64,000 nucleotides of DNA from Paralcaligenes sp. KSB-10. Lineage in GTDB: Bacteria; Pseudomonadota; Gammaproteobacteria; Burkholderiales; Burkholderiaceae_B. The DNA lies in contig NZ_CP089848.1 of the NCBI RefSeq assembly GCF_021266465.1, positions 1,736,001-1,800,000 of the forward strand, read 5' to 3'. A program made the position numbers and the translations under genes. The notes beneath the pieces were generated by a model, which worked only from the letters and a program-made list of their open reading frames with translations, was not told the DNA's origin and searched no databases. Of the stretch, positions 1-64,000 are shown piece after piece (within the stretch, counting starts at the first letter, position 1; every line of letters begins with the position of its first letter).

Positions 1-1
1 G

Positions 2-1102
2 TTCTTTTTCGACACCGACCGCAAAGTGCCGCTGGCGTCACGTGTCGAATCTCTGGCCAACATCGTCTATCACAATAAGCTGGGGTCCCAGCTCGAGCGC
101 GTCGAACGCGTGCGCGACATCGCCCGCTACGTCGCCGGGCAGTTGGGCAAGAGTCCACAAAACGCGGATCGCGCGGCTTTGCTGGCCAAGGCGGACCTCG
201 GCTCCAACATGGTGGCCGAGTTTCCTGAGCTGCAAGGCGTCATGGGCGCCTACTACGCCGCGGCCGACGGCGAGCCCGCCGATGTGGTGCTGGCCCTGCG
301 CAATCAATATCGCACCCGCCTGGACAGCGCCATCGACGATCAGTCCCTGACATCGGCCATACTGTTCATTGCCGAACGCATCGAAACCATGATGGGTATC
401 TGGGGCATAGGGCTGGTTCCCACCGGCGAGCGCGATCCATATGGGATACGCCGAGCCGCGCTGGGCCTCATCAGCGCTTTCGAGCAACTGACGGCCGGCG
501 GCTATTTGTCGATTCAACGGCCAACGAATCTCGAGCTGCCCCAACTGCTTGCTTTCGCGGCAGGCACTTTTGGCGCGCACCCGATTGCCGCCGGCACGGT
601 CGCCGAAGTGCAGCATTTCATTTACGAGCGTTATCGCAATCTGCTGGCAAACGACTACGACCGCAATGTGGTGGATGCCGTGCTGAGCCTGGAGCCGCCT
701 TTGCATCAAGTCTTGGCCCGTATTCAGGCCTGCGCCAGGTTTGCCCTGCGCCCTGAAGCGGAAAGCCTGGCCGCCGCCAACAAGCGTATTGCCAATTTGC
801 TGAAAAAAGCCGATGGCGCCATCGGCCAGATCATCTACGGCAAGCTGACCGAGCCCGCCGAGCAGGCTCTGGCTCAAACCATTACCCGACTCAAACCCCA
901 GGCCCAGGCCCAGTTCGGACTGGGCGATTTTGCCGCCAGCCTGGCAACGATGGCCCAGGCCAAAGACTCGGTCGATGCGTTCTTTGCAGACATCATGATC
1001 ATGGCCGACGACCCGGCGGTACGCGCCAATCGCCTGGCTCTGCTGGCCGACCTGCATGGCGTCATGAATCAGGTCGCCGATATTTCAAGGTTGGCCCAGT
1101 GA
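2..1102 (+). CDS. glyS: Glycine--tRNA ligase beta subunit, 3' part (5' end outside window)
   Basis: This is the C-terminal 366 residues of the beta subunit of the alpha2beta2 glycyl-tRNA synthetase, which charges tRNA-Gly in the cytoplasm. The open frame runs in from the window edge, so the start lies upstream; the full subunit is usually about 700 residues. The first visible residues include the conserved FDTDRK-PLASRVE stretch and the LGSQLERVER segment of the HD-like region, followed by the helical and anticodon-binding C-terminus. The TGA stop overlaps the GTG start of gmhB by four bases, so the two are probably translationally coupled. An internal GTG at 26 is not a real start. Confidence 0.96.
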   Translation, partial: FFFDTDRKVPLASRVESLANIVYHNKLGSQLERVERVRDIARYVAGQLGKSPQNADRAALLAKADLGSNMVAEFPELQGVMGAYYAAADGEPADVVLALRNQYRTRLDSAIDDQSLTSAILFIAERIETMMGIWGIGLVPTGERDPYGIRRAALGLISAFEQLTAGGYLSIQRPTNLELPQLLAFAAGTFGAHPIAAGTVAEVQHFIYERYRNLLANDYDRNVVDAVLSLEPPLHQVLARIQACARFALRPEAESLAAANKRIANLLKKADGAIGQIIYGKLTEPAEQALAQTITRLKPQAQAQFGLGDFAASLATMAQAKDSVDAFFADIMIMADDPAVRANRLALLADLHGVMNQVADISRLAQ

Positions 1103-1638
1103 AACTTGCCATACTCGACCGCGACGGCGTCATCAATCACGACAGTGATACATTCGTCAAAAGCCCCGACGAATGGATTGCCCTGCCCGGCAGCCTGGAC
1201 GCCATCGCGCGATTATCCCGCGCCAACTGGCGCGTAGTGATTGCCAGCAACCAATCGGGCATCGCGCGTGGTCTGTTCAGCATGGAGACCCTCAACGCCA
1301 TACATTCCAAGCTTCGAAAAGAGCTGGCTCATGTCGGTGGCAATATCGATGCCATATTCATCTGCCCTCACGGTCCCGACGACCGATGCCTGTGCCGCAA
1401 ACCCAAGCCCGGCATGTTTCTCGACATAGGCCGGCGCTACGACATCGATCTGCAGAATGTACCGGCCGTGGGAGATTCTCTGCGTGATTTGCAGGCTGCC
1501 AGCGAGGCAGGCTGCTCGCCCTGGCTGGTACTTACCGGCAATGGCCAGAAAACCTGGGACAAGGGCGATTTGCCCGCCGGCACCCAGGTCAGGGAAAATC
1601 TTGCCGCGATGGTCGATGCCTGGCTACAAGAGGCCTGA
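1099..1638 (+). CDS. gmhB: D-glycero-beta-D-manno-heptose-1,7-bisphosphate 7-phosphatase
   Basis: A 179-residue HAD-superfamily phosphatase that removes the 7-phosphate in ADP-heptose synthesis for the LPS inner core. HAD motif I is ILDRDGVIN (nucleophile Asp7, acid Asp9). Motif IV is GDSLRDLQAA near residue 130. A zinc-binding loop with C-x-H and C-x-C (CPHGPDDRCLC) marks the GmhB/HisB-N subfamily. It starts with GTG inside the glyS stop and is followed three bases later by plsC, so glyS-gmhB-plsC form a tight operon. Length is normal for the family. The alternative, a histidinol-phosphatase, is less likely because no his genes are nearby. Confidence 0.93.
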   Translation: MKLAILDRDGVINHDSDTFVKSPDEWIALPGSLDAIARLSRANWRVVIASNQSGIARGLFSMETLNAIHSKLRKELAHVGGNIDAIFICPHGPDDRCLCRKPKPGMFLDIGRRYDIDLQNVPAVGDSLRDLQAASEAGCSPWLVLTGNGQKTWDKGDLPAGTQVRENLAAMVDAWLQEA

Positions 1639-1641
1639 AGC

Positions 1642-2367
1642 ATGGCTGCGATACGAGCTATTTTCTATCTGCTGTTTTTAGCCATTACCGTCATTCCTTA
1701 CGCATTTGCGTGCGTAATATGGGCGCCACTGCCTTTGCGCTGGCGCTACAAACTCACGGCAGGCTGGCCCAGGCTGGCCATTTGGGGAGCCAAAGTCATA
1801 CTCGGCATACGCTGGCAAATCAAAGGCGCGGAGAATTTTCCGGACGGCCCGGCTATACTGCTGTCCAAACATCAATCCGCCTGGGAGACCTTGTTTTTCC
1901 CTGCCTACATGCCGCGCGAAGTCTGCTTTGTCTACAAGAAAGAGCTGCATCGTGTGCCGTTCTTTGGCTGGGGGCTGGCTCTTCTGCGTATGATTCCCAT
2001 CGACCGGTCCAAAGGGCGGGATGCCTTCGAGCAAGTTGTCCGGGTTGGCCAGCAACGCATCAACGAAGGCCGTTGGCCCATCTTGTTCCCCGAAGGCACG
2101 CGTGTCGCCCCTGGTAAAGTCGGACGATACAAAATGGGCGGCGCGATGCTGGCGACCCGCACCGGCACAGGGGTCATTCCAATTGCGCACAACGCCGGCG
2201 AATGCTGGCCGCGCAAGGCATTTATCAAAAAGCCAGGTCTGATTACACTATCGGTTGGTCCCATGATCGAAAGCAAAGGGCTGGATGCCAATGCCTTGAA
2301 CAAGAAGGTCCAGGATTGGATCGAAAATGAAATGCGTCAACTCAATCCGGAACGCTATGGGCTTTAA
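1642..2367 (+). CDS. plsC: 1-acyl-sn-glycerol-3-phosphate acyltransferase
   Basis: A 241-residue membrane acyltransferase that converts lysophosphatidic acid to phosphatidic acid at the inner membrane. A hydrophobic N-terminal segment (about residues 5-30) anchors it. The catalytic motif reads HQSAWE (His77 to Glu82), so the usual HX4D box appears here as HX4E. The substrate-binding FPEGTR box is at 149-154, and a PIDR segment at 119-122 fits the third conserved block. It follows gmhB by three bases. Its 3' end overlaps the start region of the next gene, so all four genes from glyS are likely co-transcribed. Function is inferred from the family, with the acidic substitution noted. Confidence 0.9.
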   Translation: MAAIRAIFYLLFLAITVIPYAFACVIWAPLPLRWRYKLTAGWPRLAIWGAKVILGIRWQIKGAENFPDGPAILLSKHQSAWETLFFPAYMPREVCFVYKKELHRVPFFGWGLALLRMIPIDRSKGRDAFEQVVRVGQQRINEGRWPILFPEGTRVAPGKVGRYKMGGAMLATRTGTGVIPIAHNAGECWPRKAFIKKPGLITLSVGPMIESKGLDANALNKKVQDWIENEMRQLNPERYGL

Positions 2368-3241
2368 TGAACAGCTTGAGCTGTTTGCCGCCGCACACCC
2401 CGCGATCGTCGCTAGCAGCGAGCCGCGTGCAGCGGCCAGGCAAACAAGCGATACGATTACCATACCGACGACCCGCCCGCTGTCGCTGGCGGCCGGCGCG
2501 CGCTGGCGTGAAGTTCGCGCCAGCACCCAGTCCATAGGATTCATCCTGCAGCGGTCGAGGCGCAAAAGCATAGGCCTGACGATCAACGACGATGGTCTGC
2601 TGGTTACCGCGCCAGGCTGGGTGACTCTGGGCCAGATCGATGCGGTCGTAGTGGAAAAATCGCGCTGGATACTCGACAAGCTGAGCGCCAGGCAAGCCAG
2701 GCAAGCCCAGTTGGCCATGGCAAATACCTGCTGGCAAGACGGCGGCGACATCCCTTATCTGGGCAAGCGCATCATCCTGAAACTGGACGATACGCAGCAA
2801 GGCAGCAGCCATTTTCATGGTGCGGAGTTCACTCCGGCCGACGGAGACATGCTGGGCCTGGCGCTGCCCGTTACCGCCGAACATGGCCGTGTGCGCGATA
2901 TCGTGCATGCCTGGCTGCAACAGCAGGCCAAAATATGGTTCGAACTGCGCCTGCAGCACTTCCTGGCATCGAGCCAATTGCAGATCAAGCGCTGGCGACT
3001 GTCTTCCGCGGCCACTCGCTGGGGTTCCTGCAGCAGCGACGGCAACATCATGCTGAATTGGCGCCTGATCCATTTTGAACACGATATCATCGACTACGTG
3101 GTCGCCCACGAAATCGCCCATTTGAAAGAAATGAATCACAGCAAGAATTTCTGGCGCGAAGTCGGCCGCATTCTTCCCGATTTCGAACGCTCCCGCGACG
3201 CATTGCGGCAACACGACCCAACCACCCTGCCGCTGATCTAA
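2357..3241 (+). CDS. YgjP-like zinc metallopeptidase (M48-related, DUF45)
   Basis: About 294 residues. The C-terminal half carries a zinc-peptidase motif HEIAH (bases 3107-3121, about residue 251) followed by a downstream NHSKNFW segment, the pattern of the YgjP/WLM family of putative metal-dependent hydrolases. The preceding region shows the family stretch RWRLSSAATRWGSCSS. I chose the ATG at 2357 because the upstream ATG at 2327 would overlap plsC by 41 bases; the chosen start overlaps it by 11. There is no signal peptide, so the protein is probably cytoplasmic. The substrate is unknown and no specific function should be assumed. It is likely the last gene of the glyS operon. Confidence 0.85.
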   Translation: MGFNEQLELFAAAHPAIVASSEPRAAARQTSDTITIPTTRPLSLAAGARWREVRASTQSIGFILQRSRRKSIGLTINDDGLLVTAPGWVTLGQIDAVVVEKSRWILDKLSARQARQAQLAMANTCWQDGGDIPYLGKRIILKLDDTQQGSSHFHGAEFTPADGDMLGLALPVTAEHGRVRDIVHAWLQQQAKIWFELRLQHFLASSQLQIKRWRLSSAATRWGSCSSDGNIMLNWRLIHFEHDIIDYVVAHEIAHLKEMNHSKNFWREVGRILPDFERSRDALRQHDPTTLPLI

Positions 3242-3289
3242 GCGCAAGCTATCCCATTTATTGTTGGCTTCTCTTCCAAGGAAACTCTC

Positions 3290-3685
3290 ATGCGGCTTTT
3301 ACACACCATGCTTCGGGTCGGCAACCTTGAACAGTCCCTGGCCTTTTATACCAAGGTACTTGGCATGAGGCAATTGCGGCGCAAAGACTACCCAGACGGC
3401 AAATTCACCCTTGCATTTGTCGGATACCAGGATGAATCGGAAGGGGCCGTCATCGAACTGACCCACAACTGGGACACGCCGAGCTACGATCTAGGCAACG
3501 GCTATGGCCACATAGCGCTTGAAGTCGAGGATGCCTACGAAGCCTGTGCGCGAATCAAGGCAAAAGGAGGCAAAGTCACACGCGAAGCCGGACCCATGAA
3601 GCACGGGCAAACCGTCATCGCCTTTGTGGAAGACCCCGACGGCTACAAGATAGAACTGATCCAGCACAAGCCGCAGGCCGGCTGA
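3290..3685 (+). CDS. gloA: Lactoylglutathione lyase (glyoxalase I)
   Basis: A 131-residue glyoxalase I, the first step of methylglyoxal detoxification, which turns the glutathione hemithioacetal into S-lactoylglutathione. The four metal ligands of the E. coli-type Ni/Co enzyme are all present at the same numbering: His5, Glu56, His74 and Glu122. The opening [17 protein letters not shown] block and the closing [12 protein letters not shown] block are typical. A purine-rich aagga sits about eight bases upstream of the ATG. It lies 48 bases after the YgjP-like gene and converges with the acyl-CoA dehydrogenase gene. Confidence 0.95.
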
Positions 3686-3801
3686 AACACCAGGATTGCC
3701 AACCGTCCCGTGGCCGCACGGGCTCCGGCCGCGGGCAGTGCGGGCAAAAGCCAGGGCCGGACAAAGCGAGCCCCCCCTGCCTGGACCGCTACCCCCGCGT
3801 C

Positions 3802-6027
3802 TCAAGAACGCGGATGACGGGCGAATGAATCGGCATCGAAGTCATCAACCTCGATCACGGCGGCTACCGCCTCTTCGGCTTCCTCGAGCATGCGCGCCTG
3901 TTCGTCGCTGATCGCCCCTTTGGCATGCGCCAGCCGCCAGTCTTTCAGACCGCTGTGGTGCAGCTGTTCGTGCAAAGGCGCAAGCTCTATGACCAATTCA
4001 AACGCCCGCTCAAGAACTTCGACGCTTTTTTGATCGAGCCTGTCCCAGACTGCGCCAACCAGACGATCGCGCGACTCGGAGAGCTCGAGCAAAATGGCGG
4101 CGCAATCGGCCGTTGCCTTGTCGGATGGCGGCCTGGCCCGCATGACCGGCGGGAGCACGGCCAAACGCAACAGCCACGCCAGCCAGCGCACCGGAAAATT
4201 GTGCAGTACATCGTCGAGACGCTTTTCGATGGTGGCAAAACCCTGTTCGGCGCACCACTTGACCAGCGGCAGATCGGATTCGTGTCGACCCTCGTCGTGC
4301 CAACGCTTCAAGACCGCCGATAACAGATACAGTTCGGCCAAAGCATCGCCCAGGCGGGCCGACAGCATTTCCTTGCGCTTCAGTGTTCCGCCCAGAACAA
4401 AAAGCGTGGCCTCGGACACCAATGCAAAGGCCGAAACGTAACGGCTGAGGCGTCGATAATAAGGTGCCGCGGCGCCGGCGGCCTTTGGGGCCCTGGCAAA
4501 AAAACCACCGGTCCAGGCCAGGGCTTTGGCGCGGAACAAATTTTTGACGCTATGCCACACATGCTTCCAGACTACGGCATCGAATGCGTCCTCCCCCGCA
4601 AGCTCGTCGCTGTTGCCCAGCGCCTTCACCTCCTGCATGAGATAAGGATGGGCCCGAATTGCGCCCTGGCCGAACACAATCAGGTTACGCGTCAGTATAT
4701 TGGCACCTTCCACCGTAATGGCAACCGGCACGGCCCGATACAAACCACCCAGGTAATTGCGTGGGCCATCGATGATGGCCTTGCCGGCATGCACATCCAT
4801 TGCCACATTAACGGACTCACGCATGCGCTCGGTGGCGTGCAGTTTCATGATGGCGGATATTACGGCAGGCTTGTAGCCCATATCGAGCCCCGCGCACGTC
4901 AGCCGGCGCGCGGCCTCGACCAGGTAGGCGTTGGCGGCCAGACGCGCCAGTTTTTCCTGAACACCCTCGAATTTGCCGACCGGAATCCCGAACTGACTCC
5001 GCACCCGGGCATAAGCGCCGGACGTGTGCGCGGTAAATACACAGGCTGCGGCAGACAGCGAGGGCAGAGAAATTCCCCGCCCGGCCGCCAGCGCGCTCAT
5101 CAGCATCTGCCAGCCATGCCCCGCCTTGTCGACGCCTCCTATCAGGGCATCGATGGGGACGAAGACATCGTGCCCTTCATTCGGGCCATTTTGAAACGCC
5201 TGCATGGCTGGCAGATGACGCCGGCCAATGTGGATGCCCGGCAAATGGGTAGGCACCAGCGCAACCGAAATGCCGAGATCGGTTTCCTCGCCCAGCAAAT
5301 GATCGGGATCGGAGAGCTTGAAAGCCAGGCCCAGAACCGTCGCCACCGGGCTGAGCGTTATATATCGCTTGCGCCAGTTCAGGCGCATGCCTAAAGTATC
5401 GACGCCGCCGACCTGTTGCCTGCACACGACACCGGTGTCAGTCATCGAAGCCGCATCGGACCCGGCAGCCGGGCTGGTCAGGCCAAAGCAGGGAATTTCC
5501 TGGCCTTGTGCCAGCCGCGGCAACCAGTAATCGCGCTGGTCCTGCGTGCCAAATTGCATAAGCAGCTCGCCTGGCCCCAAGGAATTGGGCACCATGACGG
5601 TGACCGCCGCCGTAACGGATCTGACGGAAATCCGGCGCACCACTTCGGAATGGGCATAAGCCGAAAAGCCCAGCCCTCCGTACTCCGTGGGAATAATCAT
5701 CCCGAAAAAGCCATGCCGCTTTAAAAACGCCCAGACATCGGGGGACAGATCGTATTGCTCCCAGGAAATCGACCAGTCATCGAGCTTGCTGCACAGCTCC
5801 GCCACCGGCCCTTCAAGGAAAGCCTGTTCGGCCGGTGTCAGCGAGGCCGGCTCGACGTCCAGCAATTCCTGCCAGTCGGGATTCCCGGAAAACAGTTGGG
5901 CATCCCACCACACGTCGCCAGCCTCGATGGCCTCTTGCTCGGTGGGCGACAAACTGGGCATGGCATCGCGTGCCATGCGATACAAAGGCTCTGTCAGCCA
6001 GCTTCGACGCCAAGCTCTCCAATTCAT
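3802..6027 (-). CDS. fadE: Acyl-CoA dehydrogenase, FadE type
   Basis: A 741-residue flavoprotein of the FadE branch, catalysing the first oxidation of fatty-acyl-CoA in beta-oxidation. The acyl-CoA dehydrogenase core occupies about residues 90-480, with an FGLTSPAAGSDA flavin/substrate segment, a GPGELLMQFGT segment and an IIPTEYGGLG segment. The last ~260 residues match the extra helical C-terminal domain (DUF1974) that separates FadE from the shorter ACADs. It is somewhat shorter than E. coli FadE (814 residues). It is transcribed alone, converging on gloA and diverging from spmAB. Chain-length preference cannot be read from the sequence. Confidence 0.88.
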   Translation of the reverse strand: MNWRAWRRSWLTEPLYRMARDAMPSLSPTEQEAIEAGDVWWDAQLFSGNPDWQELLDVEPASLTPAEQAFLEGPVAELCSKLDDWSISWEQYDLSPDVWAFLKRHGFFGMIIPTEYGGLGFSAYAHSEVVRRISVRSVTAAVTVMVPNSLGPGELLMQFGTQDQRDYWLPRLAQGQEIPCFGLTSPAAGSDAASMTDTGVVCRQQVGGVDTLGMRLNWRKRYITLSPVATVLGLAFKLSDPDHLLGEETDLGISVALVPTHLPGIHIGRRHLPAMQAFQNGPNEGHDVFVPIDALIGGVDKAGHGWQMLMSALAAGRGISLPSLSAAACVFTAHTSGAYARVRSQFGIPVGKFEGVQEKLARLAANAYLVEAARRLTCAGLDMGYKPAVISAIMKLHATERMRESVNVAMDVHAGKAIIDGPRNYLGGLYRAVPVAITVEGANILTRNLIVFGQGAIRAHPYLMQEVKALGNSDELAGEDAFDAVVWKHVWHSVKNLFRAKALAWTGGFFARAPKAAGAAAPYYRRLSRYVSAFALVSEATLFVLGGTLKRKEMLSARLGDALAELYLLSAVLKRWHDEGRHESDLPLVKWCAEQGFATIEKRLDDVLHNFPVRWLAWLLRLAVLPPVMRARPPSDKATADCAAILLELSESRDRLVGAVWDRLDQKSVEVLERAFELVIELAPLHEQLHHSGLKDWRLAHAKGAISDEQARMLEEAEEAVAAVIEVDDFDADSFARHPRS

Positions 6028-6173
6028 GACTCCCCTCTATCGGCTATGCGTGGATAGCATTTATTATCTCCCATAAGCCCGCAGTGCGAACAGGCCGCCG
6101 GATTTATTGCGTGCCTATGAGAATAGACTCTGCGACAATCGTAGTCCTTGTTCACAGGTCTGAGCTGCTGTCT

Positions 6174-7403
6174 ATGCTAAATACGCTCTGGTTGGCTTTC
6201 TTTATTATTGCCTGTCTTTCGGGTATGTACCAGTGGCTGTTCCTGCACGACGCCGAGATTTTTTCGCGCCTGGTGCTCAGCCTGTTCGACATGGCCAAAT
6301 TATCGGTCGACCTGATGGTCCTGCTGTTTGGCACACTCACACTATGGCTCGGATTTCTACGCATTGCGGAACAGGCCGGCCTGATAGAACGGCTGGCACG
6401 TTTGCTGACACCGCTGTTCCGCCGCCTGATGCCCGAAGTACCCGCGGGGCATCCCGCCCTGGGCCTCATCACACTCAATTTCGCCGCCAATGCACTCGGG
6501 CTGGACAATGCCGCGACGCCCATAGGCCTGCGCGCCATGCGCGAGCTGCAAACCCTCAACCCGACTCCCGACACGGCCACGAACGCACAAATTCTATTTT
6601 TAGTGCTTAACTCATCGTCGCTGACGCTGTTGCCTGTCACCATTTTCATGTATCGCGCGCAGCAGGGAGCGCCCGACCCTACTCTGGTTTTTTTGCCGAT
6701 CCTCCTGGCCACCACGGCATCGTCGCTATGCGGCCTGCTGGTTGTGGCTTTCATGCAGAAGCTCAAACTTCGCGACCCGGTCGTCCTGGCATGGATGGGA
6801 GGGTTGCTGCTGGCATTGGGTAGTTTCATGGCCTTGCTTTCCACATTGTCGACTGGCGCGATCAGCGCGCTGTCGTCGCTCATGGGCAATCTGACACTGT
6901 TTGGCATCATCATCCTGTTCCTGGTCGCCGGCGCCTATAAAAAGGTGCCTGTCTATGAATCATTCATCGATGGGGCGAAACAAGGGTTCGATATTTCAAA
7001 AAACCTGCTGCCTTATCTGGTAGCCATGCTGTGCGCCGTCGGTGTATTGCGTGCGTCCGGCGCACTGGACGCCCTGCTCGACATCATCCGCTGGGCCACG
7101 CATGCCGCCGGCCTGGATACGCGATTCATCGACGCACTGCCCACCGCTTTGGTCAAGCCCTTTTCAGGCAGCGCGGCGCGAGCCATGCTGATTGAAACCA
7201 TGCAGCACTTCGGCGTGGATAGCTTTCCCGCCTTGCTGGCCGCTACCGTCCAGGGGAGTACCGAAACCACGTTTTATGTTTTGGCCGTGTATTTCGGCGC
7301 AGTCGGGATACAGCGTGCGCGCCATGCCGTAGGATGTGCGCTGGCCGCCGATCTGGCGGGCGTTCTTGCCTCGATTGCCGTGTGTTACTGGTTTTTTGCC
7401 TGA
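6174..7403 (+). CDS. Fused SpmA-SpmB spore-maturation-like (nucleoside-recognition/Gate) membrane protein
   Basis: A 409-residue polytopic inner-membrane protein. The N-terminal ~190 residues match SpmA (NFAANALGLDNAATPIGLRA segment). The C-terminal half matches SpmB, with the VPVYESFIDGAKQGFDI and GSTETTFYVLAVYFG segments. In Bacillus these are two separate proteins; here they are one chain with roughly ten hydrophobic helices. The ATG at 6174 is preferred over the upstream frame-open codons at 6084 because it begins directly at a hydrophobic helix. The organism class does not sporulate, so the role must differ from spore cortex formation; the family contains the Gate domain proposed for transport. 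Repeat copy 1 begins 14 bases after the stop. Confidence 0.87.
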   Translation: MLNTLWLAFFIIACLSGMYQWLFLHDAEIFSRLVLSLFDMAKLSVDLMVLLFGTLTLWLGFLRIAEQAGLIERLARLLTPLFRRLMPEVPAGHPALGLITLNFAANALGLDNAATPIGLRAMRELQTLNPTPDTATNAQILFLVLNSSSLTLLPVTIFMYRAQQGAPDPTLVFLPILLATTASSLCGLLVVAFMQKLKLRDPVVLAWMGGLLLALGSFMALLSTLSTGAISALSSLMGNLTLFGIIILFLVAGAYKKVPVYESFIDGAKQGFDISKNLLPYLVAMLCAVGVLRASGALDALLDIIRWATHAAGLDTRFIDALPTALVKPFSGSAARAMLIETMQHFGVDSFPALLAATVQGSTETTFYVLAVYFGAVGIQRARHAVGCALAADLAGVLASIAVCYWFFA

Positions 7404-7496
7404 CACGGCAAGGCTACTAGAGTATCTTTGGTTCGAGACGTTTTTGGCATTCGATGGGTTGGTAGCTTTGGTATTTACGGTTTGGTATTTGAAGAC

Positions 7497-7698
7497 GCCG
7501 TCTATCGGGGCTTGGGGTCAGGCCCGGCACGGCGTGCTTGATCCGGATCTACCTCGTCCAGGCGGGCGTCGGGCCAAACTCGCTACGCCGCTGGCGCGGC
7601 TACGCTCAAACATGGCCCGCCGAAAGCCCCCGCCTTCCCTACGGTAGCATCCGGCGCACGCCTTACGCCGGTCCTGACCCCAAGCCCCGATAGACGGC
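7497..7698. repeat. Palindromic module M1 of repeat copy 1
   Basis: A 202-bp module with 30-base inverted termini (7497-7526 against 7669-7698) that pair with one mismatch, and an additional inner pair (ggcgtgc / gcacgcc). The centre carries a smaller GC-rich hairpin. The same module is at 17320-17510 and 27501-27702. Confidence 0.9.
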
Positions 7699-7743
7699 TC
7701 ACATTGCGGCATGCCTGGAATGAACTTGCCGACTCAGCGTATA

Positions 7744-7817
7744 CCTCGATGCATGACCTCAACGTTTCTCTCGGTGCATGACCTCAACGCTTCCCTCTAT
7801 GCATTTCCTCAACGCAA
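7744..7817. repeat. Three tandem ~25-bp units in the M1-M2 spacer
   Basis: Three imperfect units of 24-26 bases, each containing the pattern ctc-ntgcat-nnnctcaacg, in direct tandem between M1 and M2. Copies 2 and 3 of the compound repeat carry only one such unit at the same position, so the unit number differs between copies. Confidence 0.75.
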
Positions 7818-7868
7818 GCCGCAGGGTGGGTGGTGCTGTGCAGGCCGGCGGTAGTCCAGCGCCGGGTG
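7818..7868. repeat. Module M2 of repeat copy 1, 5' fragment
   Basis: The first 51 bases of the 221-bp M2 module, including the left 31-base inverted arm (two differences from its partner arm). The remaining 170 bases continue at 9316-9485, on the other side of the insertion sequence. Joining base 7868 to base 9316 restores the uninterrupted M2 sequence seen in copies 2 and 3. Confidence 0.9.
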
Positions 7869-7875
7869 CAATGGA

Positions 7876-7886
7876 ATGGACGCCCC
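7876..7886. repeat. Left subterminal inverted repeat of the IS
   Basis: Atggacgcccc, the exact reverse complement of bases 9302-9312. It lies seven bases inside the left boundary of the element. Confidence 0.9.
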
Positions 7887-7961
7887 TTCTCGAACCGGCA
7901 TCATTGTGCCAAAGTGAAGGGGTTACTAACTCATTCACTGCTATCGGAAGGAGCATCCATC

Positions 7962-8993
7962 ATGAAGATTACAACGATTGGTCTTGATTTAGCAAAGTCC
8001 GTGTTTCAAGTTCACGGCGTGAATGCGCAAGGCCATACCGTCTTGACCCGGCAACTACGCCGCGAGCAGCTCAGCGCCTTCTTTGCGAAGCTGACACCGT
8101 GCCTCATCGGCATGGAGGCCTGCGCGAGCGCCCACCACTGGGCGCGGCTGCTGCGCGACCAGGGCCACGACGTGCGGCTGATCGCCGCGCAGTTCGTCAA
8201 ACCTTACGTTAAATCCAACAAGAACGATGCCGCCGATGCGCAGGCGATCTGCGAGGCCGTCACCCGGCCCTCCATGCGCTTTGTCGCCATCAAATCGGTC
8301 GAGCAACAAGCGGTACTGAGCCTACACCGGGCCCGTGAAGGCTTCGTCAAGGCGCGCAGCGCCGCGGCCAATCAGATCCGCGGCCTGCTGGCCGAGTTCG
8401 GGTTGATCCTGCCCCAAGGCATCGCTCACGTCACCCGGCGGGTGCCGGCGTTGCTTGAGTCCGCGCTGGCGCGCCTGCCTGGCCCTTTCGTGGAACTCAT
8501 CCGTACGCTGGTTGAACACCTGCGCGCGCTCGATACGCAGGTCCAGGCCCTGGAGCGATCGATCGTGCACGGGCATCGTGCCAATCCGGTCAGCCAGCGG
8601 TTAGCGCAGTTGCCCGGAATCGGGCCGATTACGGCCAGCGCCCTGGCCGCCAGCGTGGGCGATCCGCGGCTCTTTAAAAATGGCCGGCAACTGGCCGCCT
8701 GGCTAGGTTTGGTGCCGCGCCAGCACTCCAGCGGGGGCAAGGCCACGCTGCTGGGGATCAGCAAGCGCGGCGATGGGTACCTGCGCAAGCTCCTGCTCTT
8801 GGGCGCGCAGTCGGTGCTGATCCGAGCGCGCGCCCAGGCCGATCGAACGACCTGGCTAGGCCAACTGCTTGTGCGCCGCCCGCTCAATGTGGTGGCCATC
8901 GCGCTGGCCAATAAAAATGCGCGCATCGCCTGGGCTCTGATGGCGTACGACACGCCCTACGACCCTGGGCATACGCTGAGCCGGGCCCGCTAG
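7962..8993 (+). CDS. IS110-family (IS1111-type) transposase/recombinase
   Basis: A 343-residue RNA-guided DEDD recombinase of the IS110 family. The RuvC-like N-terminus has the acidic set Asp9 (GLDLAKS), Glu52 (GMEACAS), Asp89 and Asp92 (KNDAADAQAI). The C-terminal Tnp_20 domain has the helix-hairpin-helix-like LPGIGPITASALAA segment and the serine pair HSSGG (about Ser256/257) that supplies the nucleophile. I chose the ATG at 7962 because a GGAAGGAG ribosome-binding site precedes it and MKITTIGLDLAK is the standard family start; a longer frame open from 7830 runs into the flanking repeat and is not real. The gene looks intact, so the element may be active. Confidence 0.95.
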   Translation: MKITTIGLDLAKSVFQVHGVNAQGHTVLTRQLRREQLSAFFAKLTPCLIGMEACASAHHWARLLRDQGHDVRLIAAQFVKPYVKSNKNDAADAQAICEAVTRPSMRFVAIKSVEQQAVLSLHRAREGFVKARSAAANQIRGLLAEFGLILPQGIAHVTRRVPALLESALARLPGPFVELIRTLVEHLRALDTQVQALERSIVHGHRANPVSQRLAQLPGIGPITASALAASVGDPRLFKNGRQLAAWLGLVPRQHSSGGKATLLGISKRGDGYLRKLLLLGAQSVLIRARAQADRTTWLGQLLVRRPLNVVAIALANKNARIAWALMAYDTPYDPGHTLSRAR

Positions 8994-9120
8994 GGTCTAC
9001 GGCACGCGTACCGAGCTCGGGGCCAACCCGGCAGCGCCTCACCACCGTTTATCCCTTTTAACGTAGGACACCACCGCACCGATTGCTTGAAGCACTTTTA
9101 GCCGTAATGGCCACTTAGGT

Positions 9121-9260
9121 CAGACCAGGACCAGTCAAACCCGATTCGTCAGCCGCACATCAAAGTGCTTGGGTGCTAAGGGGAGCCGGTCAGCACAACC
9201 CATTAGGGGCCGTGACACGCGTGTCACCTCGTCAAGCCCGGATGTACTGCTGCAATCAAC
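9121..9260 (+). ncRNA. Candidate bridge RNA (seekRNA) of the IS1111-type element
   Basis: IS1111 elements encode a guide RNA in the non-coding region 3' of the transposase. Here bases 9145-9152 are the exact reverse complement of the first eight bases to the right of the insertion (9316-9323). Bases 9171-9177 are identical to the target strand across the junction (7864-7868 plus 9316-9317). A gcac/gtgc hairpin (9155-9158 with 9165-9168) separates the two. A second loop follows: ccatt (9200-9204) is the complement of bases 7870-7874 at the left end, then a 16-base palindrome (9212-9227), then atgtac (9242-9247), which matches the right-end/left-end circle junction. The ends of the RNA are not defined here. 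The function is inferred. Confidence 0.6.
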
Positions 9261-9301
9261 ACCTAAGAAACCGGAAGGGCAAAAAAGGGCTAGGCAAATT
9301 A

Positions 9302-9312
9302 GGGGCGTCCAT
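9302..9312. repeat. Right subterminal inverted repeat of the IS
   Basis: Ggggcgtccat, the exact reverse complement of 7876-7886. It lies three bases inside the right boundary of the element. Confidence 0.9.
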
Positions 9313-9315
9313 GTA

Positions 9316-9652
9316 CTGACGAAGGGAAGGCGGGGGCTTTCGGCGGGCGCTGTCTGAGCCCGGCCTCGCGAGGCCGGGCGAGTTCGCCCGACGCCCGCCT
9401 GGACGAGGCAGACCCGGGCAGTCGCGGTGCGTAGCACCACGACCGCTGGACGTGCCGGACTGCACAGCACCGCCCACCCTGCGGCGTCTTTATAGAATTA
9501 ACCGCCGCCAACACAGCAACGCTCAATCCAAAGTCATCGCCCCAGCCAGCACAGGCAGCTCAAAGTCACTACCCATGCCTAAAAAGCGGCTAAAAAAACA
9601 AAGCCACTAAAACACGTTCAGCCCTGTAAACACTCGAACCGAAAATGCGCTA
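9316..9652. repeat. Compound intergenic repeat, copy 1, right part (rest of M2 and tail)
   Basis: Bases 9316-9485 complete the 221-bp module M2: a perfect 22-bp palindrome at 9358-9379, a variable hairpin at 9421-9443, and the right 31-base arm ending at 9485. The tail 9486-9652 starts with gtctttatagaattaacc, as in the other two copies, and ends with gaaaatgcgcta, whose last three bases are the rsmA stop codon read on the minus strand. Reading frames of 60-110 codons across this stretch exist in all copies but follow the repeat, not a protein. Confidence 0.88.
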
Positions 9653-10438
9653 AGCGCACACCACGCCAGCCGCCAAAAGACTATCGGCCAACGCGATGAA
9701 TTGGCCCACAGATAGCTCTTCGGCTCGAGCAGTAGCGGGAATGCCCAGTCCATCCCAATCGACATGCGCAGCCCAGTCGCCCAGACCCCGACGCAGCATC
9801 TTGCGCCGCTGCGCAAAAGCCTTTGCAACCACTTTCTCCAGAACGGCGTGGCTTTGCGCCTGCACACGACTATCGGGCAACGGCGTCATGCGCACCACAG
9901 CCGAGACCACCTTGGGCGGCGGATCAAAAGCCTCGGGCGGCACATCGAACAGCTTGTGCATAAGATAGCGTGACTGCAGCATGACCGACAAACGGCCATA
10001 ATCGGCAGAACCCGGCCTGGCCACCATGCGATCGATCACCTCGCGCTGCAGCATGAAATGCTGGTCCCGTACACGATCCGCACACGCCATCAAATGAAAC
10101 AGCAAAGGTGTGGAAATGTTGTAGGGCAAATTGCCCACAATACGCAAACGCTCGCCCAGGGCGGCGAAATCGACTTCGAGCGCATCTCCCTGGACGACAG
10201 TCAAGCGGCCTTCCGGATGCTGACGACGCAAACGAGCCGCGAGATCGCGATCGATTTCGACCACAGTCAAATGATCGAGCGCCTGCATCAAGGGTTGAGT
10301 CAGCGCCGACAGACCCGGTCCAATCTCAACCACGATCTCTTGGGGCTTGGGAGCAATGGCGCGCACAATCGCTTCGATCACACCTTCATCGACCAGAAAA
10401 TGCTGGCCGAAGCGTTTGCGTGCCTGATGCTGAGCCAT
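9650..10438 (-). CDS. rsmA: 16S rRNA (adenine(1518)-N(6)/adenine(1519)-N(6))-dimethyltransferase
   Basis: A 262-residue methyltransferase (KsgA) that dimethylates two adjacent adenines near the 3' end of 16S rRNA late in 30S assembly, using S-adenosylmethionine. The N-terminal [11 protein letters not shown] block, the SAM-binding [12 protein letters not shown] motif and the catalytic GNLPYNIST (NLPY) motif are all present. I chose the ATG at 10438 ([12 protein letters not shown]), seven bases after the surA stop; the longer frame from 10507 would lie inside surA. It ends with TAG at 9650-9652, exactly at the right end of repeat copy 1. In many proteobacteria pdxA separates surA from rsmA; here it is absent. 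Confidence 0.95.
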
Positions 10439-10445
10439 GATGCGA

Positions 10446-11966
10446 CTATCGGCTGGGTCGTCGATTCGACTGAGGATCAAGCCGGTTATCGATATACGCC
10501 TCGCCAATCAGCCGGTTCAACCAATCTTCGAACGCCGGCTGTTCGCGACGCTGAAAGAGTATCTTGCGGGCCTGCATGCGCTTGTATTCGTTGGCCATAT
10601 CCTTGGTGCGCCGTCCCTCGACCTCGATCAGGTGCCAGCCGAACGGCGAGCGCACCGGCTGACTGATTTGTCCGGGTTGCAAGGCATTCATGGCTTGCTC
10701 AAAAGGCGGCACGGTTTCGCCAGGATTCAGCCAGCCAAGATCGCCGCCCTGAGGAGCCGAAGAGTCCTGTGAATACCGTTTGGCTAGATCGGCAAACTTT
10801 TCACCGTGTTCGATACGCTGACGGATATCGTTCAGGAGAGTCTGTGCCTGCGTATCGGACATCACCTTGGAAACCTTGATCAGTATATGCCGCGCATGGG
10901 TTTGCGTAACCATCACGGGGCCCTGCTGCTCCGCAGGCTGATTAGCTGCCGGAGCCGGCGCGCGCACCGGGGCCGTGTTTGCCGCCGGCCGCCGGCTCTG
11001 GGCCTGGCCGCGCTTCAGCACCTTGAGAATATGAAAGCCGTTGCCGCTTTGGATAATGCCGCTGATCTGGCCTGCCCGCAGTTTCTGGGTAGCCTGTATG
11101 AATAAATCGGGCCAGCCCTCGACAGGCCGCACACCCAGGTCGCCGCCTTTCAGGGCTTGCTGGTCGTCGGAAGAGGCTGCGGCCACACTGGCGAAATCGG
11201 CTCCGCCGCGCAACTTGGCTAGAATGGCTTCGGCCTTTTGACGCAATTCTTGCACACGCTGCGGCGACGAGCCTTCCGGCACCGCCACCAGGATTTGCGC
11301 CAGGCCCAGCATGACCGGCCCCGTTTGCTGGACCGGGGGAGCTTCAGGCGCCGCAGTCGGCTCTGGCGGCGGAGCCACGGCCATTTGGCCGCCATGCGCT
11401 TCCTGATTCTTTATAAAAGCGTCGACATCCGCATCGGAAATCACGATTGTGCTGTCGACGGCTCGTTGGCGCAATTGATCGAAAAGAACTTCCTCGCGCA
11501 AGGATTTCAGATAATTGTCCCAGGTCACCCCCGTTTTTTGCACTTCCTGACGCAATCTGTCGGTGCTTAATTTATTGCGCTTGGCCACGACATCAACCGC
11601 CTGCTGAAGCTCCGCGTCGGTGACCTTGATGCCCAAGCGCTCGGCTTCCTGCCTCTCGACCTCGGTGGCAATCATGCGCTGCAATACTTGCTTTTGCAGC
11701 GTTTGAGTGTCGGGTACCGCTATTTTCTGCCGCTTCAGTTGCGCCGCGGCAGATTGCGCCTCGGCATTTACCTGGCCCAGGGTAATGACCTTCTTGTTCA
11801 CAACAGCCGCTATACCATCGACGAACTGCTCCGACTGAGGCGTCGTCCGGGCCGAGGCCGCATGATGCGGCGCCGCTTTGGCCGCCCATGCCGGGCTTGA
11901 CGATAACAGCCCCAGAATCGGGATCAACACAAACGCAAGCCTATGCTTCGTGTGCAGACTACGCAT
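10446..11966 (-). CDS. surA: Periplasmic chaperone and peptidyl-prolyl isomerase SurA
   Basis: A 506-residue periplasmic chaperone that escorts unfolded outer-membrane proteins, including LptD, to the BAM complex. A signal peptide ends near Ala-Trp-Ala-Ala (about residue 29). The SurA N-domain spans about 45-190. An Ala/Pro-rich linker (193-216) leads to a first parvulin domain (about 220-320). A second Ala/Pro-rich linker precedes a second parvulin domain (about 352-455) with the GGDLGW and PFGWHLIEV motifs, and a C-terminal helix follows. The protein is longer than E. coli SurA (428 residues) mainly through the linkers. Its ATG overlaps the lptD TAA by one base, so the two are coupled. Confidence 0.95.
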
Positions 11967-14353
11967 TATTCATACCTCTCGAAGGTGGTTTTGTCAGGTA
12001 TAGGTGGAACGATCGGTTGATAACCCGTAACTGTCTTGCTCAACAGGCTCATGGGGTCGCTGCCCAGCGAGCCCAATCCTGATAGTTCCAATTGGAAAAA
12101 CATGGCGGTATTGGACTGGTCGGCGGAAACCGCCGAGCGCTGCAGGACCACACGCGCCGCCCAGCAGCAATCGCCCTTGTATTCGAGCCCGACAATGGAT
12201 TGGGTGGTTCGCTTGTCCTGCAGGGAATAATCGATCCGCCCCAGCGCATAGATTTTACTCGTGATCGGCCACTGGCCAGAAACCGACACCTGCTCAGTGC
12301 TATTGTCGACATAGCCCGTGGAATACACCACATTCGGGTCGACGACCGCGGCGGGATCACGCTTGTATCGATAGGCGGCGGACAGTATGGCCAGGCGTTT
12401 GGGCTGCCACTTGAAACCGGCCGACATCTCGTTGCGTTCCTTGGAATAGGGGCTGACCTGCGCGTCGAAGCGCACATTCAGGGTATCGGTCAGCGCCGCA
12501 TTCGCGCCGAACAGAAAATCGGACTTGGTATTGGTTCTGGGCGTTTCGCCCGGAAGCGTTACTTGCTGATCCTCGAAATAAATGCGCTGCGCCGCCTGAA
12601 GCGACAAGCGCTCGAAGCCGGTTTTTTCATCGAGCCAGCGCGTGGTCAGGCCCAGCGTGACCTGGTTGGCGTTGGCGATGCGATCCCAGCCGCCGCTATA
12701 CAGGTTTTCGTCGAAAGCCTGCGAGAAATTGAAATTGGACAGTGCCGTGTCGAAAACCGGCAACTGCGATTGATCGCGATACGGCACGCGCAAGTAGTAG
12801 ATCCGGGGTTCCAGCGTTTGGATCGAGTCGTTGCCAAACAAGGAAGTCCGGCGCTCGAAAGTCATGCCCGAGTCCAGCGACATGATGGGCAGGATGCGGG
12901 ACTGGGTACGGGGATTGCCGCTCAAGCCATACCAGTCCGTATTGTATTGGCTCATGTGCAGGCCGATCTTCGGCGTGACGTACCAGCCGGCATGGACAAT
13001 CGGATACGACACCGTGGTGTATGACGTAAAACGCGTGCCGTCCGGCACCACATGATTGCCGTAAACCTGGCGGCCATTGTAGAAGCCGTTGGCGAATGCG
13101 GCTATATTGCCGTCATAGACGGGCGACCTGAATTTGGTGGCGTAGTTGTCGGACTGCACATCGAACCCGCCCCAGTTGTAGCGCGCCCCCTGCACATGCA
13201 GCTCGGGAAGCTTGTCGTAAGGCGGCAGCGTATACGCGGAGCTGGCATCCTGCAGCGTCTGGTACGTATAGGTCTGCAAATACGCATTCCAGTACTTCAG
13301 CCCGCTCCAGTTGATCTGGGCAATACTGGGCAGCAGATTGGTGGTCGACTCATTGAGGCCAAGCGTGGAAAAGTCCCGGAAATAATTATCGTCGGACGCA
13401 TGCCGGATATCGTACATGGCGCTGAAGCCGCCGCCCAGGTTCTGGTTGTGCTGGGCGGAGTACATCCAGCGCGCGTCGCCCGTCAGGCTATCCTTGGCCA
13501 GGTACGTACCCGCCAGTTGGCCGTTATAGCTCGAACCCAGATACCGGAATTCGCCGCCCATCTGCAGGCCGCGCTTGCTCATGTACTTGGGCGTGAGCGT
13601 GGCATCGTAATTGGGAGCCAGATTAAAGTAATAAGGCAGGGAAAACTCAAAACCGCTATTGCTGGTAGTCCCGTAGGTGGGAAGCAAAAAGCCCGATTTA
13701 CGCTCTTTTTTAATGGGGAAAGTGAAATAGGGCGACGCCAAAATGGGCACGTTCTTGAAATACAGCACTCCATTGTGCGCAACACCCTCGTTTTCGGTCG
13801 AATTCAAATCCACGCGAGAGGCCTTGATATACCAGGCCGGATCCGGGCACGGACAGCCCGAATACGTGGCCGTGGTCAGACGCATTTTGCTGCGGCTTAG
13901 AATATCGGCCTTGGCCGCCTTGCCTGCGCCACCGCCCGCCCCCAGCCAGAAGTTCGGATCATTGACTTCGCCGGTTTCACTGTTGACGTTGTAATCCAGC
14001 GTCGGGCCGCGAACTATGCTGGCATCGCGCATGATCAGGCCATTGCCCACGACATGCACCTGGCCCGTGGAGCGCTGATAATCGATCCGGTCGCCCTTGA
14101 CCACCGAATCGATGCGGCGAACTTCGGCATTCCCCGACAAGGTAACCTTGCCATCCGGATTGGACTCGACCTTGTCTCCGACCAGGAATACCGACATCTG
14201 GTCTTCGTTCAGGTTCTTGTGCAACTGCAGATTGGGGGAAACGTTCAGTTCCGGCAAGGTAGCCGACCCGGTCGACACGGGATTGGCCTGCTGAGCCTGA
14301 GCCGTCGACACACTAGCTAATACAACGAGGAATATCCACCAAACCAAACGCAC
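11966..14353 (-). CDS. lptD: LPS-assembly protein LptD
   Basis: A 795-residue outer-membrane beta-barrel that, with LptE, inserts lipopolysaccharide into the outer leaflet. A signal peptide (ending Ala-Gln-Ala near residue 20) is followed by the periplasmic LptA-like jelly-roll (about 50-190) and a C-terminal barrel. Cysteines lie in a GCPCPDP segment near 166 and a GDCCW segment near 731, which fits the paired-cysteine pattern needed for its disulfides. It heads the lptD-surA-rsmA operon and diverges from amgK. Essential in most Gram-negative bacteria. Confidence 0.94.
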   Translation of the reverse strand: MRLVWWIFLVVLASVSTAQAQQANPVSTGSATLPELNVSPNLQLHKNLNEDQMSVFLVGDKVESNPDGKVTLSGNAEVRRIDSVVKGDRIDYQRSTGQVHVVGNGLIMRDASIVRGPTLDYNVNSETGEVNDPNFWLGAGGGAGKAAKADILSRSKMRLTTATYSGCPCPDPAWYIKASRVDLNSTENEGVAHNGVLYFKNVPILASPYFTFPIKKERKSGFLLPTYGTTSNSGFEFSLPYYFNLAPNYDATLTPKYMSKRGLQMGGEFRYLGSSYNGQLAGTYLAKDSLTGDARWMYSAQHNQNLGGGFSAMYDIRHASDDNYFRDFSTLGLNESTTNLLPSIAQINWSGLKYWNAYLQTYTYQTLQDASSAYTLPPYDKLPELHVQGARYNWGGFDVQSDNYATKFRSPVYDGNIAAFANGFYNGRQVYGNHVVPDGTRFTSYTTVSYPIVHAGWYVTPKIGLHMSQYNTDWYGLSGNPRTQSRILPIMSLDSGMTFERRTSLFGNDSIQTLEPRIYYLRVPYRDQSQLPVFDTALSNFNFSQAFDENLYSGGWDRIANANQVTLGLTTRWLDEKTGFERLSLQAAQRIYFEDQQVTLPGETPRTNTKSDFLFGANAALTDTLNVRFDAQVSPYSKERNEMSAGFKWQPKRLAILSAAYRYKRDPAAVVDPNVVYSTGYVDNSTEQVSVSGQWPITSKIYALGRIDYSLQDKRTTQSIVGLEYKGDCCWAARVVLQRSAVSADQSNTAMFFQLELSGLGSLGSDPMSLLSKTVTGYQPIVPPIPDKTTFERYE

Positions 14354-14427
14354 GGGCCTTTCGTCTCCGAGGAAAAACTGACACTATTTCGATAAAACTG
14401 CCGCACCGGATCGATTGGCGACCCGGT

Positions 14428-14433
14428 ATTATA
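14428..14433 (-). promoter_or_regulatory. Possible -10 element for lptD
   Basis: A perfect TATAAT on the minus strand about 75 bases before the lptD ATG, in the 146-base gap between the divergent lptD and amgK genes. No good -35 hexamer sits at standard spacing, so this is only a candidate. Confidence 0.3.
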
Positions 14434-14499
14434 GAGAAGCTGGCCTATCCATGGTTAAAGCATGGCCAAAGACCAAAAAACGCCCGTACGAATATTATT

Positions 14500-15552
14500 A
14501 TGGAATTGATTTTGAACCCCAGCCCAGACTCCCGACTCATCGCGCTGCAACATTGGCTCAAGAGCATCGCCCCCACGCATAGCCTCGACCCCGAAACATT
14601 GCAGCCGGCCTCCAGCGACGCCAGTTTCCGCCGCTATTTTCGGTTGAACGGAAATGGACGCACGGTAATCGTCATGGACGCTCCTCCTAAACATGAAGAC
14701 TGCCAGCCCTTTTTGCACGTCAGCCAGCTCCTTGCGGATGCCGGGCTGAACGTGCCCACCATCTTAGCGCAAGATCCCGGGCAAGGCTTTTTGCTGTTAT
14801 CCGATTTAGGCAAGCAAACGTATCACCAGGCCATACAGGCGGGGCTGGACGACACACGCCTGCAGCAACTGTACCGCGACGCCATCGGCGCCCTGGTGCA
14901 GATGCAACAAGCCCGCACGACGGGCCTGCCTGCATACGACCAGGAGCGCCTGACAAACGAACTGGCCCTGTTTCCGCAATGGTATGCCCAGCGCCATTGC
15001 CAGGCACAACTCGATCACACCGAGCAGGCCACTTTGCAGAAAGCCTTCGCCACCCTGGTGGAAGATAATGTCAGGCAGGCCACCGTGCTGGTGCACCGCG
15101 ACTTCCATTCCCCCAACCTGATGGTCTGCGATCGCCCCGAATATGGCCCGAATCCGGGAGTCATAGACTACCAGGACGCCCTGGCGGGGCCGCTGAGCTA
15201 TGACCTTGCCTCGCTGGTCATGGACGCCCGCACCACGTGGGAAGAGCCGCAGCAGCTCGACTGGGCCATACGCTACTGGGAGGCGGCCAGGCTTGCGGAT
15301 ATCGCGGTTCCCCACGATTTCGCCGATTTCCATCGCGCCTACGAATGGATGAGCCTGCAACGCAATTTGCGCATACTCGGCGTCTTTGCACGGCTTTCGC
15401 ACCGCGATCACAAAGACCATTATTTGCAGCATATGCCGCGTGTCAACGCCTATGTACGGCAGGTTGCCTCCCGCTATGGGGTTTTCACCCCCCTGCTGCG
15501 CCTGCTCGACAAGCTGGACAACCGTCAGGTTGCCGTCGGGTACACATTCTGA
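14500..15552 (+). CDS. amgK: N-acetylmuramate/N-acetylglucosamine kinase (anomeric), AmgK
   Basis: A 350-residue kinase of the aminoglycoside-phosphotransferase fold. AmgK phosphorylates the anomeric carbon of MurNAc recovered from turned-over peptidoglycan. The Brenner motif HRDFHSPNLM and the metal-binding IDYQDALAGPLSYDLASL motif are present. The identification rests mainly on the partner: its TGA overlaps the ATG of a MurU-like nucleotidyltransferase, and the pair lies beside lptD as in Pseudomonas. Together they rebuild UDP-MurNAc without MurA, which in Pseudomonas gives intrinsic fosfomycin tolerance. An unspecific phosphotransferase is the alternative but is less likely in this context. 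Confidence 0.88.
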   Translation: MELILNPSPDSRLIALQHWLKSIAPTHSLDPETLQPASSDASFRRYFRLNGNGRTVIVMDAPPKHEDCQPFLHVSQLLADAGLNVPTILAQDPGQGFLLLSDLGKQTYHQAIQAGLDDTRLQQLYRDAIGALVQMQQARTTGLPAYDQERLTNELALFPQWYAQRHCQAQLDHTEQATLQKAFATLVEDNVRQATVLVHRDFHSPNLMVCDRPEYGPNPGVIDYQDALAGPLSYDLASLVMDARTTWEEPQQLDWAIRYWEAARLADIAVPHDFADFHRAYEWMSLQRNLRILGVFARLSHRDHKDHYLQHMPRVNAYVRQVASRYGVFTPLLRLLDKLDNRQVAVGYTF

Positions 15553-16247
15553 TGCGAGCCATGATTCTTGCCGCGGGACGGGGAGAACGCATGCGCCCGC
15601 TCACCGACACGACACCCAAGCCTTTATTGCCCGTAGGCGGCAAACCCCTGATTGTCTGGCACATCGAGCGGCTGGTCGAGTCGGGAATTCGCGACATCAT
15701 CATCAATCATGCCTGGCTGGGTTACCTCATCGAGGCAGCGCTGCAGGACGGGCAGCGCTACGGTGCGCGCATTACCTACTCGGCAGAACCCCAGGCCCTG
15801 GAAACGGCGGGCGGCATAGCCCGGGCCCTGGACTTCTTTCAAGACCAGCCGTTCCTGGTCGTCAACGGCGATATCTGGTGCGACTGGAACCCGGCCGAGG
15901 CGCTGCAGCAAGGGAAGATGCTTGAACGCGACGAAAAGCTGGCGTGGCTGCTTCTGGTCGCCAACCCCGAGCATCACGCCGCCGGAGACTTCCTGCTGTC
16001 CCCGGCCAATAATGTCTACGACTCGCCTTCGAGCCAAGGAGCAGACGCACTTACCTTCGCCGGCATAGGCGTATACAGGCCCGCCCTGTTTCAAAGCCTG
16101 GATAAAGCCAAGGCGGTCCGTCTTGCGCCACTGCTCCGACAGGCCATGGCAAAAAACCAGGTGGCAGGACGCTTCTACGATGGTATCTGGATCGATGTCG
16201 GCACTCCTCAACGCCTGAGCGCGCTCGACCGCATGTTGGCCGGCTAG
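15552..16247 (+). CDS. murU: N-acetylmuramate alpha-1-phosphate uridylyltransferase
   Basis: A 231-residue sugar-phosphate nucleotidyltransferase that converts MurNAc-1-phosphate and UTP to UDP-MurNAc. The N-terminal nucleotide-binding signature (LAAGRGERMRPLTD, then KPLLPVGGKPLI) is complete. A VNGDIWCDW segment supplies the metal-binding aspartate, and a C-terminal WIDVGTPQRL segment is typical of the family. The ATG at 15552 overlaps the amgK stop (TGATG). A longer frame open from 15237 lies inside amgK and is an artefact. The pair feeds recycled muramic acid into the MurC step encoded at 51995-53401. Confidence 0.88.
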   Translation: MRAMILAAGRGERMRPLTDTTPKPLLPVGGKPLIVWHIERLVESGIRDIIINHAWLGYLIEAALQDGQRYGARITYSAEPQALETAGGIARALDFFQDQPFLVVNGDIWCDWNPAEALQQGKMLERDEKLAWLLLVANPEHHAAGDFLLSPANNVYDSPSSQGADALTFAGIGVYRPALFQSLDKAKAVRLAPLLRQAMAKNQVAGRFYDGIWIDVGTPQRLSALDRMLAG

Positions 16248-16434
16248 ATATCGTGTTGAAGCAAGGCTACACTGCAACATTGTCCTGCGCGGCAGAAATG
16301 TTTCGAAGTTTGGCAAAGCGCAAGCAAAATCATAGATGCCCACTCAACCCATTCATTACAGACTATGCTTGAAAAATTTTTCGGCTACGGTTTGGTAACA
16401 AGCTTTTAGCCTCGCTATACAGGATATTTTCACA

Positions 16435-17145
16435 ATGGCCAGTTTCGGTTCCTCCAAACGCAATGTATTCAAACCTACAGCGTACGGCAACACGCGCCGC
16501 CCGCGCCGCATACCTCGCTGGATGGTCTTGATGCTGACAGGCATTGTGCTGGGCGCGGGAGGCCTGCTGTTTCTGCAAAAAAGCTACGGCCCCACCCGGC
16601 TCACGGTTGAACAATCGGAGCAGTTGCACAATGATCTGAATAGCGCCAATCTCGACAAACAGCGCCTGCAATCGCAGCTCAACCAGGCAACGCACGACCT
16701 GAACGAGGCCAAGTCCAGCCTCAGCAGTCAATCCGCCCAGCTCAAGGCGGCGCAAGAGCAAGTCGTCAAAACCAATAACGATCTGCAATTGTTCGCCGAT
16801 GCCATGCCGCCCGACCCCCGTGGCACCTCTCCGGGCATCCGCTCGGCCACGTTTAAAAACAATGCCGGGCAGCTCGATTACCAGATACTGGTCATGCAGG
16901 ATGACAATAAAAAAGCCACTACCTACAACGGCCAGCTTGAACTGGTCGTAGCCGGCCGCTATGCCAATGGCAAATCCAATACCATCACCTTGCCGCCGAT
17001 GGACGTGTCGCTGCAGCAATACACCTACGTGCGCGGCAGCCTGCCCTTGCCCGAAACCTTTACCGCTCGTCAAGTGACCATCCGCATCACGGATCAAAAC
17101 AGCAAGCACATCAGCGCCACACGCACGCTTCGCGTGCTGCGCTAA
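16435..17145 (+). CDS. Membrane-anchored coiled-coil protein (DUF6776-like), function unknown
   Basis: A 236-residue protein I cannot assign to a pathway. Residues 1-28 are basic. A single transmembrane helix follows (about 29-48), then a coiled coil rich in Gln, Asn and Leu (about 58-118), then a compact beta-rich C-terminal domain (about 130-230). The topology suggests a cytoplasmic N-terminus with the coiled coil and domain in the periplasm. The start is set by the ATG at 16435 with aggat ten bases upstream. A GC-rich hairpin and T-run follows the stop. It resembles proteins labelled DUF6776 in Burkholderiales. A role in the envelope is only a guess from topology and neighbours. Confidence 0.75.
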   Translation: MASFGSSKRNVFKPTAYGNTRRPRRIPRWMVLMLTGIVLGAGGLLFLQKSYGPTRLTVEQSEQLHNDLNSANLDKQRLQSQLNQATHDLNEAKSSLSSQSAQLKAAQEQVVKTNNDLQLFADAMPPDPRGTSPGIRSATFKNNAGQLDYQILVMQDDNKKATTYNGQLELVVAGRYANGKSNTITLPPMDVSLQQYTYVRGSLPLPETFTARQVTIRITDQNSKHISATRTLRVLR

Positions 17146-17213
17146 AGCACCACCCCTACAGACATCGTCGCGGTGGCGTAGGGGCGAGCCTGGTGCCCAT
17201 CCGATCGACCGGG

Positions 17214-17251
17214 GCCGGCCCTTTTCGCAGCGAAAGGCCGGCGCGTTTTTT
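17214..17251 (+). terminator. Rho-independent terminator after the coiled-coil gene
   Basis: Inverted arms built on gccggcc and ggccggc (17214-17242, with a tttcg/cgaaa extension) are followed by gcg and six T residues. The T-run merges directly into the left end of repeat copy 2. Confidence 0.8.
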
Positions 17252-17319
17252 GGTTCGAGTTGTTTACGGGATTCGATGGGTGGGTAGCTTTGGTATTTAT
17301 GGTTTTGGTATTTAAAGGC

Positions 17320-17510
17320 GCCGTCTATCGGGGCTAGGGTCAGGCCCGGCACGGCGTGCTTGATCCGGATCTACCTCGTCCAGGCGGGCGTCGGGCCAAC
17401 TCGCGTCGCGAGCGCCGCTCAAACAGGGCCCGCCGAAAGCCCCCGCCTTCCCTACGGTAGCATCCGGCGCACGCCTTACGCCGGTCCTGACCCTAGCCCC
17501 GATAGACGGC
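17320..17510. repeat. Palindromic module M1 of repeat copy 2
   Basis: 191 bp. Compared with copies 1 and 3, the left stem reads gggctagggtca in place of gggcttggggtca, and the right stem carries the matching change (tgaccctagccc). A one-base deletion plus a substitution have therefore been compensated on the other arm. The centre holds a different small hairpin (ctcgcg-t-cgcgag). Confidence 0.9.
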
Positions 17511-17580
17511 TCGCGTAATGGCATGCCTGGAATGAACTTGCCGGCCCCAGCATATACCTCTATGCATTCCCTCAACGTAA

Positions 17581-17801
17581 GCCGCAGGGTGGGCGGTGCT
17601 GTGCAGTCCGGCGGTAGTCCAGCGCCGGGTGCTGACGAAGGGAAGGCGGGGGCCTTCGGCGGGCGCTGTCTGAGCCCGGCCTCGCGAGGCCGGGCGAGTT
17701 CGCCCGACGCCCGCCTGGACGAGGCAGACCCGGGCAGTCGGATAGCGCAGCTAGCCGACCGCTGGACGTGCCGGACTGCACAGCACCGCCCACCCTGCGG
17801 C
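17581..17801. repeat. Palindromic module M2 of repeat copy 2
   Basis: 221 bp with perfect 31-base inverted arms (17581-17611 and 17771-17801). It holds an intact, unoccupied IS1111 target at 17627-17639 and the variable hairpin at 17737-17759. Confidence 0.9.
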
Positions 17802-17972
17802 GTCTTTATAGAATTAACCGTCACCAACACCGCAACGCACAGCCCAAAGTCATCGCTCAAGCCAATACGCCTGCGGCGACCGGCGGGAGGTGCAGATCCA
17901 TGCCTAAAAACGGCTCAAAACGAAAGCCACTAAAACACGTTCAGCCCTGTAAACACCCGAGCCGAAAATGCT

Positions 17973-18701
17973 CTAGCCTACATGCTGCAGGAAGTCCTTC
18001 AGCCGCTGGCTGGGAGGATTGCTTAACAACTCGCCCGGAGGACCATCTTCGGCAACCTTGCCTTGATCGATGAAAATCAGGCGACTGCCCACCTTGCGGG
18101 CGAATTCCATTTCGTGCGTCACCACGATCATGGTCATGCCCTCTTCAGCCAGCACCTGCATAACCTTCAATACCTCGTGACGCAACTCCGGGTCGAGCGC
18201 CGAAGTGGGCTCATCAAACAACATAAGATGCGGCCGGATGGCCAGGGCACGGGCAATGGCCACGCGCTGCTGCTGCCCTCCCGAAAGCTCGCCGGGATAA
18301 TGATTGACCCGCTCGGCCAGCCCCACCTTGTCCAGCAAGGCGATAGCTTCGGCCCGCGCCTGCTTGCGGCCCGTGCCACGCGTATGAACTGGGCCGAACA
18401 TCACATTCTCGAGCGCAGTCAGTTGCGGAAACAAATTGAACTGCTGGAACACCATGCCGGCCTCGCGGCGCAGCTCGCGAATTTGCGCCCCGCTGCCACG
18501 CACGCTCAGGCCATTGACGACAATGTCGCCGCCTTCAATGGTTTCGAGCACATTTATACAGCGCAGGAACGTCGATTTTCCCGACCCGGAAGGCCCGACC
18601 ACCACAACGACCTCGCCCTGCTCGATACATAAATCTATACCGTTGAGCACCGTGCTCGAACCAAAGCGCTTGATTACATTTTTGAATTCGACCATGCTCA
18701 T
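17973..18701 (-). CDS. glnQ: Polar amino-acid ABC transporter, ATP-binding protein (GlnQ type)
   Basis: A 242-residue ABC ATPase that powers import of a polar amino acid, probably glutamine, through the permease encoded just upstream. Walker A is GPSGSGKST, the Q-loop is in [11 protein letters not shown], the signature is LSGGQQQR and Walker B is [12 protein letters not shown]. It overlaps the permease gene by four bases. Its TAG stop at 17973-17975 is formed by the right end of repeat copy 2. Substrate assignment rests on similarity to GlnQ and on the GlnH-like binding protein; arginine or glutamate cannot be excluded. Confidence 0.92.
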
Positions 18702-19537
18702 ACGATGCGAGTCCTGTGTTCGACAAATTTAAGAGTCAGCGCAATGATCCCCGTAAGAATCAGGTAGATGACCGCCACCGCGCCCCAAATCTCGACGGAG
18801 CGAAAATTGCTGGCGATAATTTCCTGGCCTTGCCGGGTAAGCTCGGCCACGCCGATCACAATAAATAGCGACGAGTCTTTAAGGCTGATGATGCACTGGT
18901 TGCCCATGGCGGGAATCATGCGGCGCAGGGCCACAGGGCCGATGATATGAAGCAGGATCTTGTAGAACGGCAAGCCCATGGCCTGCCCGGCCTCTTTCAA
19001 CCCTTTGGGCACCGCCAGAAGGCCGCCGCGGACAATTTCGGAAATATAGGCGCCCGAATTGATCATCAGGGTAAAGACCGCTGCCGAAACGCCATCGATG
19101 CGCCAACCGAAAATCAACGGCAGCGCAAAATAAATGAACATGACCTGCACAACGATCGGCGTGCCGCGAATGACCAGCACGTACACCTGCGCCAGGAACG
19201 ACAGGGCCACCGGCACATACGAAAAAAACCGCACTATCAGGGCAACAAGAATAATGGCCTTGACCAGCCACCAGCCCCAGTCGGGCACACCAGGCAAATA
19301 ACTGCTTGCAATCCATGAGGCCAGTTTTGCCAGAATATAAATAACGACCAGGCTGGCGATGGCGATCGCGGTGTTCTTCCACGTAACCAGCACCTTGATA
19401 TATGTCGTGGTTACGCCGGTTAAAAAGCCGATCAGGGTGCCGCCGACCAAACCCAGCACCGTGATTTGAATCGTCATTTTTGTGCCGTCCCACAGGCTGG
19501 GCAATGCATCCCAAATCGCAGACCAGTCAAAAGTCAC
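18698..19537 (-). CDS. glnP: Polar amino-acid ABC transporter permease (GlnP type) with an internal insertion
   Basis: A 279-residue inner-membrane permease. The HisM-family core is clear: [16 protein letters not shown] at the N-terminus, [19 protein letters not shown], the EAGQAMGL coupling motif and [18 protein letters not shown]-like C-terminal segments. GlnP proteins are normally about 220 residues; here about 60 extra residues lie between the first helix pair and the RGTP motif (about 45-110). They contain two further hydrophobic stretches ([16 protein letters not shown] and [16 protein letters not shown]). It overlaps glnQ by four bases and is separated from the binding-protein gene by a terminator-like hairpin. 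Confidence 0.9.
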
Positions 19538-19587
19538 GTTGTTTGCCTCGTAAATTTGGCCGCTGCATGCATGAAACGGCCGTCAAA

Positions 19588-19625
19588 TGAAAAACGGCGA
19601 TCCGGTGGTGACACTTGATCGCCGT
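19588..19625 (-). terminator. Intra-operon hairpin between glnH and glnP
   Basis: On the minus strand a perfect 9-bp stem (19594-19602 with 19617-19625) is followed by five T residues. Placed just after the binding-protein gene, it probably stops or slows most transcripts and keeps the binding protein in excess over the permease and ATPase. Confidence 0.7.
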
Positions 19626-19643
19626 CGCAGACTAAAGAACGAT

Positions 19644-20408
19644 TTATTGTGTTTTAGAGGGTTTTTTGCCAAACCATTTTTCGTAAAGAGTATCGTACTC
19701 GCCGCTGGCCTCGACAGCCTTGAGCGCCTTGTTGACCACGGGCACCAAGTCACTGCCTTTGGGAAAGCCTATGCCGTAGTAGTCGCCGCTCTTGAGCGCA
19801 CCGACGACCTTGACCTTGCCGTGGCCGCCTGTTTTCGCATAGTACTGAACGTTGGGAGTGTCGTGCACCACAGCATCGACACGGCCCGTAGCCAGTTCCA
19901 GGAAAGCATTATCGATATTCGGGAATAATTTGAGCTTGGCCCCGGGCACATTCTTTTTCAGATAGTCGACCGTGGCCGTGCCAATTTTGACGGCCACTGT
20001 CTTGCCGTCCAGGTCTTTGGCGGTTTTGATGGTGTCGTTATTGCTGGCCACCAGAATCGCCAGGCCGCTCTCATAATAAGGATCTGAAAAATCGATCACT
20101 TTTTTACGATCGTCGCGTATCGTAATGCCGGCCAGTGCCGCATCGATATTATGGGTTTGCAAGCCAGGAATGATCCCGTTGAAATCCATAGGCTGCAGAC
20201 GATATTTGAGGCCTGCCTGTTTGGCGATGGCCGCCCACAGTTCGATATCGAAGCCTGTGTATTTTTCACCCTGCTTGAACTCGAACGGCACAAACGCCGT
20301 GTCGGTCGCCACGACGAGTTCTTTGCTTTGCGCCACCGCACTGGTTGCGGGCAAAACCATTACCAACGCCAGGCCGGCCAACGCCGCTTTAACTTTGTTT
20401 TTAAACAT
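19644..20408 (-). CDS. glnH: Polar amino-acid ABC transporter, periplasmic binding protein (GlnH type)
   Basis: A 254-residue solute-binding protein (SBP_bac_3 fold) that captures a polar amino acid in the periplasm and delivers it to GlnPQ. A signal peptide ends at about AVAQ (residue 27). The [31 protein letters not shown] and [23 protein letters not shown]-type segments are those of glutamine-binding proteins. An aaggag ribosome site lies seven bases before the ATG. It is the first gene of glnHPQ. Substrate specificity is inferred. Confidence 0.92.
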
Positions 20409-20559
20409 TCAAAAACTCCTTGATTTTGGGGGCTGCACCGTTAAATGAAGATGCGCCCGAAGGCACCAATTTCCAGACCACTCGTGATGATCGGCCGTGC
20501 CCAGGATCGGTAACCCAGACACGCTATTCCCCGAGCGAGCTAGCATAACGCCAACTCGG

Positions 20560-20591
20560 CCGGAAAACAAAAGTTCAGGCAAGCCTGAACT
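20560..20591 (-). terminator. Rho-independent terminator after metQ
   Basis: On the minus strand agttcaggc / gcctgaact form a perfect 9-bp stem with a two-base centre (20572-20591), followed by tttgtttt. A second small hairpin (20610-20631) lies between it and the metQ stop. Confidence 0.75.
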
Positions 20592-20645
20592 CTTTAAATC
20601 CCGATTGCGGTAGAAAACCTGGGGTTTCTACTAAGAGGCCTATCC

Positions 20646-21431
20646 CTAAAATGCCGGAACAATCGCCCCTTTATATTTTTCAAGAATGAAGTTTCGGGTG
20701 GCTGGACTATTCAAGGCAGCCATCAGCTTCTTGATGGCTGCCGAATCCTTCTTGGCCGGCGTAGTTACCACGATATTGGCGTAAGGCGAATCGGAACCTT
20801 CGATAAACAGCGCATCCTTGATGGGATTGAGGCCGGCTTCAAGCGCGTAGTTGGTATTGATCAAGGCCAGATCGACATCGGGCAACACGCGTGGCAAAGT
20901 AGCCGCCTCGAGTTCCTTGAATTTCAATTTCTTGGGATTTTCGACGATATCGCGCGAGGTAGCCAGGATGTTCTTAGGATCTTTCAGCTTGATCAGACCC
21001 TGTTTTTGCAGCAGCAACAAGGCACGCGCACCATTTGAAGGGTCGTTGGGCACGGCCACCAGGGCTCCGTCTTTAAGGTCGCCGATTTTCTTGATCTTCT
21101 GGGAATACGCGCCAAAAGGCTCCACATGCACCAGTCCTACGGAAACCAGATGGGTGTTGTGCTCTTTATTGAATGTGTCCAGATAAGGTTTGTGCTGGAA
21201 GAAATTCGCGTCGATATGGCCGTCGGCCACCTGCTGATTGGGCTGGACGTAATCGGTAAATACCTTGATGTCCAACTGCACGCCTTCCTTGGCCAGAACC
21301 GGCTTTACGAACTCGAGCAGCTCGGCGTGGGGCACCGGAGTGGCGGCCACACTGAGCTTTTCAGCCTGCGCGGCACCTGCAAACAAGGTGGCGGAAATGG
21401 CCACTGCCGTACTGAATTTTTTCAAAAACAT
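20646..21431 (-). CDS. metQ: Methionine ABC transporter substrate-binding protein
   Basis: A 261-residue periplasmic methionine-binding protein of the NlpA/MetQ family. A signal peptide (MFLKKFSTAVAISATLF...) appears to end at AGAAQA, with Glu at +1 and no lipobox cysteine, so unlike E. coli MetQ it looks like a soluble periplasmic protein. Family blocks include VAATPVPHAELLEFVKP, DYVQPNQQVADGHIDANFFQH and PNDPSNGARALLLLQ. I chose the ATG at 21431 because ggag precedes it by seven bases; the frame stays open to 21452. It closes the metNIQ operon. Confidence 0.93.
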   Translation of the reverse strand: MFLKKFSTAVAISATLFAGAAQAEKLSVAATPVPHAELLEFVKPVLAKEGVQLDIKVFTDYVQPNQQVADGHIDANFFQHKPYLDTFNKEHNTHLVSVGLVHVEPFGAYSQKIKKIGDLKDGALVAVPNDPSNGARALLLLQKQGLIKLKDPKNILATSRDIVENPKKLKFKELEAATLPRVLPDVDLALINTNYALEAGLNPIKDALFIEGSDSPYANIVVTTPAKKDSAAIKKLMAALNSPATRNFILEKYKGAIVPAF

Positions 21432-21451
21432 CGAAAACTCCATAGAACACA

Positions 21452-22111
21452 TTACTTCCGGTTTAATCGCAAGACCAGGCGATCGCCCAGCATCTGAAAA
21501 ATCTGCACCAACACAACAAGAATCACGACCGTCACGATCATGACATCGGTTTGATAACGTTGATAGCCAAAGCGCAAGGCCAAATCGCCCAGCCCTCCGC
21601 CCCCAATCACTCCCGACATGGCCGAATACCCGACAAGCGCAATCGCCGTGACGACAATCGACGCGACAATGCCGGTCGTCGCCTCTGGAATCAGGGCCAT
21701 CAACACGGTTTGACGCGAATTTGCTCCCATTGCGCGACAGGCCTCGGTCACGCCGGGATCCAGCTCGCGCAGCACATTCTCGACCAGGCGCGCAAAGAAT
21801 GGCGCAGCGCTCAGCACCAGTGGCGGAATCGACCCTTGCACGCCGAGCGATGTCCCGGCCAGGACGCGCGTCAGGGGAATCATCACGATCAGCAAAATCA
21901 GGAACGGCACCGACCGCAGGACATTCACGATAAAAGACAAGACCTGGTACAAAGGGCCGTTCGCCAGCATCTGGCGCTCGCCGGTCAGGAATAGAACAAT
22001 GCCCAGCGGCAAACCTATCAGTACGGTAAACAGCAGGGAAAATCCCGTCATGAGCAAGGTGTCAACCGTGGCTTCGGCAATCAGCGCCCAATCGATATTG
22101 GCAAACATCAT
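21452..22111 (-). CDS. metI: Methionine ABC transporter permease
   Basis: A 219-residue permease with about five membrane helices that forms the channel of the D/L-methionine importer. The EAA-type coupling loop (ELDPGVTEACRAMGANSRQ) and the GYSAMSGVIGGGGLGDLA segment are diagnostic. The start ATG at 22111 overlaps the metN TGA (ATGA); a second in-frame ATG follows immediately at 22108. It is translated together with metN. Confidence 0.93.
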   Translation of the reverse strand: MMFANIDWALIAEATVDTLLMTGFSLLFTVLIGLPLGIVLFLTGERQMLANGPLYQVLSFIVNVLRSVPFLILLIVMIPLTRVLAGTSLGVQGSIPPLVLSAAPFFARLVENVLRELDPGVTEACRAMGANSRQTVLMALIPEATTGIVASIVVTAIALVGYSAMSGVIGGGGLGDLALRFGYQRYQTDVMIVTVVILVVLVQIFQMLGDRLVLRLNRK

Positions 22112-23136
22112 GGCCGCAACACCTCGCATTCAAGGCCTTCGGCCACGAAAAATTCCGCGATCCGCGCCAATGAGGACTCTTCTCCGTCCACAGCCAGCAC
22201 CAACTGTCCGTAGGGCGTTTCTTTGATGCGGCCGACCGCCCCCTGAAGAATGCTCAGGTTCACGTTCAAATCGCGGCTGATACGGCTCAAAATCGGCTGC
22301 ACCGTTGAATTGCCACGAAAGCTCAGGCGTATCAAATGCCCCTGAATGCCATTGGCCATGCCGCGCCAGCCCTCCGCATCAACGCCGCTTTCAGACAAGA
22401 GCGATTGTGTGACAGGATGCCTGGGATGCAGGAACACATCCAGCACTTCGCCCATCTCGACAATCAAGCCGGCGTCGATGACCGCCACACGATCACATAC
22501 CGTGCGGATCACATCCATGCCGTGCGTAATCAGGACTATGGTCAGGCCAAGGCTCTTGTTGATGTCCAGCAACAGGCGCAAGATGGATTGAGTGGTTTCC
22601 GGGTCCAATGCCGAAGTCGCCTCGTCGCACAACAAAAGCCCAGGCTTGTTGGCAATCGCGCGCGCAATCCCTACACGCTGCTGCTGCCCCCCGGATAATT
22701 GGCGCGGATACTTATTGGCATGCTCGGCCAAGCCGACCAGAGCCAGGACTTCGTGCGCGCGCTCCAACTGCTCCGACCGCGGCAAGCCTGCCAGCCGCAG
22801 GGGAAAGCAGACATTATCAAGCACGCTGCGCGAACGCAGCAGATTGAAATGCTGGAACACCATACCCACACCCAGCCGGAATTCCCGCAGCTTCGAGTCG
22901 GAAAAAGTCGTGATGTCCTGTCCGCGCACCCAGACATTGCCCTGAGAAGGACGCTCCAGTAAATTGAGCATGCGTATCAAGGTGCTTTTACCGGCGCCCG
23001 AACGCCCAATGATGCCAAATACCTCTCCCTGCCTTATTTGCAAATCGATACCGGCCAGTGCGTGCGAAACGCGACCGGCCGAAACATAAGTTTTGTGTAT
23101 ATTTTCCAGGCGTATCAAGGTGCGGGTTTCAACCAA
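22108..23136 (-). CDS. metN: Methionine ABC transporter ATP-binding protein
   Basis: A 342-residue ATPase. Walker A is GRSGAGKST, the signature is LSGGQQQR, Walker B is [12 protein letters not shown], and a C-terminal NIL domain (about 265-340) is the site where methionine inhibits its own uptake in the E. coli homologue. The frame begins [17 protein letters not shown] with a TTG codon at 23136; no ATG or GTG gives a sensible start, so TTG initiation is likely but unproven. First gene of metNIQ, with an AT-rich leader upstream. Confidence 0.93.
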
Positions 23137-23651
23137 AAAAACTACGCATAAAGCGCGAAGAAGTGGAACGATAATTTAACATAACCGTATTTATTTTTTT
23201 ATTAGAAACTAATTACTTTTGGAAATATAAATGCGGTTGACGCTGAGCTGAAACGAAAAGTTCGTCGAGACAGGAAAAACCTGGAGATGCGAGCACAGGA
23301 TCGGAGGATCATTCTTTTCCGACGAGAAAACGGCTATCGCGTATTTAATGCAAGGGGTGAACCATCGGACAAAAAGAAGGGTATTATCATGAAAAATTAT
23401 CCCTATACAGAGCCGATCCATAAAAAAACAAGGTTTTGTAGAAATGCCAATTCGCCAAAAGCCCAATAAAAAACCGCCACGCCCTGAACTTTTCCGGGCC
23501 GCGCTTGTTGGCGCCACCGCGCACCCTGAAAAAACGATTTTGTTCGGCACCCATTGAGCAACCAGCAAGGACGCCCCATGTAATGCAGACAAAATCCGAT
23601 AATGCAGCGAACAGGCCTGAAGTGCGCGCGAAATGCCGGGGAGGATAAAAC
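23137..23651. other. AT-rich divergent intergenic region between metN and the GGDEF-EAL gene
   Basis: 515 bases without a well-supported gene. Bases 23172-23235 are markedly AT-rich and probably hold the metNIQ promoter on the minus strand; I cannot fix its hexamers. A purine-rich GGGGAGGA at 23638-23645 serves the GGDEF-EAL gene. Overlapping minus-strand frames of about 90-130 codons here have no start signals or recognisable content. I cannot identify a SAM riboswitch. Confidence 0.6.
23389..23469 (+). CDS. Possible 26-residue small protein
   Basis: ATG at 23389 preceded by agaagg eight bases upstream, giving a basic 26-residue peptide that starts MKNYPYTEPIHKKTRF and stops at TAA 23467-23469. 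The only support is the ribosome site and the position ahead of the GGDEF-EAL gene. There is no hydrophobic segment. It may be chance. Confidence 0.2.
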   Translation: MKNYPYTEPIHKKTRFCRNANSPKAQ

Positions 23652-26600
23652 ATGACGCTCAACATACGATATTTTCGAAGTATCTATGCACAAATGTTTC
23701 TGGTCATATGCGTTGCCGCCATTCCCACCTTTATCGGCCTGACGTATTACGTCCTCCAACAACGAAGCCGCCTGCAGGACATCAGCCAGCAAAACGCCCA
23801 GCGCTATGTAGATCTGGCCGCCCGCAACGAAAACTGGCTGCTCAAGAGCTCCATGGAAACCTTGAATGCAATCGCTTCAACTCCTTTGATTCAAAACAGC
23901 GACTGGAAACTTTGTTATCAATATTTCTCGGACCTGCTCCGCCAGCACGGCAACCGATACACGAACTTTGGCGTCATAGGCACCAATGGCGAAGTTCTTT
24001 GCAGCGGAGTCTCGGCCAATGTCGAGAAGATGCCCTACCTTGGAGATCGCCCGTACTTCAAACGCGCACTGAGTAGTACAGGCTTTGTCGTCAGCAACTC
24101 CCTGATGGGCCGAATATCGGCCACCCATACCATCACGGTGGCAACCGCATTGCGCAACAACGAGGGAGCGCCGCGCGCCGTGCTCTTCGCCGCCCTGAAC
24201 ATGGCGGTCGTGTCGCAGATCCAAGACCACACATTGCCAAGCCGCAGCGACGATCTCACTATCCTCGACAGGCACGGCACCATCCTGACCACATCGTCGA
24301 CAGACCTGGGAACACCCGGCGAGGCCCTGAAAAACAAAGACATCCTGAACCTCATAACGCCCCAGAACAAGGGTGCCAAACTGATACGCGGCAGCGACAA
24401 CAAGGATTGGTTTGTCAGCTATGCCAAAGCGGGAACCCCGGACGATCCCGGCGCCCTGGCCGTTATCTATAGAAACCCTGCGTCCGGCCTGTTGTCCGAA
24501 ATCCAGCGCAGCTTCTGGATAGGAACCGCCGTCACCGCCCTTCTGATGCTGATGGCGCTCTTCGCCGGCTGGGCCGGAACCCACGCCATTCTGGGCCGCA
24601 ATATTCGAAAACTGACAGAAGCAGCGAAACGCCTCAGGAAACGTCAATTCGATACCCGGATCGGAAACCAGGTCTTCGGCCAGGAATTCACCGAAATCGC
24701 CAACCAGTTCGACAAAATGGCGGAAGAACTGGGCGCCAGCGAGCGACAATGGCAAGTCTCATTCCAAAGGCAGCAAGGCCAGAACGACATCTTGCGCAGA
24801 ATTGCACAAGACGGACGCCTTGACGACACGCTAATCTCCCTGACCCACTTCGCCGAAGGCCAGATCGACGGCACCATCTCGTCGATCCTGCTGCTCTCGG
24901 TCGATGGAACGCGGGTGAGCTCATGCATCGCACCCAAGCTCCCGGCATCTTTCTGCGACTCGCTGATCAGCGCCGTCGTCGGGGCCAAAACCGGATCTTG
25001 CGGTGCCGCCATCAGCGAAAAACGGGTCGTCATTACCGAAGACATCAGCAGCGACCCGCTCTGGGAAGATTATCGGGAACTGGCTCTGGGCCACGGCCTG
25101 CGCGCATGCTGGTCGCATCCCATTATCTCGTCCGGCGGGCGCATCCTGGGCTCATTTGCCCTGTATTATCAAAGCCCGCGCTCTCCCAAGCTGGAAGAAC
25201 TGCAAATGGGCCAGATGGGCGCCGAACTGGCGGCCGTCGCCATTGAACGCAGCCGTATCGCAACCGCGCTGGAACAATCCGAAGCAGAGTACCGGCTTCT
25301 CTTCGAAAGCAACCCCGATCCCATGTGGGTATGCGACGCCGCAAGCGGCCGGATACTGGCGGTCAATGACCAGGCCATACAACACTACGGCTTCGACAGG
25401 CACGAATTCCTTGCCATGTCCGACAATGACCTGCAGGCCGACGATCCGGCATCGGCCGACATCTCGAAGCTCGAGTCCCAGAGCGCCCACTCCCTGAACC
25501 AGGCGGTCCGCCTGCATCGCAGAAAAGACGGCAGCCTCATTTCTGTCGAGGTGTCGTTCTTCCCTCTCAGCTTCGGCGAACGCGACGCGCGGCTGACCCT
25601 TATACAGGACATTACCGAACGCAAGACGCTCACCCAGAACATCCGCGAACGCGACGAGTTGTTCATGCTCCTGATGGAATCGACAGCCGAAGCCATCTAC
25701 GGCATCGATCAGGAAGGGCGCTGCACGTTCGCCAACCAGGCTTGCGCCAAACTGCTCGGATACACCACTTCCGAATTGATCGGCCACCGCTTGCATTCCC
25801 TGATTCACAGCAAACACGAAGACGGCCGTCCTTACCCACAGGAAGACTGCCCGATACACCGCGTATTGACCACCAAACGCCATGTCCACATAGAAAACGA
25901 AGTGCTATGGCGCAAAGACGGAACCGCCCTGCCGGTCGAGTACTGGTCGTACCCCATGCGACGCGGCGACAAGGTCGTCGGATCGATCGTCACTTTCCTG
26001 GATATCACCGAACGCCGCCGCCACAACAACGCCCTGACATACCAGGCCACGCACGACTCGCTCACGGGTCTGTTCAATCACGCCCACTTTGCATCCCGGA
26101 TCAATCAGGTGCTGCGCAGAACCAGCCAGCCCAAAACACCCTTCGCCATTCTGCTGCTGGATCTGGACGGCTTCAAAGAAATCAACGACTCCCTGGGCCA
26201 CCACGCCGGCGACGTCCTGCTCAGGCAAGTCAGCGAGCGTCTGAAGCAAATTTTCAATAGCGGCGCCACAATTGCCCGGATCGGCGGAGACGAATTCGCC
26301 ATTCTTCTTGAACAATGGGTCGAGCGCTCCTCACTGGATACCTTTGTCAATAGTCTCTTGACGCAGATCAGAACGCCCTTCGTCCTGAATGGCATGGAGA
26401 TCCAGATCAGTGGCAGTGTCGGGGTCGCTATCTACCCCGACAACGGCAGAGACCTGAACAGCCTCATGCGCAATGCCGACCAGGCCATGTACCAGGCTAA
26501 ACGGGAAGGCATGGGCTACGCTTATAGCGACCCGTCCAAAGACCAGCAAACGCCGAATCGCCTGTTGCTGATGAACCAATTGCGACACGCCTTGGACAAG

Positions 26601-27338
26601 GAAGAATTCGTGCTGTATTACCAGCCCATGCTCTCGCTGAACAGCGCGGAGAGGATTGGTTTCGAGGCGCTCATCCGCTGGAAGAATGTCGAGCGTGGAA
26701 TTTTGTATCCTGCCGAATTCATGCCGATGATCGAGCTCAGCGACCTAATTCACCCCCTGACGCTGTGGGTCATCGAGAATGCCGTCATGCAATGCAGCCA
26801 GGAACGGAAAAAGGGGCATCCGATAACCATTGCAGTAAATATTTCGACGCGAAATCTGTTGGACATCAGCCTTCCGGGGAAAATCCAGGAAATTCTCAAA
26901 CGCCACGATCTGAAAGCCGACTGTCTTGAACTGGAGATTACCGAAAGCTCCATCATGGCCGACACGATCCGATCGCTGGATGTCCTGACCAGGCTTCACA
27001 ATATTGGCGTGGGAATTGCCATAGACGATTTTGGAACCGGCTATTCGTCGCTGGCCTATCTGCAGAAGCTTCCCGTCGACAATCTGAAAATCGATCGTTC
27101 ATTTGTGATGGACATGAGCAAACACGCTGAAGCGCACACAATCGTGCGATCGATCGTGGGCCTGGCACACAGCCTGGGGGTGTCCGTCACGGCTGAAGGA
27201 ATAGAAACCGAATGGGCCTTGAAGCAATTGACCGATTTGGGTTGCGACTATGTACAGGGCTATCACATTGCCAGGCCGATGCAGGCCGACCAGATAGGGC
27301 CGTGGCTGGAACAGCGGCAGCAGGAAGCCGTGGCATGA
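23652..27338 (+). CDS. Membrane Cache-HAMP-GAF-PAS-PAS-GGDEF-EAL cyclic-di-GMP protein
   Basis: A 1228-residue sensor that could make and/or break cyclic di-GMP. Order of parts: transmembrane helix (about 10-32), periplasmic double-Cache domain (about 40-285), second helix (about 288-312), HAMP (about 313-365), GAF (about 385-535), PAS (about 545-660), a second PAS (about 670-795), GGDEF (about 800-955) and EAL (about 970-1215). The synthase motif GGDEF (about 877) and the phosphodiesterase motifs EAL (about 1004) and DDFGTGYSSL are intact, so either activity is possible. The RxxD inhibitory site before GGDEF is replaced by NSGA. A ggggagga site precedes the ATG. The periplasmic ligand is unknown. 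Confidence 0.93.
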   Translation: MTLNIRYFRSIYAQMFLVICVAAIPTFIGLTYYVLQQRSRLQDISQQNAQRYVDLAARNENWLLKSSMETLNAIASTPLIQNSDWKLCYQYFSDLLRQHGNRYTNFGVIGTNGEVLCSGVSANVEKMPYLGDRPYFKRALSSTGFVVSNSLMGRISATHTITVATALRNNEGAPRAVLFAALNMAVVSQIQDHTLPSRSDDLTILDRHGTILTTSSTDLGTPGEALKNKDILNLITPQNKGAKLIRGSDNKDWFVSYAKAGTPDDPGALAVIYRNPASGLLSEIQRSFWIGTAVTALLMLMALFAGWAGTHAILGRNIRKLTEAAKRLRKRQFDTRIGNQVFGQEFTEIANQFDKMAEELGASERQWQVSFQRQQGQNDILRRIAQDGRLDDTLISLTHFAEGQIDGTISSILLLSVDGTRVSSCIAPKLPASFCDSLISAVVGAKTGSCGAAISEKRVVITEDISSDPLWEDYRELALGHGLRACWSHPIISSGGRILGSFALYYQSPRSPKLEELQMGQMGAELAAVAIERSRIATALEQSEAEYRLLFESNPDPMWVCDAASGRILAVNDQAIQHYGFDRHEFLAMSDNDLQADDPASADISKLESQSAHSLNQAVRLHRRKDGSLISVEVSFFPLSFGERDARLTLIQDITERKTLTQNIRERDELFMLLMESTAEAIYGIDQEGRCTFANQACAKLLGYTTSELIGHRLHSLIHSKHEDGRPYPQEDCPIHRVLTTKRHVHIENEVLWRKDGTALPVEYWSYPMRRGDKVVGSIVTFLDITERRRHNNALTYQATHDSLTGLFNHAHFASRINQVLRRTSQPKTPFAILLLDLDGFKEINDSLGHHAGDVLLRQVSERLKQIFNSGATIARIGGDEFAILLEQWVERSSLDTFVNSLLTQIRTPFVLNGMEIQISGSVGVAIYPDNGRDLNSLMRNADQAMYQAKREGMGYAYSDPSKDQQTPNRLLLMNQLRHALDKEEFVLYYQPMLSLNSAERIGFEALIRWKNVERGILYPAEFMPMIELSDLIHPLTLWVIENAVMQCSQERKKGHPITIAVNISTRNLLDISLPGKIQEILKRHDLKADCLELEITESSIMADTIRSLDVLTRLHNIGVGIAIDDFGTGYSSLAYLQKLPVDNLKIDRSFVMDMSKHAEAHTIVRSIVGLAHSLGVSVTAEGIETEWALKQLTDLGCDYVQGYHIARPMQADQIGPWLEQRQQEAVA

Positions 27339-27387
27339 CACATAGGTATCCTGTGGGCCGTGCGCGGCCCGACGCAAGGAGAAGTGA

Positions 27388-27420
27388 AACGGCATCCTTT
27401 GTAGGTGCCGTTGTTTTCTT
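27388..27420 (+). terminator. Rho-independent terminator after the GGDEF-EAL gene
   Basis: Stem aacggca / tgccgtt (27388-27394, 27406-27412) extended by cct/agg, followed by gttttctt. It lies 14 bases before the left end of repeat copy 3. Confidence 0.75.
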
Positions 27421-27500
27421 ATAGCTTGCGCTTCTAGAGCATTTTTGGGTTGAGTTGTTTATGGGATTCTTCGATGGATGGGGTATTGGTATATAAAGAC

Positions 27501-27702
27501 GCCGTCTATCGGGGCTTGGGGTCAGGGCCGGCACGGCGTGCTTGATCCGGATCTACCTCGTCCAGGCGGGCGTCGGGCCAAACTCGCTACGCCGCTGGCG
27601 CGGCTGCGCTCAAACATGGCCCGCCGAAAGCCCCCGCCTTCCCTACGGTAGCATCCGGCGCACGCCTTACGCCGGCCCTGACCCCAAGCCCCGATAGACG
27701 GC
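27501..27702. repeat. Palindromic module M1 of repeat copy 3
   Basis: 202 bp. The 30-base terminal arms pair without mismatch: gtcagggccgg on the left meets ccggccctgac on the right, whereas copy 1 has one mismatch at this position. Confidence 0.9.
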
Positions 27703-27864
27703 TCACGTTACGGCATGCCTGGAATTGCATCACGGGATGCCTGGAATTTACGTGCCTGCACCCATGCCTCTATCACGTGGCCACTACACCACGATGTGCC
27801 AAACCCTGGATTTACTAAGCGCCCAACGCTTCAACGTATACCTCGATGCATTGCCTCAACGCAA

Positions 27865-28085
27865 GCCGCAGGGTGGGCGGTGCTGTGTAGTCCGGCGGTA
27901 GTCCAGCGCCGGGTGCTGACGAAGGGAAGGCGGGGGCTTTCGGCGGGCGCTGTCTGAGCCCGGCCTCGCGAGGCCGGGCGAGTTCGCCCGACGCCCGCCT
28001 GGACGAGGCAGACCCGGGCAGTCGGGGCGCGTAGCGACACGACCGCTGGACGTGCCGGACTGCACAGCACCGCCCACCCTGCGGC
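27865..28085. repeat. Palindromic module M2 of repeat copy 3
   Basis: 221 bp with 31-base arms that pair fully except for one wobble-type change. It has an intact, unoccupied IS1111 target at 27911-27923, the common palindrome, and the variable hairpin at 28021-28043. Confidence 0.9.
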
Positions 28086-28215
28086 GTCTTTATAGAATTA
28101 ACCGCCGCCTACACAGCAACGCTCAGTCCAAAGTCACTACCCAAGCCAAAAAACGGCTCAAAAACAAAGTCACAGAAACACGTCCAGCGCCGTAAACACC
28201 TGAACCGAAAATACT

Positions 28216-28770
28216 CTAGTCTTTCCGATGCCCAGTGTGCTTGTCGGCCTTTTCCTTCAGATAGGCAGTGACCTTCTGTTGCTGCGCGCCATCAAGCGCA
28301 TCCCAGACGGCCAGCCATTTCTGAGTGAGCTGGTCACGACTCGCGCCCATATCTTTTTTCCACATGTCATCAGCCGCCTTCTGGGCGGCATGAGGATCGA
28401 TCTTGCCCGTATCCAATTGTGCTTTTTGTTCTTGGCGCGCTGTTCGTTTCAAGTCATGCAAAGATTTTTGAAACGCGTCTTGTGCCGCCTGCGCATCGGC
28501 AAGCAGTTTCATCTGGCTATCGTTCAGTTTCAGCGAGTTCACCACCTTGTGCTTGACAGTGCCAAAGCCTGGCACCACCAAGGCCATGCCCTTTTTCTCA
28601 TGATGACGCTTTGTCGCACGAGGCACGGTCTGACTGGCGCTGGCGGGCGCAACACTTTGCGTGGCACTGGCAGGCGCATCTGAGGGTGCCGCCATTGCCG
28701 CACCTTGCAGCGCAAACACCACTGTCAGCACCGCAAACTTAGCCAAAGCGGGTATTTTAAAATATGACAT
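28216..28770 (-). CDS. Spy/CpxP-like periplasmic helical protein
   Basis: A 184-residue exported protein. A signal peptide ends near MAAP (about residue 28), followed by an Ala/Ser/Pro/Thr-rich low-complexity stretch (28-52). A Lys/Gln-rich, all-helical domain comes next, with LKLNDSQMKLL and the C-terminal QKWLAVWDALDGAQQQKVTAYL segments; the latter resembles the LTxxQ repeats of the Spy/CpxP stress chaperones. The ATG at 28770 is chosen over one at 28785 because the signal peptide then begins normally. The gene stands alone. Function is inferred from fold-like features only. Its TAG stop lies at the end of repeat copy 3. Confidence 0.75.
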   Translation of the reverse strand: MSYFKIPALAKFAVLTVVFALQGAAMAAPSDAPASATQSVAPASASQTVPRATKRHHEKKGMALVVPGFGTVKHKVVNSLKLNDSQMKLLADAQAAQDAFQKSLHDLKRTARQEQKAQLDTGKIDPHAAQKAADDMWKKDMGASRDQLTQKWLAVWDALDGAQQQKVTAYLKEKADKHTGHRKD

Positions 28771-28920
28771 AGTGATTATTTCCATTTATGGACAAGGAAT
28801 CGCAAGTCAGCTCCTTCGCAACCATGAAGCAAGCCTTGCAGGCGATATTAACCCCCCGGAGCGCCCCCGGGGTGAACCGCAGCGCGCTCGCCATTTCCAC
28901 AAATAAATAATCGCAACCCC

Positions 28921-28961
28921 ATAACAACAAACGGCAGGTCGAACGTGATTCGGCCTGCCGT
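28921..28961 (-). terminator. Rho-independent terminator after tRNA-Lys
   Basis: On the minus strand acggcagg / cctgccgt form an 8-bp stem (28931-28938 with 28954-28961), with further inner pairing, followed by ttgttgtt. Confidence 0.75.
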
Positions 28962-28991
28962 CGGATAAGTGCTTAATGCATATAGGGTTTC

Positions 28992-29067
28992 TGGTGGGTC
29001 GTGCGCGACTCGAACGCGCGACCATCGGATTAAAAGTCCGGTGCTCTACCAACTGAGCTAACGACCC
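28992..29067 (-). tRNA. tRNA-Lys (anticodon UUU)
   Basis: A 76-base tRNA on the minus strand. The acceptor stem gggtcgt pairs with acgaccc and the 3' CCA is encoded (28992-28994). The D arm contains agctcagttggtagagc, the anticodon loop CTTTTAA places UUU at 29032-29034, and the T arm contains gttcgagtc. The anticodon reads AAA and AAG lysine codons. Confidence 0.97.
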
Positions 29068-29211
29068 AACAAAGAACGAGATTATGAAGAATAATTTTTT
29101 TACTGTCAAATTGACCAGTATATTGGCCCCCTCGGCATCAAGCCTTTGCGTCCGCCTCTAAAATAACAAAGAACGCATCCGATTCCAGCATCGTTGTCAC
29201 AAGGATTGAGC

Positions 29212-29997
29212 ATGGCCAAACTAGCGCCGCTTCGGCTGAACATACTTTCCGACCTGCATTTGAGCCAGGGCGGCCTGCCCCTGCCCGAAACATCCGCCGA
29301 TGTGATTGTGCTGGCCGGCGACATCACCCGCCCGCGCGAAGCGATAGAATGGGCGCGCGGCTTTGACAAGCCCGTGATCTACATAGCAGGCAACCACGAG
29401 TTTTATGGCGGCAACCTGCCCGACACGCTGCAAGAACTGAAGCAGCGCAGCCAAGGGACTCACATCCACGTGCTCGACCAAGACGAGCTGATCCTGCAGG
29501 GAGTACGATTTTTGGGGGCCACGTTGTGGACCGACTTCCTGTTGTATGGGCGTGGCCCGCAACGCGAAGAGGCCTGTCGCCAGGCACAGCTCATGATTCG
29601 CGACTTCAGCCGCATCCAGTCGGACACATCCCGCGAACAAAGGTTTACTCCATCCGACTCGGAAATGCTCTGCAAAAACCACAGTGCCTGGCTGGATCGC
29701 AAATTGGCCGAGCCGTACAAGGGCCCCACAGTCGTCATTACCCACCACGCCCCATCGACGGGCAGCATACACCCACGATTCGATGGCTCGCCGCTCAATG
29801 TCTGCTATGTATCCAGGCTGGAACATCTCATGAGCAAGGACCGCGCCATTTTATGGGTACACGGGCACACCCACGACAGCTTCGACTATCTGGTCAACGG
29901 CACAAGGGTGATTTGCAACCCGCGAGGCTACTGCAAGGACGGAATCAACGAAAACGCCGCGTTCGACCCACGACTGATCGTCGAGGTCGAACGCTAG
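29212..29997 (+). CDS. Calcineurin-like metallophosphoesterase
   Basis: A 261-residue phosphoesterase with the full dimetal motif set in order: DLH near residue 15, AGDIT near 37, GNHEFYGG near 62, THHAPS near 180 and GHTHDSFDY near 220. The ATG at 29212 has aagga about eight bases upstream; a TTG at 29194 in frame is less likely. There is no signal peptide, so it is probably cytoplasmic. The substrate (nucleotide, phosphoprotein or phosphodiester) cannot be predicted. It is transcribed alone and converges on the cytochrome c gene. Confidence 0.88.
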   Translation: MAKLAPLRLNILSDLHLSQGGLPLPETSADVIVLAGDITRPREAIEWARGFDKPVIYIAGNHEFYGGNLPDTLQELKQRSQGTHIHVLDQDELILQGVRFLGATLWTDFLLYGRGPQREEACRQAQLMIRDFSRIQSDTSREQRFTPSDSEMLCKNHSAWLDRKLAEPYKGPTVVITHHAPSTGSIHPRFDGSPLNVCYVSRLEHLMSKDRAILWVHGHTHDSFDYLVNGTRVICNPRGYCKDGINENAAFDPRLIVEVER

Positions 29998-30017
29998 CGG
30001 CTGCTTAAAGCTGGCGG

Positions 30018-30440
30018 CTACTTGACGTTGGCACAGGTGGCCGATTCGTTTTCCCGCTTCAGGTACGCAATCAGATCGGCCCGCTCCTGCGGGTCGGGAA
30101 TGCCTGCGTAACCCATGGCGGTTCCCGGAATGTCCGCCATCGGATTTTTCAGAAAGACATTCAAGGTTTCTTCGGTCCATACGATTTTTGAATTTTTCAT
30201 CGCATCGGAATAAACAAAACCTTTGACGCTGCCCGCCTTTCTACCGAAAAGACCACAATGCCGTGGGCCGGTTCGATCATAGGCCAGTGCATGGCACGCA
30301 AGACAGCGGGTATAAATTGCCTCGCCTCGGCCTGCGTTGCCGGTCAGCAAAGGCTCGGACCATGCTTCGTGCAATACCCCCCCCGTGCTTATCAGGAACG
30401 TACAGGCCAGAAGCCTGATCCACTGGGCCCGGCGTCTCAT
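30018..30440 (-). CDS. Class I c-type cytochrome, periplasmic
   Basis: A 140-residue exported cytochrome. An N-terminal hydrophobic signal (about 8-28) leads into a mature domain with one haem-attachment motif CLACH. A probable methionine ligand lies in the GTAMGYAG segment, and the C-terminal helix ends RADLIAYLKR, all typical of mitochondrial-type cytochrome c. Its ATG at 30440 overlaps the TGA of the ferritin-like gene (ATGA), so the two are co-translated. It probably moves electrons for, or receives them from, the exported ferritin-like protein. The redox partner is unknown. Confidence 0.88.
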   Translation of the reverse strand: MRRRAQWIRLLACTFLISTGGVLHEAWSEPLLTGNAGRGEAIYTRCLACHALAYDRTGPRHCGLFGRKAGSVKGFVYSDAMKNSKIVWTEETLNVFLKNPMADIPGTAMGYAGIPDPQERADLIAYLKRENESATCANVK

Positions 30441-31015
30441 GACATGAAAGCCGAAGGAACGGGGGGTTCGCCCAAGGCATTGCGCAAAATCGCCCAATGC
30501 ATGGACTCGTCGCCCAGGATGCTGGCGGCTGCCTTGGCCAGATCGCGATTGTCGAAAATAGGTACGGCCCCCAGATAGGCGCTGACAGCTCCTTTTTCCA
30601 GCAAGGACGCAAAACGCAGCACATCGGTTTGCGTTTTCAGCTTGTCGGTCGGGAATGTGTATTTGGACTTGGCCACCACCGGCTTGCCGCCCAGGGTCAC
30701 AATGGTCTTGGAAAGCAGTTCCGCGTGCTGCTTGTGATGCCCTTGAAAGGTGACAGCCAAATCGAGCACGGGCTTTTGCAACAAGCCGCTTTCCGCACCC
30801 AATTGGTACGCAGCAATGGCCTCCAGTTCGGCACCCAGCGCCGTGTTCAGAATTCGCGCGTCCGAAGCGGCTGAACCCTTCGTTCCTTTGGCCAGGGCCT
30901 CCCGGCCGGCAAGCAGCGCAACCGCCGTACCCGACAAAAGCATGCCGGATTTGCCCAGAAAAGCCCTGCGTGAGCTTTGCGAGGTGGAGGTATCAATAAA
31001 ATCAAGAAACGACAT
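30437..31015 (-). CDS. Tat-exported ferritin-like domain protein
   Basis: A 192-residue protein with a twin-arginine signal (SSRRAFLGKSG near residue 15, then a hydrophobic stretch to about 42). It is probably folded, and perhaps metal-loaded, before export. The mature part is a four-helix ferritin-like bundle with acidic and histidine positions in LGAELEAIAAYQ, FQGHHKQHAELL, SLLEKGAVSAYL and LGDESMHWAILR, consistent with a dimetal site (Ferritin_2-like). A gggag site precedes the ATG at 31015. It lies between an ECF sigma gene and a cytochrome c gene. Activity (iron oxidation, peroxide handling or other) is not known. Confidence 0.85.
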   Translation of the reverse strand: MSFLDFIDTSTSQSSRRAFLGKSGMLLSGTAVALLAGREALAKGTKGSAASDARILNTALGAELEAIAAYQLGAESGLLQKPVLDLAVTFQGHHKQHAELLSKTIVTLGGKPVVAKSKYTFPTDKLKTQTDVLRFASLLEKGAVSAYLGAVPIFDNRDLAKAAASILGDESMHWAILRNALGEPPVPSAFMS

Positions 31016-31053
31016 GGTGGTTCTCCCAGGTATAGAGCCTGAACAATCAGGCA

Positions 31054-31761
31054 TCATGAATTTGTACGTAAAGCATCGACACGAGCCAGAACGCCGGCCA
31101 CGATGCGGTCGCAGCGGTCGCCCGCGAAGGCGAACGCATCTTCCAGCCCGTGCCCGATTTCCTGGGACAGCAGCTTGCGCAATAAGCCCCGTGCCCTGAA
31201 ATAGCGTGTACGCACGGTTGCCGGAGGAATCTCCAGGCACTGCGCCACCTCGTCGACCGTCATTTCCTCAACGGCTCTCAAGACAAAGACTGTACGAAAG
31301 ACATCGGGCAGCAGATCGATTTTGGCCTCAATCAGATGCCTGGTTTGGACATGCACCATGGCCTGCTCCGGTTGGCTGTAAATAGATTCATCGGTGTCCG
31401 CCAGCACCTGATCGCCCAGATGCTCGAGATCGTCGTCGTACTCAAGCACGGCATGCAGGCGCTTGTTTTTATGCAGGCGCTTGTTCGACTCATTGACCAC
31501 GATGCGAGTCAACCAGGTCGACAAGGCCGAGTCTCCACGAAATCGGCCCATGGCGCGATAAGCAAGGAAAAACGCCTCAAGAACCGCTTCCTCGGCATCG
31601 GCGTCATTGCGCAGCACGCTGCGGGCGACTCGAAACAGCCTCTGGTTATAGCGCCGCATCAAGGCTTTCAGGGCTTCCCGATCTCCTTGCGAGATCCGTA
31701 GCGCAATCTCGGTATCGGACAAATCCTGACTGCTGTGAGGTTTTACGATTGACAATGGCAT
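31054..31761 (-). CDS. ECF-type RNA polymerase sigma factor
   Basis: A 235-residue sigma-70 family factor. Region 2 (about 30-95) contains YNQRLFRVARSVLRNDADAEE and a helix for -10 recognition; region 4 (about 150-200) contains LPDVFRTVFVLRAVEEM and the helix-turn-helix TVDEVAQCLEIPPATVRTR. A C-terminal extension of about 35 residues follows. The ATG at 31761 is preferred over in-frame non-ATG codons upstream. No anti-sigma gene is adjacent; the two downstream genes, a Tat ferritin-like protein and a cytochrome c, are the obvious targets or operon partners. Confidence 0.9.
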   Translation of the reverse strand: MPLSIVKPHSSQDLSDTEIALRISQGDREALKALMRRYNQRLFRVARSVLRNDADAEEAVLEAFFLAYRAMGRFRGDSALSTWLTRIVVNESNKRLHKNKRLHAVLEYDDDLEHLGDQVLADTDESIYSQPEQAMVHVQTRHLIEAKIDLLPDVFRTVFVLRAVEEMTVDEVAQCLEIPPATVRTRYFRARGLLRKLLSQEIGHGLEDAFAFAGDRCDRIVAGVLARVDALRTNS

Positions 31762-31869
31762 GCTGGATCCAGGCAAAAGGGGTGATTACGACATTAGATT
31801 AGGCTATCGCGGCTGGCGTTCCCGCTGCCGGCGATTACTTATCATGCAGGCCGGCGGCATGAATGACAA

Positions 31870-31910
31870 GGGCCGGGAATTCAGACTCGAAAAGTCTGAA
31901 TTCCCGGCCC
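31870..31910 (-). terminator. Perfect 18-bp hairpin after the GH31-fold gene
   Basis: Bases 31870-31887 and 31893-31910 are exact reverse complements around a five-base loop. It lies 22 bases beyond the stop of the GH31-like gene on the minus strand and is followed by ttgtcatt. The T-run is poor, so it may act as an RNA-stability element rather than a simple terminator. Confidence 0.65.
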
Positions 31911-31931
31911 TATAGACCAGGGGAAAAAGAT

Positions 31932-34172
31932 CTACCGCGCCCTGGAAATACGCACTTCGGCCCCCCGGCGCTTGACCTCCAGGCCTTCCGATGGAAGTAT
32001 GCGCAGACCTTCCAGCCCCTTGATGTAGCTGGAACCTTGCATCTGCATGACACGTATCTTGTTGCGCATGACAACAGGGCTGTGTTCGGGCATCCCGAAC
32101 ATCCAGACCTCATCCAGAATCCGGGCTGAGTTGAATTCGCCGGTATGCTGGGCGGTTGGCCCCAGGCACAGCATATGCCCTTCACGCCCGAACACCGGCA
32201 GGGTATTCAGCCCGGCTTCGACCGTCCAGGTAGTGCCGCCCTCGTAGCGCCAACCCGTGTTCAAATCCCACCAGGCCTCGCCTTCGGGCAAATACACTCT
32301 GGATTCCTTGCCGGCCTGCACCGCCGGCGCCACCAGCAAGGCCGGTCCCAGCAGATATTGCGTGTCCCATGCATGAGCCACGGGATCGGACGGGAAAGCC
32401 AGCGCCATGGGGCGTTGCACAGGCAGGCCCGTACGTACCGAATCTTCGATAATACCCAGCACGTACGGAATCAGGCGATAACGCCACTGCAGCCAATGCT
32501 GGACCAGCTCGCGCGTTGCCGCGTCGAAGGCCTCCGGCAACAAGCCGTGTACGCCCTGAAAGCTGAAGTTGGCGGAAAAGACATTCATGGCCAGCCAGCG
32601 TATGTACAGTTCGGGACTCATGGTCGCGGTGGAATGCGCCGCCGACCCTAAGCCATGCACTTGCACAGGAACACCGCTGGCCCCCAGTGACAAAGCCGTG
32701 CGCAAGGTATGCTCCAGGCCCGCCCAGCTATTGCCGGCCCGAGGTCCGATCTGCCAGGGAAAGCGCTGGGCGGCAGGGAACAGATCTGTACTGCATATGA
32801 TCCCTTCCTGAGGGGTCTTGTGGCCTGCGACAGCGTCAAACAGGGCTCGGCGCGCCAACAGTGGGTACATCGTGCGCAAAACCGCCCCCGACTCGCCCCC
32901 ACGGGCAGTGATGCCATCGGGAATATCGAACTGGGCAACGCAGTCCGGAGCCCCCAGGCCCTCGTCCACCAGTTGACGCTGGCGCTCGGCCCATAGTTTG
33001 TATACATCTTTATTGGTCAGATCGAGCAGCCCAAAACGCTGGCCGGCGGTTACCGTATTGCCCGCAAAACGGTGCGCAGCGCCACTGGAGTCGTCAATGA
33101 GCAGCCAGCCGCGATCCTCCCACTCTCCGAACAGGGGAGTATCGGCAAGAACGCCTGGAAAGCAAGGAGCCGCCACTTGCACATTCAATGCCTGAAACCG
33201 CGCCAGCATACTGCGCGAATCCTGCACCCTGTGCGCATCCCATTCGAATGCCGGCTTATCTGCCTGAAAACCGTAAATACCCGGGGCCGCCAGACGGACG
33301 GCATCGAGTGCAAGCTCGCCGGCACGGAAGTCTTCCACTATTTTCAATGTGGCCTCGACGGCCTGGCCCGGAGCCTGGTCCAGCCAGACGCCCATGGGCC
33401 ACAGGCCGGGTTGCCCGGCACGCCCGGTAAGCGCCGAGTACTGATTGAGGATTTCAGCGGGGTCGCCCGCAAAGACAAACACATCGAAAATCCGGTCTTG
33501 CAAATGCACCGTATATAAATCGGAATCCGCAGCCCCCAGATCGTGCTCGACGCGCCCAAATGTATTGACATAAAGCCCCCAGCCGGCCGTGCTCCAGACT
33601 AGAGGCAGGGCTCGATCTTGCGGGGAGTCGGAAACCAGGCGTTCGCCGCGGCGATCCAGATCGCCGGCTGTTTCGCCCAAACCGTACAAGGCATCGTCGC
33701 CATCGAGCTCCAGGCCCAAACGCCACCGGTTGGAGCCCTCGAGGGCCTCGCGTCCGAGCGTAGCCGAGATTTCACTGCGCAACACGCAGCGATCACCCCG
33801 ATACAGCAAAAACTGCAAGGGATCGGACGATATTTCGAGAACGACGTCGCCTTGCTCCAGGCGCCACCCACGGCGATCGGCCAGGGTAATGGAGCTGACG
33901 GCCAATTCGCCGACCGGCTCGTGCCGCGCCAACAGCATATCGGCATGCGCCCGGGCGCGAGCGCCAGGTTTGTCATCGAGCAAGGCTTTGGCCTCGGCGC
34001 AGCGCAAACGATATACGCCAGGCGCATGGGCTTCGATTTGAAGCTGCAGCTCGTCGAACGAAAAATCTGCGCGCGTGGATTTCGCCGTCAGAAATTTCAA
34101 AGAAGCAAGTTGCGTCACGTGAGCAAGGTTAGACTTGGGCGGCACAGCGCAATCCTCGGGCTCTAAGCCCAA
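31932..34172 (-). CDS. GH31-fold protein with apparently degenerate catalytic motifs
   Basis: A 746-residue protein with the layout of glycoside hydrolase family 31: an N-terminal beta-sandwich with YGLGETAGDLDRRG, a TIM barrel (about 265-600) and C-terminal beta domains with GPALLVAPAV and VYLPEG. By eye alignment with E. coli YicI, the nucleophile segment KTDFGE corresponds to AQFDI and the acid/base segment GGD to GPR. The SHDIGG block reads VHGLGS. Both catalytic aspartates therefore seem absent. No ATG is near the N-terminus; TTG at 34172 or GTG at 34145 are candidate starts. There is no signal peptide. It may be a sugar-binding or regulatory pseudo-enzyme, or act by another mechanism. 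Confidence 0.75.
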   Translation of the reverse strand: MGLEPEDCAVPPKSNLAHVTQLASLKFLTAKSTRADFSFDELQLQIEAHAPGVYRLRCAEAKALLDDKPGARARAHADMLLARHEPVGELAVSSITLADRRGWRLEQGDVVLEISSDPLQFLLYRGDRCVLRSEISATLGREALEGSNRWRLGLELDGDDALYGLGETAGDLDRRGERLVSDSPQDRALPLVWSTAGWGLYVNTFGRVEHDLGAADSDLYTVHLQDRIFDVFVFAGDPAEILNQYSALTGRAGQPGLWPMGVWLDQAPGQAVEATLKIVEDFRAGELALDAVRLAAPGIYGFQADKPAFEWDAHRVQDSRSMLARFQALNVQVAAPCFPGVLADTPLFGEWEDRGWLLIDDSSGAAHRFAGNTVTAGQRFGLLDLTNKDVYKLWAERQRQLVDEGLGAPDCVAQFDIPDGITARGGESGAVLRTMYPLLARRALFDAVAGHKTPQEGIICSTDLFPAAQRFPWQIGPRAGNSWAGLEHTLRTALSLGASGVPVQVHGLGSAAHSTATMSPELYIRWLAMNVFSANFSFQGVHGLLPEAFDAATRELVQHWLQWRYRLIPYVLGIIEDSVRTGLPVQRPMALAFPSDPVAHAWDTQYLLGPALLVAPAVQAGKESRVYLPEGEAWWDLNTGWRYEGGTTWTVEAGLNTLPVFGREGHMLCLGPTAQHTGEFNSARILDEVWMFGMPEHSPVVMRNKIRVMQMQGSSYIKGLEGLRILPSEGLEVKRRGAEVRISRAR

Positions 34173-34263
34173 AAAGCATTCAAAAGTGACTATTTTGACG
34201 GATTTACTCTATAAAATAAAATCGCATACATTCAGGCCTGTTTCAAAAGCCGTCAAAACCGCT

Positions 34264-36138
34264 TCAACGAGGCGCAATTGCCCTCAATAAATCACGCTCT
34301 ACCGGCGCCGGCTCATGATTGAGACGCGCCGCAATAATATCTCCTGCCAGGGCCGACCACGTCAAGCCGCGTGAGCCGTAGCCGCACGCCAGCCATAGCC
34401 CGGGCGCCTGCGCAAGTTCTCCTATCAGCGGCAAGCGCCCTGCCGCCACCGCTCGCCATCCGGCCCAGCCGCCTGAATTATGTAGCGCTGATCGCAATTC
34501 AGAAACAGATACATTCAGCAACATATTTAATTTGTCGATCACCTCGTCATGCCCCCGATCGGTGACAGAGCTGACAAGGGCATCCGCGTCGTAGGTACTG
34601 CCCCCAACACAGATCTGGTCTACAGCCGGTAGGCAATAACCGACTCCTCCGAGTATGAGTTGGGGGTTGAGTCGCGCTGTGTCCGGCGCGGAAAAATGAC
34701 TGACTTGCCCGCTCAACGCCTGCATGGCGAAAAACTTGGGCAAGGCTGCAGTATACGGTGTAGCCGCCAGCAGGGTTTTGGCCTGAACCGCGTTGGCAAG
34801 CACCAGCGTGGATGCCCGGGCAAGTTCCCGGCCTGCCGCGTCCCTCACCAGCCACTGCCCGGGCCCAGATTGTTCCAGGCTGCCAACCTGAACGGCCTGG
34901 CAACGAATGCCAGGCCGGCCAAGCAGCGCTTCAATGAGCGGCTCGGGCCGCACCAACTGGCCATCGGTAAAAAACACCCCGCCCCGGGCAAGGGAAAGCC
35001 CCGCGCGGCGCGAAGCTTCCTCCGGCTCCAGCCACGACACCCAGCTATCCGGAAACGACAAATGCGCCAAGGTCGCTTGGCGCTCAAGCGCATCCTGCGG
35101 GTCCGTGGCCAGCTCCAGGGTTCCACAGCGCAGCGGACGCGCCGGCTCGGCAAGAGTCTGCCAGCGATGCAAGGCTCTCAAAGTACCGGCACGGGACAAG
35201 CGCGCACGAATATCGTCGTCCCGGGAAATCAAAGGTGTCAGCGCAGCCGACCTGTGCCCCTTGTGACTTGCGCCCACGCCCTGTCCGAAGACCGGATCCA
35301 GCACGGTGACGGCATGGCCTCGAAGCGCCAGACTGTGGGCAATGCCGGCGCCCGCCAGTCCGCCGCCCACCACGAGGACAGAATGACCCCGAACAGCAGA
35401 GGCGCTATCGCGGCGCATGCTTGGCCGCAGGGTCGCGACCGTTACCTCCCGCTTGCGGCCAAAGCCCGGCGCCTTGGAGACCAGAAAGCCAGCCTCGGTC
35501 AATGCACGGCGCACGCTCCCTGCGCAACACCAGCTTGCCGCCGTAGCCCCCGCATTGGCCATGCGGACCAGTTGGCCAAACAACCTGGGCGACCACATCT
35601 CAGGGTTCTTTTGTGGAGCAAAACCGTCCAGAAAATAAGCGTCGACCCGCGCATCAAGTTGCCGGGCAAGTTTTTCCACGAAACCGAACGCCAGGGTAAG
35701 GGTCAAGGCCCCCGACTCGAACTCCAGCCTATGCAATCCAGGCAACGCGGCGGGCCACACGGCGACCAGTTGCTCGGCCAGTCCGGCAAACCGGGCCGGA
35801 ACCCGCGGCAACAACACCCGCGCCAGATCTTCTTTCGAAAAAGGATGGGCTTCGAACGACACCATGTGCAGGCGTGACGAACGCTCCGGATCGGCGCGCC
35901 AGGCCTGCCACAACGCCAGAAAATTCTGCCCCAGGCCAAAACCCGTTTCACACACGGTGAATGTGTCCCGGCCGCGCCAGCGGAAGGGCAATTGATTGCC
36001 CTTTAAAAATACATGTTCGGCTTGCGCCAGAGCACCCAGTTCCGCATGGTAAACATCGCCATATTGCTCGCTCACGGGAGTGCCCGCCGCATCGAAGGCT
36101 ACGCTTGCCGGAACCAGCGGCTCAAAAGAAATTGCCAT
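34264..36138 (-). CDS. mnmC: Bifunctional tRNA 5-methylaminomethyl-2-thiouridine biosynthesis protein MnmC
   Basis: A 624-residue two-domain enzyme completing mnm5s2U34 in tRNAs such as those for Lys, Glu and Gln. The N-terminal SAM-dependent methyltransferase (MnmC2, about 1-245) has ETGFGLGQNFLALW and YFLDGFAPQKNPEMW. The C-terminal FAD-dependent oxidoreductase (MnmC1, about 255-620) starts with VVGGGLAGAGIAHSLALRG and ends with GYGSRGLTWSALAGD. The ATG at 36138 is chosen because MAISFEPLVPA is the family-like start; the frame is open to 36156. It diverges from the inositol-monophosphatase-family gene. Confidence 0.94.
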   Translation of the reverse strand: MAISFEPLVPASVAFDAAGTPVSEQYGDVYHAELGALAQAEHVFLKGNQLPFRWRGRDTFTVCETGFGLGQNFLALWQAWRADPERSSRLHMVSFEAHPFSKEDLARVLLPRVPARFAGLAEQLVAVWPAALPGLHRLEFESGALTLTLAFGFVEKLARQLDARVDAYFLDGFAPQKNPEMWSPRLFGQLVRMANAGATAASWCCAGSVRRALTEAGFLVSKAPGFGRKREVTVATLRPSMRRDSASAVRGHSVLVVGGGLAGAGIAHSLALRGHAVTVLDPVFGQGVGASHKGHRSAALTPLISRDDDIRARLSRAGTLRALHRWQTLAEPARPLRCGTLELATDPQDALERQATLAHLSFPDSWVSWLEPEEASRRAGLSLARGGVFFTDGQLVRPEPLIEALLGRPGIRCQAVQVGSLEQSGPGQWLVRDAAGRELARASTLVLANAVQAKTLLAATPYTAALPKFFAMQALSGQVSHFSAPDTARLNPQLILGGVGYCLPAVDQICVGGSTYDADALVSSVTDRGHDEVIDKLNMLLNVSVSELRSALHNSGGWAGWRAVAAGRLPLIGELAQAPGLWLACGYGSRGLTWSALAGDIIAARLNHEPAPVERDLLRAIAPR

Positions 36139-36247
36139 AAACCAAACTACGCTCAAATCCAGTATTGCTGAAAGCCAGTTGCAAACTTGGCCGGGTACAA
36201 TGTTACGTACACTAGAGTTTCCCGACCCTCAGACGCTTACGGATCGT

Positions 36248-37093
36248 ATGCCAATACCACGCCTCAATCTCAGCGAATCCCTTGACGCCGCGGTTACCGC
36301 CTCTCGTGCAGCAGCGGCGATTCTGCAATCCTACGCCCACAATCGATCCGACCTGGTCATCAACAAGAAAGCCAGAAACGATCTGGTGTCCCAAGCCGAT
36401 CGGGAAGCGGAAATCGCTATTATCGACCTGTTGCGTGAACGCACGCCCGACTTTGGCATCGTGGCGGAAGAATCCGGCGGAAAAACAGCGGGTAAAGCGA
36501 CCTGGTACATCGATCCCCTCGATGGCACCACCAATTTCCTGCATGGCATACCCCATTATGCGGTTTCGATAGCGCTGATTGCGCACGCCGGGGCAATCCT
36601 CGACGATCAGCCCCTGGAGCAGGATACGCCTGTAATCGGGGTCGTCTACGATCCGAACCGCGAAGAAATATTTACCGCCATGCACGGCGTGGGCGCGTGG
36701 TTGAACGAGTACAGGATCTCATGCTCGCAAACTCGCGACCTGAGCGAGGCAGTACTGGCCACAGGATTTCCATTCCGGGATTTCTCCTTTGCCGAGCAAT
36801 ACATGCCCACCTTGCATGAAGCCATTAACACCACACGCGGAGTACGGCGATTAGGGGCGGCCGCGCTCGATCTGGCCTGGACCGCCTGCGGCCGCTACGA
36901 CGGCTATTGGGAAATGGGCCTGGCTCCCTGGGACGTGGCCGCGGGGACGGTCATCGTGCGCGAAGCAGGTGGAGTAGCCGAAGATATGCATCACATCGAC
37001 CCTTGGCCCATAAAAGGCTATGTGTACGCCGGCAATCCCGACACGGCATCCGCCATCGATGCCATGATCCGGCCTCATTTGAAGCCGCGCTGA
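36248..37093 (+). CDS. suhB: Inositol monophosphatase family protein (SuhB-like)
   Basis: A 281-residue Mg-dependent phosphatase of the IMPase/SuhB family. The metal-binding EESGG (first acidic site) and DPLDGTTNFLHG (second site) motifs and the late APWDVAAGTVIVREAGG motif are intact. SuhB proteins hydrolyse inositol-1-phosphate and also act in ribosomal-RNA antitermination and maturation, so the cellular role may not be metabolic. The ATG at 36248 fits the usual N-terminal length; ATG at 36200 would add 16 residues. Longer upstream frame lies over the mnmC start. It converges on the acyl-CoA ligase gene. Confidence 0.9.
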   Translation: MPIPRLNLSESLDAAVTASRAAAAILQSYAHNRSDLVINKKARNDLVSQADREAEIAIIDLLRERTPDFGIVAEESGGKTAGKATWYIDPLDGTTNFLHGIPHYAVSIALIAHAGAILDDQPLEQDTPVIGVVYDPNREEIFTAMHGVGAWLNEYRISCSQTRDLSEAVLATGFPFRDFSFAEQYMPTLHEAINTTRGVRRLGAAALDLAWTACGRYDGYWEMGLAPWDVAAGTVIVREAGGVAEDMHHIDPWPIKGYVYAGNPDTASAIDAMIRPHLKPR

Positions 37094-37138
37094 CCTGAGA
37101 AGGTCCGGCGCCAAGGCCTTTCCAGGGCTGGGCGACGT

Positions 37139-38824
37139 TCAGGCAACAACGCCTTGCGACGCCTCATCGCGCAGCGCTCGCCGCAAAATCTTGCCCACAT
37201 TGCTTTTGGGCAGCTCGGTACGGAATTCGATTCTGTGCGGACGCTTGTACGCCGCCAGCCGCTCGGCGCACCAGTCCCGCAACTGCCGTTCGTCCAGGGA
37301 CTGATCTTTTTTTACTACATAGAGCTTGACCATTTCACCGGTGCGCGCATCGGGCAGGCCTATTGCCGCGCACTCCAGCACGCCCGGATGAGCGGCCACG
37401 ACCTCTTCGATCTCGCTGGGATAGACATTGAATCCCGAAACCAGAATCATGTCTTTTTTGCGATCGACCAGGCGGATTCGCCCTTGCTCGCTCATGATGC
37501 CGATATCGCCGCTCTTGAAAAATCCATCCTTGGTAAAAGACTGGGCCGTTTCGTCGGGACGCTGCCAGTACCCCTTCATGACCTGGGGGCCGCGTATGCC
37601 TACCTCGCCGGGCTCGCCCAGGGCCACAGGCTGTTCCTGATTATCGAACAGGACAATGTCGGTGGACGGCAGGGGAAAACCGATATCCCCGGAGTATTCG
37701 CCGGCATCGGTTGGGTTGACACACACGACAGGCGATGTCTCGGACAGGCCGTATCCTTCAATAAGCGGCTTGCCTGTGATTTGCTGCCATTTTTCGGCCA
37801 CGGCACGTTGTACGGCCGCTCCTCCGCCAAAACACAGGCGCAAGGCGGAAAAATCCAGGGCGGCAAATTCGGTCCGATTGGCCAAACCATTGAACAAGGT
37901 GTTGACAGCGGGAAAGATATGAATCGGATCACGGCGCCATGCCTGCACGATCGTGGATAAATCGCGCGGATTGACAATCAGTACGCTGCACATGCCCGCG
38001 TGCACGGCAAACAGCCCGCAGACCGTCAGCGCAAAAATATGATAAAGAGGCAAGGCGCTCAAGATGGTCAGGGGCTCGCCCGACAGATCGCCCAGCGCCG
38101 GGCGGGCTACCGCCCTGACCTGCAACACATTGGCCACCAGGTTGCGGTGAGTCAGCATGGCGCCCTTGGGCACGCCGGTGGTGCCTCCCGTGTACTGCAG
38201 CACCGCCAGGTCGTCCATCGCCACCACGGGCCGCGTAAAGGCGGCTTTGGCGCCCTGCTCCAGCACCACGCGAAAACGCAGTGCCCCCGCCAGGCTATAA
38301 GGGGGAATCAGCCGCTTGACGTAGCGCACCACCAGATCGACCAGGCGCCCCTTGAATCCCAGCAAATCGCCCAGCGACACAATGACCACCCGCCCTGGCT
38401 GCTGATCGCCCGGAACCGCGGCCAGGGTGGCGGCAAAATTTTCCAGAATGAAAATCAATTCCGGACGGCAGTCCTGGAGCTGGTGTTCGAGCTCGCGCTC
38501 GCTATACATGGGATTGATATTGACAGCCACCATGCCCGCACGCAAAACCCCCATGAAAACCACCATATAGGGCATGGCATTGGGCATCATCAGAGCGACG
38601 CGGCTGCCCGCGGGCAGGCCTTGCTGCTGTATCCAGGCGGCCACCGCATCGGCATGCCGATCGAGGTCGCGATAAAGCAGGCTGCGGCCCATCAATGTCA
38701 GGGCGCGCCGGTCTGCGTGCTTCTTGCAGGCCTGATCCAGCAAATCCACCAGCGAAGAGTAATTTCCGGTATTTATTTCAGCCGGGACGTCTTTCGGATA
38801 GTGCAGCAACCACGGTTTTTCCAT
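37139..38824 (-). CDS. fadD: Long-chain fatty-acid--CoA ligase
   Basis: A 561-residue AMP-forming ligase that activates long-chain fatty acids to acyl-CoA. The P-loop YTGGTTGVPKGAML (about 213), the GYGLSETSPV motif (about 360), the FKSGDIG motif and the DRKKDMILVSGFNVYP hinge are all present, with a C-terminal lysine in the SNVGKILRR motif. Length and the N-terminal PWLLHYPKDVPAEI match FadD of Burkholderiales. It probably feeds the FadE-like enzyme at 3802-6027, though they are far apart. Transcribed alone, divergent from the M20 amidohydrolase gene. Confidence 0.92.
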   Translation of the reverse strand: MEKPWLLHYPKDVPAEINTGNYSSLVDLLDQACKKHADRRALTLMGRSLLYRDLDRHADAVAAWIQQQGLPAGSRVALMMPNAMPYMVVFMGVLRAGMVAVNINPMYSERELEHQLQDCRPELIFILENFAATLAAVPGDQQPGRVVIVSLGDLLGFKGRLVDLVVRYVKRLIPPYSLAGALRFRVVLEQGAKAAFTRPVVAMDDLAVLQYTGGTTGVPKGAMLTHRNLVANVLQVRAVARPALGDLSGEPLTILSALPLYHIFALTVCGLFAVHAGMCSVLIVNPRDLSTIVQAWRRDPIHIFPAVNTLFNGLANRTEFAALDFSALRLCFGGGAAVQRAVAEKWQQITGKPLIEGYGLSETSPVVCVNPTDAGEYSGDIGFPLPSTDIVLFDNQEQPVALGEPGEVGIRGPQVMKGYWQRPDETAQSFTKDGFFKSGDIGIMSEQGRIRLVDRKKDMILVSGFNVYPSEIEEVVAAHPGVLECAAIGLPDARTGEMVKLYVVKKDQSLDERQLRDWCAERLAAYKRPHRIEFRTELPKSNVGKILRRALRDEASQGVVA

Positions 38825-38913
38825 CTGTCAGCCCCTTTTCCCGATTTCAACAGTTTGATGATACGCTGTCACAGGCGTACAGTTTCATCGACGACTACAA
38901 CAGGATATCCATC

Positions 38914-40119
38914 ATGAAATTAGTTGAACCTATCGTTGCATGGCAAGCCGAGATCGCTGCGATCCGGCGCGATATCCACGCACATCCTGAACTAGCCTAC
39001 GAAGAAGTCCGCACCGCCGATGTCGTGGCAAAAAAGCTCGAATCCTGGAACATCGATACGCACCGGGGCCTGGGTGTTACAGGCGTCGTAGGAACAATAC
39101 ACGGTAAAACGCAAAATGGCCATGCCATTGGCTTGCGGGCCGACATGGATGCGCTGCCCATGCAAGAACTGAATACCTTCGGGCACGCCAGCAAAAACCC
39201 CGGCAAGATGCACGCTTGCGGACACGACGGCCATACCGCCATGCTCCTGGCGGCAGCTCGCTATCTCGCCGAGCATCGCGATTTCGACGGCACCGTTCAC
39301 GTTATTTTCCAGCCTGCCGAAGAAGGCTTCAGCGGCGCAAAAAAAATGATCGACGATGGCCTCTTCACGCTGTTCCCCATGGACGCCGTATTTGGCATGC
39401 ATAACTGGCCGGGCATGGAAGTCGGCACTTTCGGCGTCATTCCAGGCCCCATGATGGGCTCCAGCAATACGTTCGAAATCGTCCTCGAAGGCAAGGGAGC
39501 GCATGCCGCCATGCCGCATCTGGGCGTCGATCCCGTCATGGCCGCCGTCCAACTGGCGCAGTCGTTCCAGACCATACTCACGCGCGACCTGGACCCCCTC
39601 GATCCCGCCGTACTCAGCATTACCCAGATTCATGCCGGTTCGGCCGACAATGTCATCCCCAACAGCGCCTCGATGCGAGGCACCGTCCGCACATTTTCCG
39701 ACAAAGCCCTCGACATCATTGAAAAACGCATGTCCGAAATTACGCACCTGGGCTGTCAAGCCATGAACTGCAAAGCCGAATTCACGTTTCACCGCAAATA
39801 TCCGGCCACCGTCAACCACGCCAGGGAAACCGCCTTTTGCGCCAATGTGCTCAAAGGCATCGTCGGCCAACAAGGGGTCAACCAGTCGGTACGGCCTTCC
39901 ATGGGCTCCGAAGATTTTGCCTTCATGCTCAGGGAAAAACCCGGCTGTTATGTCTGGATAGGCAATGGCGACGGCACCCACCGCACCCAGGGGCATGGCA
40001 TGGGGCCGTGCATGCTGCACAATGGCAGTTACGACTTCAACGACGACCTCCTCCCTTTGGGCGCGAGCTACTGGGTCGAACTGGCTCGAAGCTGGCTGGC
40101 CGACGCGGCTTCTCATTAA
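38914..40119 (+). CDS. M20-family amidohydrolase (hippurate hydrolase-like)
   Basis: A 401-residue zinc-dependent amidohydrolase of the M20D group. The motif blocks RRDIHAHPELAYEE, ADMDALPMQE, HACGHDGHTAML and FQPAEEG supply metal ligands and the catalytic glutamate, and a dimerisation lid lies around 185-300. Such enzymes remove acyl groups from amino acids (hippurate, acetyl or indole conjugates). The ATG at 38914 follows an aggat sequence; the frame open upstream overlaps the divergent fadD start. The exact substrate is not predictable. A YciA-like thioesterase gene follows 57 bases later. Confidence 0.9.
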   Translation: MKLVEPIVAWQAEIAAIRRDIHAHPELAYEEVRTADVVAKKLESWNIDTHRGLGVTGVVGTIHGKTQNGHAIGLRADMDALPMQELNTFGHASKNPGKMHACGHDGHTAMLLAAARYLAEHRDFDGTVHVIFQPAEEGFSGAKKMIDDGLFTLFPMDAVFGMHNWPGMEVGTFGVIPGPMMGSSNTFEIVLEGKGAHAAMPHLGVDPVMAAVQLAQSFQTILTRDLDPLDPAVLSITQIHAGSADNVIPNSASMRGTVRTFSDKALDIIEKRMSEITHLGCQAMNCKAEFTFHRKYPATVNHARETAFCANVLKGIVGQQGVNQSVRPSMGSEDFAFMLREKPGCYVWIGNGDGTHRTQGHGMGPCMLHNGSYDFNDDLLPLGASYWVELARSWLADAASH

Positions 40120-40176
40120 CCTCTTTCTCGCTGCCTTGCACGCCTGCGCATCGGCCAGGCTTTTATTGGAGTTGTC

Positions 40177-40584
40177 TTGAGCACCCCTATGCCCGCCACC
40201 ATCCTGCCCACCCCGTCGCGGCACGCCGTGCTGCGCGTTGTCCCCATGCCTGCCGACGCCAATATGCACGGTGATGTATTCGGAGGCTGGATCATGGCGC
40301 AAGTCGATATAGCCGGATCGATCCCCGCGGCCCGCCGGGCCGCCGGACGCGTGGCAACCATCGCCGTCAATGCCTTTACCTTCAAGCAACCTGTTTTTGT
40401 CGGCGACCTTCTCAGCTTCTATGCGGAAATCATCAAAGTCGGTACTACCTCGGTTACGGTTGCCGTCGAAGTCTACGCCGAACGCCAACGCCTGCAATTC
40501 GAAGTCGTCAAGGTAACCGAAGCGACCCTGACTTACGTCGCCACCGACGAGCAGCGTCGGCGCCGCCCCCTTCCACCCGTTTGA
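40177..40584 (+). CDS. Acyl-CoA thioesterase, YciA-type hotdog fold
   Basis: A 135-residue hotdog thioesterase that releases free CoA from acyl-CoAs. The NMHGDVFGGWIMAQVDIAGSI segment with its conserved Asn, His, Gly and Asp positions matches YciA/ACOT enzymes. I take the TTG at 40177 as start because a ggag sequence lies five bases upstream; the ATG at 40189 is possible and costs four residues. It lies between the M20 amidohydrolase gene and mgtE with short gaps, so the three may be co-transcribed. Confidence 0.9.
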   Translation: MSTPMPATILPTPSRHAVLRVVPMPADANMHGDVFGGWIMAQVDIAGSIPAARRAAGRVATIAVNAFTFKQPVFVGDLLSFYAEIIKVGTTSVTVAVEVYAERQRLQFEVVKVTEATLTYVATDEQRRRRPLPPV

Positions 40585-40597
40585 ACAAGGCGCGCCT

Positions 40598-42076
40598 ATG
40601 TCGGACACCTTCGTCAAGCCTGAAAGCGAGCCCATCGCGATTCCTCGCAGGCTGGACCCTGAAGATGCGCAGCTTGCCCTGCAAAAGCTGCAATCGATAC
40701 TCAAGCGGCAAGAAGTCGTAGAAGCCCTGGCCCACCGCCAGTACGAAGACGAAGACCGCTCAAACCTGCTCGAAGGCATGCTGCATCGGCAGCATGAGAA
40801 CGAGATCAAGACGATCGTCAACGGCCTGCACCCGGCCGATATCGCCTTTATCCTCGAGTCCCTGCCGGTCGTCGAGCGGCAAGCGGTATGGCACTTGGTC
40901 GACGCCGAACACGATGCCGATGTGCTGCTCGAAGTGGACGACTGGGCTCGCGAATCGCTGATCGAATCCATGAACCACCAGGACTTGGTGGCTGCCACCG
41001 GCACCATGGATGCCGACGAAATCGCCGACCTGGTTCCGGACCTGCCGGCTGACGTCATAGCCGAAGTGCAAAAAGGCCTGACCGACGAAGAACGTGCGCA
41101 ATTGATTGCGGCCATGGGCTACCCCGAAGGCACCGTGGGCGCCATCATGGACTTCGAAATGGTGCGGGTACGCGAGAATGTATCGCTCGAGGTTGTCCTG
41201 CGTTATTTGCGGCGCCTGCGCGAATTGCCGGACCATACCGACCAGATTTTTGTGGTCGATCGCCAGGACAAGCTGCAAGGCACGCTGCCCTTATCGACCC
41301 TGCTTGTCAGCGAACCCGAAACCGATGTGTCGGGTGTCATGGACACCGATTACCTGACGCTCAACCCACTGGACTCCGACGCCGACGCGGCTGGCGCATT
41401 CGAACGTTACGACCTGGTCTCGGCGCCGGTAGTCGATGACCAGGGCCGCTTGATCGGGCGCGTCACCATCGCCGAAGTCGTGGACGTGATGCAGGAAGAC
41501 TCCCAGGAGCAAGCCTTGTCCCGCGCCGGCCTGCAGGAAGAGGACATCTTTGCGCCGATCGTCAGCGCCCTGAAAAACCGCGCGCCCTGGCTGCTGGTCA
41601 ATTTATGCACGGCATCGACGGCTTCATTCATTGCCTCGCGCTTCGAAGAGACCGTCAGCCATATCGTCATACTGGCATTTTTAATGTCCATCGTCGCCGG
41701 AATCGGCGGCAACTCCGGCAATCAGACCATGACCATGATCATTCGCGCGCTGGCGGTGGGCCGGGTCACAGGCGCCAACGCCTGGCAACTCGTCAAGCGC
41801 GAACTGTACGTGGCCTTCCTGGTCGGGACATGCGGCAGTTTCGTCACCGGAATATTCGCCTGGCTGATTTCAGGCTCGCTGGCCATAGCGGCCGTCATGA
41901 TGGCCGCCATGGTGGGCAATATACTGATAGGCGCGGCACTTGGCGTGCTGATTCCGATCCTGCGCGACCGCTTCGGCAAAGACCCGGCAATGGGCTCGTC
42001 GGTGCTCCTGACCTTTGCCACCGATTCGTTGGGCTTTTTTCTCTTTCTCGGCCTGGCAACCCTATTCTTGCTGTAG
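40598..42076 (+). CDS. mgtE: Magnesium transporter MgtE
   Basis: A 492-residue Mg2+ channel/transporter. Cytoplasmic MgtE N-domain helices (about 60-165), with HPADIAFILESLP and MGYPEGTVGAIMD, are followed by a CBS pair (about 175-300) that senses Mg2+ in characterised homologues. A five-helix membrane domain follows (about 320-490), with GGNSGNQTMTMIIRALAVG as the pore signature. It starts 13 bases after the thioesterase gene and converges on secA. Length is slightly above the Thermus protein (450) because of the N-terminal extension. Confidence 0.94.
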   Translation: MSDTFVKPESEPIAIPRRLDPEDAQLALQKLQSILKRQEVVEALAHRQYEDEDRSNLLEGMLHRQHENEIKTIVNGLHPADIAFILESLPVVERQAVWHLVDAEHDADVLLEVDDWARESLIESMNHQDLVAATGTMDADEIADLVPDLPADVIAEVQKGLTDEERAQLIAAMGYPEGTVGAIMDFEMVRVRENVSLEVVLRYLRRLRELPDHTDQIFVVDRQDKLQGTLPLSTLLVSEPETDVSGVMDTDYLTLNPLDSDADAAGAFERYDLVSAPVVDDQGRLIGRVTIAEVVDVMQEDSQEQALSRAGLQEEDIFAPIVSALKNRAPWLLVNLCTASTASFIASRFEETVSHIVILAFLMSIVAGIGGNSGNQTMTMIIRALAVGRVTGANAWQLVKRELYVAFLVGTCGSFVTGIFAWLISGSLAIAAVMMAAMVGNILIGAALGVLIPILRDRFGKDPAMGSSVLLTFATDSLGFFLFLGLATLFLL

Positions 42077-42100
42077 AAGCGGGCACAAGTCCCGCCTCTA
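42074..42100. terminator. Hairpin between converging mgtE and secA
   Basis: Bases 42074-42083 pair with 42091-42100 (nine of ten positions), beginning in the mgtE stop codon. There is no T-run on either strand, so termination is only a possibility. Confidence 0.35.
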
Positions 42101-42128
42101 CATCATCCCTTGCTTGCCAAGAGGGTAT

Positions 42129-44876
42129 CTACGCCAGCTTGCCGTGGCAATGCTTGTATTTTTTCCCGCTCCCGCAGGGGCACGGATCGTTGCGGCCTAC
42201 TTTCGGCGTCACATTGACCAGGGGACGGTTCACGGGCCCGGTCGCATCCACGCCATCGATACCGGGATCTTCGCCGCTCAATGCGACGTCGTAATCGGAG
42301 TGATGATAGGTCACGTTCTCGAGCTGAGGCTGCTCCTCGGCTTCCACCTGAGCGGCGGACTCGATCTTGACTGTCATCAAGACCTTGACTACATCGTTGC
42401 GGATCCGGTCAAGCATGGCCGAAAACAGTTCAAAGGCCTCGCGTTTGTATGCCTGCTTGGGATCCTGCTGCGCATAGCCGCGCAAATGAATGCCTTGCCG
42501 CAGATGATCCAACGACGACAAATGCCCGCGCCAATGCGTATCGACAGCCTGCAGCAACATCGACCGCTCAAAGGGATTCCAGTTTTCTCGCCCCACCATC
42601 TCGACCTTGGCGTCGTAAATACGGCGCGCTTCGGCCAGCACACGCTCAAGCAGGTCATCATCGGTCAGGTTAGGCTCTTTTTCGAGCATATCGACCAGAG
42701 GCATTTCAATCTGCCAGTCGGCTTCCAGCGCACTCTGCAGGGCAGGGACGTCCCACTGCTCTTCCATGCTTTCCTCGGGGATATACGCCCGGAACTGCTC
42801 GGTCACCGCGGCGTCGCGCAAATTATTGATGGTTTCGGACACATCGGCCGATTCCAGCACCTCGTTGCGCTGCGCATACAAGACCTTGCGCTGATCGTTC
42901 GAAACATCGTCGTATTCGAGCAATTGCTTGCGTATATCGAAGTTGCGCGCCTCGACCTTGCGTTGCGCCGATTCGATCGAGCGCGACACCATGCGAGCCT
43001 CGATAGGCTCGCCCTCAGGCAAACGCAGACGCTCCATGATGGACCGTACCCTGTCACCGGCGAAAATCCGCATCAGGGAATCATCGAGCGACAGGTAGAA
43101 GCGCGAAGAACCCGGGTCGCCCTGACGTCCGGCACGGCCACGCAACTGATTGTCGATGCGACGGGATTCGTGGCGTTCGGTACCGATAATGCGCAAGCCC
43201 CCCGCCTGCTTGACGCGCTCATTGGCAGGAGCCCACTCGGACTTGACGGTGTCAATGCGCGCCACCTTGTCGTCCTCGCTGAGTGAGGAATCGGCACGGA
43301 TCAGGTCGATCTGCTTCTCGATGCTGCCGCCCAGCACGATATCGGTTCCGCGGCCGGCCATATTGGTGGCTATCGTAATATGCCCGGGCTTGCCGGCTTC
43401 GGCCACGATTTCGGCCTCGCGCGCATGCTGCTTGGCATTCAGAACTTCATGCGGCAACTTGGCCCGCACCAGCAAACCCGCCAACAGCTCGGAGTTTTCA
43501 ATACTGGTTGTACCAACCAGCACCGGCTGGCCACGCTCGTGGCAATCTTTGATGTCGCCCAGGATCGCCTGGTATTTTTCTTTATCGGTTTTGAAAACCT
43601 GATCGTTTTGATCCTTGCGGATCATGGGACGATTGGTCGGGATAATCATGGTTTCCAGGCTATAGATCTCCTGGAACTCATAAGCCTCGGTATCGGCCGT
43701 TCCGGTCATGCCCGACAGTTTGTCGTACATGCGGAAGTAATTCTGGAATGTAATGGAAGCGAGCGTCTGGTTTTCGTTCTGGATCTTGACGCCTTCTTTG
43801 GCTTCGACGGCCTGGTGCAGGCCATCCGACCAGCGGCGCCCAACCATCAGTCGTCCGGTGAATTCATCGACGATCATCACTTCGTCGTTCTGAACAACGT
43901 ATTGCTGGTCCCGGAAGAACAAGTTATGCGCCCGCAAGGCCACCATCAAATGGTGTATCAAGGCAATATTGCGTGGGTCGTACAGAGACTCGCCATCGGG
44001 CAGCAGGCCCATGCTCGACAGAATTTGCTCGGCCTTCTCATGCCCCGCTTCCGACATATGAACCTGCTGCGCCTTTTCGTCGACCCAGAAATCGCCTTCG
44101 GGTTCGGGCTCCTGCGGCTTGGGTTCGGAAGCCATGCGCGACAGCAGCGGCGGTACCGCATTCATGCGGATGTAAAGATCGGTATTGTCTTCGGCCTGAC
44201 CGGAAATGATCAGTGGCGTGCGCGCCTCGTCGATCAGGATCGAATCGACTTCATCGACAATAGCGTAGGCAAGCTGGCGCTGCCGGCGATCCTCGGCGCG
44301 GTACTCCATATTGTCGCGCAAATAATCAAAACCGTATTCGTTGTTGGTGCCGTATGTGATGTCGGCCATATAGGCCGCTCTTTTTTCCTCGTTTTCCTGC
44401 TGGGGTACAACCACTCCAACCGTCATGGCCAGGAAATTGTACAAACGGCCCATCCATTGCGCATCGCGGCGAGCCAGATAGTCGTTGACGGTTACCACAT
44501 GCACGCCGCGACCGGCCAGGGCGTTGAGGTACACCGCGAGGGTCGCCATAAGCGTTTTGCCTTCGCCGGTGCGCATTTCCGCGATCTTGCCGTTATGCAG
44601 GGCAATGGCCCCGAGCATCTGGACATCGAAGTGGCGCATGCCAAATACCCGCTTGCTGGCCTCGCGCACCACGGCAAACGCCTCGGGCAATAAATCGTCC
44701 AGCGATGCACCGGCCTGATATCTTTGGCGGAATTCGTCTGTTTTAGCCGTCAACTGCTCGTCGGCGAGAGCAACCATTTTCGACTCGAGCGCGTTAACTT
44801 GCGCTACCTGCTTGCGATACTGCTTAAGTAACCGATCGTTGCGACTACCAATGAGCTTTTTTAGCAGAGAGACCAT
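42129..44876 (-). CDS. secA: Preprotein translocase ATPase SecA
   Basis: A 915-residue motor that pushes secretory proteins through SecYEG. Walker A is MRTGEGKTL, the DEAD-type Walker B is in [18 protein letters not shown], the helicase-like second motor contains [14 protein letters not shown], and the scaffold and wing domains follow. The C-terminus [17 protein letters not shown] is the zinc-binding SecB-interaction tail (C-x-C and C-H). The start is the ATG at 44876 ([15 protein letters not shown]); the frame stays open to 44918. It lies beside the M23 peptidase gene, as in related species. Confidence 0.97.
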
Positions 44877-44975
44877 TCTTGTGTCGTTAATGCAGGCTTG
44901 CACCGTTAGCACGCGCAACGCCTAATGCATATCTTTTTTTAGGTTGGCGGAAAATCCGCAGGAAAACGAGACAGT

Positions 44976-45935
44976 TTAACGCACCTCGGGCAGGATGGCT
45001 TTTACGTGGCTTGAGGCGTCGGCGACCAAGTGCCTGGACACCTCCGGCTTGGCTAAAAACAACTTGGGATCCAGGGGGTGCCCTGCCATTCGAACTTCGA
45101 AATGCAGATGCGAGCCGGTGGATCGGCCAGAGGAACCGACACGGGCGATCATTTGCCCTTTTTCGACCAGATCGCCGGCTTTCACATCCAGCACGGATGC
45201 ATGAGCGTACCGTGTAACCAGGCCGTTTCCATGATTGATTTCAACCATTTTCCCGTAACCCGCCTGAACACCCGCTTCGGATACCACGCCACCTGAAGCC
45301 GCATAAATGGGCGCGCCTTTGGGCGCCGCAAAATCCAGGCCCTCGTGCATGGAGCGACGGCCGGTCACTGGATTCAGGCGCCAGCCAAACGAAGAGCTCA
45401 GGTAAGGGTAATTGACCGGCATCAAGGTCGGCAAGCGAGCCTCGGTGCCGGCACGCTTGGTCAGCACCAGATCCAGCATGGCAAACCAGTCTTTTTGCTC
45501 GTCGATCTGCTGCTGCATGAGATCCAGCTGGCGCCCCAGGCCCTCGGCCGACATGGAGTCGCCCGGACCGTCGTTGATGTAATCCATAACAGGCTGAGCG
45601 TGGTCGAGACTGGCCTTGATTTCCGGGTCGGTGTAGGAAATGCCGGCGACATCGGCCACCCGCTTGCTCAGGCCGCCCATGGCGATGAGCTTGGCCTGCA
45701 GCTCGCCGACAGTCTGGGCAAGAAGGTTTACATTTTCGCGTATATACGCGGAATCGCGGGAAACTTGATTGTTAATAACGCGTTCTTGCGCCACACTAAG
45801 CGAAGCCGGGCGACTGTAGCGCGATTGTACCCAGGCGCCTGCGGCGGCCGAAGCCGACAGCGCGGCAATCGCCAAGGCAGCCAGAAACGGCATTCCCAGC
45901 TTCTTGACATTGGAACCATCCGAACGACCATGCAT
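44976..45935 (-). CDS. M23-family metallopeptidase, membrane-anchored
   Basis: A 319-residue LytM-type protein. A cytoplasmic tip and one membrane helix (about 12-38) precede a helical, coiled-coil-like region (about 60-175). The C-terminal M23 domain has HEGLDFAAPKGAPI (H-x3-D zinc ligands) and SHLHFEVR (HxH), so it retains the residues of an active zinc endopeptidase. Likely substrate is peptidoglycan cross-bridges. The ATG at 45935 is used because the membrane helix then follows closely. It diverges from dciA with only 43 bases between starts and precedes secA. Confidence 0.88.
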   Translation of the reverse strand: MHGRSDGSNVKKLGMPFLAALAIAALSASAAAGAWVQSRYSRPASLSVAQERVINNQVSRDSAYIRENVNLLAQTVGELQAKLIAMGGLSKRVADVAGISYTDPEIKASLDHAQPVMDYINDGPGDSMSAEGLGRQLDLMQQQIDEQKDWFAMLDLVLTKRAGTEARLPTLMPVNYPYLSSSFGWRLNPVTGRRSMHEGLDFAAPKGAPIYAASGGVVSEAGVQAGYGKMVEINHGNGLVTRYAHASVLDVKAGDLVEKGQMIARVGSSGRSTGSHLHFEVRMAGHPLDPKLFLAKPEVSRHLVADASSHVKAILPEVR

Positions 45936-45978
45936 AATGACAACATTCACTGTATAAATCCTTACTGACAAGTCGCGC

Positions 45979-46464
45979 ATGCCCCAGACTCCCGATCGAC
46001 GATCCCGAGATAAATCCTTACCCGCCAACCTTTCTGCAATCAGTTGGCTGGGTAGCGATCGGCATGGCGCTGATGTTTTAACGACGGCACGCATGTTGCT
46101 ATCAATAGAACATGCGGCCAAAAAAATATTGCCCCCTGCGATTGCGCAGGTTTGTCGAGTAGCGCGTATAGACAGACAGCAAGTCACGCTGGCGGTTCCC
46201 AGCGCGGCGCATGCGGCAAAGCTTCGACAATTGGCCCCCCGAATTGTTCAACTGCTAACGGAGGGTGGATGGAACCTTAACGAAATTAATGTCAGGGTTC
46301 AAGCTGGCTTGTTACAAAACCAGACAAAAGCAGCACCCATCAAAGAAGTGGTGCCACTCGATAATAACGCTTTACGCGCATTTGAAACGTTACAAAATAA
46401 CTTGCGCCCCGGCCCGCTGGCCGACGCCGTAAAACGCCTGCTGGCGCATCATCGGCACCCGTAA
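45979..46464 (+). CDS. dciA: DciA-like replicative helicase loader (DUF721)
   Basis: A 161-residue DUF721 protein. DciA is the ancestral loader of the DnaB helicase in bacteria lacking DnaC. The DUF721 core (about 30-105) includes the LPPAIAQVCRVARID and VTLAVPSAAHAAKLRQLAPRIVQLL segments. A low-complexity C-terminal tail follows. It is encoded opposite to its neighbours, convergent with lpxC with an eight-base gap and divergent from the M23 gene. The position between lpxC and secA is the usual one in Burkholderiales. Function is inferred from the family. Confidence 0.82.
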   Translation: MPQTPDRRSRDKSLPANLSAISWLGSDRHGADVLTTARMLLSIEHAAKKILPPAIAQVCRVARIDRQQVTLAVPSAAHAAKLRQLAPRIVQLLTEGGWNLNEINVRVQAGLLQNQTKAAPIKEVVPLDNNALRAFETLQNNLRPGPLADAVKRLLAHHRHP

Positions 46465-46472
46465 CGCCGAGA

Positions 46473-47396
46473 TCAGGCGAACTTCCACTCGTTGGTGAAA
46501 GCCTTGGGCGCCGTGGCACTGGATTCGTAGGTAATCATCTCCCAGGCATCCTGTTGGGCCAGCAAGGCCCGCGCCAGCCTGTTATTCAGGCTATGGCCCG
46601 ACTTGCAAGCCACATAGCGCGCCACCAGCGGCTTGCCGATCAGATATAAATCGCCGATAGCGTCAAGAATTTTATGCTTGACGAACTCGTCGTCGTAGCG
46701 CAAGCCATCGGAATTCAACACCCGGTATTCATCCATGACAATGGCGTTGTCAAGGCTGCCGCCGCGAGCCAAGCCCGCCGCGCGCAAAGCTTCAACCTCG
46801 CTCACGAATCCGAAGGTGCGGGCCCGCGCAATGGTTTTGGCGTACGAATCCTTGGAAAAATCGACTTCGGCGAAATTGGCCGTGGAGTCGATGGCCGGAT
46901 GATGAAAGTCGATGGCAAACGACAGGGCGAAGCCATCGTAGGGTTCCAGGCGAGCCCACTTCAATTCCTGGCCTTCGCCTTCCTGCACCTCGATGGTTTT
47001 CAGCACCCGCAGGAATTGCTTGGCAGCCGCCTGTTCCTGAAGGCCTGCCGAGCGCAACAAGTAAACGAAAGTCCCGGCGCTGCCATCCATGATGGGAACT
47101 TCTTCGCCGGTAAGATCGATATGAAGGTTGTCGATGCCCAGGCCGGCCAGAGCCGACATGAGGTGCTCGACAGTCGATACCCGCACATTGCCCTGCTGCA
47201 GCACCGAAGCCATGCGAGTATCGCCGACCCGATTTGCCTGGGCCGGAAAATCCACGACTTCGGGCAGATCGACGCGATGAAACACAATACCTGTATTGGG
47301 GGCTGCGGGGCGGAGCGTAATTTCAACTCGACGACCAGAGTGCAGGCCCACACCTTTGGTACTGATGGATTTTTGTATGGTGCGTTGGCGTAACAT
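46473..47396 (-). CDS. lpxC: UDP-3-O-acyl-N-acetylglucosamine deacetylase
   Basis: A 307-residue zinc deacetylase, the committed step of lipid A synthesis. It has the N-terminal [16 protein letters not shown] block, the [10 protein letters not shown] segment with a zinc histidine, and the late [13 protein letters not shown] segment with zinc histidine and aspartate. [14 protein letters not shown] segment holds the catalytic histidine. I chose the ATG at 47396, eight codons inside the open frame, as the family start. It follows ftsZ by 263 bases with no clear terminator, as in other proteobacteria, and probably has its own promoter in that gap. Confidence 0.95.
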
Positions 47397-47659
47397 AAAT
47401 AAAAGACCAGAATTCAAACAGCTGGCGCGACCACTTTGGCAGCGTACTCGTCATTGTAACAAGAATACGTATCAATCCCTTAAATTTTTGTAAGTCCTGG
47501 CAACGTCTGCGGACCGCCGGCCATCGCAATGGCTGCGGTTGATACGCGGCGGCACGCCCTCCCGGGGATATAGGAAGACGTGCCGTCGGATCGGTACGGG
47601 CGTTTCGCCCGCCTCATCGCTGTGAGGGCTGCCTGAACAGCCTTGGGCCGGATTTCTGT

Positions 47660-48829
47660 CTAGTCGGCCTGTTTACGCAAAAACGCCGGTATGTCGAAGT
47701 GATCCATGCCGGCGGTTTCCAGCGCCCGAACCTGTGCGGAAGCCTGGCTGCGCGGATTGCGGATCACTGCGGGCACGTCGGAATTGGCAAAACCTCCCAT
47801 CAGGGGCAGATTATCGGTGCCGGTGCGATACACTTCGGCCGAATTCGACACGAGTTGAGGACGCGTGGAAGCAGCCGTGCGGCCCAAGCCGGTTGCGACC
47901 ACCGTAACACGCAAGTTTTCACCCATGGATTCGTCGTAGGCCGTCCCGAAAATCACCGTGGCATCTTCAGCGGCGTAGCTGCGGATGGTATCCATGATTT
48001 CGCGCGTTTCGCGCATTTTAAGGGTACGGCTGGCAGTGATATTCACCAGCATGCCACGGGCTCCGTGCAAATCGACGCCTTCCAGCAACGGGCATGCAAT
48101 GGCCCGCTCGGCAGCCACACGGGCGCGGTCGGCCCCGGCGGCGATGGATGTGCCCATCATGGCCTGGCCCTGTTCGCCCATAATGGTCTTGACGTCTTCG
48201 AAGTCGACGTTCACATTGCCTTCGACATTGATGATCTCGGCAATTCCGGCGCACGCATTGTGCAACACGTCGTCGGCCGACTTGAAGCAGTCTTCCTGAG
48301 TGGCGTCGTCGTCCATCAATTCGTAGAGATTCTCGTTCAGCACGACAATCAGCGAATGCACATGCTTGGACAACTCGGCAATACCGTCTTCCGCCATTTT
48401 CAGGCGCTTGGCGCCTTCGAAGGAGAATGGCTTGGTTACGACCCCGACGGTCAGAATGCCAAGTTCCTTGGCAACTTCGGCAACCACGGGACCCGCTCCG
48501 GTTCCTGTGCCGCCACCCATGCCGGCTGTAATGAACACCATATTCGCACCCGTCAATGCGGCACGAATTTCTTCTCTTGCGGTTTCGGCCGCGGCGCGGC
48601 CCTGCTCAGGCTTGGCGCCTGCACCCAGGCCTGTGCGACCCAGACGGATTTGCACAGGGGCTTCGCTGGCAACCAATGCCTGGGCATCGGTATTGGCGCA
48701 AATAAAATCCACACCGTTGACGCCGGAACGGATCATGTGCGCCACGGCGTTGCCGCCAGCACCACCCACACCGACTACTTTGATAACGGTACCATTGGCA
48801 TTGCTATCGAGCATTTCAAAATTCATCAT
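47660..48829 (-). CDS. ftsZ: Cell division GTPase FtsZ
   Basis: A 389-residue tubulin homologue that forms the division ring. It has VGVGGAGGNAVAHM at the N-terminus, the tubulin signature GGGTGTGA, the T7 synergy-loop region NVDFEDVKTIM, and a conserved C-terminal peptide (DIPAFLRKQAD) that binds FtsA and other partners. The ATG at 48829 follows gggag by six bases; a second ATG is adjacent at 48826. The gap to ftsA is 173 bases and may carry a promoter. Confidence 0.97.
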   Translation of the reverse strand: MMNFEMLDSNANGTVIKVVGVGGAGGNAVAHMIRSGVNGVDFICANTDAQALVASEAPVQIRLGRTGLGAGAKPEQGRAAAETAREEIRAALTGANMVFITAGMGGGTGTGAGPVVAEVAKELGILTVGVVTKPFSFEGAKRLKMAEDGIAELSKHVHSLIVVLNENLYELMDDDATQEDCFKSADDVLHNACAGIAEIINVEGNVNVDFEDVKTIMGEQGQAMMGTSIAAGADRARVAAERAIACPLLEGVDLHGARGMLVNITASRTLKMRETREIMDTIRSYAAEDATVIFGTAYDESMGENLRVTVVATGLGRTAASTRPQLVSNSAEVYRTGTDNLPLMGGFANSDVPAVIRNPRSQASAQVRALETAGMDHFDIPAFLRKQAD

Positions 48830-49002
48830 GATTGACTCCCTCACATTTCCTGAAAACGATAAAAGCGTATAAATTTCCCCAGTACTACTTACCTTGCCGG
48901 AAATCGCTTCAAAGGAGATGCCAGTTGCATGACTCGCACCAAATTTGAAACGCCTCCCGAAGACAGGACAAAAAACCACCTGTCTATTAAGGCCATAAGG
49001 CC

Positions 49003-50229
49003 CTAATTCATAAACCACTCCTTCATGCGCGATAAAAGGCTTTTGAAACTCCCTTTTTGTTGCGCGACCTTGCGACCGCGTGCACGCTGCAAACGCGCCT
49101 CGGATAACAAACCCATGACGGTTGAAAAGCGTGGGTTGTGCATGACATCGGCCAGACTACCCTGGTAATCGGGCACCGCAACACGCACCGGTTTTAAGAA
49201 AACATCCTCGGCCAGCTCGACAATGCCGGGCATCAGGGCCGTACCGCCGGTCAGGACCACGCCCGACGCCAGCAAATCCTCGTAGCCGGACTCACGCACG
49301 ATTTGCTGCACAAACGTAAACAGCTCCTCGATCCGGGGCTCTATGACCGCGCCCAAAGCCTGCCGCTTGACCTGGCGGTTGGGCCGGTCGCCCAGGCCCG
49401 GCACTTCGACATGATCCTCGGCACTGGCCAATACCTGCTTGGCGATCCCGAAACGCAATTTGATTTCTTCCGCGTCCGGGGTCGGTGTGCGCAGCATTGC
49501 CGCGATATCGCTGGTGATCTGATCGCCCGCGATAGGCACGACAGCGGTATGGCGTATCGCCCCGCCGGTATAGATCGCGATATCGGTGGTGCCGCCGCCG
49601 ATGTCGACCAGCACCACGCCCAGCTCCTTTTCGTCGGAGGTCAGGCAGGCCATGCTGGAGGCCAAGGGCTGCAAAATAAGGTCCTGGACTTCGAGACCGC
49701 AGCGGCGCACGCACTTGACGATATTTTGTGCCGCGCTGACCGCGCCCGTGACGATATGCACACGCACCTCGAGGCGCAGGCCGCTCATGCCTATCGGTTC
49801 GCGTATATCTTCTTGCGAATCGACGATGAACTCCTGCGTCAACACGTGCAATACCTGCTGATCGGTAGGTATATTCACGGCTTTGGCGGTTTCAATCACG
49901 CGGGCCACGTCGGTCGCAGTGACCTCTTTGTCCTTGACCGCGACCATGCCGCTCGAGTTGAAACTCGTGATGTGGCTGCCGGCGATACCGGTATACACCT
50001 CACGAATCTTGCAGTCGGCCATGAGTTCAGCCTCTTCGAGCGCGCGCTGAATCGAATTTACGGTCGACTCGATATTGACCACGACGCCTTTGCGCATCCC
50101 CTGGGACTCATGCTGGCCCAGGCCAAGCACTTCGAAACGCCCTTCCGGCAATATTTCAGCCACCACCGCCACCACTTTGCTGGTGCCGATATCGAGTGCA
50201 ACGATCAGATCCTTGATGTCACGGGTCAT
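49003..50229 (-). CDS. ftsA: Cell division protein FtsA
   Basis: A 408-residue actin-fold ATPase that anchors FtsZ filaments to the membrane and recruits late division proteins. The phosphate-1 motif VALDIGTSKVVAVV, the VVLVDIGGGTTDIAIY motif and the GVVLTGGTALMPG adenosine motif are present. The C-terminus (SLLSRMKEWFMN) is a basic amphipathic membrane-targeting helix. The ATG at 50229 (MTRDIKDLIVALD) is eight bases after the ftsQ stop. Confidence 0.97.
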   Translation of the reverse strand: MTRDIKDLIVALDIGTSKVVAVVAEILPEGRFEVLGLGQHESQGMRKGVVVNIESTVNSIQRALEEAELMADCKIREVYTGIAGSHITSFNSSGMVAVKDKEVTATDVARVIETAKAVNIPTDQQVLHVLTQEFIVDSQEDIREPIGMSGLRLEVRVHIVTGAVSAAQNIVKCVRRCGLEVQDLILQPLASSMACLTSDEKELGVVLVDIGGGTTDIAIYTGGAIRHTAVVPIAGDQITSDIAAMLRTPTPDAEEIKLRFGIAKQVLASAEDHVEVPGLGDRPNRQVKRQALGAVIEPRIEELFTFVQQIVRESGYEDLLASGVVLTGGTALMPGIVELAEDVFLKPVRVAVPDYQGSLADVMHNPRFSTVMGLLSEARLQRARGRKVAQQKGSFKSLLSRMKEWFMN

Positions 50230-50236
50230 AGTTTTT

Positions 50237-51028
50237 CTATTTAGTAGAGGTAGGAGAAACAGGAGCCAACGTAATAGCAAACCCGTTGGAGTAACGTAAA
50301 TCGGCACTGCGTACGGCACGACCGCCAAGCCGTTGCATAAGCACCGGCCAGGTTTTTACAAAACGTTCAATGCGCGCCGCGAATGGCAGCGCGCCGGAGC
50401 GGCCGTGAGGATCGGCCACGTCGGCGGCCGGATCGCGGCCCAGGCTCAGACGCACGCCATCCGACAATTCGACATCCCACGCATAACGCGGGCTGAGCGT
50501 AATTTGCTTGACATGCAAGTTGAGCGGCGCAAACCAGCGAGCCAGCTCGGCATAGCGCTGCACCACCAAGCGCTCGGACTGGGCCGGGCCATAAAAATGC
50601 GGCAAATTGGCATCGTCGGGAAGTTCACCCTGGTTGGCGCTGAAAGCCTCGCCCCAGGTGTTGATCATTTGATTCTCGTTCCACAATGCCAATGGTTGCT
50701 GCTCTTCTATTTGAACCCGCAAAGTATTGGGCCACACGCGCCGGATCTGCGCACGGCGCACCCATGGTACGGTTTCCAACAATTTGCGCGTGTCGTTAAG
50801 ATTTACCGTAAAGAAATTTCCTGCCAACCTCCCGGCTATTGTCGCCCGCACACTGGTCGCCGAGACGTAATTCAATGTATCCGCTTGCATCGGTTCAATC
50901 TGGATTTGGGTAATCGCGAAATACGGCCGCTGCGCGACCCAGAGTACGACGCCCAAGATCAACGCCAATACCGCCAGCAAAGCCAGCGAATTGGCAATGA
51001 AGTTGGTTAGGCGGGCGTCGTTAAACAC
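50237..51028 (-). CDS. ftsQ: Cell division protein FtsQ
   Basis: A 263-residue bitopic division protein linking the ring to FtsL and FtsB. A short cytoplasmic tail and one membrane helix (about 10-33) are followed by a POTRA domain (about 38-110) and the beta domain. The start is the GTG at 51028 (FNDARLTNFIANSLALLAVLA), matching the N-terminus of related proteins; aggag lies 11 bases before it. The frame remains open to 51070 inside ddlB. ftsB is not in this cluster. Confidence 0.92.
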   Translation of the reverse strand: MFNDARLTNFIANSLALLAVLALILGVVLWVAQRPYFAITQIQIEPMQADTLNYVSATSVRATIAGRLAGNFFTVNLNDTRKLLETVPWVRRAQIRRVWPNTLRVQIEEQQPLALWNENQMINTWGEAFSANQGELPDDANLPHFYGPAQSERLVVQRYAELARWFAPLNLHVKQITLSPRYAWDVELSDGVRLSLGRDPAADVADPHGRSGALPFAARIERFVKTWPVLMQRLGGRAVRSADLRYSNGFAITLAPVSPTSTK

Positions 51029-51050
51029 GATTACATTTTCTCCTGTCGTT

Positions 51051-51998
51051 TCAGGCCGCGGGCGGCGCAAGTACTTTGCACGAGGCGCTGGCCAGGATCG
51101 TCACGCACAAATCGACATAACTCATCCCGGCAGCCTTGGCTCCCATCGGAACGAGCGAGTGGCTCGTCATCCCGGGAGAGGTATTCATTTCCAGCAGCCA
51201 AGGCCTGTCATCGGCATCGAGCATGAAATCTGCGCGTCCCCATCCCTCGCACCCCAAGGCCACATAGGCCCGTTCCGCCAAGGTCATGATTTCCCGGGTC
51301 AGCGCCGTGTCGAGTTTGGCCGGACACACATACTGCGTGTCATTCGACACATATTTGTGCTCGTAGTCGTAATTGCCTTGAGGTGCCACGATCTCGACTA
51401 TCGGCAAGGCACGCGCGCTCTTGCCCTTGCCGAGTACCGGCACGGTAAGTTCACGGCCCGAGATAAACCGTTCGGCGAGAATCTCCGCATCGTACCGGGC
51501 GGCCAGACGATAGGCGGCGCTCAATTCTTCGAGCTTCCCGACCTTCGTCACTCCCAGCGTCGACCCTTCATGCGGCGGCTTGATGATCAGCGGCAAGCCG
51601 ATTGCGGCAACGACCTCATCGAGATCGGAGGACTCCGTCAATATTGCGAATCCGGGTGTCGGCAAATTCTGTTCGAGCCAGACTCTCTTGGTCATGATCT
51701 TGTCCATGGCAAGACTGGATGCCAGGGGGCCGCTGCCGGTGTAAGGCAACTGCAGCAGCTCGAGAGCGCCTTGCAGAGTGCCGTCCTCGCCGTAACGGCC
51801 ATGCAGCGCAATAAACACGCGATCGAAACCTGCATTGGCCAGGTCGACCAGGCTTTGCTTGCCCGGGTCGAACAGATGGGCGTCGATACCCACGCTGGTC
51901 AGCGCCGCATGTACGCCCTGGCCGGACATGAGCGATACCTCGCGCTCGGCCGAACAGCCTCCATACAACACTCCGACGCGCCCAAAATTTTCGCTCAT
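51051..51998 (-). CDS. ddlB: D-alanine--D-alanine ligase
   Basis: A 315-residue ATP-grasp ligase that makes the D-Ala-D-Ala substrate for the MurF half of the MurE-F fusion. Motifs: [17 protein letters not shown] at the N-terminus, [32 protein letters not shown] and [13 protein letters not shown] near the C-terminus, with the catalytic loop residues typical of Ddl rather than vancomycin-type ligases. The ATG at 51998 overlaps the murC TGA. A longer open frame to 52328 lies within murC. Confidence 0.95.
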
Positions 51999-53401
51999 GC
52001 CAACTCTCCTATGCGGGCCGGAACCTTGCTGATCGAGCCCGCACCCATGACGATGACTACATCGCCATCCTGTACAAAATCCAGTATCGCCTGAGGCAAA
52101 TCGACGACATCTTCGACGAACAGGGGTTCGACTTTGCCCGCCACACGAATTGCGCGGCTCAGGGCGCGCCCATCGGCAGCGACCAAAGGAGCCTCGCCGG
52201 CCGGATAAACATCCGTCAGGAGCACCGCGTCGGCCGAGCTCAGGACACGCACGAAATCTTCGAAGCAGTCGCGTGTACGCGTATACCGATGCGGCTGGAA
52301 CGCCAGGACGATACGACGTTCGGGCCACGCCCCGCGCGCGGCATCCAGCGTCGCCGCCATCTCGACCGGATGATGTCCGTAGTCGTCGATCAGAGTGAAT
52401 GCGCCGCCATTGCGCTGGTCGGATACGGCGAATTCGCCAACCTGCGTAAAGCGGCGCCCTACGCCGTTGAAAGCGGCAAGCGCCCCGGCAATGGAGCTGT
52501 CGGCCACGCCCAGCTCCGTGGCGACGGCAATTGCCGCCAGTGCATTCAGGACATTGTGCTTGCCAGGCAGATTCAGGGTGATCGACAGTCGGGGCAGCAT
52601 CCCGGCGGCGCTGCGGCGCTCCACGTCGAAATGCATGGTGGTTCCGTCCGCCCGCAGATTGACGGCACGTACCTGAGCATCGGGATTGACGCCATAAGTC
52701 GTGATTGGACGCGAAACGAAAGGCATGATTTCACGCACATTGGCATCGTCGCTGCACAATACGGCACTGCCGTAAAACGGCAGCTTGTGCGTAAATTCGA
52801 TGAAAGCGCTCTTGAGACGGGCTACGTCATGCCCATAGGTATCCATGTGGTCGACGTCGATGTTCGTCACGATCGCCATGACGGGCAACAAGTTCAAGAA
52901 CGACGCATCGGATTCGTCCGCCTCGACGACAATAAATTCTCCCTGCCCCAGGCGGGCATTGGCGCCCGCTGAATTCAGGCGCCCCCCGATAACAAAGGTT
53001 GGATCCAGGTCTCCCGCCGCCAGCACGCTGGCCACGAGACTGGTGGTCGTGGTCTTGCCATGCGTGCCCGCCACCGCAATACCACGCTTGAGACGCATGA
53101 GCTCTGCCAGCATCAGGGCACGGGGCACAACCGGAATGTGCGCCGCCCGAGCGGCCAGGACCTCGGGGTTGTCGGCGGTGACGGCCGTCGATGTCACGAT
53201 GGCGCCGACCCCACGTATATTTTCAGCCGTATGGCCGATCGAGACCTTCGCACCAAGACCGGCGAGCCGACGTGTTACAGCCGACTCCTGTATATCGGAT
53301 CCGCTGATGGCATAGCCCAGGTTCAACAACACTTCGGCAATGCCGCTCATGCCCGACCCGCCAATACCTACAAAATGAATGCTTTGAATTCTGTGCTTCA
53401 T
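51995..53401 (-). CDS. murC: UDP-N-acetylmuramate--L-alanine ligase
   Basis: A 468-residue Mur ligase adding L-alanine to UDP-MurNAc, the first peptide step. The N-terminal Rossmann motif [17 protein letters not shown], the ATP loop [14 protein letters not shown], the central [10 protein letters not shown] segment and the C-terminal [18 protein letters not shown] motif are complete. It overlaps murG upstream and ddlB downstream by four bases each (ATGA), so synthesis is coupled. It is also the step fed by AmgK-MurU recycling. Confidence 0.97.
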
Positions 53402-54471
53402 GCCCGACTCCTTAACGCTTGCTCACAGGCATCGGCAATCTGCTGTGTCGCATTCAGGCACGCGTGCTCGTGGGCATGCTGTGCCACGGCGGCCAATTCC
53501 GTGCGTGAACGCGCACGCAACCACTGAGCCAGCCAATCCGCCGAGAATTCCGCCTGGCTTTGCAGCCAGCCCCCTTGGCAGTCGCTCAGGTAACGGGCAT
53601 TGGCCGTCTGATGATCGTCAATCGCGTTCGGCAGTGGAATAAACAGGGCCGCCACACCGACTGCGGCTACTTCAGCCACGGTCATGGCTCCGGCGCGGCA
53701 AATCAACAAATCGGCGTCGGCCAGGGCCGCCGCCATATCGTCGATAAAGGCATGGCACTCAGCCTGGACCCCGGCACTTTCATAAGCCGCGCGCAAACCG
53801 GCCAAATGCCGCTCTCCCGCCTGATGTACGACCACAGGCCGGTCGTCGACGGCGATCTGCGCCAGCGCCAGCGGCACTATCTTGTTCAGGGCCTGCGCCC
53901 CCAGGCTGCCGCCCACCACCAGCAGGCGCAATGCACCCTGACGAGCGCTGTAACGCTGCTGCGCCGGTGTCAATCCAGTCAGGCTGCGGCGGACGGGATT
54001 GCCTACCATAATGGCTCCGGGCAAGGACCCCGGAAAACCCACCAATACTTTCTTGGCTATTTTCGCCAGCCATCGATTGGCGGTACCGGCCACGGCGTTC
54101 TGCTCATGTATCACAAGCGGGATACGGCGCAAGGCCGCCATCAAGCCGCCGGGAAAAGCAACATAGCCACCCATGCCCAGCACCACATCCGGGCGAATTG
54201 CCTTCAGGCTGGCGAACGTCCGCCGGCATGCGCAGGCCAACGCGAAAGGCAATTTCAGCAAAGCCATCGGGCCCTTCCCCCGTACGCCGCCAAAACGCAG
54301 CGATACCAGTTCAAATCCCTGCTGCGGCACCAGCCGGCCTTCCATGCGATCGGGATCGCCCAGCCACACGATCCGCCAGCCGCGGCTTTGCATCTCGTGG
54401 GCCACGGCCAGTCCCGGCATGATGTGCCCACCCGTACCGCCAGCCATGATGAGCAAGGTGCGCATACTCAT
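53398..54471 (-). CDS. murG: Undecaprenyldiphospho-muramoylpentapeptide beta-N-acetylglucosaminyltransferase
   Basis: A 357-residue GT28 glycosyltransferase that adds GlcNAc to lipid I to form lipid II on the inner face of the membrane. The N-terminal [14 protein letters not shown] loop, the [11 protein letters not shown] segment, the [12 protein letters not shown] linker and the C-terminal [19 protein letters not shown]-GlcNAc site are present. The ATG at 54471 overlaps ftsW (ATGA); a second ATG two codons in (54465) is possible. In Bordetella MurG has been reported to scaffold the cytoplasmic Mur enzymes, including the MurE-F fusion. Confidence 0.96.
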
Positions 54472-55661
54472 GTCCGCTTGCCCCGCATCATATTGCGATT
54501 TTCATGATCCACCCTCAACAGCAAGGCAATCGCGCACAGGTTCATGACAATCCCGGAGCCGCCGTAGCTCACCATTGGCAGAGTCAACCCCTTGGTAGGC
54601 AGCAGTCCCACACACACACCCACATTGATGAAGGTCTGCACGCCGAACCACAGCGCAACACCCTGGGCCACCAGGCCATTGAAAATGCGTTCCATGGCAA
54701 TCGATTGCCGGCCAATGTCAAAACCGCGCCACACAAGAAACACAAACAGGGAGAGCAGACACATCAGGCCCACAAAGCCCAGCTCCTCACCGATGACGGC
54801 AACAATAAAATCGGTGTGCGCCTCCGGAAGGTAATGCAGTTTCTCGATGCTGGCCCCAAGACCCACGCCAAACCATTCCCCACGCCCCAAGGCAATCAGG
54901 GAATGAGACAACTGATAAGCGCTGCCGTAGGCATTGTCGGGATTCCAGGGGTCGAGATAGGCAAACAGGCGCCCGCGCCGCCACGGAGACAACCAGATCA
55001 GCGCCAGGAAGCTGCCGAACAGAATGGCCAGCAGACTCGAAAACAGCTTGCCATTGATACCGCCTATGAACAGAATACCCACGGCAATCGCCACGATCAC
55101 CATGAACGCGCCCAGATCCGGTTCGAGCAGCAGCACTATGCCGACCGCGGCAAGGGCGAAAGACATGGGCAAAAAACCCCGGAAAAAATTCTGCATATGT
55201 TCTTGCTTGCGCACCGTGTAATCGGCGGCATAGAGCAAGATGGTGATCTTCATGAGCTCCGAAGGCTGAAAATTGAGCGGCCCCAGAGGCAGCCAGCGAC
55301 GCGCGCCATTCACTTCCCGGCCTATGCCGGGCACCAGCACAACGAGCAACAGCAACAAACTGATCAGGAACAAGGGCACGGCAAATTTCTGCCACACCTG
55401 CATGGGTATGCTGAGTACGAAAGCGGCGCATAATAGCCCGGCACAAATGAACATGCCGTGCCGGCCCACAAAATAGAAGCGGCCATAGCTTTCATAACGC
55501 GGCCCATCGGCCAGGGCAATCGAGGCCGAATACACCATGAGCAATCCAAACAGCAACAGTGCCACGGCAGTAATCACTATGGCAACATCGAAATTCGGCA
55601 TCGTGGTGCGGCCAGGACGCACGGCGTTGACGCCGGAACTCAGATCCCCAAATACGCTCAT
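54468..55661 (-). CDS. ftsW: Septal peptidoglycan glycosyltransferase FtsW
   Basis: A 397-residue SEDS-family membrane enzyme with about ten helices that polymerises glycan strands at the septum in complex with FtsI. The [25 protein letters not shown]-type region lies near 110-140 and the [15 protein letters not shown] catalytic-loop region near 290. The C-terminus contains [16 protein letters not shown]. It overlaps murD and murG by four bases each. Confidence 0.96.
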
Positions 55662-57187
55662 GTCAGCTCTCCTTGCTCAAGAGCCAGCGCCTGAACAGCC
55701 TCAACAAAAACCCGGGCACGATCGCCATAATTTTTAAACATATCCATGCTGGCGCAGGCCGGCGACAACAATACGGCATCGCCCTCCCGGGCCAGGGCAA
55801 AGCCGCGGGCCACGGCCTGCTCCATGGACTCGGCCTGCTCGAGCGGAACACCGCAGGACGCCAAAGTCTGGGCAATCAAGGGGCCGTCCTGGCCAATCAG
55901 CACCACCGCCCGGGTGTGCTCTCGAACCACTTTCACCAAGGGCGAAAAGTCCTGGCCTTTCCCCAGGCCGCCAGCGATCAATACAACGGTCTGGCCCAGA
56001 CCATCGAGCGCGGCTACCGTAGCGCCGACATTGGTTCCCTTGCTGTCTTCGACAAAGGCGACACCCCCAATGCTGCGCACGAACTCCACCCGATGAGGCT
56101 CGCCGCGATAATCTCGAAGCGCCGGCAAGATACCGGCCCAAGCCAGGCCCAGGCATCGCACCAACGCCAGCGCCGCCAAGGCATTCAAGGCATTATGCGT
56201 GCCTCGGACCCGCAAGGCATCGACCGGGATCAGGCGCGTCATGCGGCCCGTTTCGCGCGGCGGCTCGGCATCGTTCTTTTTCCGTTTTGGCTTGGCGGCC
56301 GGTACGTCGAAATCCAATGCCTCGGCGACCGCCAGCCAACGGACTTCGTGGCTGCTTTCAATGCCAAGATCGCCCTCGATCACAGGCACATCGCGACCAA
56401 ACGAACGCACGGATTGCGCCTTGACATCGGCCACCATGGCTGCAACCACAGGGTCGTCGCGGTTGATGACAACGACTTTTGCCATCTTCACCAGCCTGGC
56501 CTTGGCCGCCGCATAGGCGTTCATGGACCCATGCCAGTCAAGATGGTCCTGGCTGATATTCAACACAGCAGCCGCATCCGCTGCCAGAGTATGGGTTGCG
56601 TCAAGCTGAAAACTCGACAGCTCCAGTACCCAGACCTCGGGCAGATCGTCGGCTGCCAAGGCTTCGCGCAAGGCCGTCAATGCAGCCGGGCTGATATTGC
56701 CCGCCGCGCGCGCTTTCAGGCCGCCCGCCTCGCACAATTGCCGCGCCATGGCGGTCACGGTTGTCTTGCCATTGGTGCCGGTTACCGCCAGCACTTTCGG
56801 CTGGTAGCCCTGTTCGGCCATATCAGACAATGCACGGGCAAAAAGCTCGATTTCGCCAAGGACTTCAATGCCGCGCTCGGCAACCAAGGCCAGAAATGAC
56901 CGTACCGGTTCGTCCCGAGGAGAAAGCCCGGGACTGAGGACGACCATAGATACATCCAGCAAAGCATCTTCGACCAATGCAGCGGCGCCAAACCGGCACT
57001 CGGCCGCCGCTTCCCCCAACTGCTCGCGCAAGGCGGGCCAGGCACCCGGCTGCTCACGGGTATCGAGTACCCTCAGCCGGGCTCCGCGATCGGCGCACCA
57101 GAGAGCCGCCGCCACGCCCGTCTCGCCCAATCCGAGGATCAGGACAAGAGAACCGGCAGGTACCGAGGGAAAAGACATCGTAGTCAT
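55658..57187 (-). CDS. murD: UDP-N-acetylmuramoylalanine--D-glutamate ligase
   Basis: A 509-residue Mur ligase that adds D-glutamate to UDP-MurNAc-L-Ala. [21 protein letters not shown] begins the UMA-binding domain, [17 protein letters not shown] is the ATP loop, and the third domain ends [20 protein letters not shown]. It is longer than E. coli MurD (438) partly because of a Lys/Arg-rich insertion around residues 295-315 ([15 protein letters not shown]). The ATG at 57187 overlaps the mraY stop (ATGA). Confidence 0.95.
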
Positions 57188-58356
57188 CGTAATTTCAATG
57201 TTGCCAAGCCAAGAAGCACCAACATCATGCTGATAATCCAGAAACGCACCACAACCTGGGTTTCCTTCCAGCCGCCTACTTCAAAATGATGATGCAATGG
57301 AGCCATGCGCAAAATGCGCCGGCCTTGCCCATACCGTTTCTTCGTGTATTTGAAATAGGTCACCTGCAGCATCACCGAAAGGGTTTCTGCCACAAACACC
57401 CCTCCCATGATGAACAGGACAATTTCCTGACGCACAATGACGGCGATTGTGCCGAGGGCGCCGCCGAGTGCAAGCGCCCCCACATCGCCCATGAACACCT
57501 GGGCCGGATAAGCGTTGAACCACAAAAATGCCAAGCCTGCTCCGGCAATCGCCGCGCACAGAACCATCAGCTCCGACGCGCCGGGAATATACGGGAAGAG
57601 CAGGTATTTCGAGTAATCGACCCGTCCCACGACATAGGCAAAAATCCCCAGGGCGCTGCCCACCATGACGGTAGGCATGATCGCCAGCCCATCCAGGCCA
57701 TCGGTCAGATTGACGGCGTTGCTGGTACCGACGATCACGAACCAGGTCAGCGCGGCGAAACCGAATGCACCCAGCGGGTAGCTGACGCTTTTGAAGAACG
57801 GCACAATCAGATCGGCGCGAGTCGGCAAGGACATGGTAAAGCCACTCACCACCCAATCGCGAAACAAGGGCCATAAGTCGGCATTGGCCGGCGCTGAAAC
57901 AGCAAAAGTCAGGTAAATGGAGGCGATAAGGCCAACCAGGGCCTGCCAGAAAAATTTTCGGCGCGAAGACATTCCTTCCGGATCGCGATTGACCACCTTT
58001 TTGTAGTCGTCGGCCCAACCGATCCAGCCAAAGCCAAACGTCACCAGCAATACCACCCACACAAAACGGTTAGTCCAGTCGGCCCACAACAGCGTGCTGA
58101 CCGCGATCGAAATCAGAATCAGGGCACCCCCCATGGTCGGCGTGCCGGTTTTCTGCAAATGCGATTCGGGCCCGTAGCTGCGGACTGCCTGGCCGATTTT
58201 CAATTCAGTCAATTTGCGTATCACACGGGGCCCGGCCACCAAACCGATGAATAGAGCCGTGCCGCACGCCAGCAACGCTCGAAACGTAATGTATTCAACG
58301 ACGCCAAAGGCGCGGATGTGGGCATCGGACAGCCAACGTGCTAATTCAAGTAGCAT
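57184..58356 (-). CDS. mraY: Phospho-N-acetylmuramoyl-pentapeptide-transferase
   Basis: A 390-residue integral membrane enzyme (about ten helices) that transfers phospho-MurNAc-pentapeptide to undecaprenyl phosphate, forming lipid I. The [31 protein letters not shown] and [10 protein letters not shown] motifs carry the aspartates that bind magnesium, and [13 protein letters not shown] and [13 protein letters not shown] close the active-site set. Its start overlaps the 3' end of the murE-murF gene by 11 bases. Confidence 0.97.
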
Positions 58357-61135
58357 GGCGCGCCTCGCTTTCTTGTTGCTTGAGTTGTTTTTGCAGCGCC
58401 TGCACCACTCTTTCCATGCGAGTGCTGCGGGATCCTTTCACCAGAATGTTCGCGGGCAGAAGCTCCAGCAAATCGGCGACCAGGGCCTCGATCGAATCGA
58501 AGGCCCGAACCGTCCCTCCAAACGCGGCGGCCGAATTCCTGGCTGCCGGCCCAAAAGTCAACAGCTCATCGATAGTCTGTTCGCGCGCATAGGCCCCGAC
58601 TTCGGCATGCATGGCAGGCCCATTTTCGCCAACCTCGGCCATATCGCCCAGAACGAGTATTTTTTTGCCATCCAGACGCGCCAGCACATCGATGGCGGCC
58701 CGTACAGAGTCCGGATTCGCGTTATACGAATCATCGATAAGCTGCCGGCCATCGGCCAGCAAATAGGGCTGCATGCGGCCCGCAACCGGATTGAAACGAG
58801 CCAGGCCTTCCACTATGGCGACCAATGGCGCTCCCGCGGCGCAGGCGCAAGCCGCCGCCGCCAGGGCGTTGCGCAGGTTATGCACGCCCGGAGCCGCAAG
58901 CGTCAGTGCGGCAACTCCAACAGGCGTATGCAACTGGCACTGTGTGCCTCGAGCCTCGGCATGAATCTGATCGGCATACACATCGAAGTGTGGTTCAAAC
59001 CCGAACAACAGGGTTTTGCGCTCACCCGCGAGCCGCTTCCACACGGGGGTATACAGATCATCTCCGGGGAAAACCGCCACACCATCGTCCGGCAAGGCGC
59101 TCAGAACCGCACCGTTTTCAATCGCGACAGCCTCGACGGAATGCATGAACTCCTGGTGCTCGCGCTGGGCATTGTTCACCAGCGCCACCGTGGCTTGTGC
59201 CATATCGGCCAAGCCGGCGATTTCGCCCGGATGATTCATTCCCAGCTCGAACACCGCGGCGGAATGCGAAGGGCGCAAACGCAGCAGTGTCAGCGGCACG
59301 CCGATATCGTTGTTCAAATTGCCCGCCGTGGACAAAGACGCCTCTGCACCCACCCATGCCAGCAGGATCGCGGCGACCATTTCTTTGGTCGTCGTTTTGC
59401 CATTGCTTCCGGTCACCGCAATGGCCGGCAAATGAAACTGGCGGCGCCATGCCGATCCGGCCTTGATCAGGGCCGCGCGTGTATCGCCCAATTCGAATTG
59501 CGGCAAGGTAATGTTCGTGTCGCGCCGGGACACAATGGCTGCGCAGGCTCCTGCCAATTGCACCTGAGCCAGATACCGGTGCCCATCGAAAGACTCACCT
59601 TTGAGGGCAACAAAGATCTGGCCCGGAAGGATGCTTCGCGAATCGGTCGAGACTGTCATTCCACGCAGCCAGGTCACGGCAAAACGAGCCCATTCGCGAT
59701 CATCGAAAGGAATGCGCGTATTCTTGAATTCCTGGTAGGTTTCATGCCCCTTGCCCGCGAGCAGCACCACATCGTTGGGCTTCGCACCCCAGATCGCAGC
59801 AAGAATAGCGCTGGCACGATCCAGTTCGATCTGCGGCCGGGCCGGCATGCCGGCGACGATCTGATCGACAATCGCGTGCGGGTCCTCGGCACGCGGATTA
59901 TCGTTGGTCAGGATGACGGAATCGGCCAGCTTGCCGGCTATCCCGCCCATGATGGGACGCTTGCCGCTGTCGCGGCTGCCACCGCAACCGAACACACATA
60001 CCAGGCGTCCGTTTCGTACACGGGCGACTTCGCGTAAAGACTGCAAGGCACGTTCCAGCGCATCCGGCGTATGCGCATAATCGACCACCACCAGGGGTGT
60101 TGCAATCGATGCATCGCCGCCATCGCAAGGCTCAACGACCTGCAATCGCCCCTCGACAGAGCGCAATGTAACCAACACCCGGGCTATGCGCGCCAAGCCC
60201 CAGCCCAGTTCACGCAATACTCCGGCGACCAGCAGCAAATTGGAAATATTGTGCTCGCCCACCAGACGAGTCACGATTTGGGCCGCGCCATCGGGCATGA
60301 GCAAATTGAAAATCAGGCCGTAGCTTCCTGTTTGAACATCCTGCGCCTGCACGGCGGCGGCGCTGTCGCGCTTGAGCGAATATCCCAGCCGATCGGAGAC
60401 GGCCACCGACGCATACAATTCCTTTCCCGCGGCATCGTCTACATTGACAATTGCCGCGCGCAAAGCCGGCCAGCCGAACAGTGCAAACTTGGCGGCCTTG
60501 TAGTTCTCCAGGGTCTGGTGATAGTCGAGATGATCGCGCGTCAGATTGGTAAACCCGGCAATCTCGATGTGAACATGGTCTAGGCGCCCCTGCTCGATGC
60601 CTATGGAAGACGCCTCGAGCGCGACCGCCTTGCCGCCGGCATCGCGAATGGCGGCCAGGCTGCGGTGCAAGGTCAGTACATCGGGCGTCGTCAAGGCCCC
60701 GCCCAGATTCGCTCCATTGGGGAGCGTTACTCCCAAAGTCCCTACCGTGCCGCAAGGCACGCCTTCCAGATTCAGGGCTGCCGCGATCCACTGCACTGTC
60801 GTGGTCTTGCCATTGGTACCCGTGACGGCGATCACCGACATGACGCTCGAAGGCTCTTCGTACCAGGCGTGGGCGATCGAGCCCAGCAGCGCCTGCAAGC
60901 CCTGGATTTCAAGCATGGGCGCCGACTGCTCGAGGACAGCACCGTCGCCGGCCTGCACCACTATGGCCGCGGCACCGCGGGCAATCGCATCGCGTATGTA
61001 TTGCCGCCCATCGTCCGCCAGGCCGGGGCAGGCAAAAAACACATCGCCCCGCGCCACTTGGCGTGAATCCAGGCAAAGATGCGCCGTGCGCGCGACATGC
61101 TCTTTCAGCCAGCCGATTATCTGTTGCGCCGTCAT
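58346..61135 (-). CDS. murE-murF: Bifunctional MurE-MurF ligase (fusion)
   Basis: A single 929-residue chain carrying two successive Mur ligases. Residues 1 to about 490 are MurE, which adds meso-diaminopimelate: ATP loop [10 protein letters not shown] (105-113) and the DAP-specificity motif DNPR (412-415). Residues from about 493 are MurF, which adds D-Ala-D-Ala: STDSRS near 496, ATP loop [12 protein letters not shown], and [15 protein letters not shown]. No stop or frameshift separates the halves. The MurF part lacks most of the ~20 residues that normally precede STDSR, so the domains are joined directly. This fusion is known in Bordetella. The gene overlaps ftsI by four bases and mraY by eleven. 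Confidence 0.96.
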
Positions 61136-62865
61136 CGCCGCACCTCGTGAGGAGAGCCGACCGCCACCAGGGAATCGACTGGCGCATCAGGCTGAACCCC
61201 AAGCCGGCGCAGAGTGCTGCCCATCACACTGGCGAATACGGGTCCCGAGATGACGCTGCCATAATAACCACCGACATGCGGCTCATCGAGCGAGACAGCC
61301 ACCACGACACGAGGATTGGACACCGGCCCGAAGCCGACGAAAGACCCTCTATATAGAGACTTGCTGTAGTGACCGTTGACGATCTGACGCGCCGTCCCGC
61401 TCTTGCCCGCCACGCGGTAGCCGGGAACCTTTTGCTTGGCGCCCTCGGGACCTGCGGCCGCCTCCAGCATGGCCCGGATCAGGCCAGCCACTTGCGGGGT
61501 GAACACCTGCACGCTGGTCGCCTTGCCCTTGCGCTTTAACAAAGTCAGTGAAACCATGTCGCCGTTGCGCGCAAACACCGTGTAGGCATGGGCGATTTGC
61601 AATAGCGACACCGACAAGCCGTAGCCATAGGCCATGGTGGCCCGCTCGATGGGGCGCCAGCGCTCCCAGGGACGCAGGCGTCCGGACGCAACACCTGGGA
61701 AATTGGCCTGCGGGGCGCGGCCGAAACCCAACTCGGTAAAGTTGTTCCACATTTCCTGCGAGGTCAGCAATTCGGAAATCATCGTCATGCCGATATTGCT
61801 GGAACGGCGCAAAATTCCAGCCACGTTCAAGGTGCCATTGCTGCTGACATCGGTGATCGTGGCGCCTTGATACCGATAATGCCCATTGCCGGTATTGAAC
61901 ATCGTCGAGGTCGTGATCCGCCCCAGGCTCAAGGCCAAAGCCGCCGTGAACGGCTTCATGATAGAGCCGGGCTCAAATGTGTCGGTAATCACCCGGTTGC
62001 GCAACGCCGCACCTTTGCGGTCTTCGCGATCGTTCGGATCGTAGGAAGGGAGATTCGCCAACGCCAGAATTTCGCCGGTGCGCACGTCGACGATGATGCC
62101 AGCCGCCGCCTTGGCCTGGTGCTCGTCCTTGGCTTTTTTAAGCGCGCTGAAAAGATCGAACTGCAAACCGGCATCGATCGACAAGCTCAAATCCTGCCCA
62201 TTGACGGGCGGGACAACAGCCTGCACGTCTTCAACCACACGACCAAGGCGATCCTTGATTACCCGGCGGCTGCCCGGACGGCCGGAAAGCTCGGAATTGA
62301 ACGCCAGTTCAATGCCTTCGATGCCCTGATCTTCGATGTTGGTGAAACCCACCACGTGCGCCGCAATGTCGCCCTCGGGGTATGAACGCCGCATTTCTCC
62401 CTGCTGATGAAAACCGGGAACCTTCAGTTCCTTGATTTTTGCCGCCACATCAAGCGGCACCTGGCGCTTGATGTAGACAAAATTCTTGTCCTCATCAACC
62501 AGGCGGCTTTGTATGTCCTTGACCGGCATATCGAGCAATTTGCCCAGCGCCGCCAGTTGTTCGGGCGTGGCATCCTTGGCATCTTCCGGGATAGCCCAAA
62601 TGGCGCGAGCGGGAACGCTTGACGCCAGCACCACCGAACCGCTGCGGTCGAATATCTTGCCACGCGTGGCGGGCAGGACCAGTGTGCGCTCGTAACGCCG
62701 CTCGCCTTGCTGCTGCAGGAATTCGGTGGACAGCCCCTGCAAATAAAGCGCCTTGACGGCAAGCGCCACAAAGCCCAGCATCAGCAAGATCAACACCAGG
62801 CGCGAGCGCCACAAAGGCATCTGCACATTGAGCACCGGGCTGTCATAGAACCGGACTCGCTTCAT
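61132..62865 (-). CDS. ftsI: Septal peptidoglycan transpeptidase FtsI (PBP3)
   Basis: A 577-residue class B penicillin-binding protein that cross-links septal peptidoglycan and is the target of some beta-lactams. A short cytoplasmic tail and membrane helix (about 20-42) precede the pedestal domain (about 65-215) and the transpeptidase domain. Active-site motifs are SIMK (Ser301, Lys304), SSN (about 354) and KSGT (about 490). It overlaps ftsL and murE-murF by four bases each. Confidence 0.96.
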   Translation of the reverse strand: MKRVRFYDSPVLNVQMPLWRSRLVLILLMLGFVALAVKALYLQGLSTEFLQQQGERRYERTLVLPATRGKIFDRSGSVVLASSVPARAIWAIPEDAKDATPEQLAALGKLLDMPVKDIQSRLVDEDKNFVYIKRQVPLDVAAKIKELKVPGFHQQGEMRRSYPEGDIAAHVVGFTNIEDQGIEGIELAFNSELSGRPGSRRVIKDRLGRVVEDVQAVVPPVNGQDLSLSIDAGLQFDLFSALKKAKDEHQAKAAAGIIVDVRTGEILALANLPSYDPNDREDRKGAALRNRVITDTFEPGSIMKPFTAALALSLGRITTSTMFNTGNGHYRYQGATITDVSSNGTLNVAGILRRSSNIGMTMISELLTSQEMWNNFTELGFGRAPQANFPGVASGRLRPWERWRPIERATMAYGYGLSVSLLQIAHAYTVFARNGDMVSLTLLKRKGKATSVQVFTPQVAGLIRAMLEAAAGPEGAKQKVPGYRVAGKSGTARQIVNGHYSKSLYRGSFVGFGPVSNPRVVVAVSLDEPHVGGYYGSVISGPVFASVMGSTLRRLGVQPDAPVDSLVAVGSPHEVRR

Positions 62866-63200
62866 GGCTTCCTCCGGGAGGATCGAGCCGCCGCGGCAGG
62901 CGCGACGGGCGCGGCGGCAGCGGGTGGAGCGGCAGCGGGCCCATCTTTAATATATATTGTGCGGCCCGGCGTTACGTTGATCATTTTCAGCTCGCCACGA
63001 GCCGTGCCGTCGATACGGGCGTTGCGCGCCAATTCGGCGCGCGCGAGCTGGAGACGCCGCCAATCGGTATCCAGATCGCGCGCCTTGGTCGCCAGACGAT
63101 CGGATACCACAAATAGTTGGCGCGACTGAAAGCGCGCCGTCACCAGGGAAATCGCGGAAAACATCAATAAGGCGGCAACTATTGCAATCAGCCGGACCAT
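62862..63200 (-). CDS. ftsL: Cell division protein FtsL
   Basis: A 112-residue bitopic division protein that pairs with FtsB and FtsQ and activates FtsWI. One membrane helix (about 3-22) is followed by a leucine-zipper-like coiled coil (about 28-75) with TARFQSRQLFVVSDRL and RRLQLARAELARNARID. The C-terminal 35 residues are an Ala/Pro-rich tail ending in a basic cluster, longer than in E. coli. Its ATG overlaps the rsmH TAA by one base. Confidence 0.92.
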   Translation of the reverse strand: MVRLIAIVAALLMFSAISLVTARFQSRQLFVVSDRLATKARDLDTDWRRLQLARAELARNARIDGTARGELKMINVTPGRTIYIKDGPAAAPPAAAAPVAPAAAARSSRRKP

Positions 63201-64000
63201 TATTTTCTCCCCCTTTTGTGATGCGCAGCCGGTTCGGGACCCAGGCGAATCGCATTGACAAAAGAAGCGCCCTGATCAGGCGGCAAAGGAATATTGGTAC
63301 GTTCAGCCACACGCAGGACCGCCGAACGGGACCGGGCATTGGCCGCCACTTCTTCGGCGGAAGGCAGGACTCGGCCCAGTGAATTCAATATGGGCTGCGG
63401 CAGGTCTTTCTCGAAAATCGGCAGGCGGGCGTGCGCCGCCGCCGGCCGCGCGGCCGCCGCAATGCACTGCTTCACCATGCGATCTTCCAGAGAATGAAAA
63501 CTGATCACCGCAAGCCGCCCCTTTGGTGCCAGAACTCTTAAAACTGCCGCGAGGGTGAACGCGAGTTCTTCGAGTTCCTGATTGAGGTAAATCCGTAAAG
63601 CCTGAAAGGTACGAGTGGCCGGGTGTTGACCCTTTTCGCGCGTACGGACGACACTGGCGACGAGCTCGGCGAGGTCGAGCGTTGTGCGCAGCGGCCTGGA
63701 TTCGCGGCGAGCAATAACCGCCTTTGCAATCTGGAAAGCAAACCGTTCTTCGCCATATTTAGCTATGACCTCCCGTATCTCTTCAACACTGGCTTGCGCC
63801 AGCCATTCCGCGGCCGTCAAGCCGCTGCTTGTATCCATCCGCATATCGAGGGGGCCTTCACGCATGAAGGAAAACCCGCGACTTGCATCATCTATCTGCG
63901 GAGATGAAATCCCCAAATCCAGCATTACGCCATCGGCACCCGCTATGCCCAAGGCGCCGAGCTGCTCCGGCATCGACGCAAAACCGCCATGTATCACCTG
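63200..64000 (-). CDS. rsmH: 16S rRNA (cytosine(1402)-N(4))-methyltransferase, partial (5' end outside window)
   Basis: The last 266 residues of RsmH (MraW), which methylates C1402 in the ribosomal P site. The frame runs out of the window, so the N-terminal SAM-binding start is missing. Visible blocks are [28 protein letters not shown], the [17 protein letters not shown] segment and the [12 protein letters not shown] motif. It is the first dcw gene visible here; mraZ would be expected just upstream. It overlaps ftsL by one base. Confidence 0.96.

What the first reader, a model, noticed from the sequence alone, without database searches (positions are those of the whole stretch)
9121..9260. 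The guide segments of a bridge RNA (seekRNA) and their exact target can both be read in this window
Seen: in the IS 3' non-coding region, 9145-9152 is the exact reverse complement of the eight bases right of the insertion (9316-9323). Bases 9171-9177 equal the opposite-side target across the junction (7864-7868 plus 9316-9317). The two guides recognise opposite strands, both cover the same CT dinucleotide at the junction, and flank a gcac/gtgc hairpin. A second, similarly ordered loop follows: ccatt (9200-9204), complementary to the left IS end; a 16-base palindrome (9212-9227); and atgtac (9242-9247), matching the circle junction. Known: IS110/IS1111 elements use a bridge RNA with separate target and donor loops, encoded 3' of the transposase in IS1111. 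Inferred: this region is that RNA, programmed for repeat module M2. The ccatt match is short and weakest.
Basis: partly seen in the sequence, partly recalled or inferred. Interest (0 to 1): 0.85.

Follow-up and report, generated by a model that had tools for sequence, protein, structure and literature searches.

The report
IS1111 element's guide RNA and target
A jumping DNA element in this bacterium carries, in its own sequence, the guide RNA that tells it where to land, and its landing site, a repeat with at least 58 further empty copies in the same genome, can be read directly from that guide; the mechanism is already known, and this is a clear new example of it.

Summary
The window holds a complete IS1111-type element (7869-9315: 343-aa DEDD transposase, 12/12-bp subterminal repeats, 7/3-bp ends). 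Its 3' non-coding region carries two target guides: 9145-9153, complementary to the right target, and 9171-9177, equal to the left target plus CT. Four identical copies sit at GGGTG|CTGACGAA in a dispersed structured repeat that has 58 uninterrupted exact sites in the genome. Among 63 relatives, most with different targets, 43 carry guides matching their own flanks (at least 12 nt in total), against 2.7% when flanks are swapped. The donor guides also hold: the left donor guide matches the element's own right end in 61/63. A covariance model built without this element finds 9118-9257 at E=3e-22, with a two-loop bridge-RNA fold. The sister element in another Alcaligenaceae genome was naturally re-aimed by changing one guide. 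Verdict: an IS1111 bridge RNA (seekRNA), a new member of a known kind. Transcription was not shown.

The parts
7869..9315 (+). IS1111-family insertion sequence, 1447 bp
   Evidence: Four identical copies in the genome; the flanks joined without the IS give GGGTGCTGACGAA, which occurs uninterrupted 58 times
7869..7875 (+). left terminal extension CAATGGA (7 bp)
   Evidence: Position outside the sTIR; relatives have YAATGG
7876..7887 (+). left subterminal inverted repeat ATGGACGCCCCT
   Evidence: 12/12 complementary to 9301-9312
7962..8993 (+). DEDD transposase/recombinase gene, 343 aa
   Evidence: Pfam PF01548 + PF02371; NCBIfam NF033542 IS110 family RNA-guided transposase, 352 bits; GLDLAK, GMEA, NDAADA and GLVPRQHSSG motifs
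9118..9257 (+). bridge RNA / long seekRNA (extent set by conservation; transcript ends unknown)
   Evidence: Hold-out covariance model: 88 bits, E 3.3e-22 in the window; four hits in the genome, all inside the four IS copies
9129..9191 (+). target-binding loop: outer stem 9129-9135/9185-9191, inner stem 9140-9142/9181-9183, hairpin 9155-9158/9165-9168
   Evidence: Consensus fold; 13 of these 14 pairs show double changes across 29 relatives; in this element the outer stem has one non-pair (A9133/C9187)
9145..9153 (+). right target guide TTCGTCAGC, complementary to top strand G7868 + 9316-9323
9171..9177 (+). left target guide GGGTGCT, equal to 7864-7868 + 9316-9317 (pairs with the bottom strand)
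9193..9253 (+). donor-binding loop: outer stem 9193-9195/9251-9253, inner stem 9207-9210/9236-9239, apical hairpin
   Evidence: Consensus fold
9200..9203 (+). right donor guide CCAT, complementary to ATGG 7871-7874 of the left end; T9204 pairs A7870 here but this base is not family-supported
   Evidence: RDG 4-mer covaries with the left end: CCAT:ATGG 53, TCAT:ATGA 3, GCAT:ATGC 1
9212..9227 (+). palindrome GTGACACGCGTGTCAC = apical hairpin of the donor loop (6-bp stem)
   Evidence: a hairpin of different sequence stands here in relatives, with double changes
9242..9247 (+). left donor guide ATGTAC, equal to the right end ATGTA (9311-9315) + first IS base C; T9248 equals target base 9317
   Evidence: 61/63 relatives carry their own right-end 5-mer here; core base equals the first IS base in 60/61
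9301..9312 (+). right subterminal inverted repeat
9313..9315 (+). right terminal extension GTA (3 bp)
9291..9315 (+). half-promoter: -35-like TAGGCA (9291-9296), and TA (9314-9315) completing a -10-like TACAAT with 7869-7872 only in the excised circle, 17-bp spacing
7818..7868 (+). left part of the occupied target repeat, ending in GGGTG
9316..9485 (+). right part of the occupied target repeat, starting CTGACGAA

Best explanation
The region 9118-9257 encodes the bridge RNA (long seekRNA) of an IS1111-family element. When the element is a circle, joining its ends assembles a promoter (-10 TACAAT across the junction) that can drive the transposase gene and the RNA behind it. The RNA folds into a target loop and a donor loop. 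In the target loop, 9145-9153 pairs with the top strand right of the insertion point and 9171-9177 with the bottom strand left of it. In the donor loop, CCAT pairs with the left IS end and ATGTAC with the right IS end. The transposase uses this RNA to bring target and circle together and recombine them, which puts every copy, in one orientation and without duplication, at GGGTG|CTGACGAA in a dispersed structured repeat. Shown by sequence: the guides, their covariation with target and ends, the conserved fold, the insertion sites, the absence of a duplication. Inferred from published experiments on relatives: transcription, RNP formation, the circle and strand exchange.
For: Guide matches with joint chance 1.5e-5. 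Four identical copies at four loci in the same site; 58 exact uninterrupted sites. Of 63 relatives with defined ends, 43 have RTG+LTG of 12 nt or more against their own flanks and 37 have 14 or more, against 2.7% and 0.56% of all 3906 flank swaps. LDG in 61/63 against 4.6% for a different right end; the LDG core base equals the first IS base in 60/61; the RDG covaries. Structure: 20 of 28 pairs with double changes, 98 such cells against 25 in shuffles and 11-19 in slid versions. A hold-out covariance model gives E 3.3e-22 and hits only the four IS copies in the genome. Natural re-aiming: L039/L168 keeps LTG GGGTGCT but changes the RTG to TCAGACAGC and sits at GGGTG|CTGTCTGA; the G059 and G057 elements differ in the left guide (TGGTCCG, TTGTCCG) exactly as their targets do (TGGTC|CG, TTGTC|CG). 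The guide order (top-strand complement first) and the downstream NCR agree with IS1111 seekRNAs (PMC11187229).
Against: No transcript, RNP or movement was shown. 20 of 63 relatives fall below the exact-match threshold, which may reflect diverged or off-target insertions, boundary errors or other causes that were not resolved. The RDG match is short (4 nt supported) and in this element its next outer base (C9199 opposite A7875) does not pair. The single-sequence MFE does not show the fold (z about +0.5). Published ISEc11 data show that an 82-nt short seekRNA suffices for transposition (PMC11187229), so the role of the donor loop is not settled for this group.
Confidence: 0.95

Rival explanations
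1. The guide-target matches are chance similarities in a G+C-rich non-coding region; the transposase protein alone reads its target.
For: Individual matches are short (7-9 nt); 7-mers of this kind occur by chance in 1.7% of shuffled NCRs.
Against: The joint ordered match has chance 1.5e-5. Relatives carry guides for their own, different targets far above flank swaps, including sister pairs in which guide and target changed together.
Confidence: 0.01
2. Only the target loop is a working guide RNA (short seekRNA). The donor-like matches downstream are kept for other reasons, such as folding or processing, while the protein reads the subterminal inverted repeats to find the ends.
For: In ISEc11 the 82-nt short seekRNA moved a mini-IS more efficiently than the long form (PMC11187229). 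The 12-bp sTIRs offer an alternative signal for the ends.
Against: The left donor guide changes together with the right end in 61/63 relatives (GTA, ATA, CTA, AGA, ACA types) and with the first IS base in 60/61, and the right donor guide changes with the left end.
Confidence: 0.12
3. All four copies share one target because the repeat spread with the IS inside it, not because the IS was aimed at it.
For: The four IS copies are identical and the repeats are similar.
Against: 58 copies of the site are uninterrupted. The four occupied repeats differ from one another inside the repeat and in flanking DNA. The NCR carries guides for this very site, and the sister IS sits elsewhere in a related repeat with a matching altered guide.
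Confidence: 0.02

Closest known systems
IS1111 family seekRNA elements (ISPa11, ISEc11, ISKpn4; PMC11187229)
   Same: DEDD transposase of 330-350 aa, sTIR of 11-13 bp with 7/3-bp extensions, downstream NCR, two target matches with the top-strand complement first, no target duplication, a promoter formed at the circle junction; ISPa11 also aims at a dispersed palindromic repeat (REP), ISKpn4 at foldable attC sites
   Different: Other target (a 221-226 bp structured repeat) and other guide sequences; transcript and movement not tested here
IS621 and the IS110-group bridge RNA (PMC11208160, PMC11208158)
   Same: Two-loop RNA whose target loop and donor loop each read both strands; IS621 also inserts into REP sequences
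   Different: RNA is 3' of the transposase gene and the guide order is reversed; long sTIRs; target and donor share only one base at the junction here, against a CT core in IS621
Element of Alcaligenaceae MAG bin118 (L039 = L168, 75% aa identity)
   Same: Same ends, same left target guide GGGTGCT, sits in a related structured repeat
   Different: Right target guide TCAGACAGC instead of TTCGTCAGC; inserted at a different point of the repeat

Membership tests
IS1111 family | DEDD (RuvC-like) transposase with C-terminal PF02371 domain, 330-350 aa | tested here: met
   343 aa; PF01548 and PF02371 above gathering scores; GLDLAK, GMEA, NDAADA, GLVPRQHSSG motifs
IS1111 family | Subterminal inverted repeats of 11-13 bp with 7-bp left and 3-bp right extensions | tested here: met
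   12/12 bp at 7876-7887/9301-9312, CAATGGA and GTA outside
IS1111 family | Long non-coding region downstream of the transposase gene | tested here: met
   322 bp from stop codon to IS end
IS1111 family | Specific target, single orientation, no target duplication | tested here: met
   4 of 4 copies; joined flanks equal the uninterrupted site
IS1111 family | Two guides in the NCR matching both target strands, top-strand complement first | tested here: met
   9145-9153 then 9171-9177; same order in relatives
IS1111 family | Circular intermediate with an active promoter at the junction | not testable with these tools
   A -35/-10-like pair with 17-bp spacing arises only in the circle; -10 is TACAAT/TATAAT in 54 of 63 relatives; activity not tested
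Bridge RNA (IS110 superfamily) | Conserved two-loop secondary structure | tested here: met
   28 pairs, 20 with double changes; hold-out model E 3.3e-22
Bridge RNA (IS110 superfamily) | Donor loop reads both element ends | tested here: met
   LDG 61/63, RDG 4-mer covaries
Bridge RNA (IS110 superfamily) | Same core dinucleotide in donor and target (CT in IS621) | tested here: not met
   Only the first base is shared (56/63 relatives); the second differs (A or G in donor, mostly G in target). A property of the IS110/IS621 group; it does not define IS1111
Bridge RNA (IS110 superfamily) | RNA is transcribed and bound by the transposase | not testable with these tools
   Needs RNA sequencing or co-purification

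The most novel reading that the evidence does not exclude
In this branch of IS1111 elements the crossover rests on a single shared pyrimidine rather than a two-base core. The same base is the third position of the -10 box (TA|YAAT) formed in the excised circle, so the element's choice of targets would be tied to the promoter it needs for its own expression. The left donor guide reads this base (60/61) and its next base tends to follow the target's second base (56/61), which suggests a handshake-like check between donor loop and target.
Probability: 0.3. Interest if true: 0.45.

Novelty: new member of a known kind. Interest (0 to 1): 0.35.

Why it matters
It shows that the aim of an IS1111 element can be read and checked from one genome: guide, occupied sites and 58 uninterrupted sites. 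The set of relatives gathered here gives dozens of natural guide/target/end combinations, including sister elements re-aimed by one guide, against which the pairing rules of IS1111 bridge RNAs can be tested: length of each guide, number of core bases, role of the donor loop. These rules are less well settled than those of IS621.

Tried and rejected
Rfam search of the locus and of four related loci gave no family. Single-sequence folding of the RNA does not show the structure (z +0.4 to +0.6); only the comparative fold does. The fifth base of CCATT was considered part of the donor guide and dropped, because most relatives have C there. A CT core shared by donor and target was considered and dropped. 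Looking for further copies in the genus was fruitless because only this genome is held. Plasmid matches are 60-90% relatives, none covering 80% of the element. Literature searches for IS1111 core rules found nothing beyond the three 2024 papers.

Full report
What is there. The window holds an insertion sequence at 7869-9315 (1447 bp). Its 343-aa protein (7962-8993) matches PF01548 and PF02371 and NCBIfam's IS110 family RNA-guided transposase at 352 bits. Of solved structures the nearest by sequence are ISCro4 (9t56) and IS621 (8wt6) recombinases, E about 1e-8. The 12-bp subterminal inverted repeats are perfect, with CAATGGA outside on the left and GTA on the right. The transposase gene is followed by 322 bp of non-coding DNA up to the IS end. 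These are the features by which the IS1111 family is recognised (PMC11187229).

The observation. The right target guide is one base longer than stated, 9145-9153, pairing also with G7868. Finding both target guides in this order within 60 bases has a probability of 1.5e-5 in first-order Markov versions of the NCR.

Copies and targets in this genome. The genome holds four copies of the element, identical over 1447 bp. They lie at four loci whose flanking repeats differ, yet each is inserted at GGGTG|CTGACGAA, in one orientation. The joined 13-mer occurs 58 more times without an insertion. Thirty of these sites were read and all lie in a dispersed repeat of 221-226 bp. The joined flanks equal the uninterrupted site, so there is no target duplication.

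Guides against targets in relatives. A scan of one genome per species returned the 80 best loci encoding related transposases. Ends could be set for 63 elements, this one included. In 43 of them the NCR contains a right and a left target guide for the element's own flanks with at least 12 nt in all, and in 37 at least 14 nt, in the same order and mostly 13-20 nt apart. When flanks are exchanged between elements, 2.7% and 0.56% of 3906 pairs reach these values. The targets mostly differ between elements, so the guides follow the targets. Sister elements show this directly. The closest relative (L039, same place as L168; 75% aa identity) keeps the left guide GGGTGCT and left target GGGTG, but has right guide TCAGACAGC and right target CTGTCTGA. 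Its site lies in a related repeat, at a module 33 bp further along. In two genomes of the same family, G059 and G057, the left guides read TGGTCCG and TTGTCCG and the left targets TGGTC|CG and TTGTC|CG.

The donor loop. The last five bases of each element's own right end recur in its NCR in 61 of 63 elements, against 4.6% for another element's different right end, and the next base equals the first base of the IS in 60 of 61. For this element it is ATGTAC at 9242-9247. The right donor guide is CCAT (9200-9203), facing ATGG of the left end; relatives with ATGA or ATGC ends have TCAT or GCAT. The fifth base, T9204, pairs with A7870 here, but most relatives have C in this place, so the CCATT match should be counted as four bases.

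Structure. The alignment of 29 relatives gives two loops of the same plan: an outer stem, an inner stem and an apical hairpin, with the two guides in the two arms. Of 28 pairs, 20 have changes on both sides that keep the pair; 98 cells show such changes against 25 in shuffles and 11-19 when the partners are slid. A covariance model from 25 relatives without this element and its two nearest relatives finds 9118-9257 with 88 bits, E 3.3e-22; in the whole genome it finds only the four IS copies. Because related sequences share history, the pair counts are not independent events.

Circle junction. Joining the ends gives TAGGCA, 17 bp, TACAAT, a promoter-like pair that does not exist in the integrated form. 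The -10 hexamer across the junction is TACAAT or TATAAT in 54 of 63 relatives, and a -35 hexamer with at least 4 of 6 matches lies 16-18 bp upstream in 55 of 63, against about 10% at random places of the NCR. Active circle-junction promoters have been shown in a few relatives (PMC11187229). Activity here is inferred.

The core. The left IS end, however, reads CA, not CT. Across 63 elements the first base of the IS equals the first base right of it in 56, while the second bases differ in most (donor A or G, target mostly G). Six of the seven exceptions could be compared with the left donor guide: in five the guide base equals the IS base and not the target base, in one (L106) it equals neither. 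The seventh, L081, has doubtful ends. So the shared core here is one base, against CT in IS621 (PMC11208158). The base after it in the left donor guide tends to equal the target's second base (56 of 61, but mostly because G is common; the informative cases are 6 of 11, several of them sister elements).

Mechanism and standing. The best explanation is an IS1111 bridge RNA that aims the element at one site of a structured repeat. Shown here: guides, covariation, fold, insertion sites. Inferred from published work on ISEc11, ISPa11, ISKpn4 and IS621: transcription, binding by the transposase, circle formation and strand exchange. Whether the donor loop is needed is open, since a short ISEc11 seekRNA of 82 nt was sufficient for transposition (PMC11187229). 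The finding is a well-supported new member of a known kind; IS elements of this superfamily that aim at dispersed palindromic repeats are also known (ISPa11, IS621).

Noticed in passing
window 7818-7868 + 9316-9485; uninterrupted copies e.g. L009:1455-1675, L013:1339-1559 (- strand): The target is a 221-226 bp dispersed repeat with at least 58 uninterrupted and 4 IS-split copies, 93% mean column identity, a consensus fold of 86 pairs (-163 kcal/mol) and double changes at 11 pairs, concentrated in exchangeable hairpin tips. No Rfam match. Its nature and means of spread are unexplained.
   Followed up: partly
L040, L056, L078 around their IS copies: Several related elements in other genomes also sit inside sequences flanked by long inverted repeats (20-30 nt), as if this branch often aims at structured repeats.
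   Followed up: partly
L090 and L091: Two copies of one IS with the same guides in Methylobacter sp. KS41 sit in targets that differ at several right-side bases (GTAGGG|CGCATTAG and GTAGGG|CGGATACG), a natural measure of mismatch tolerance.
   Followed up: no
window 7733-7814: Three imperfect 32-nt direct repeats at 25-bp spacing (CTC..TATGCAT..CCTCAACG) stand just left of the target repeat; similar TGCAT/CTCAACG units precede the other repeat copies.
   Followed up: no
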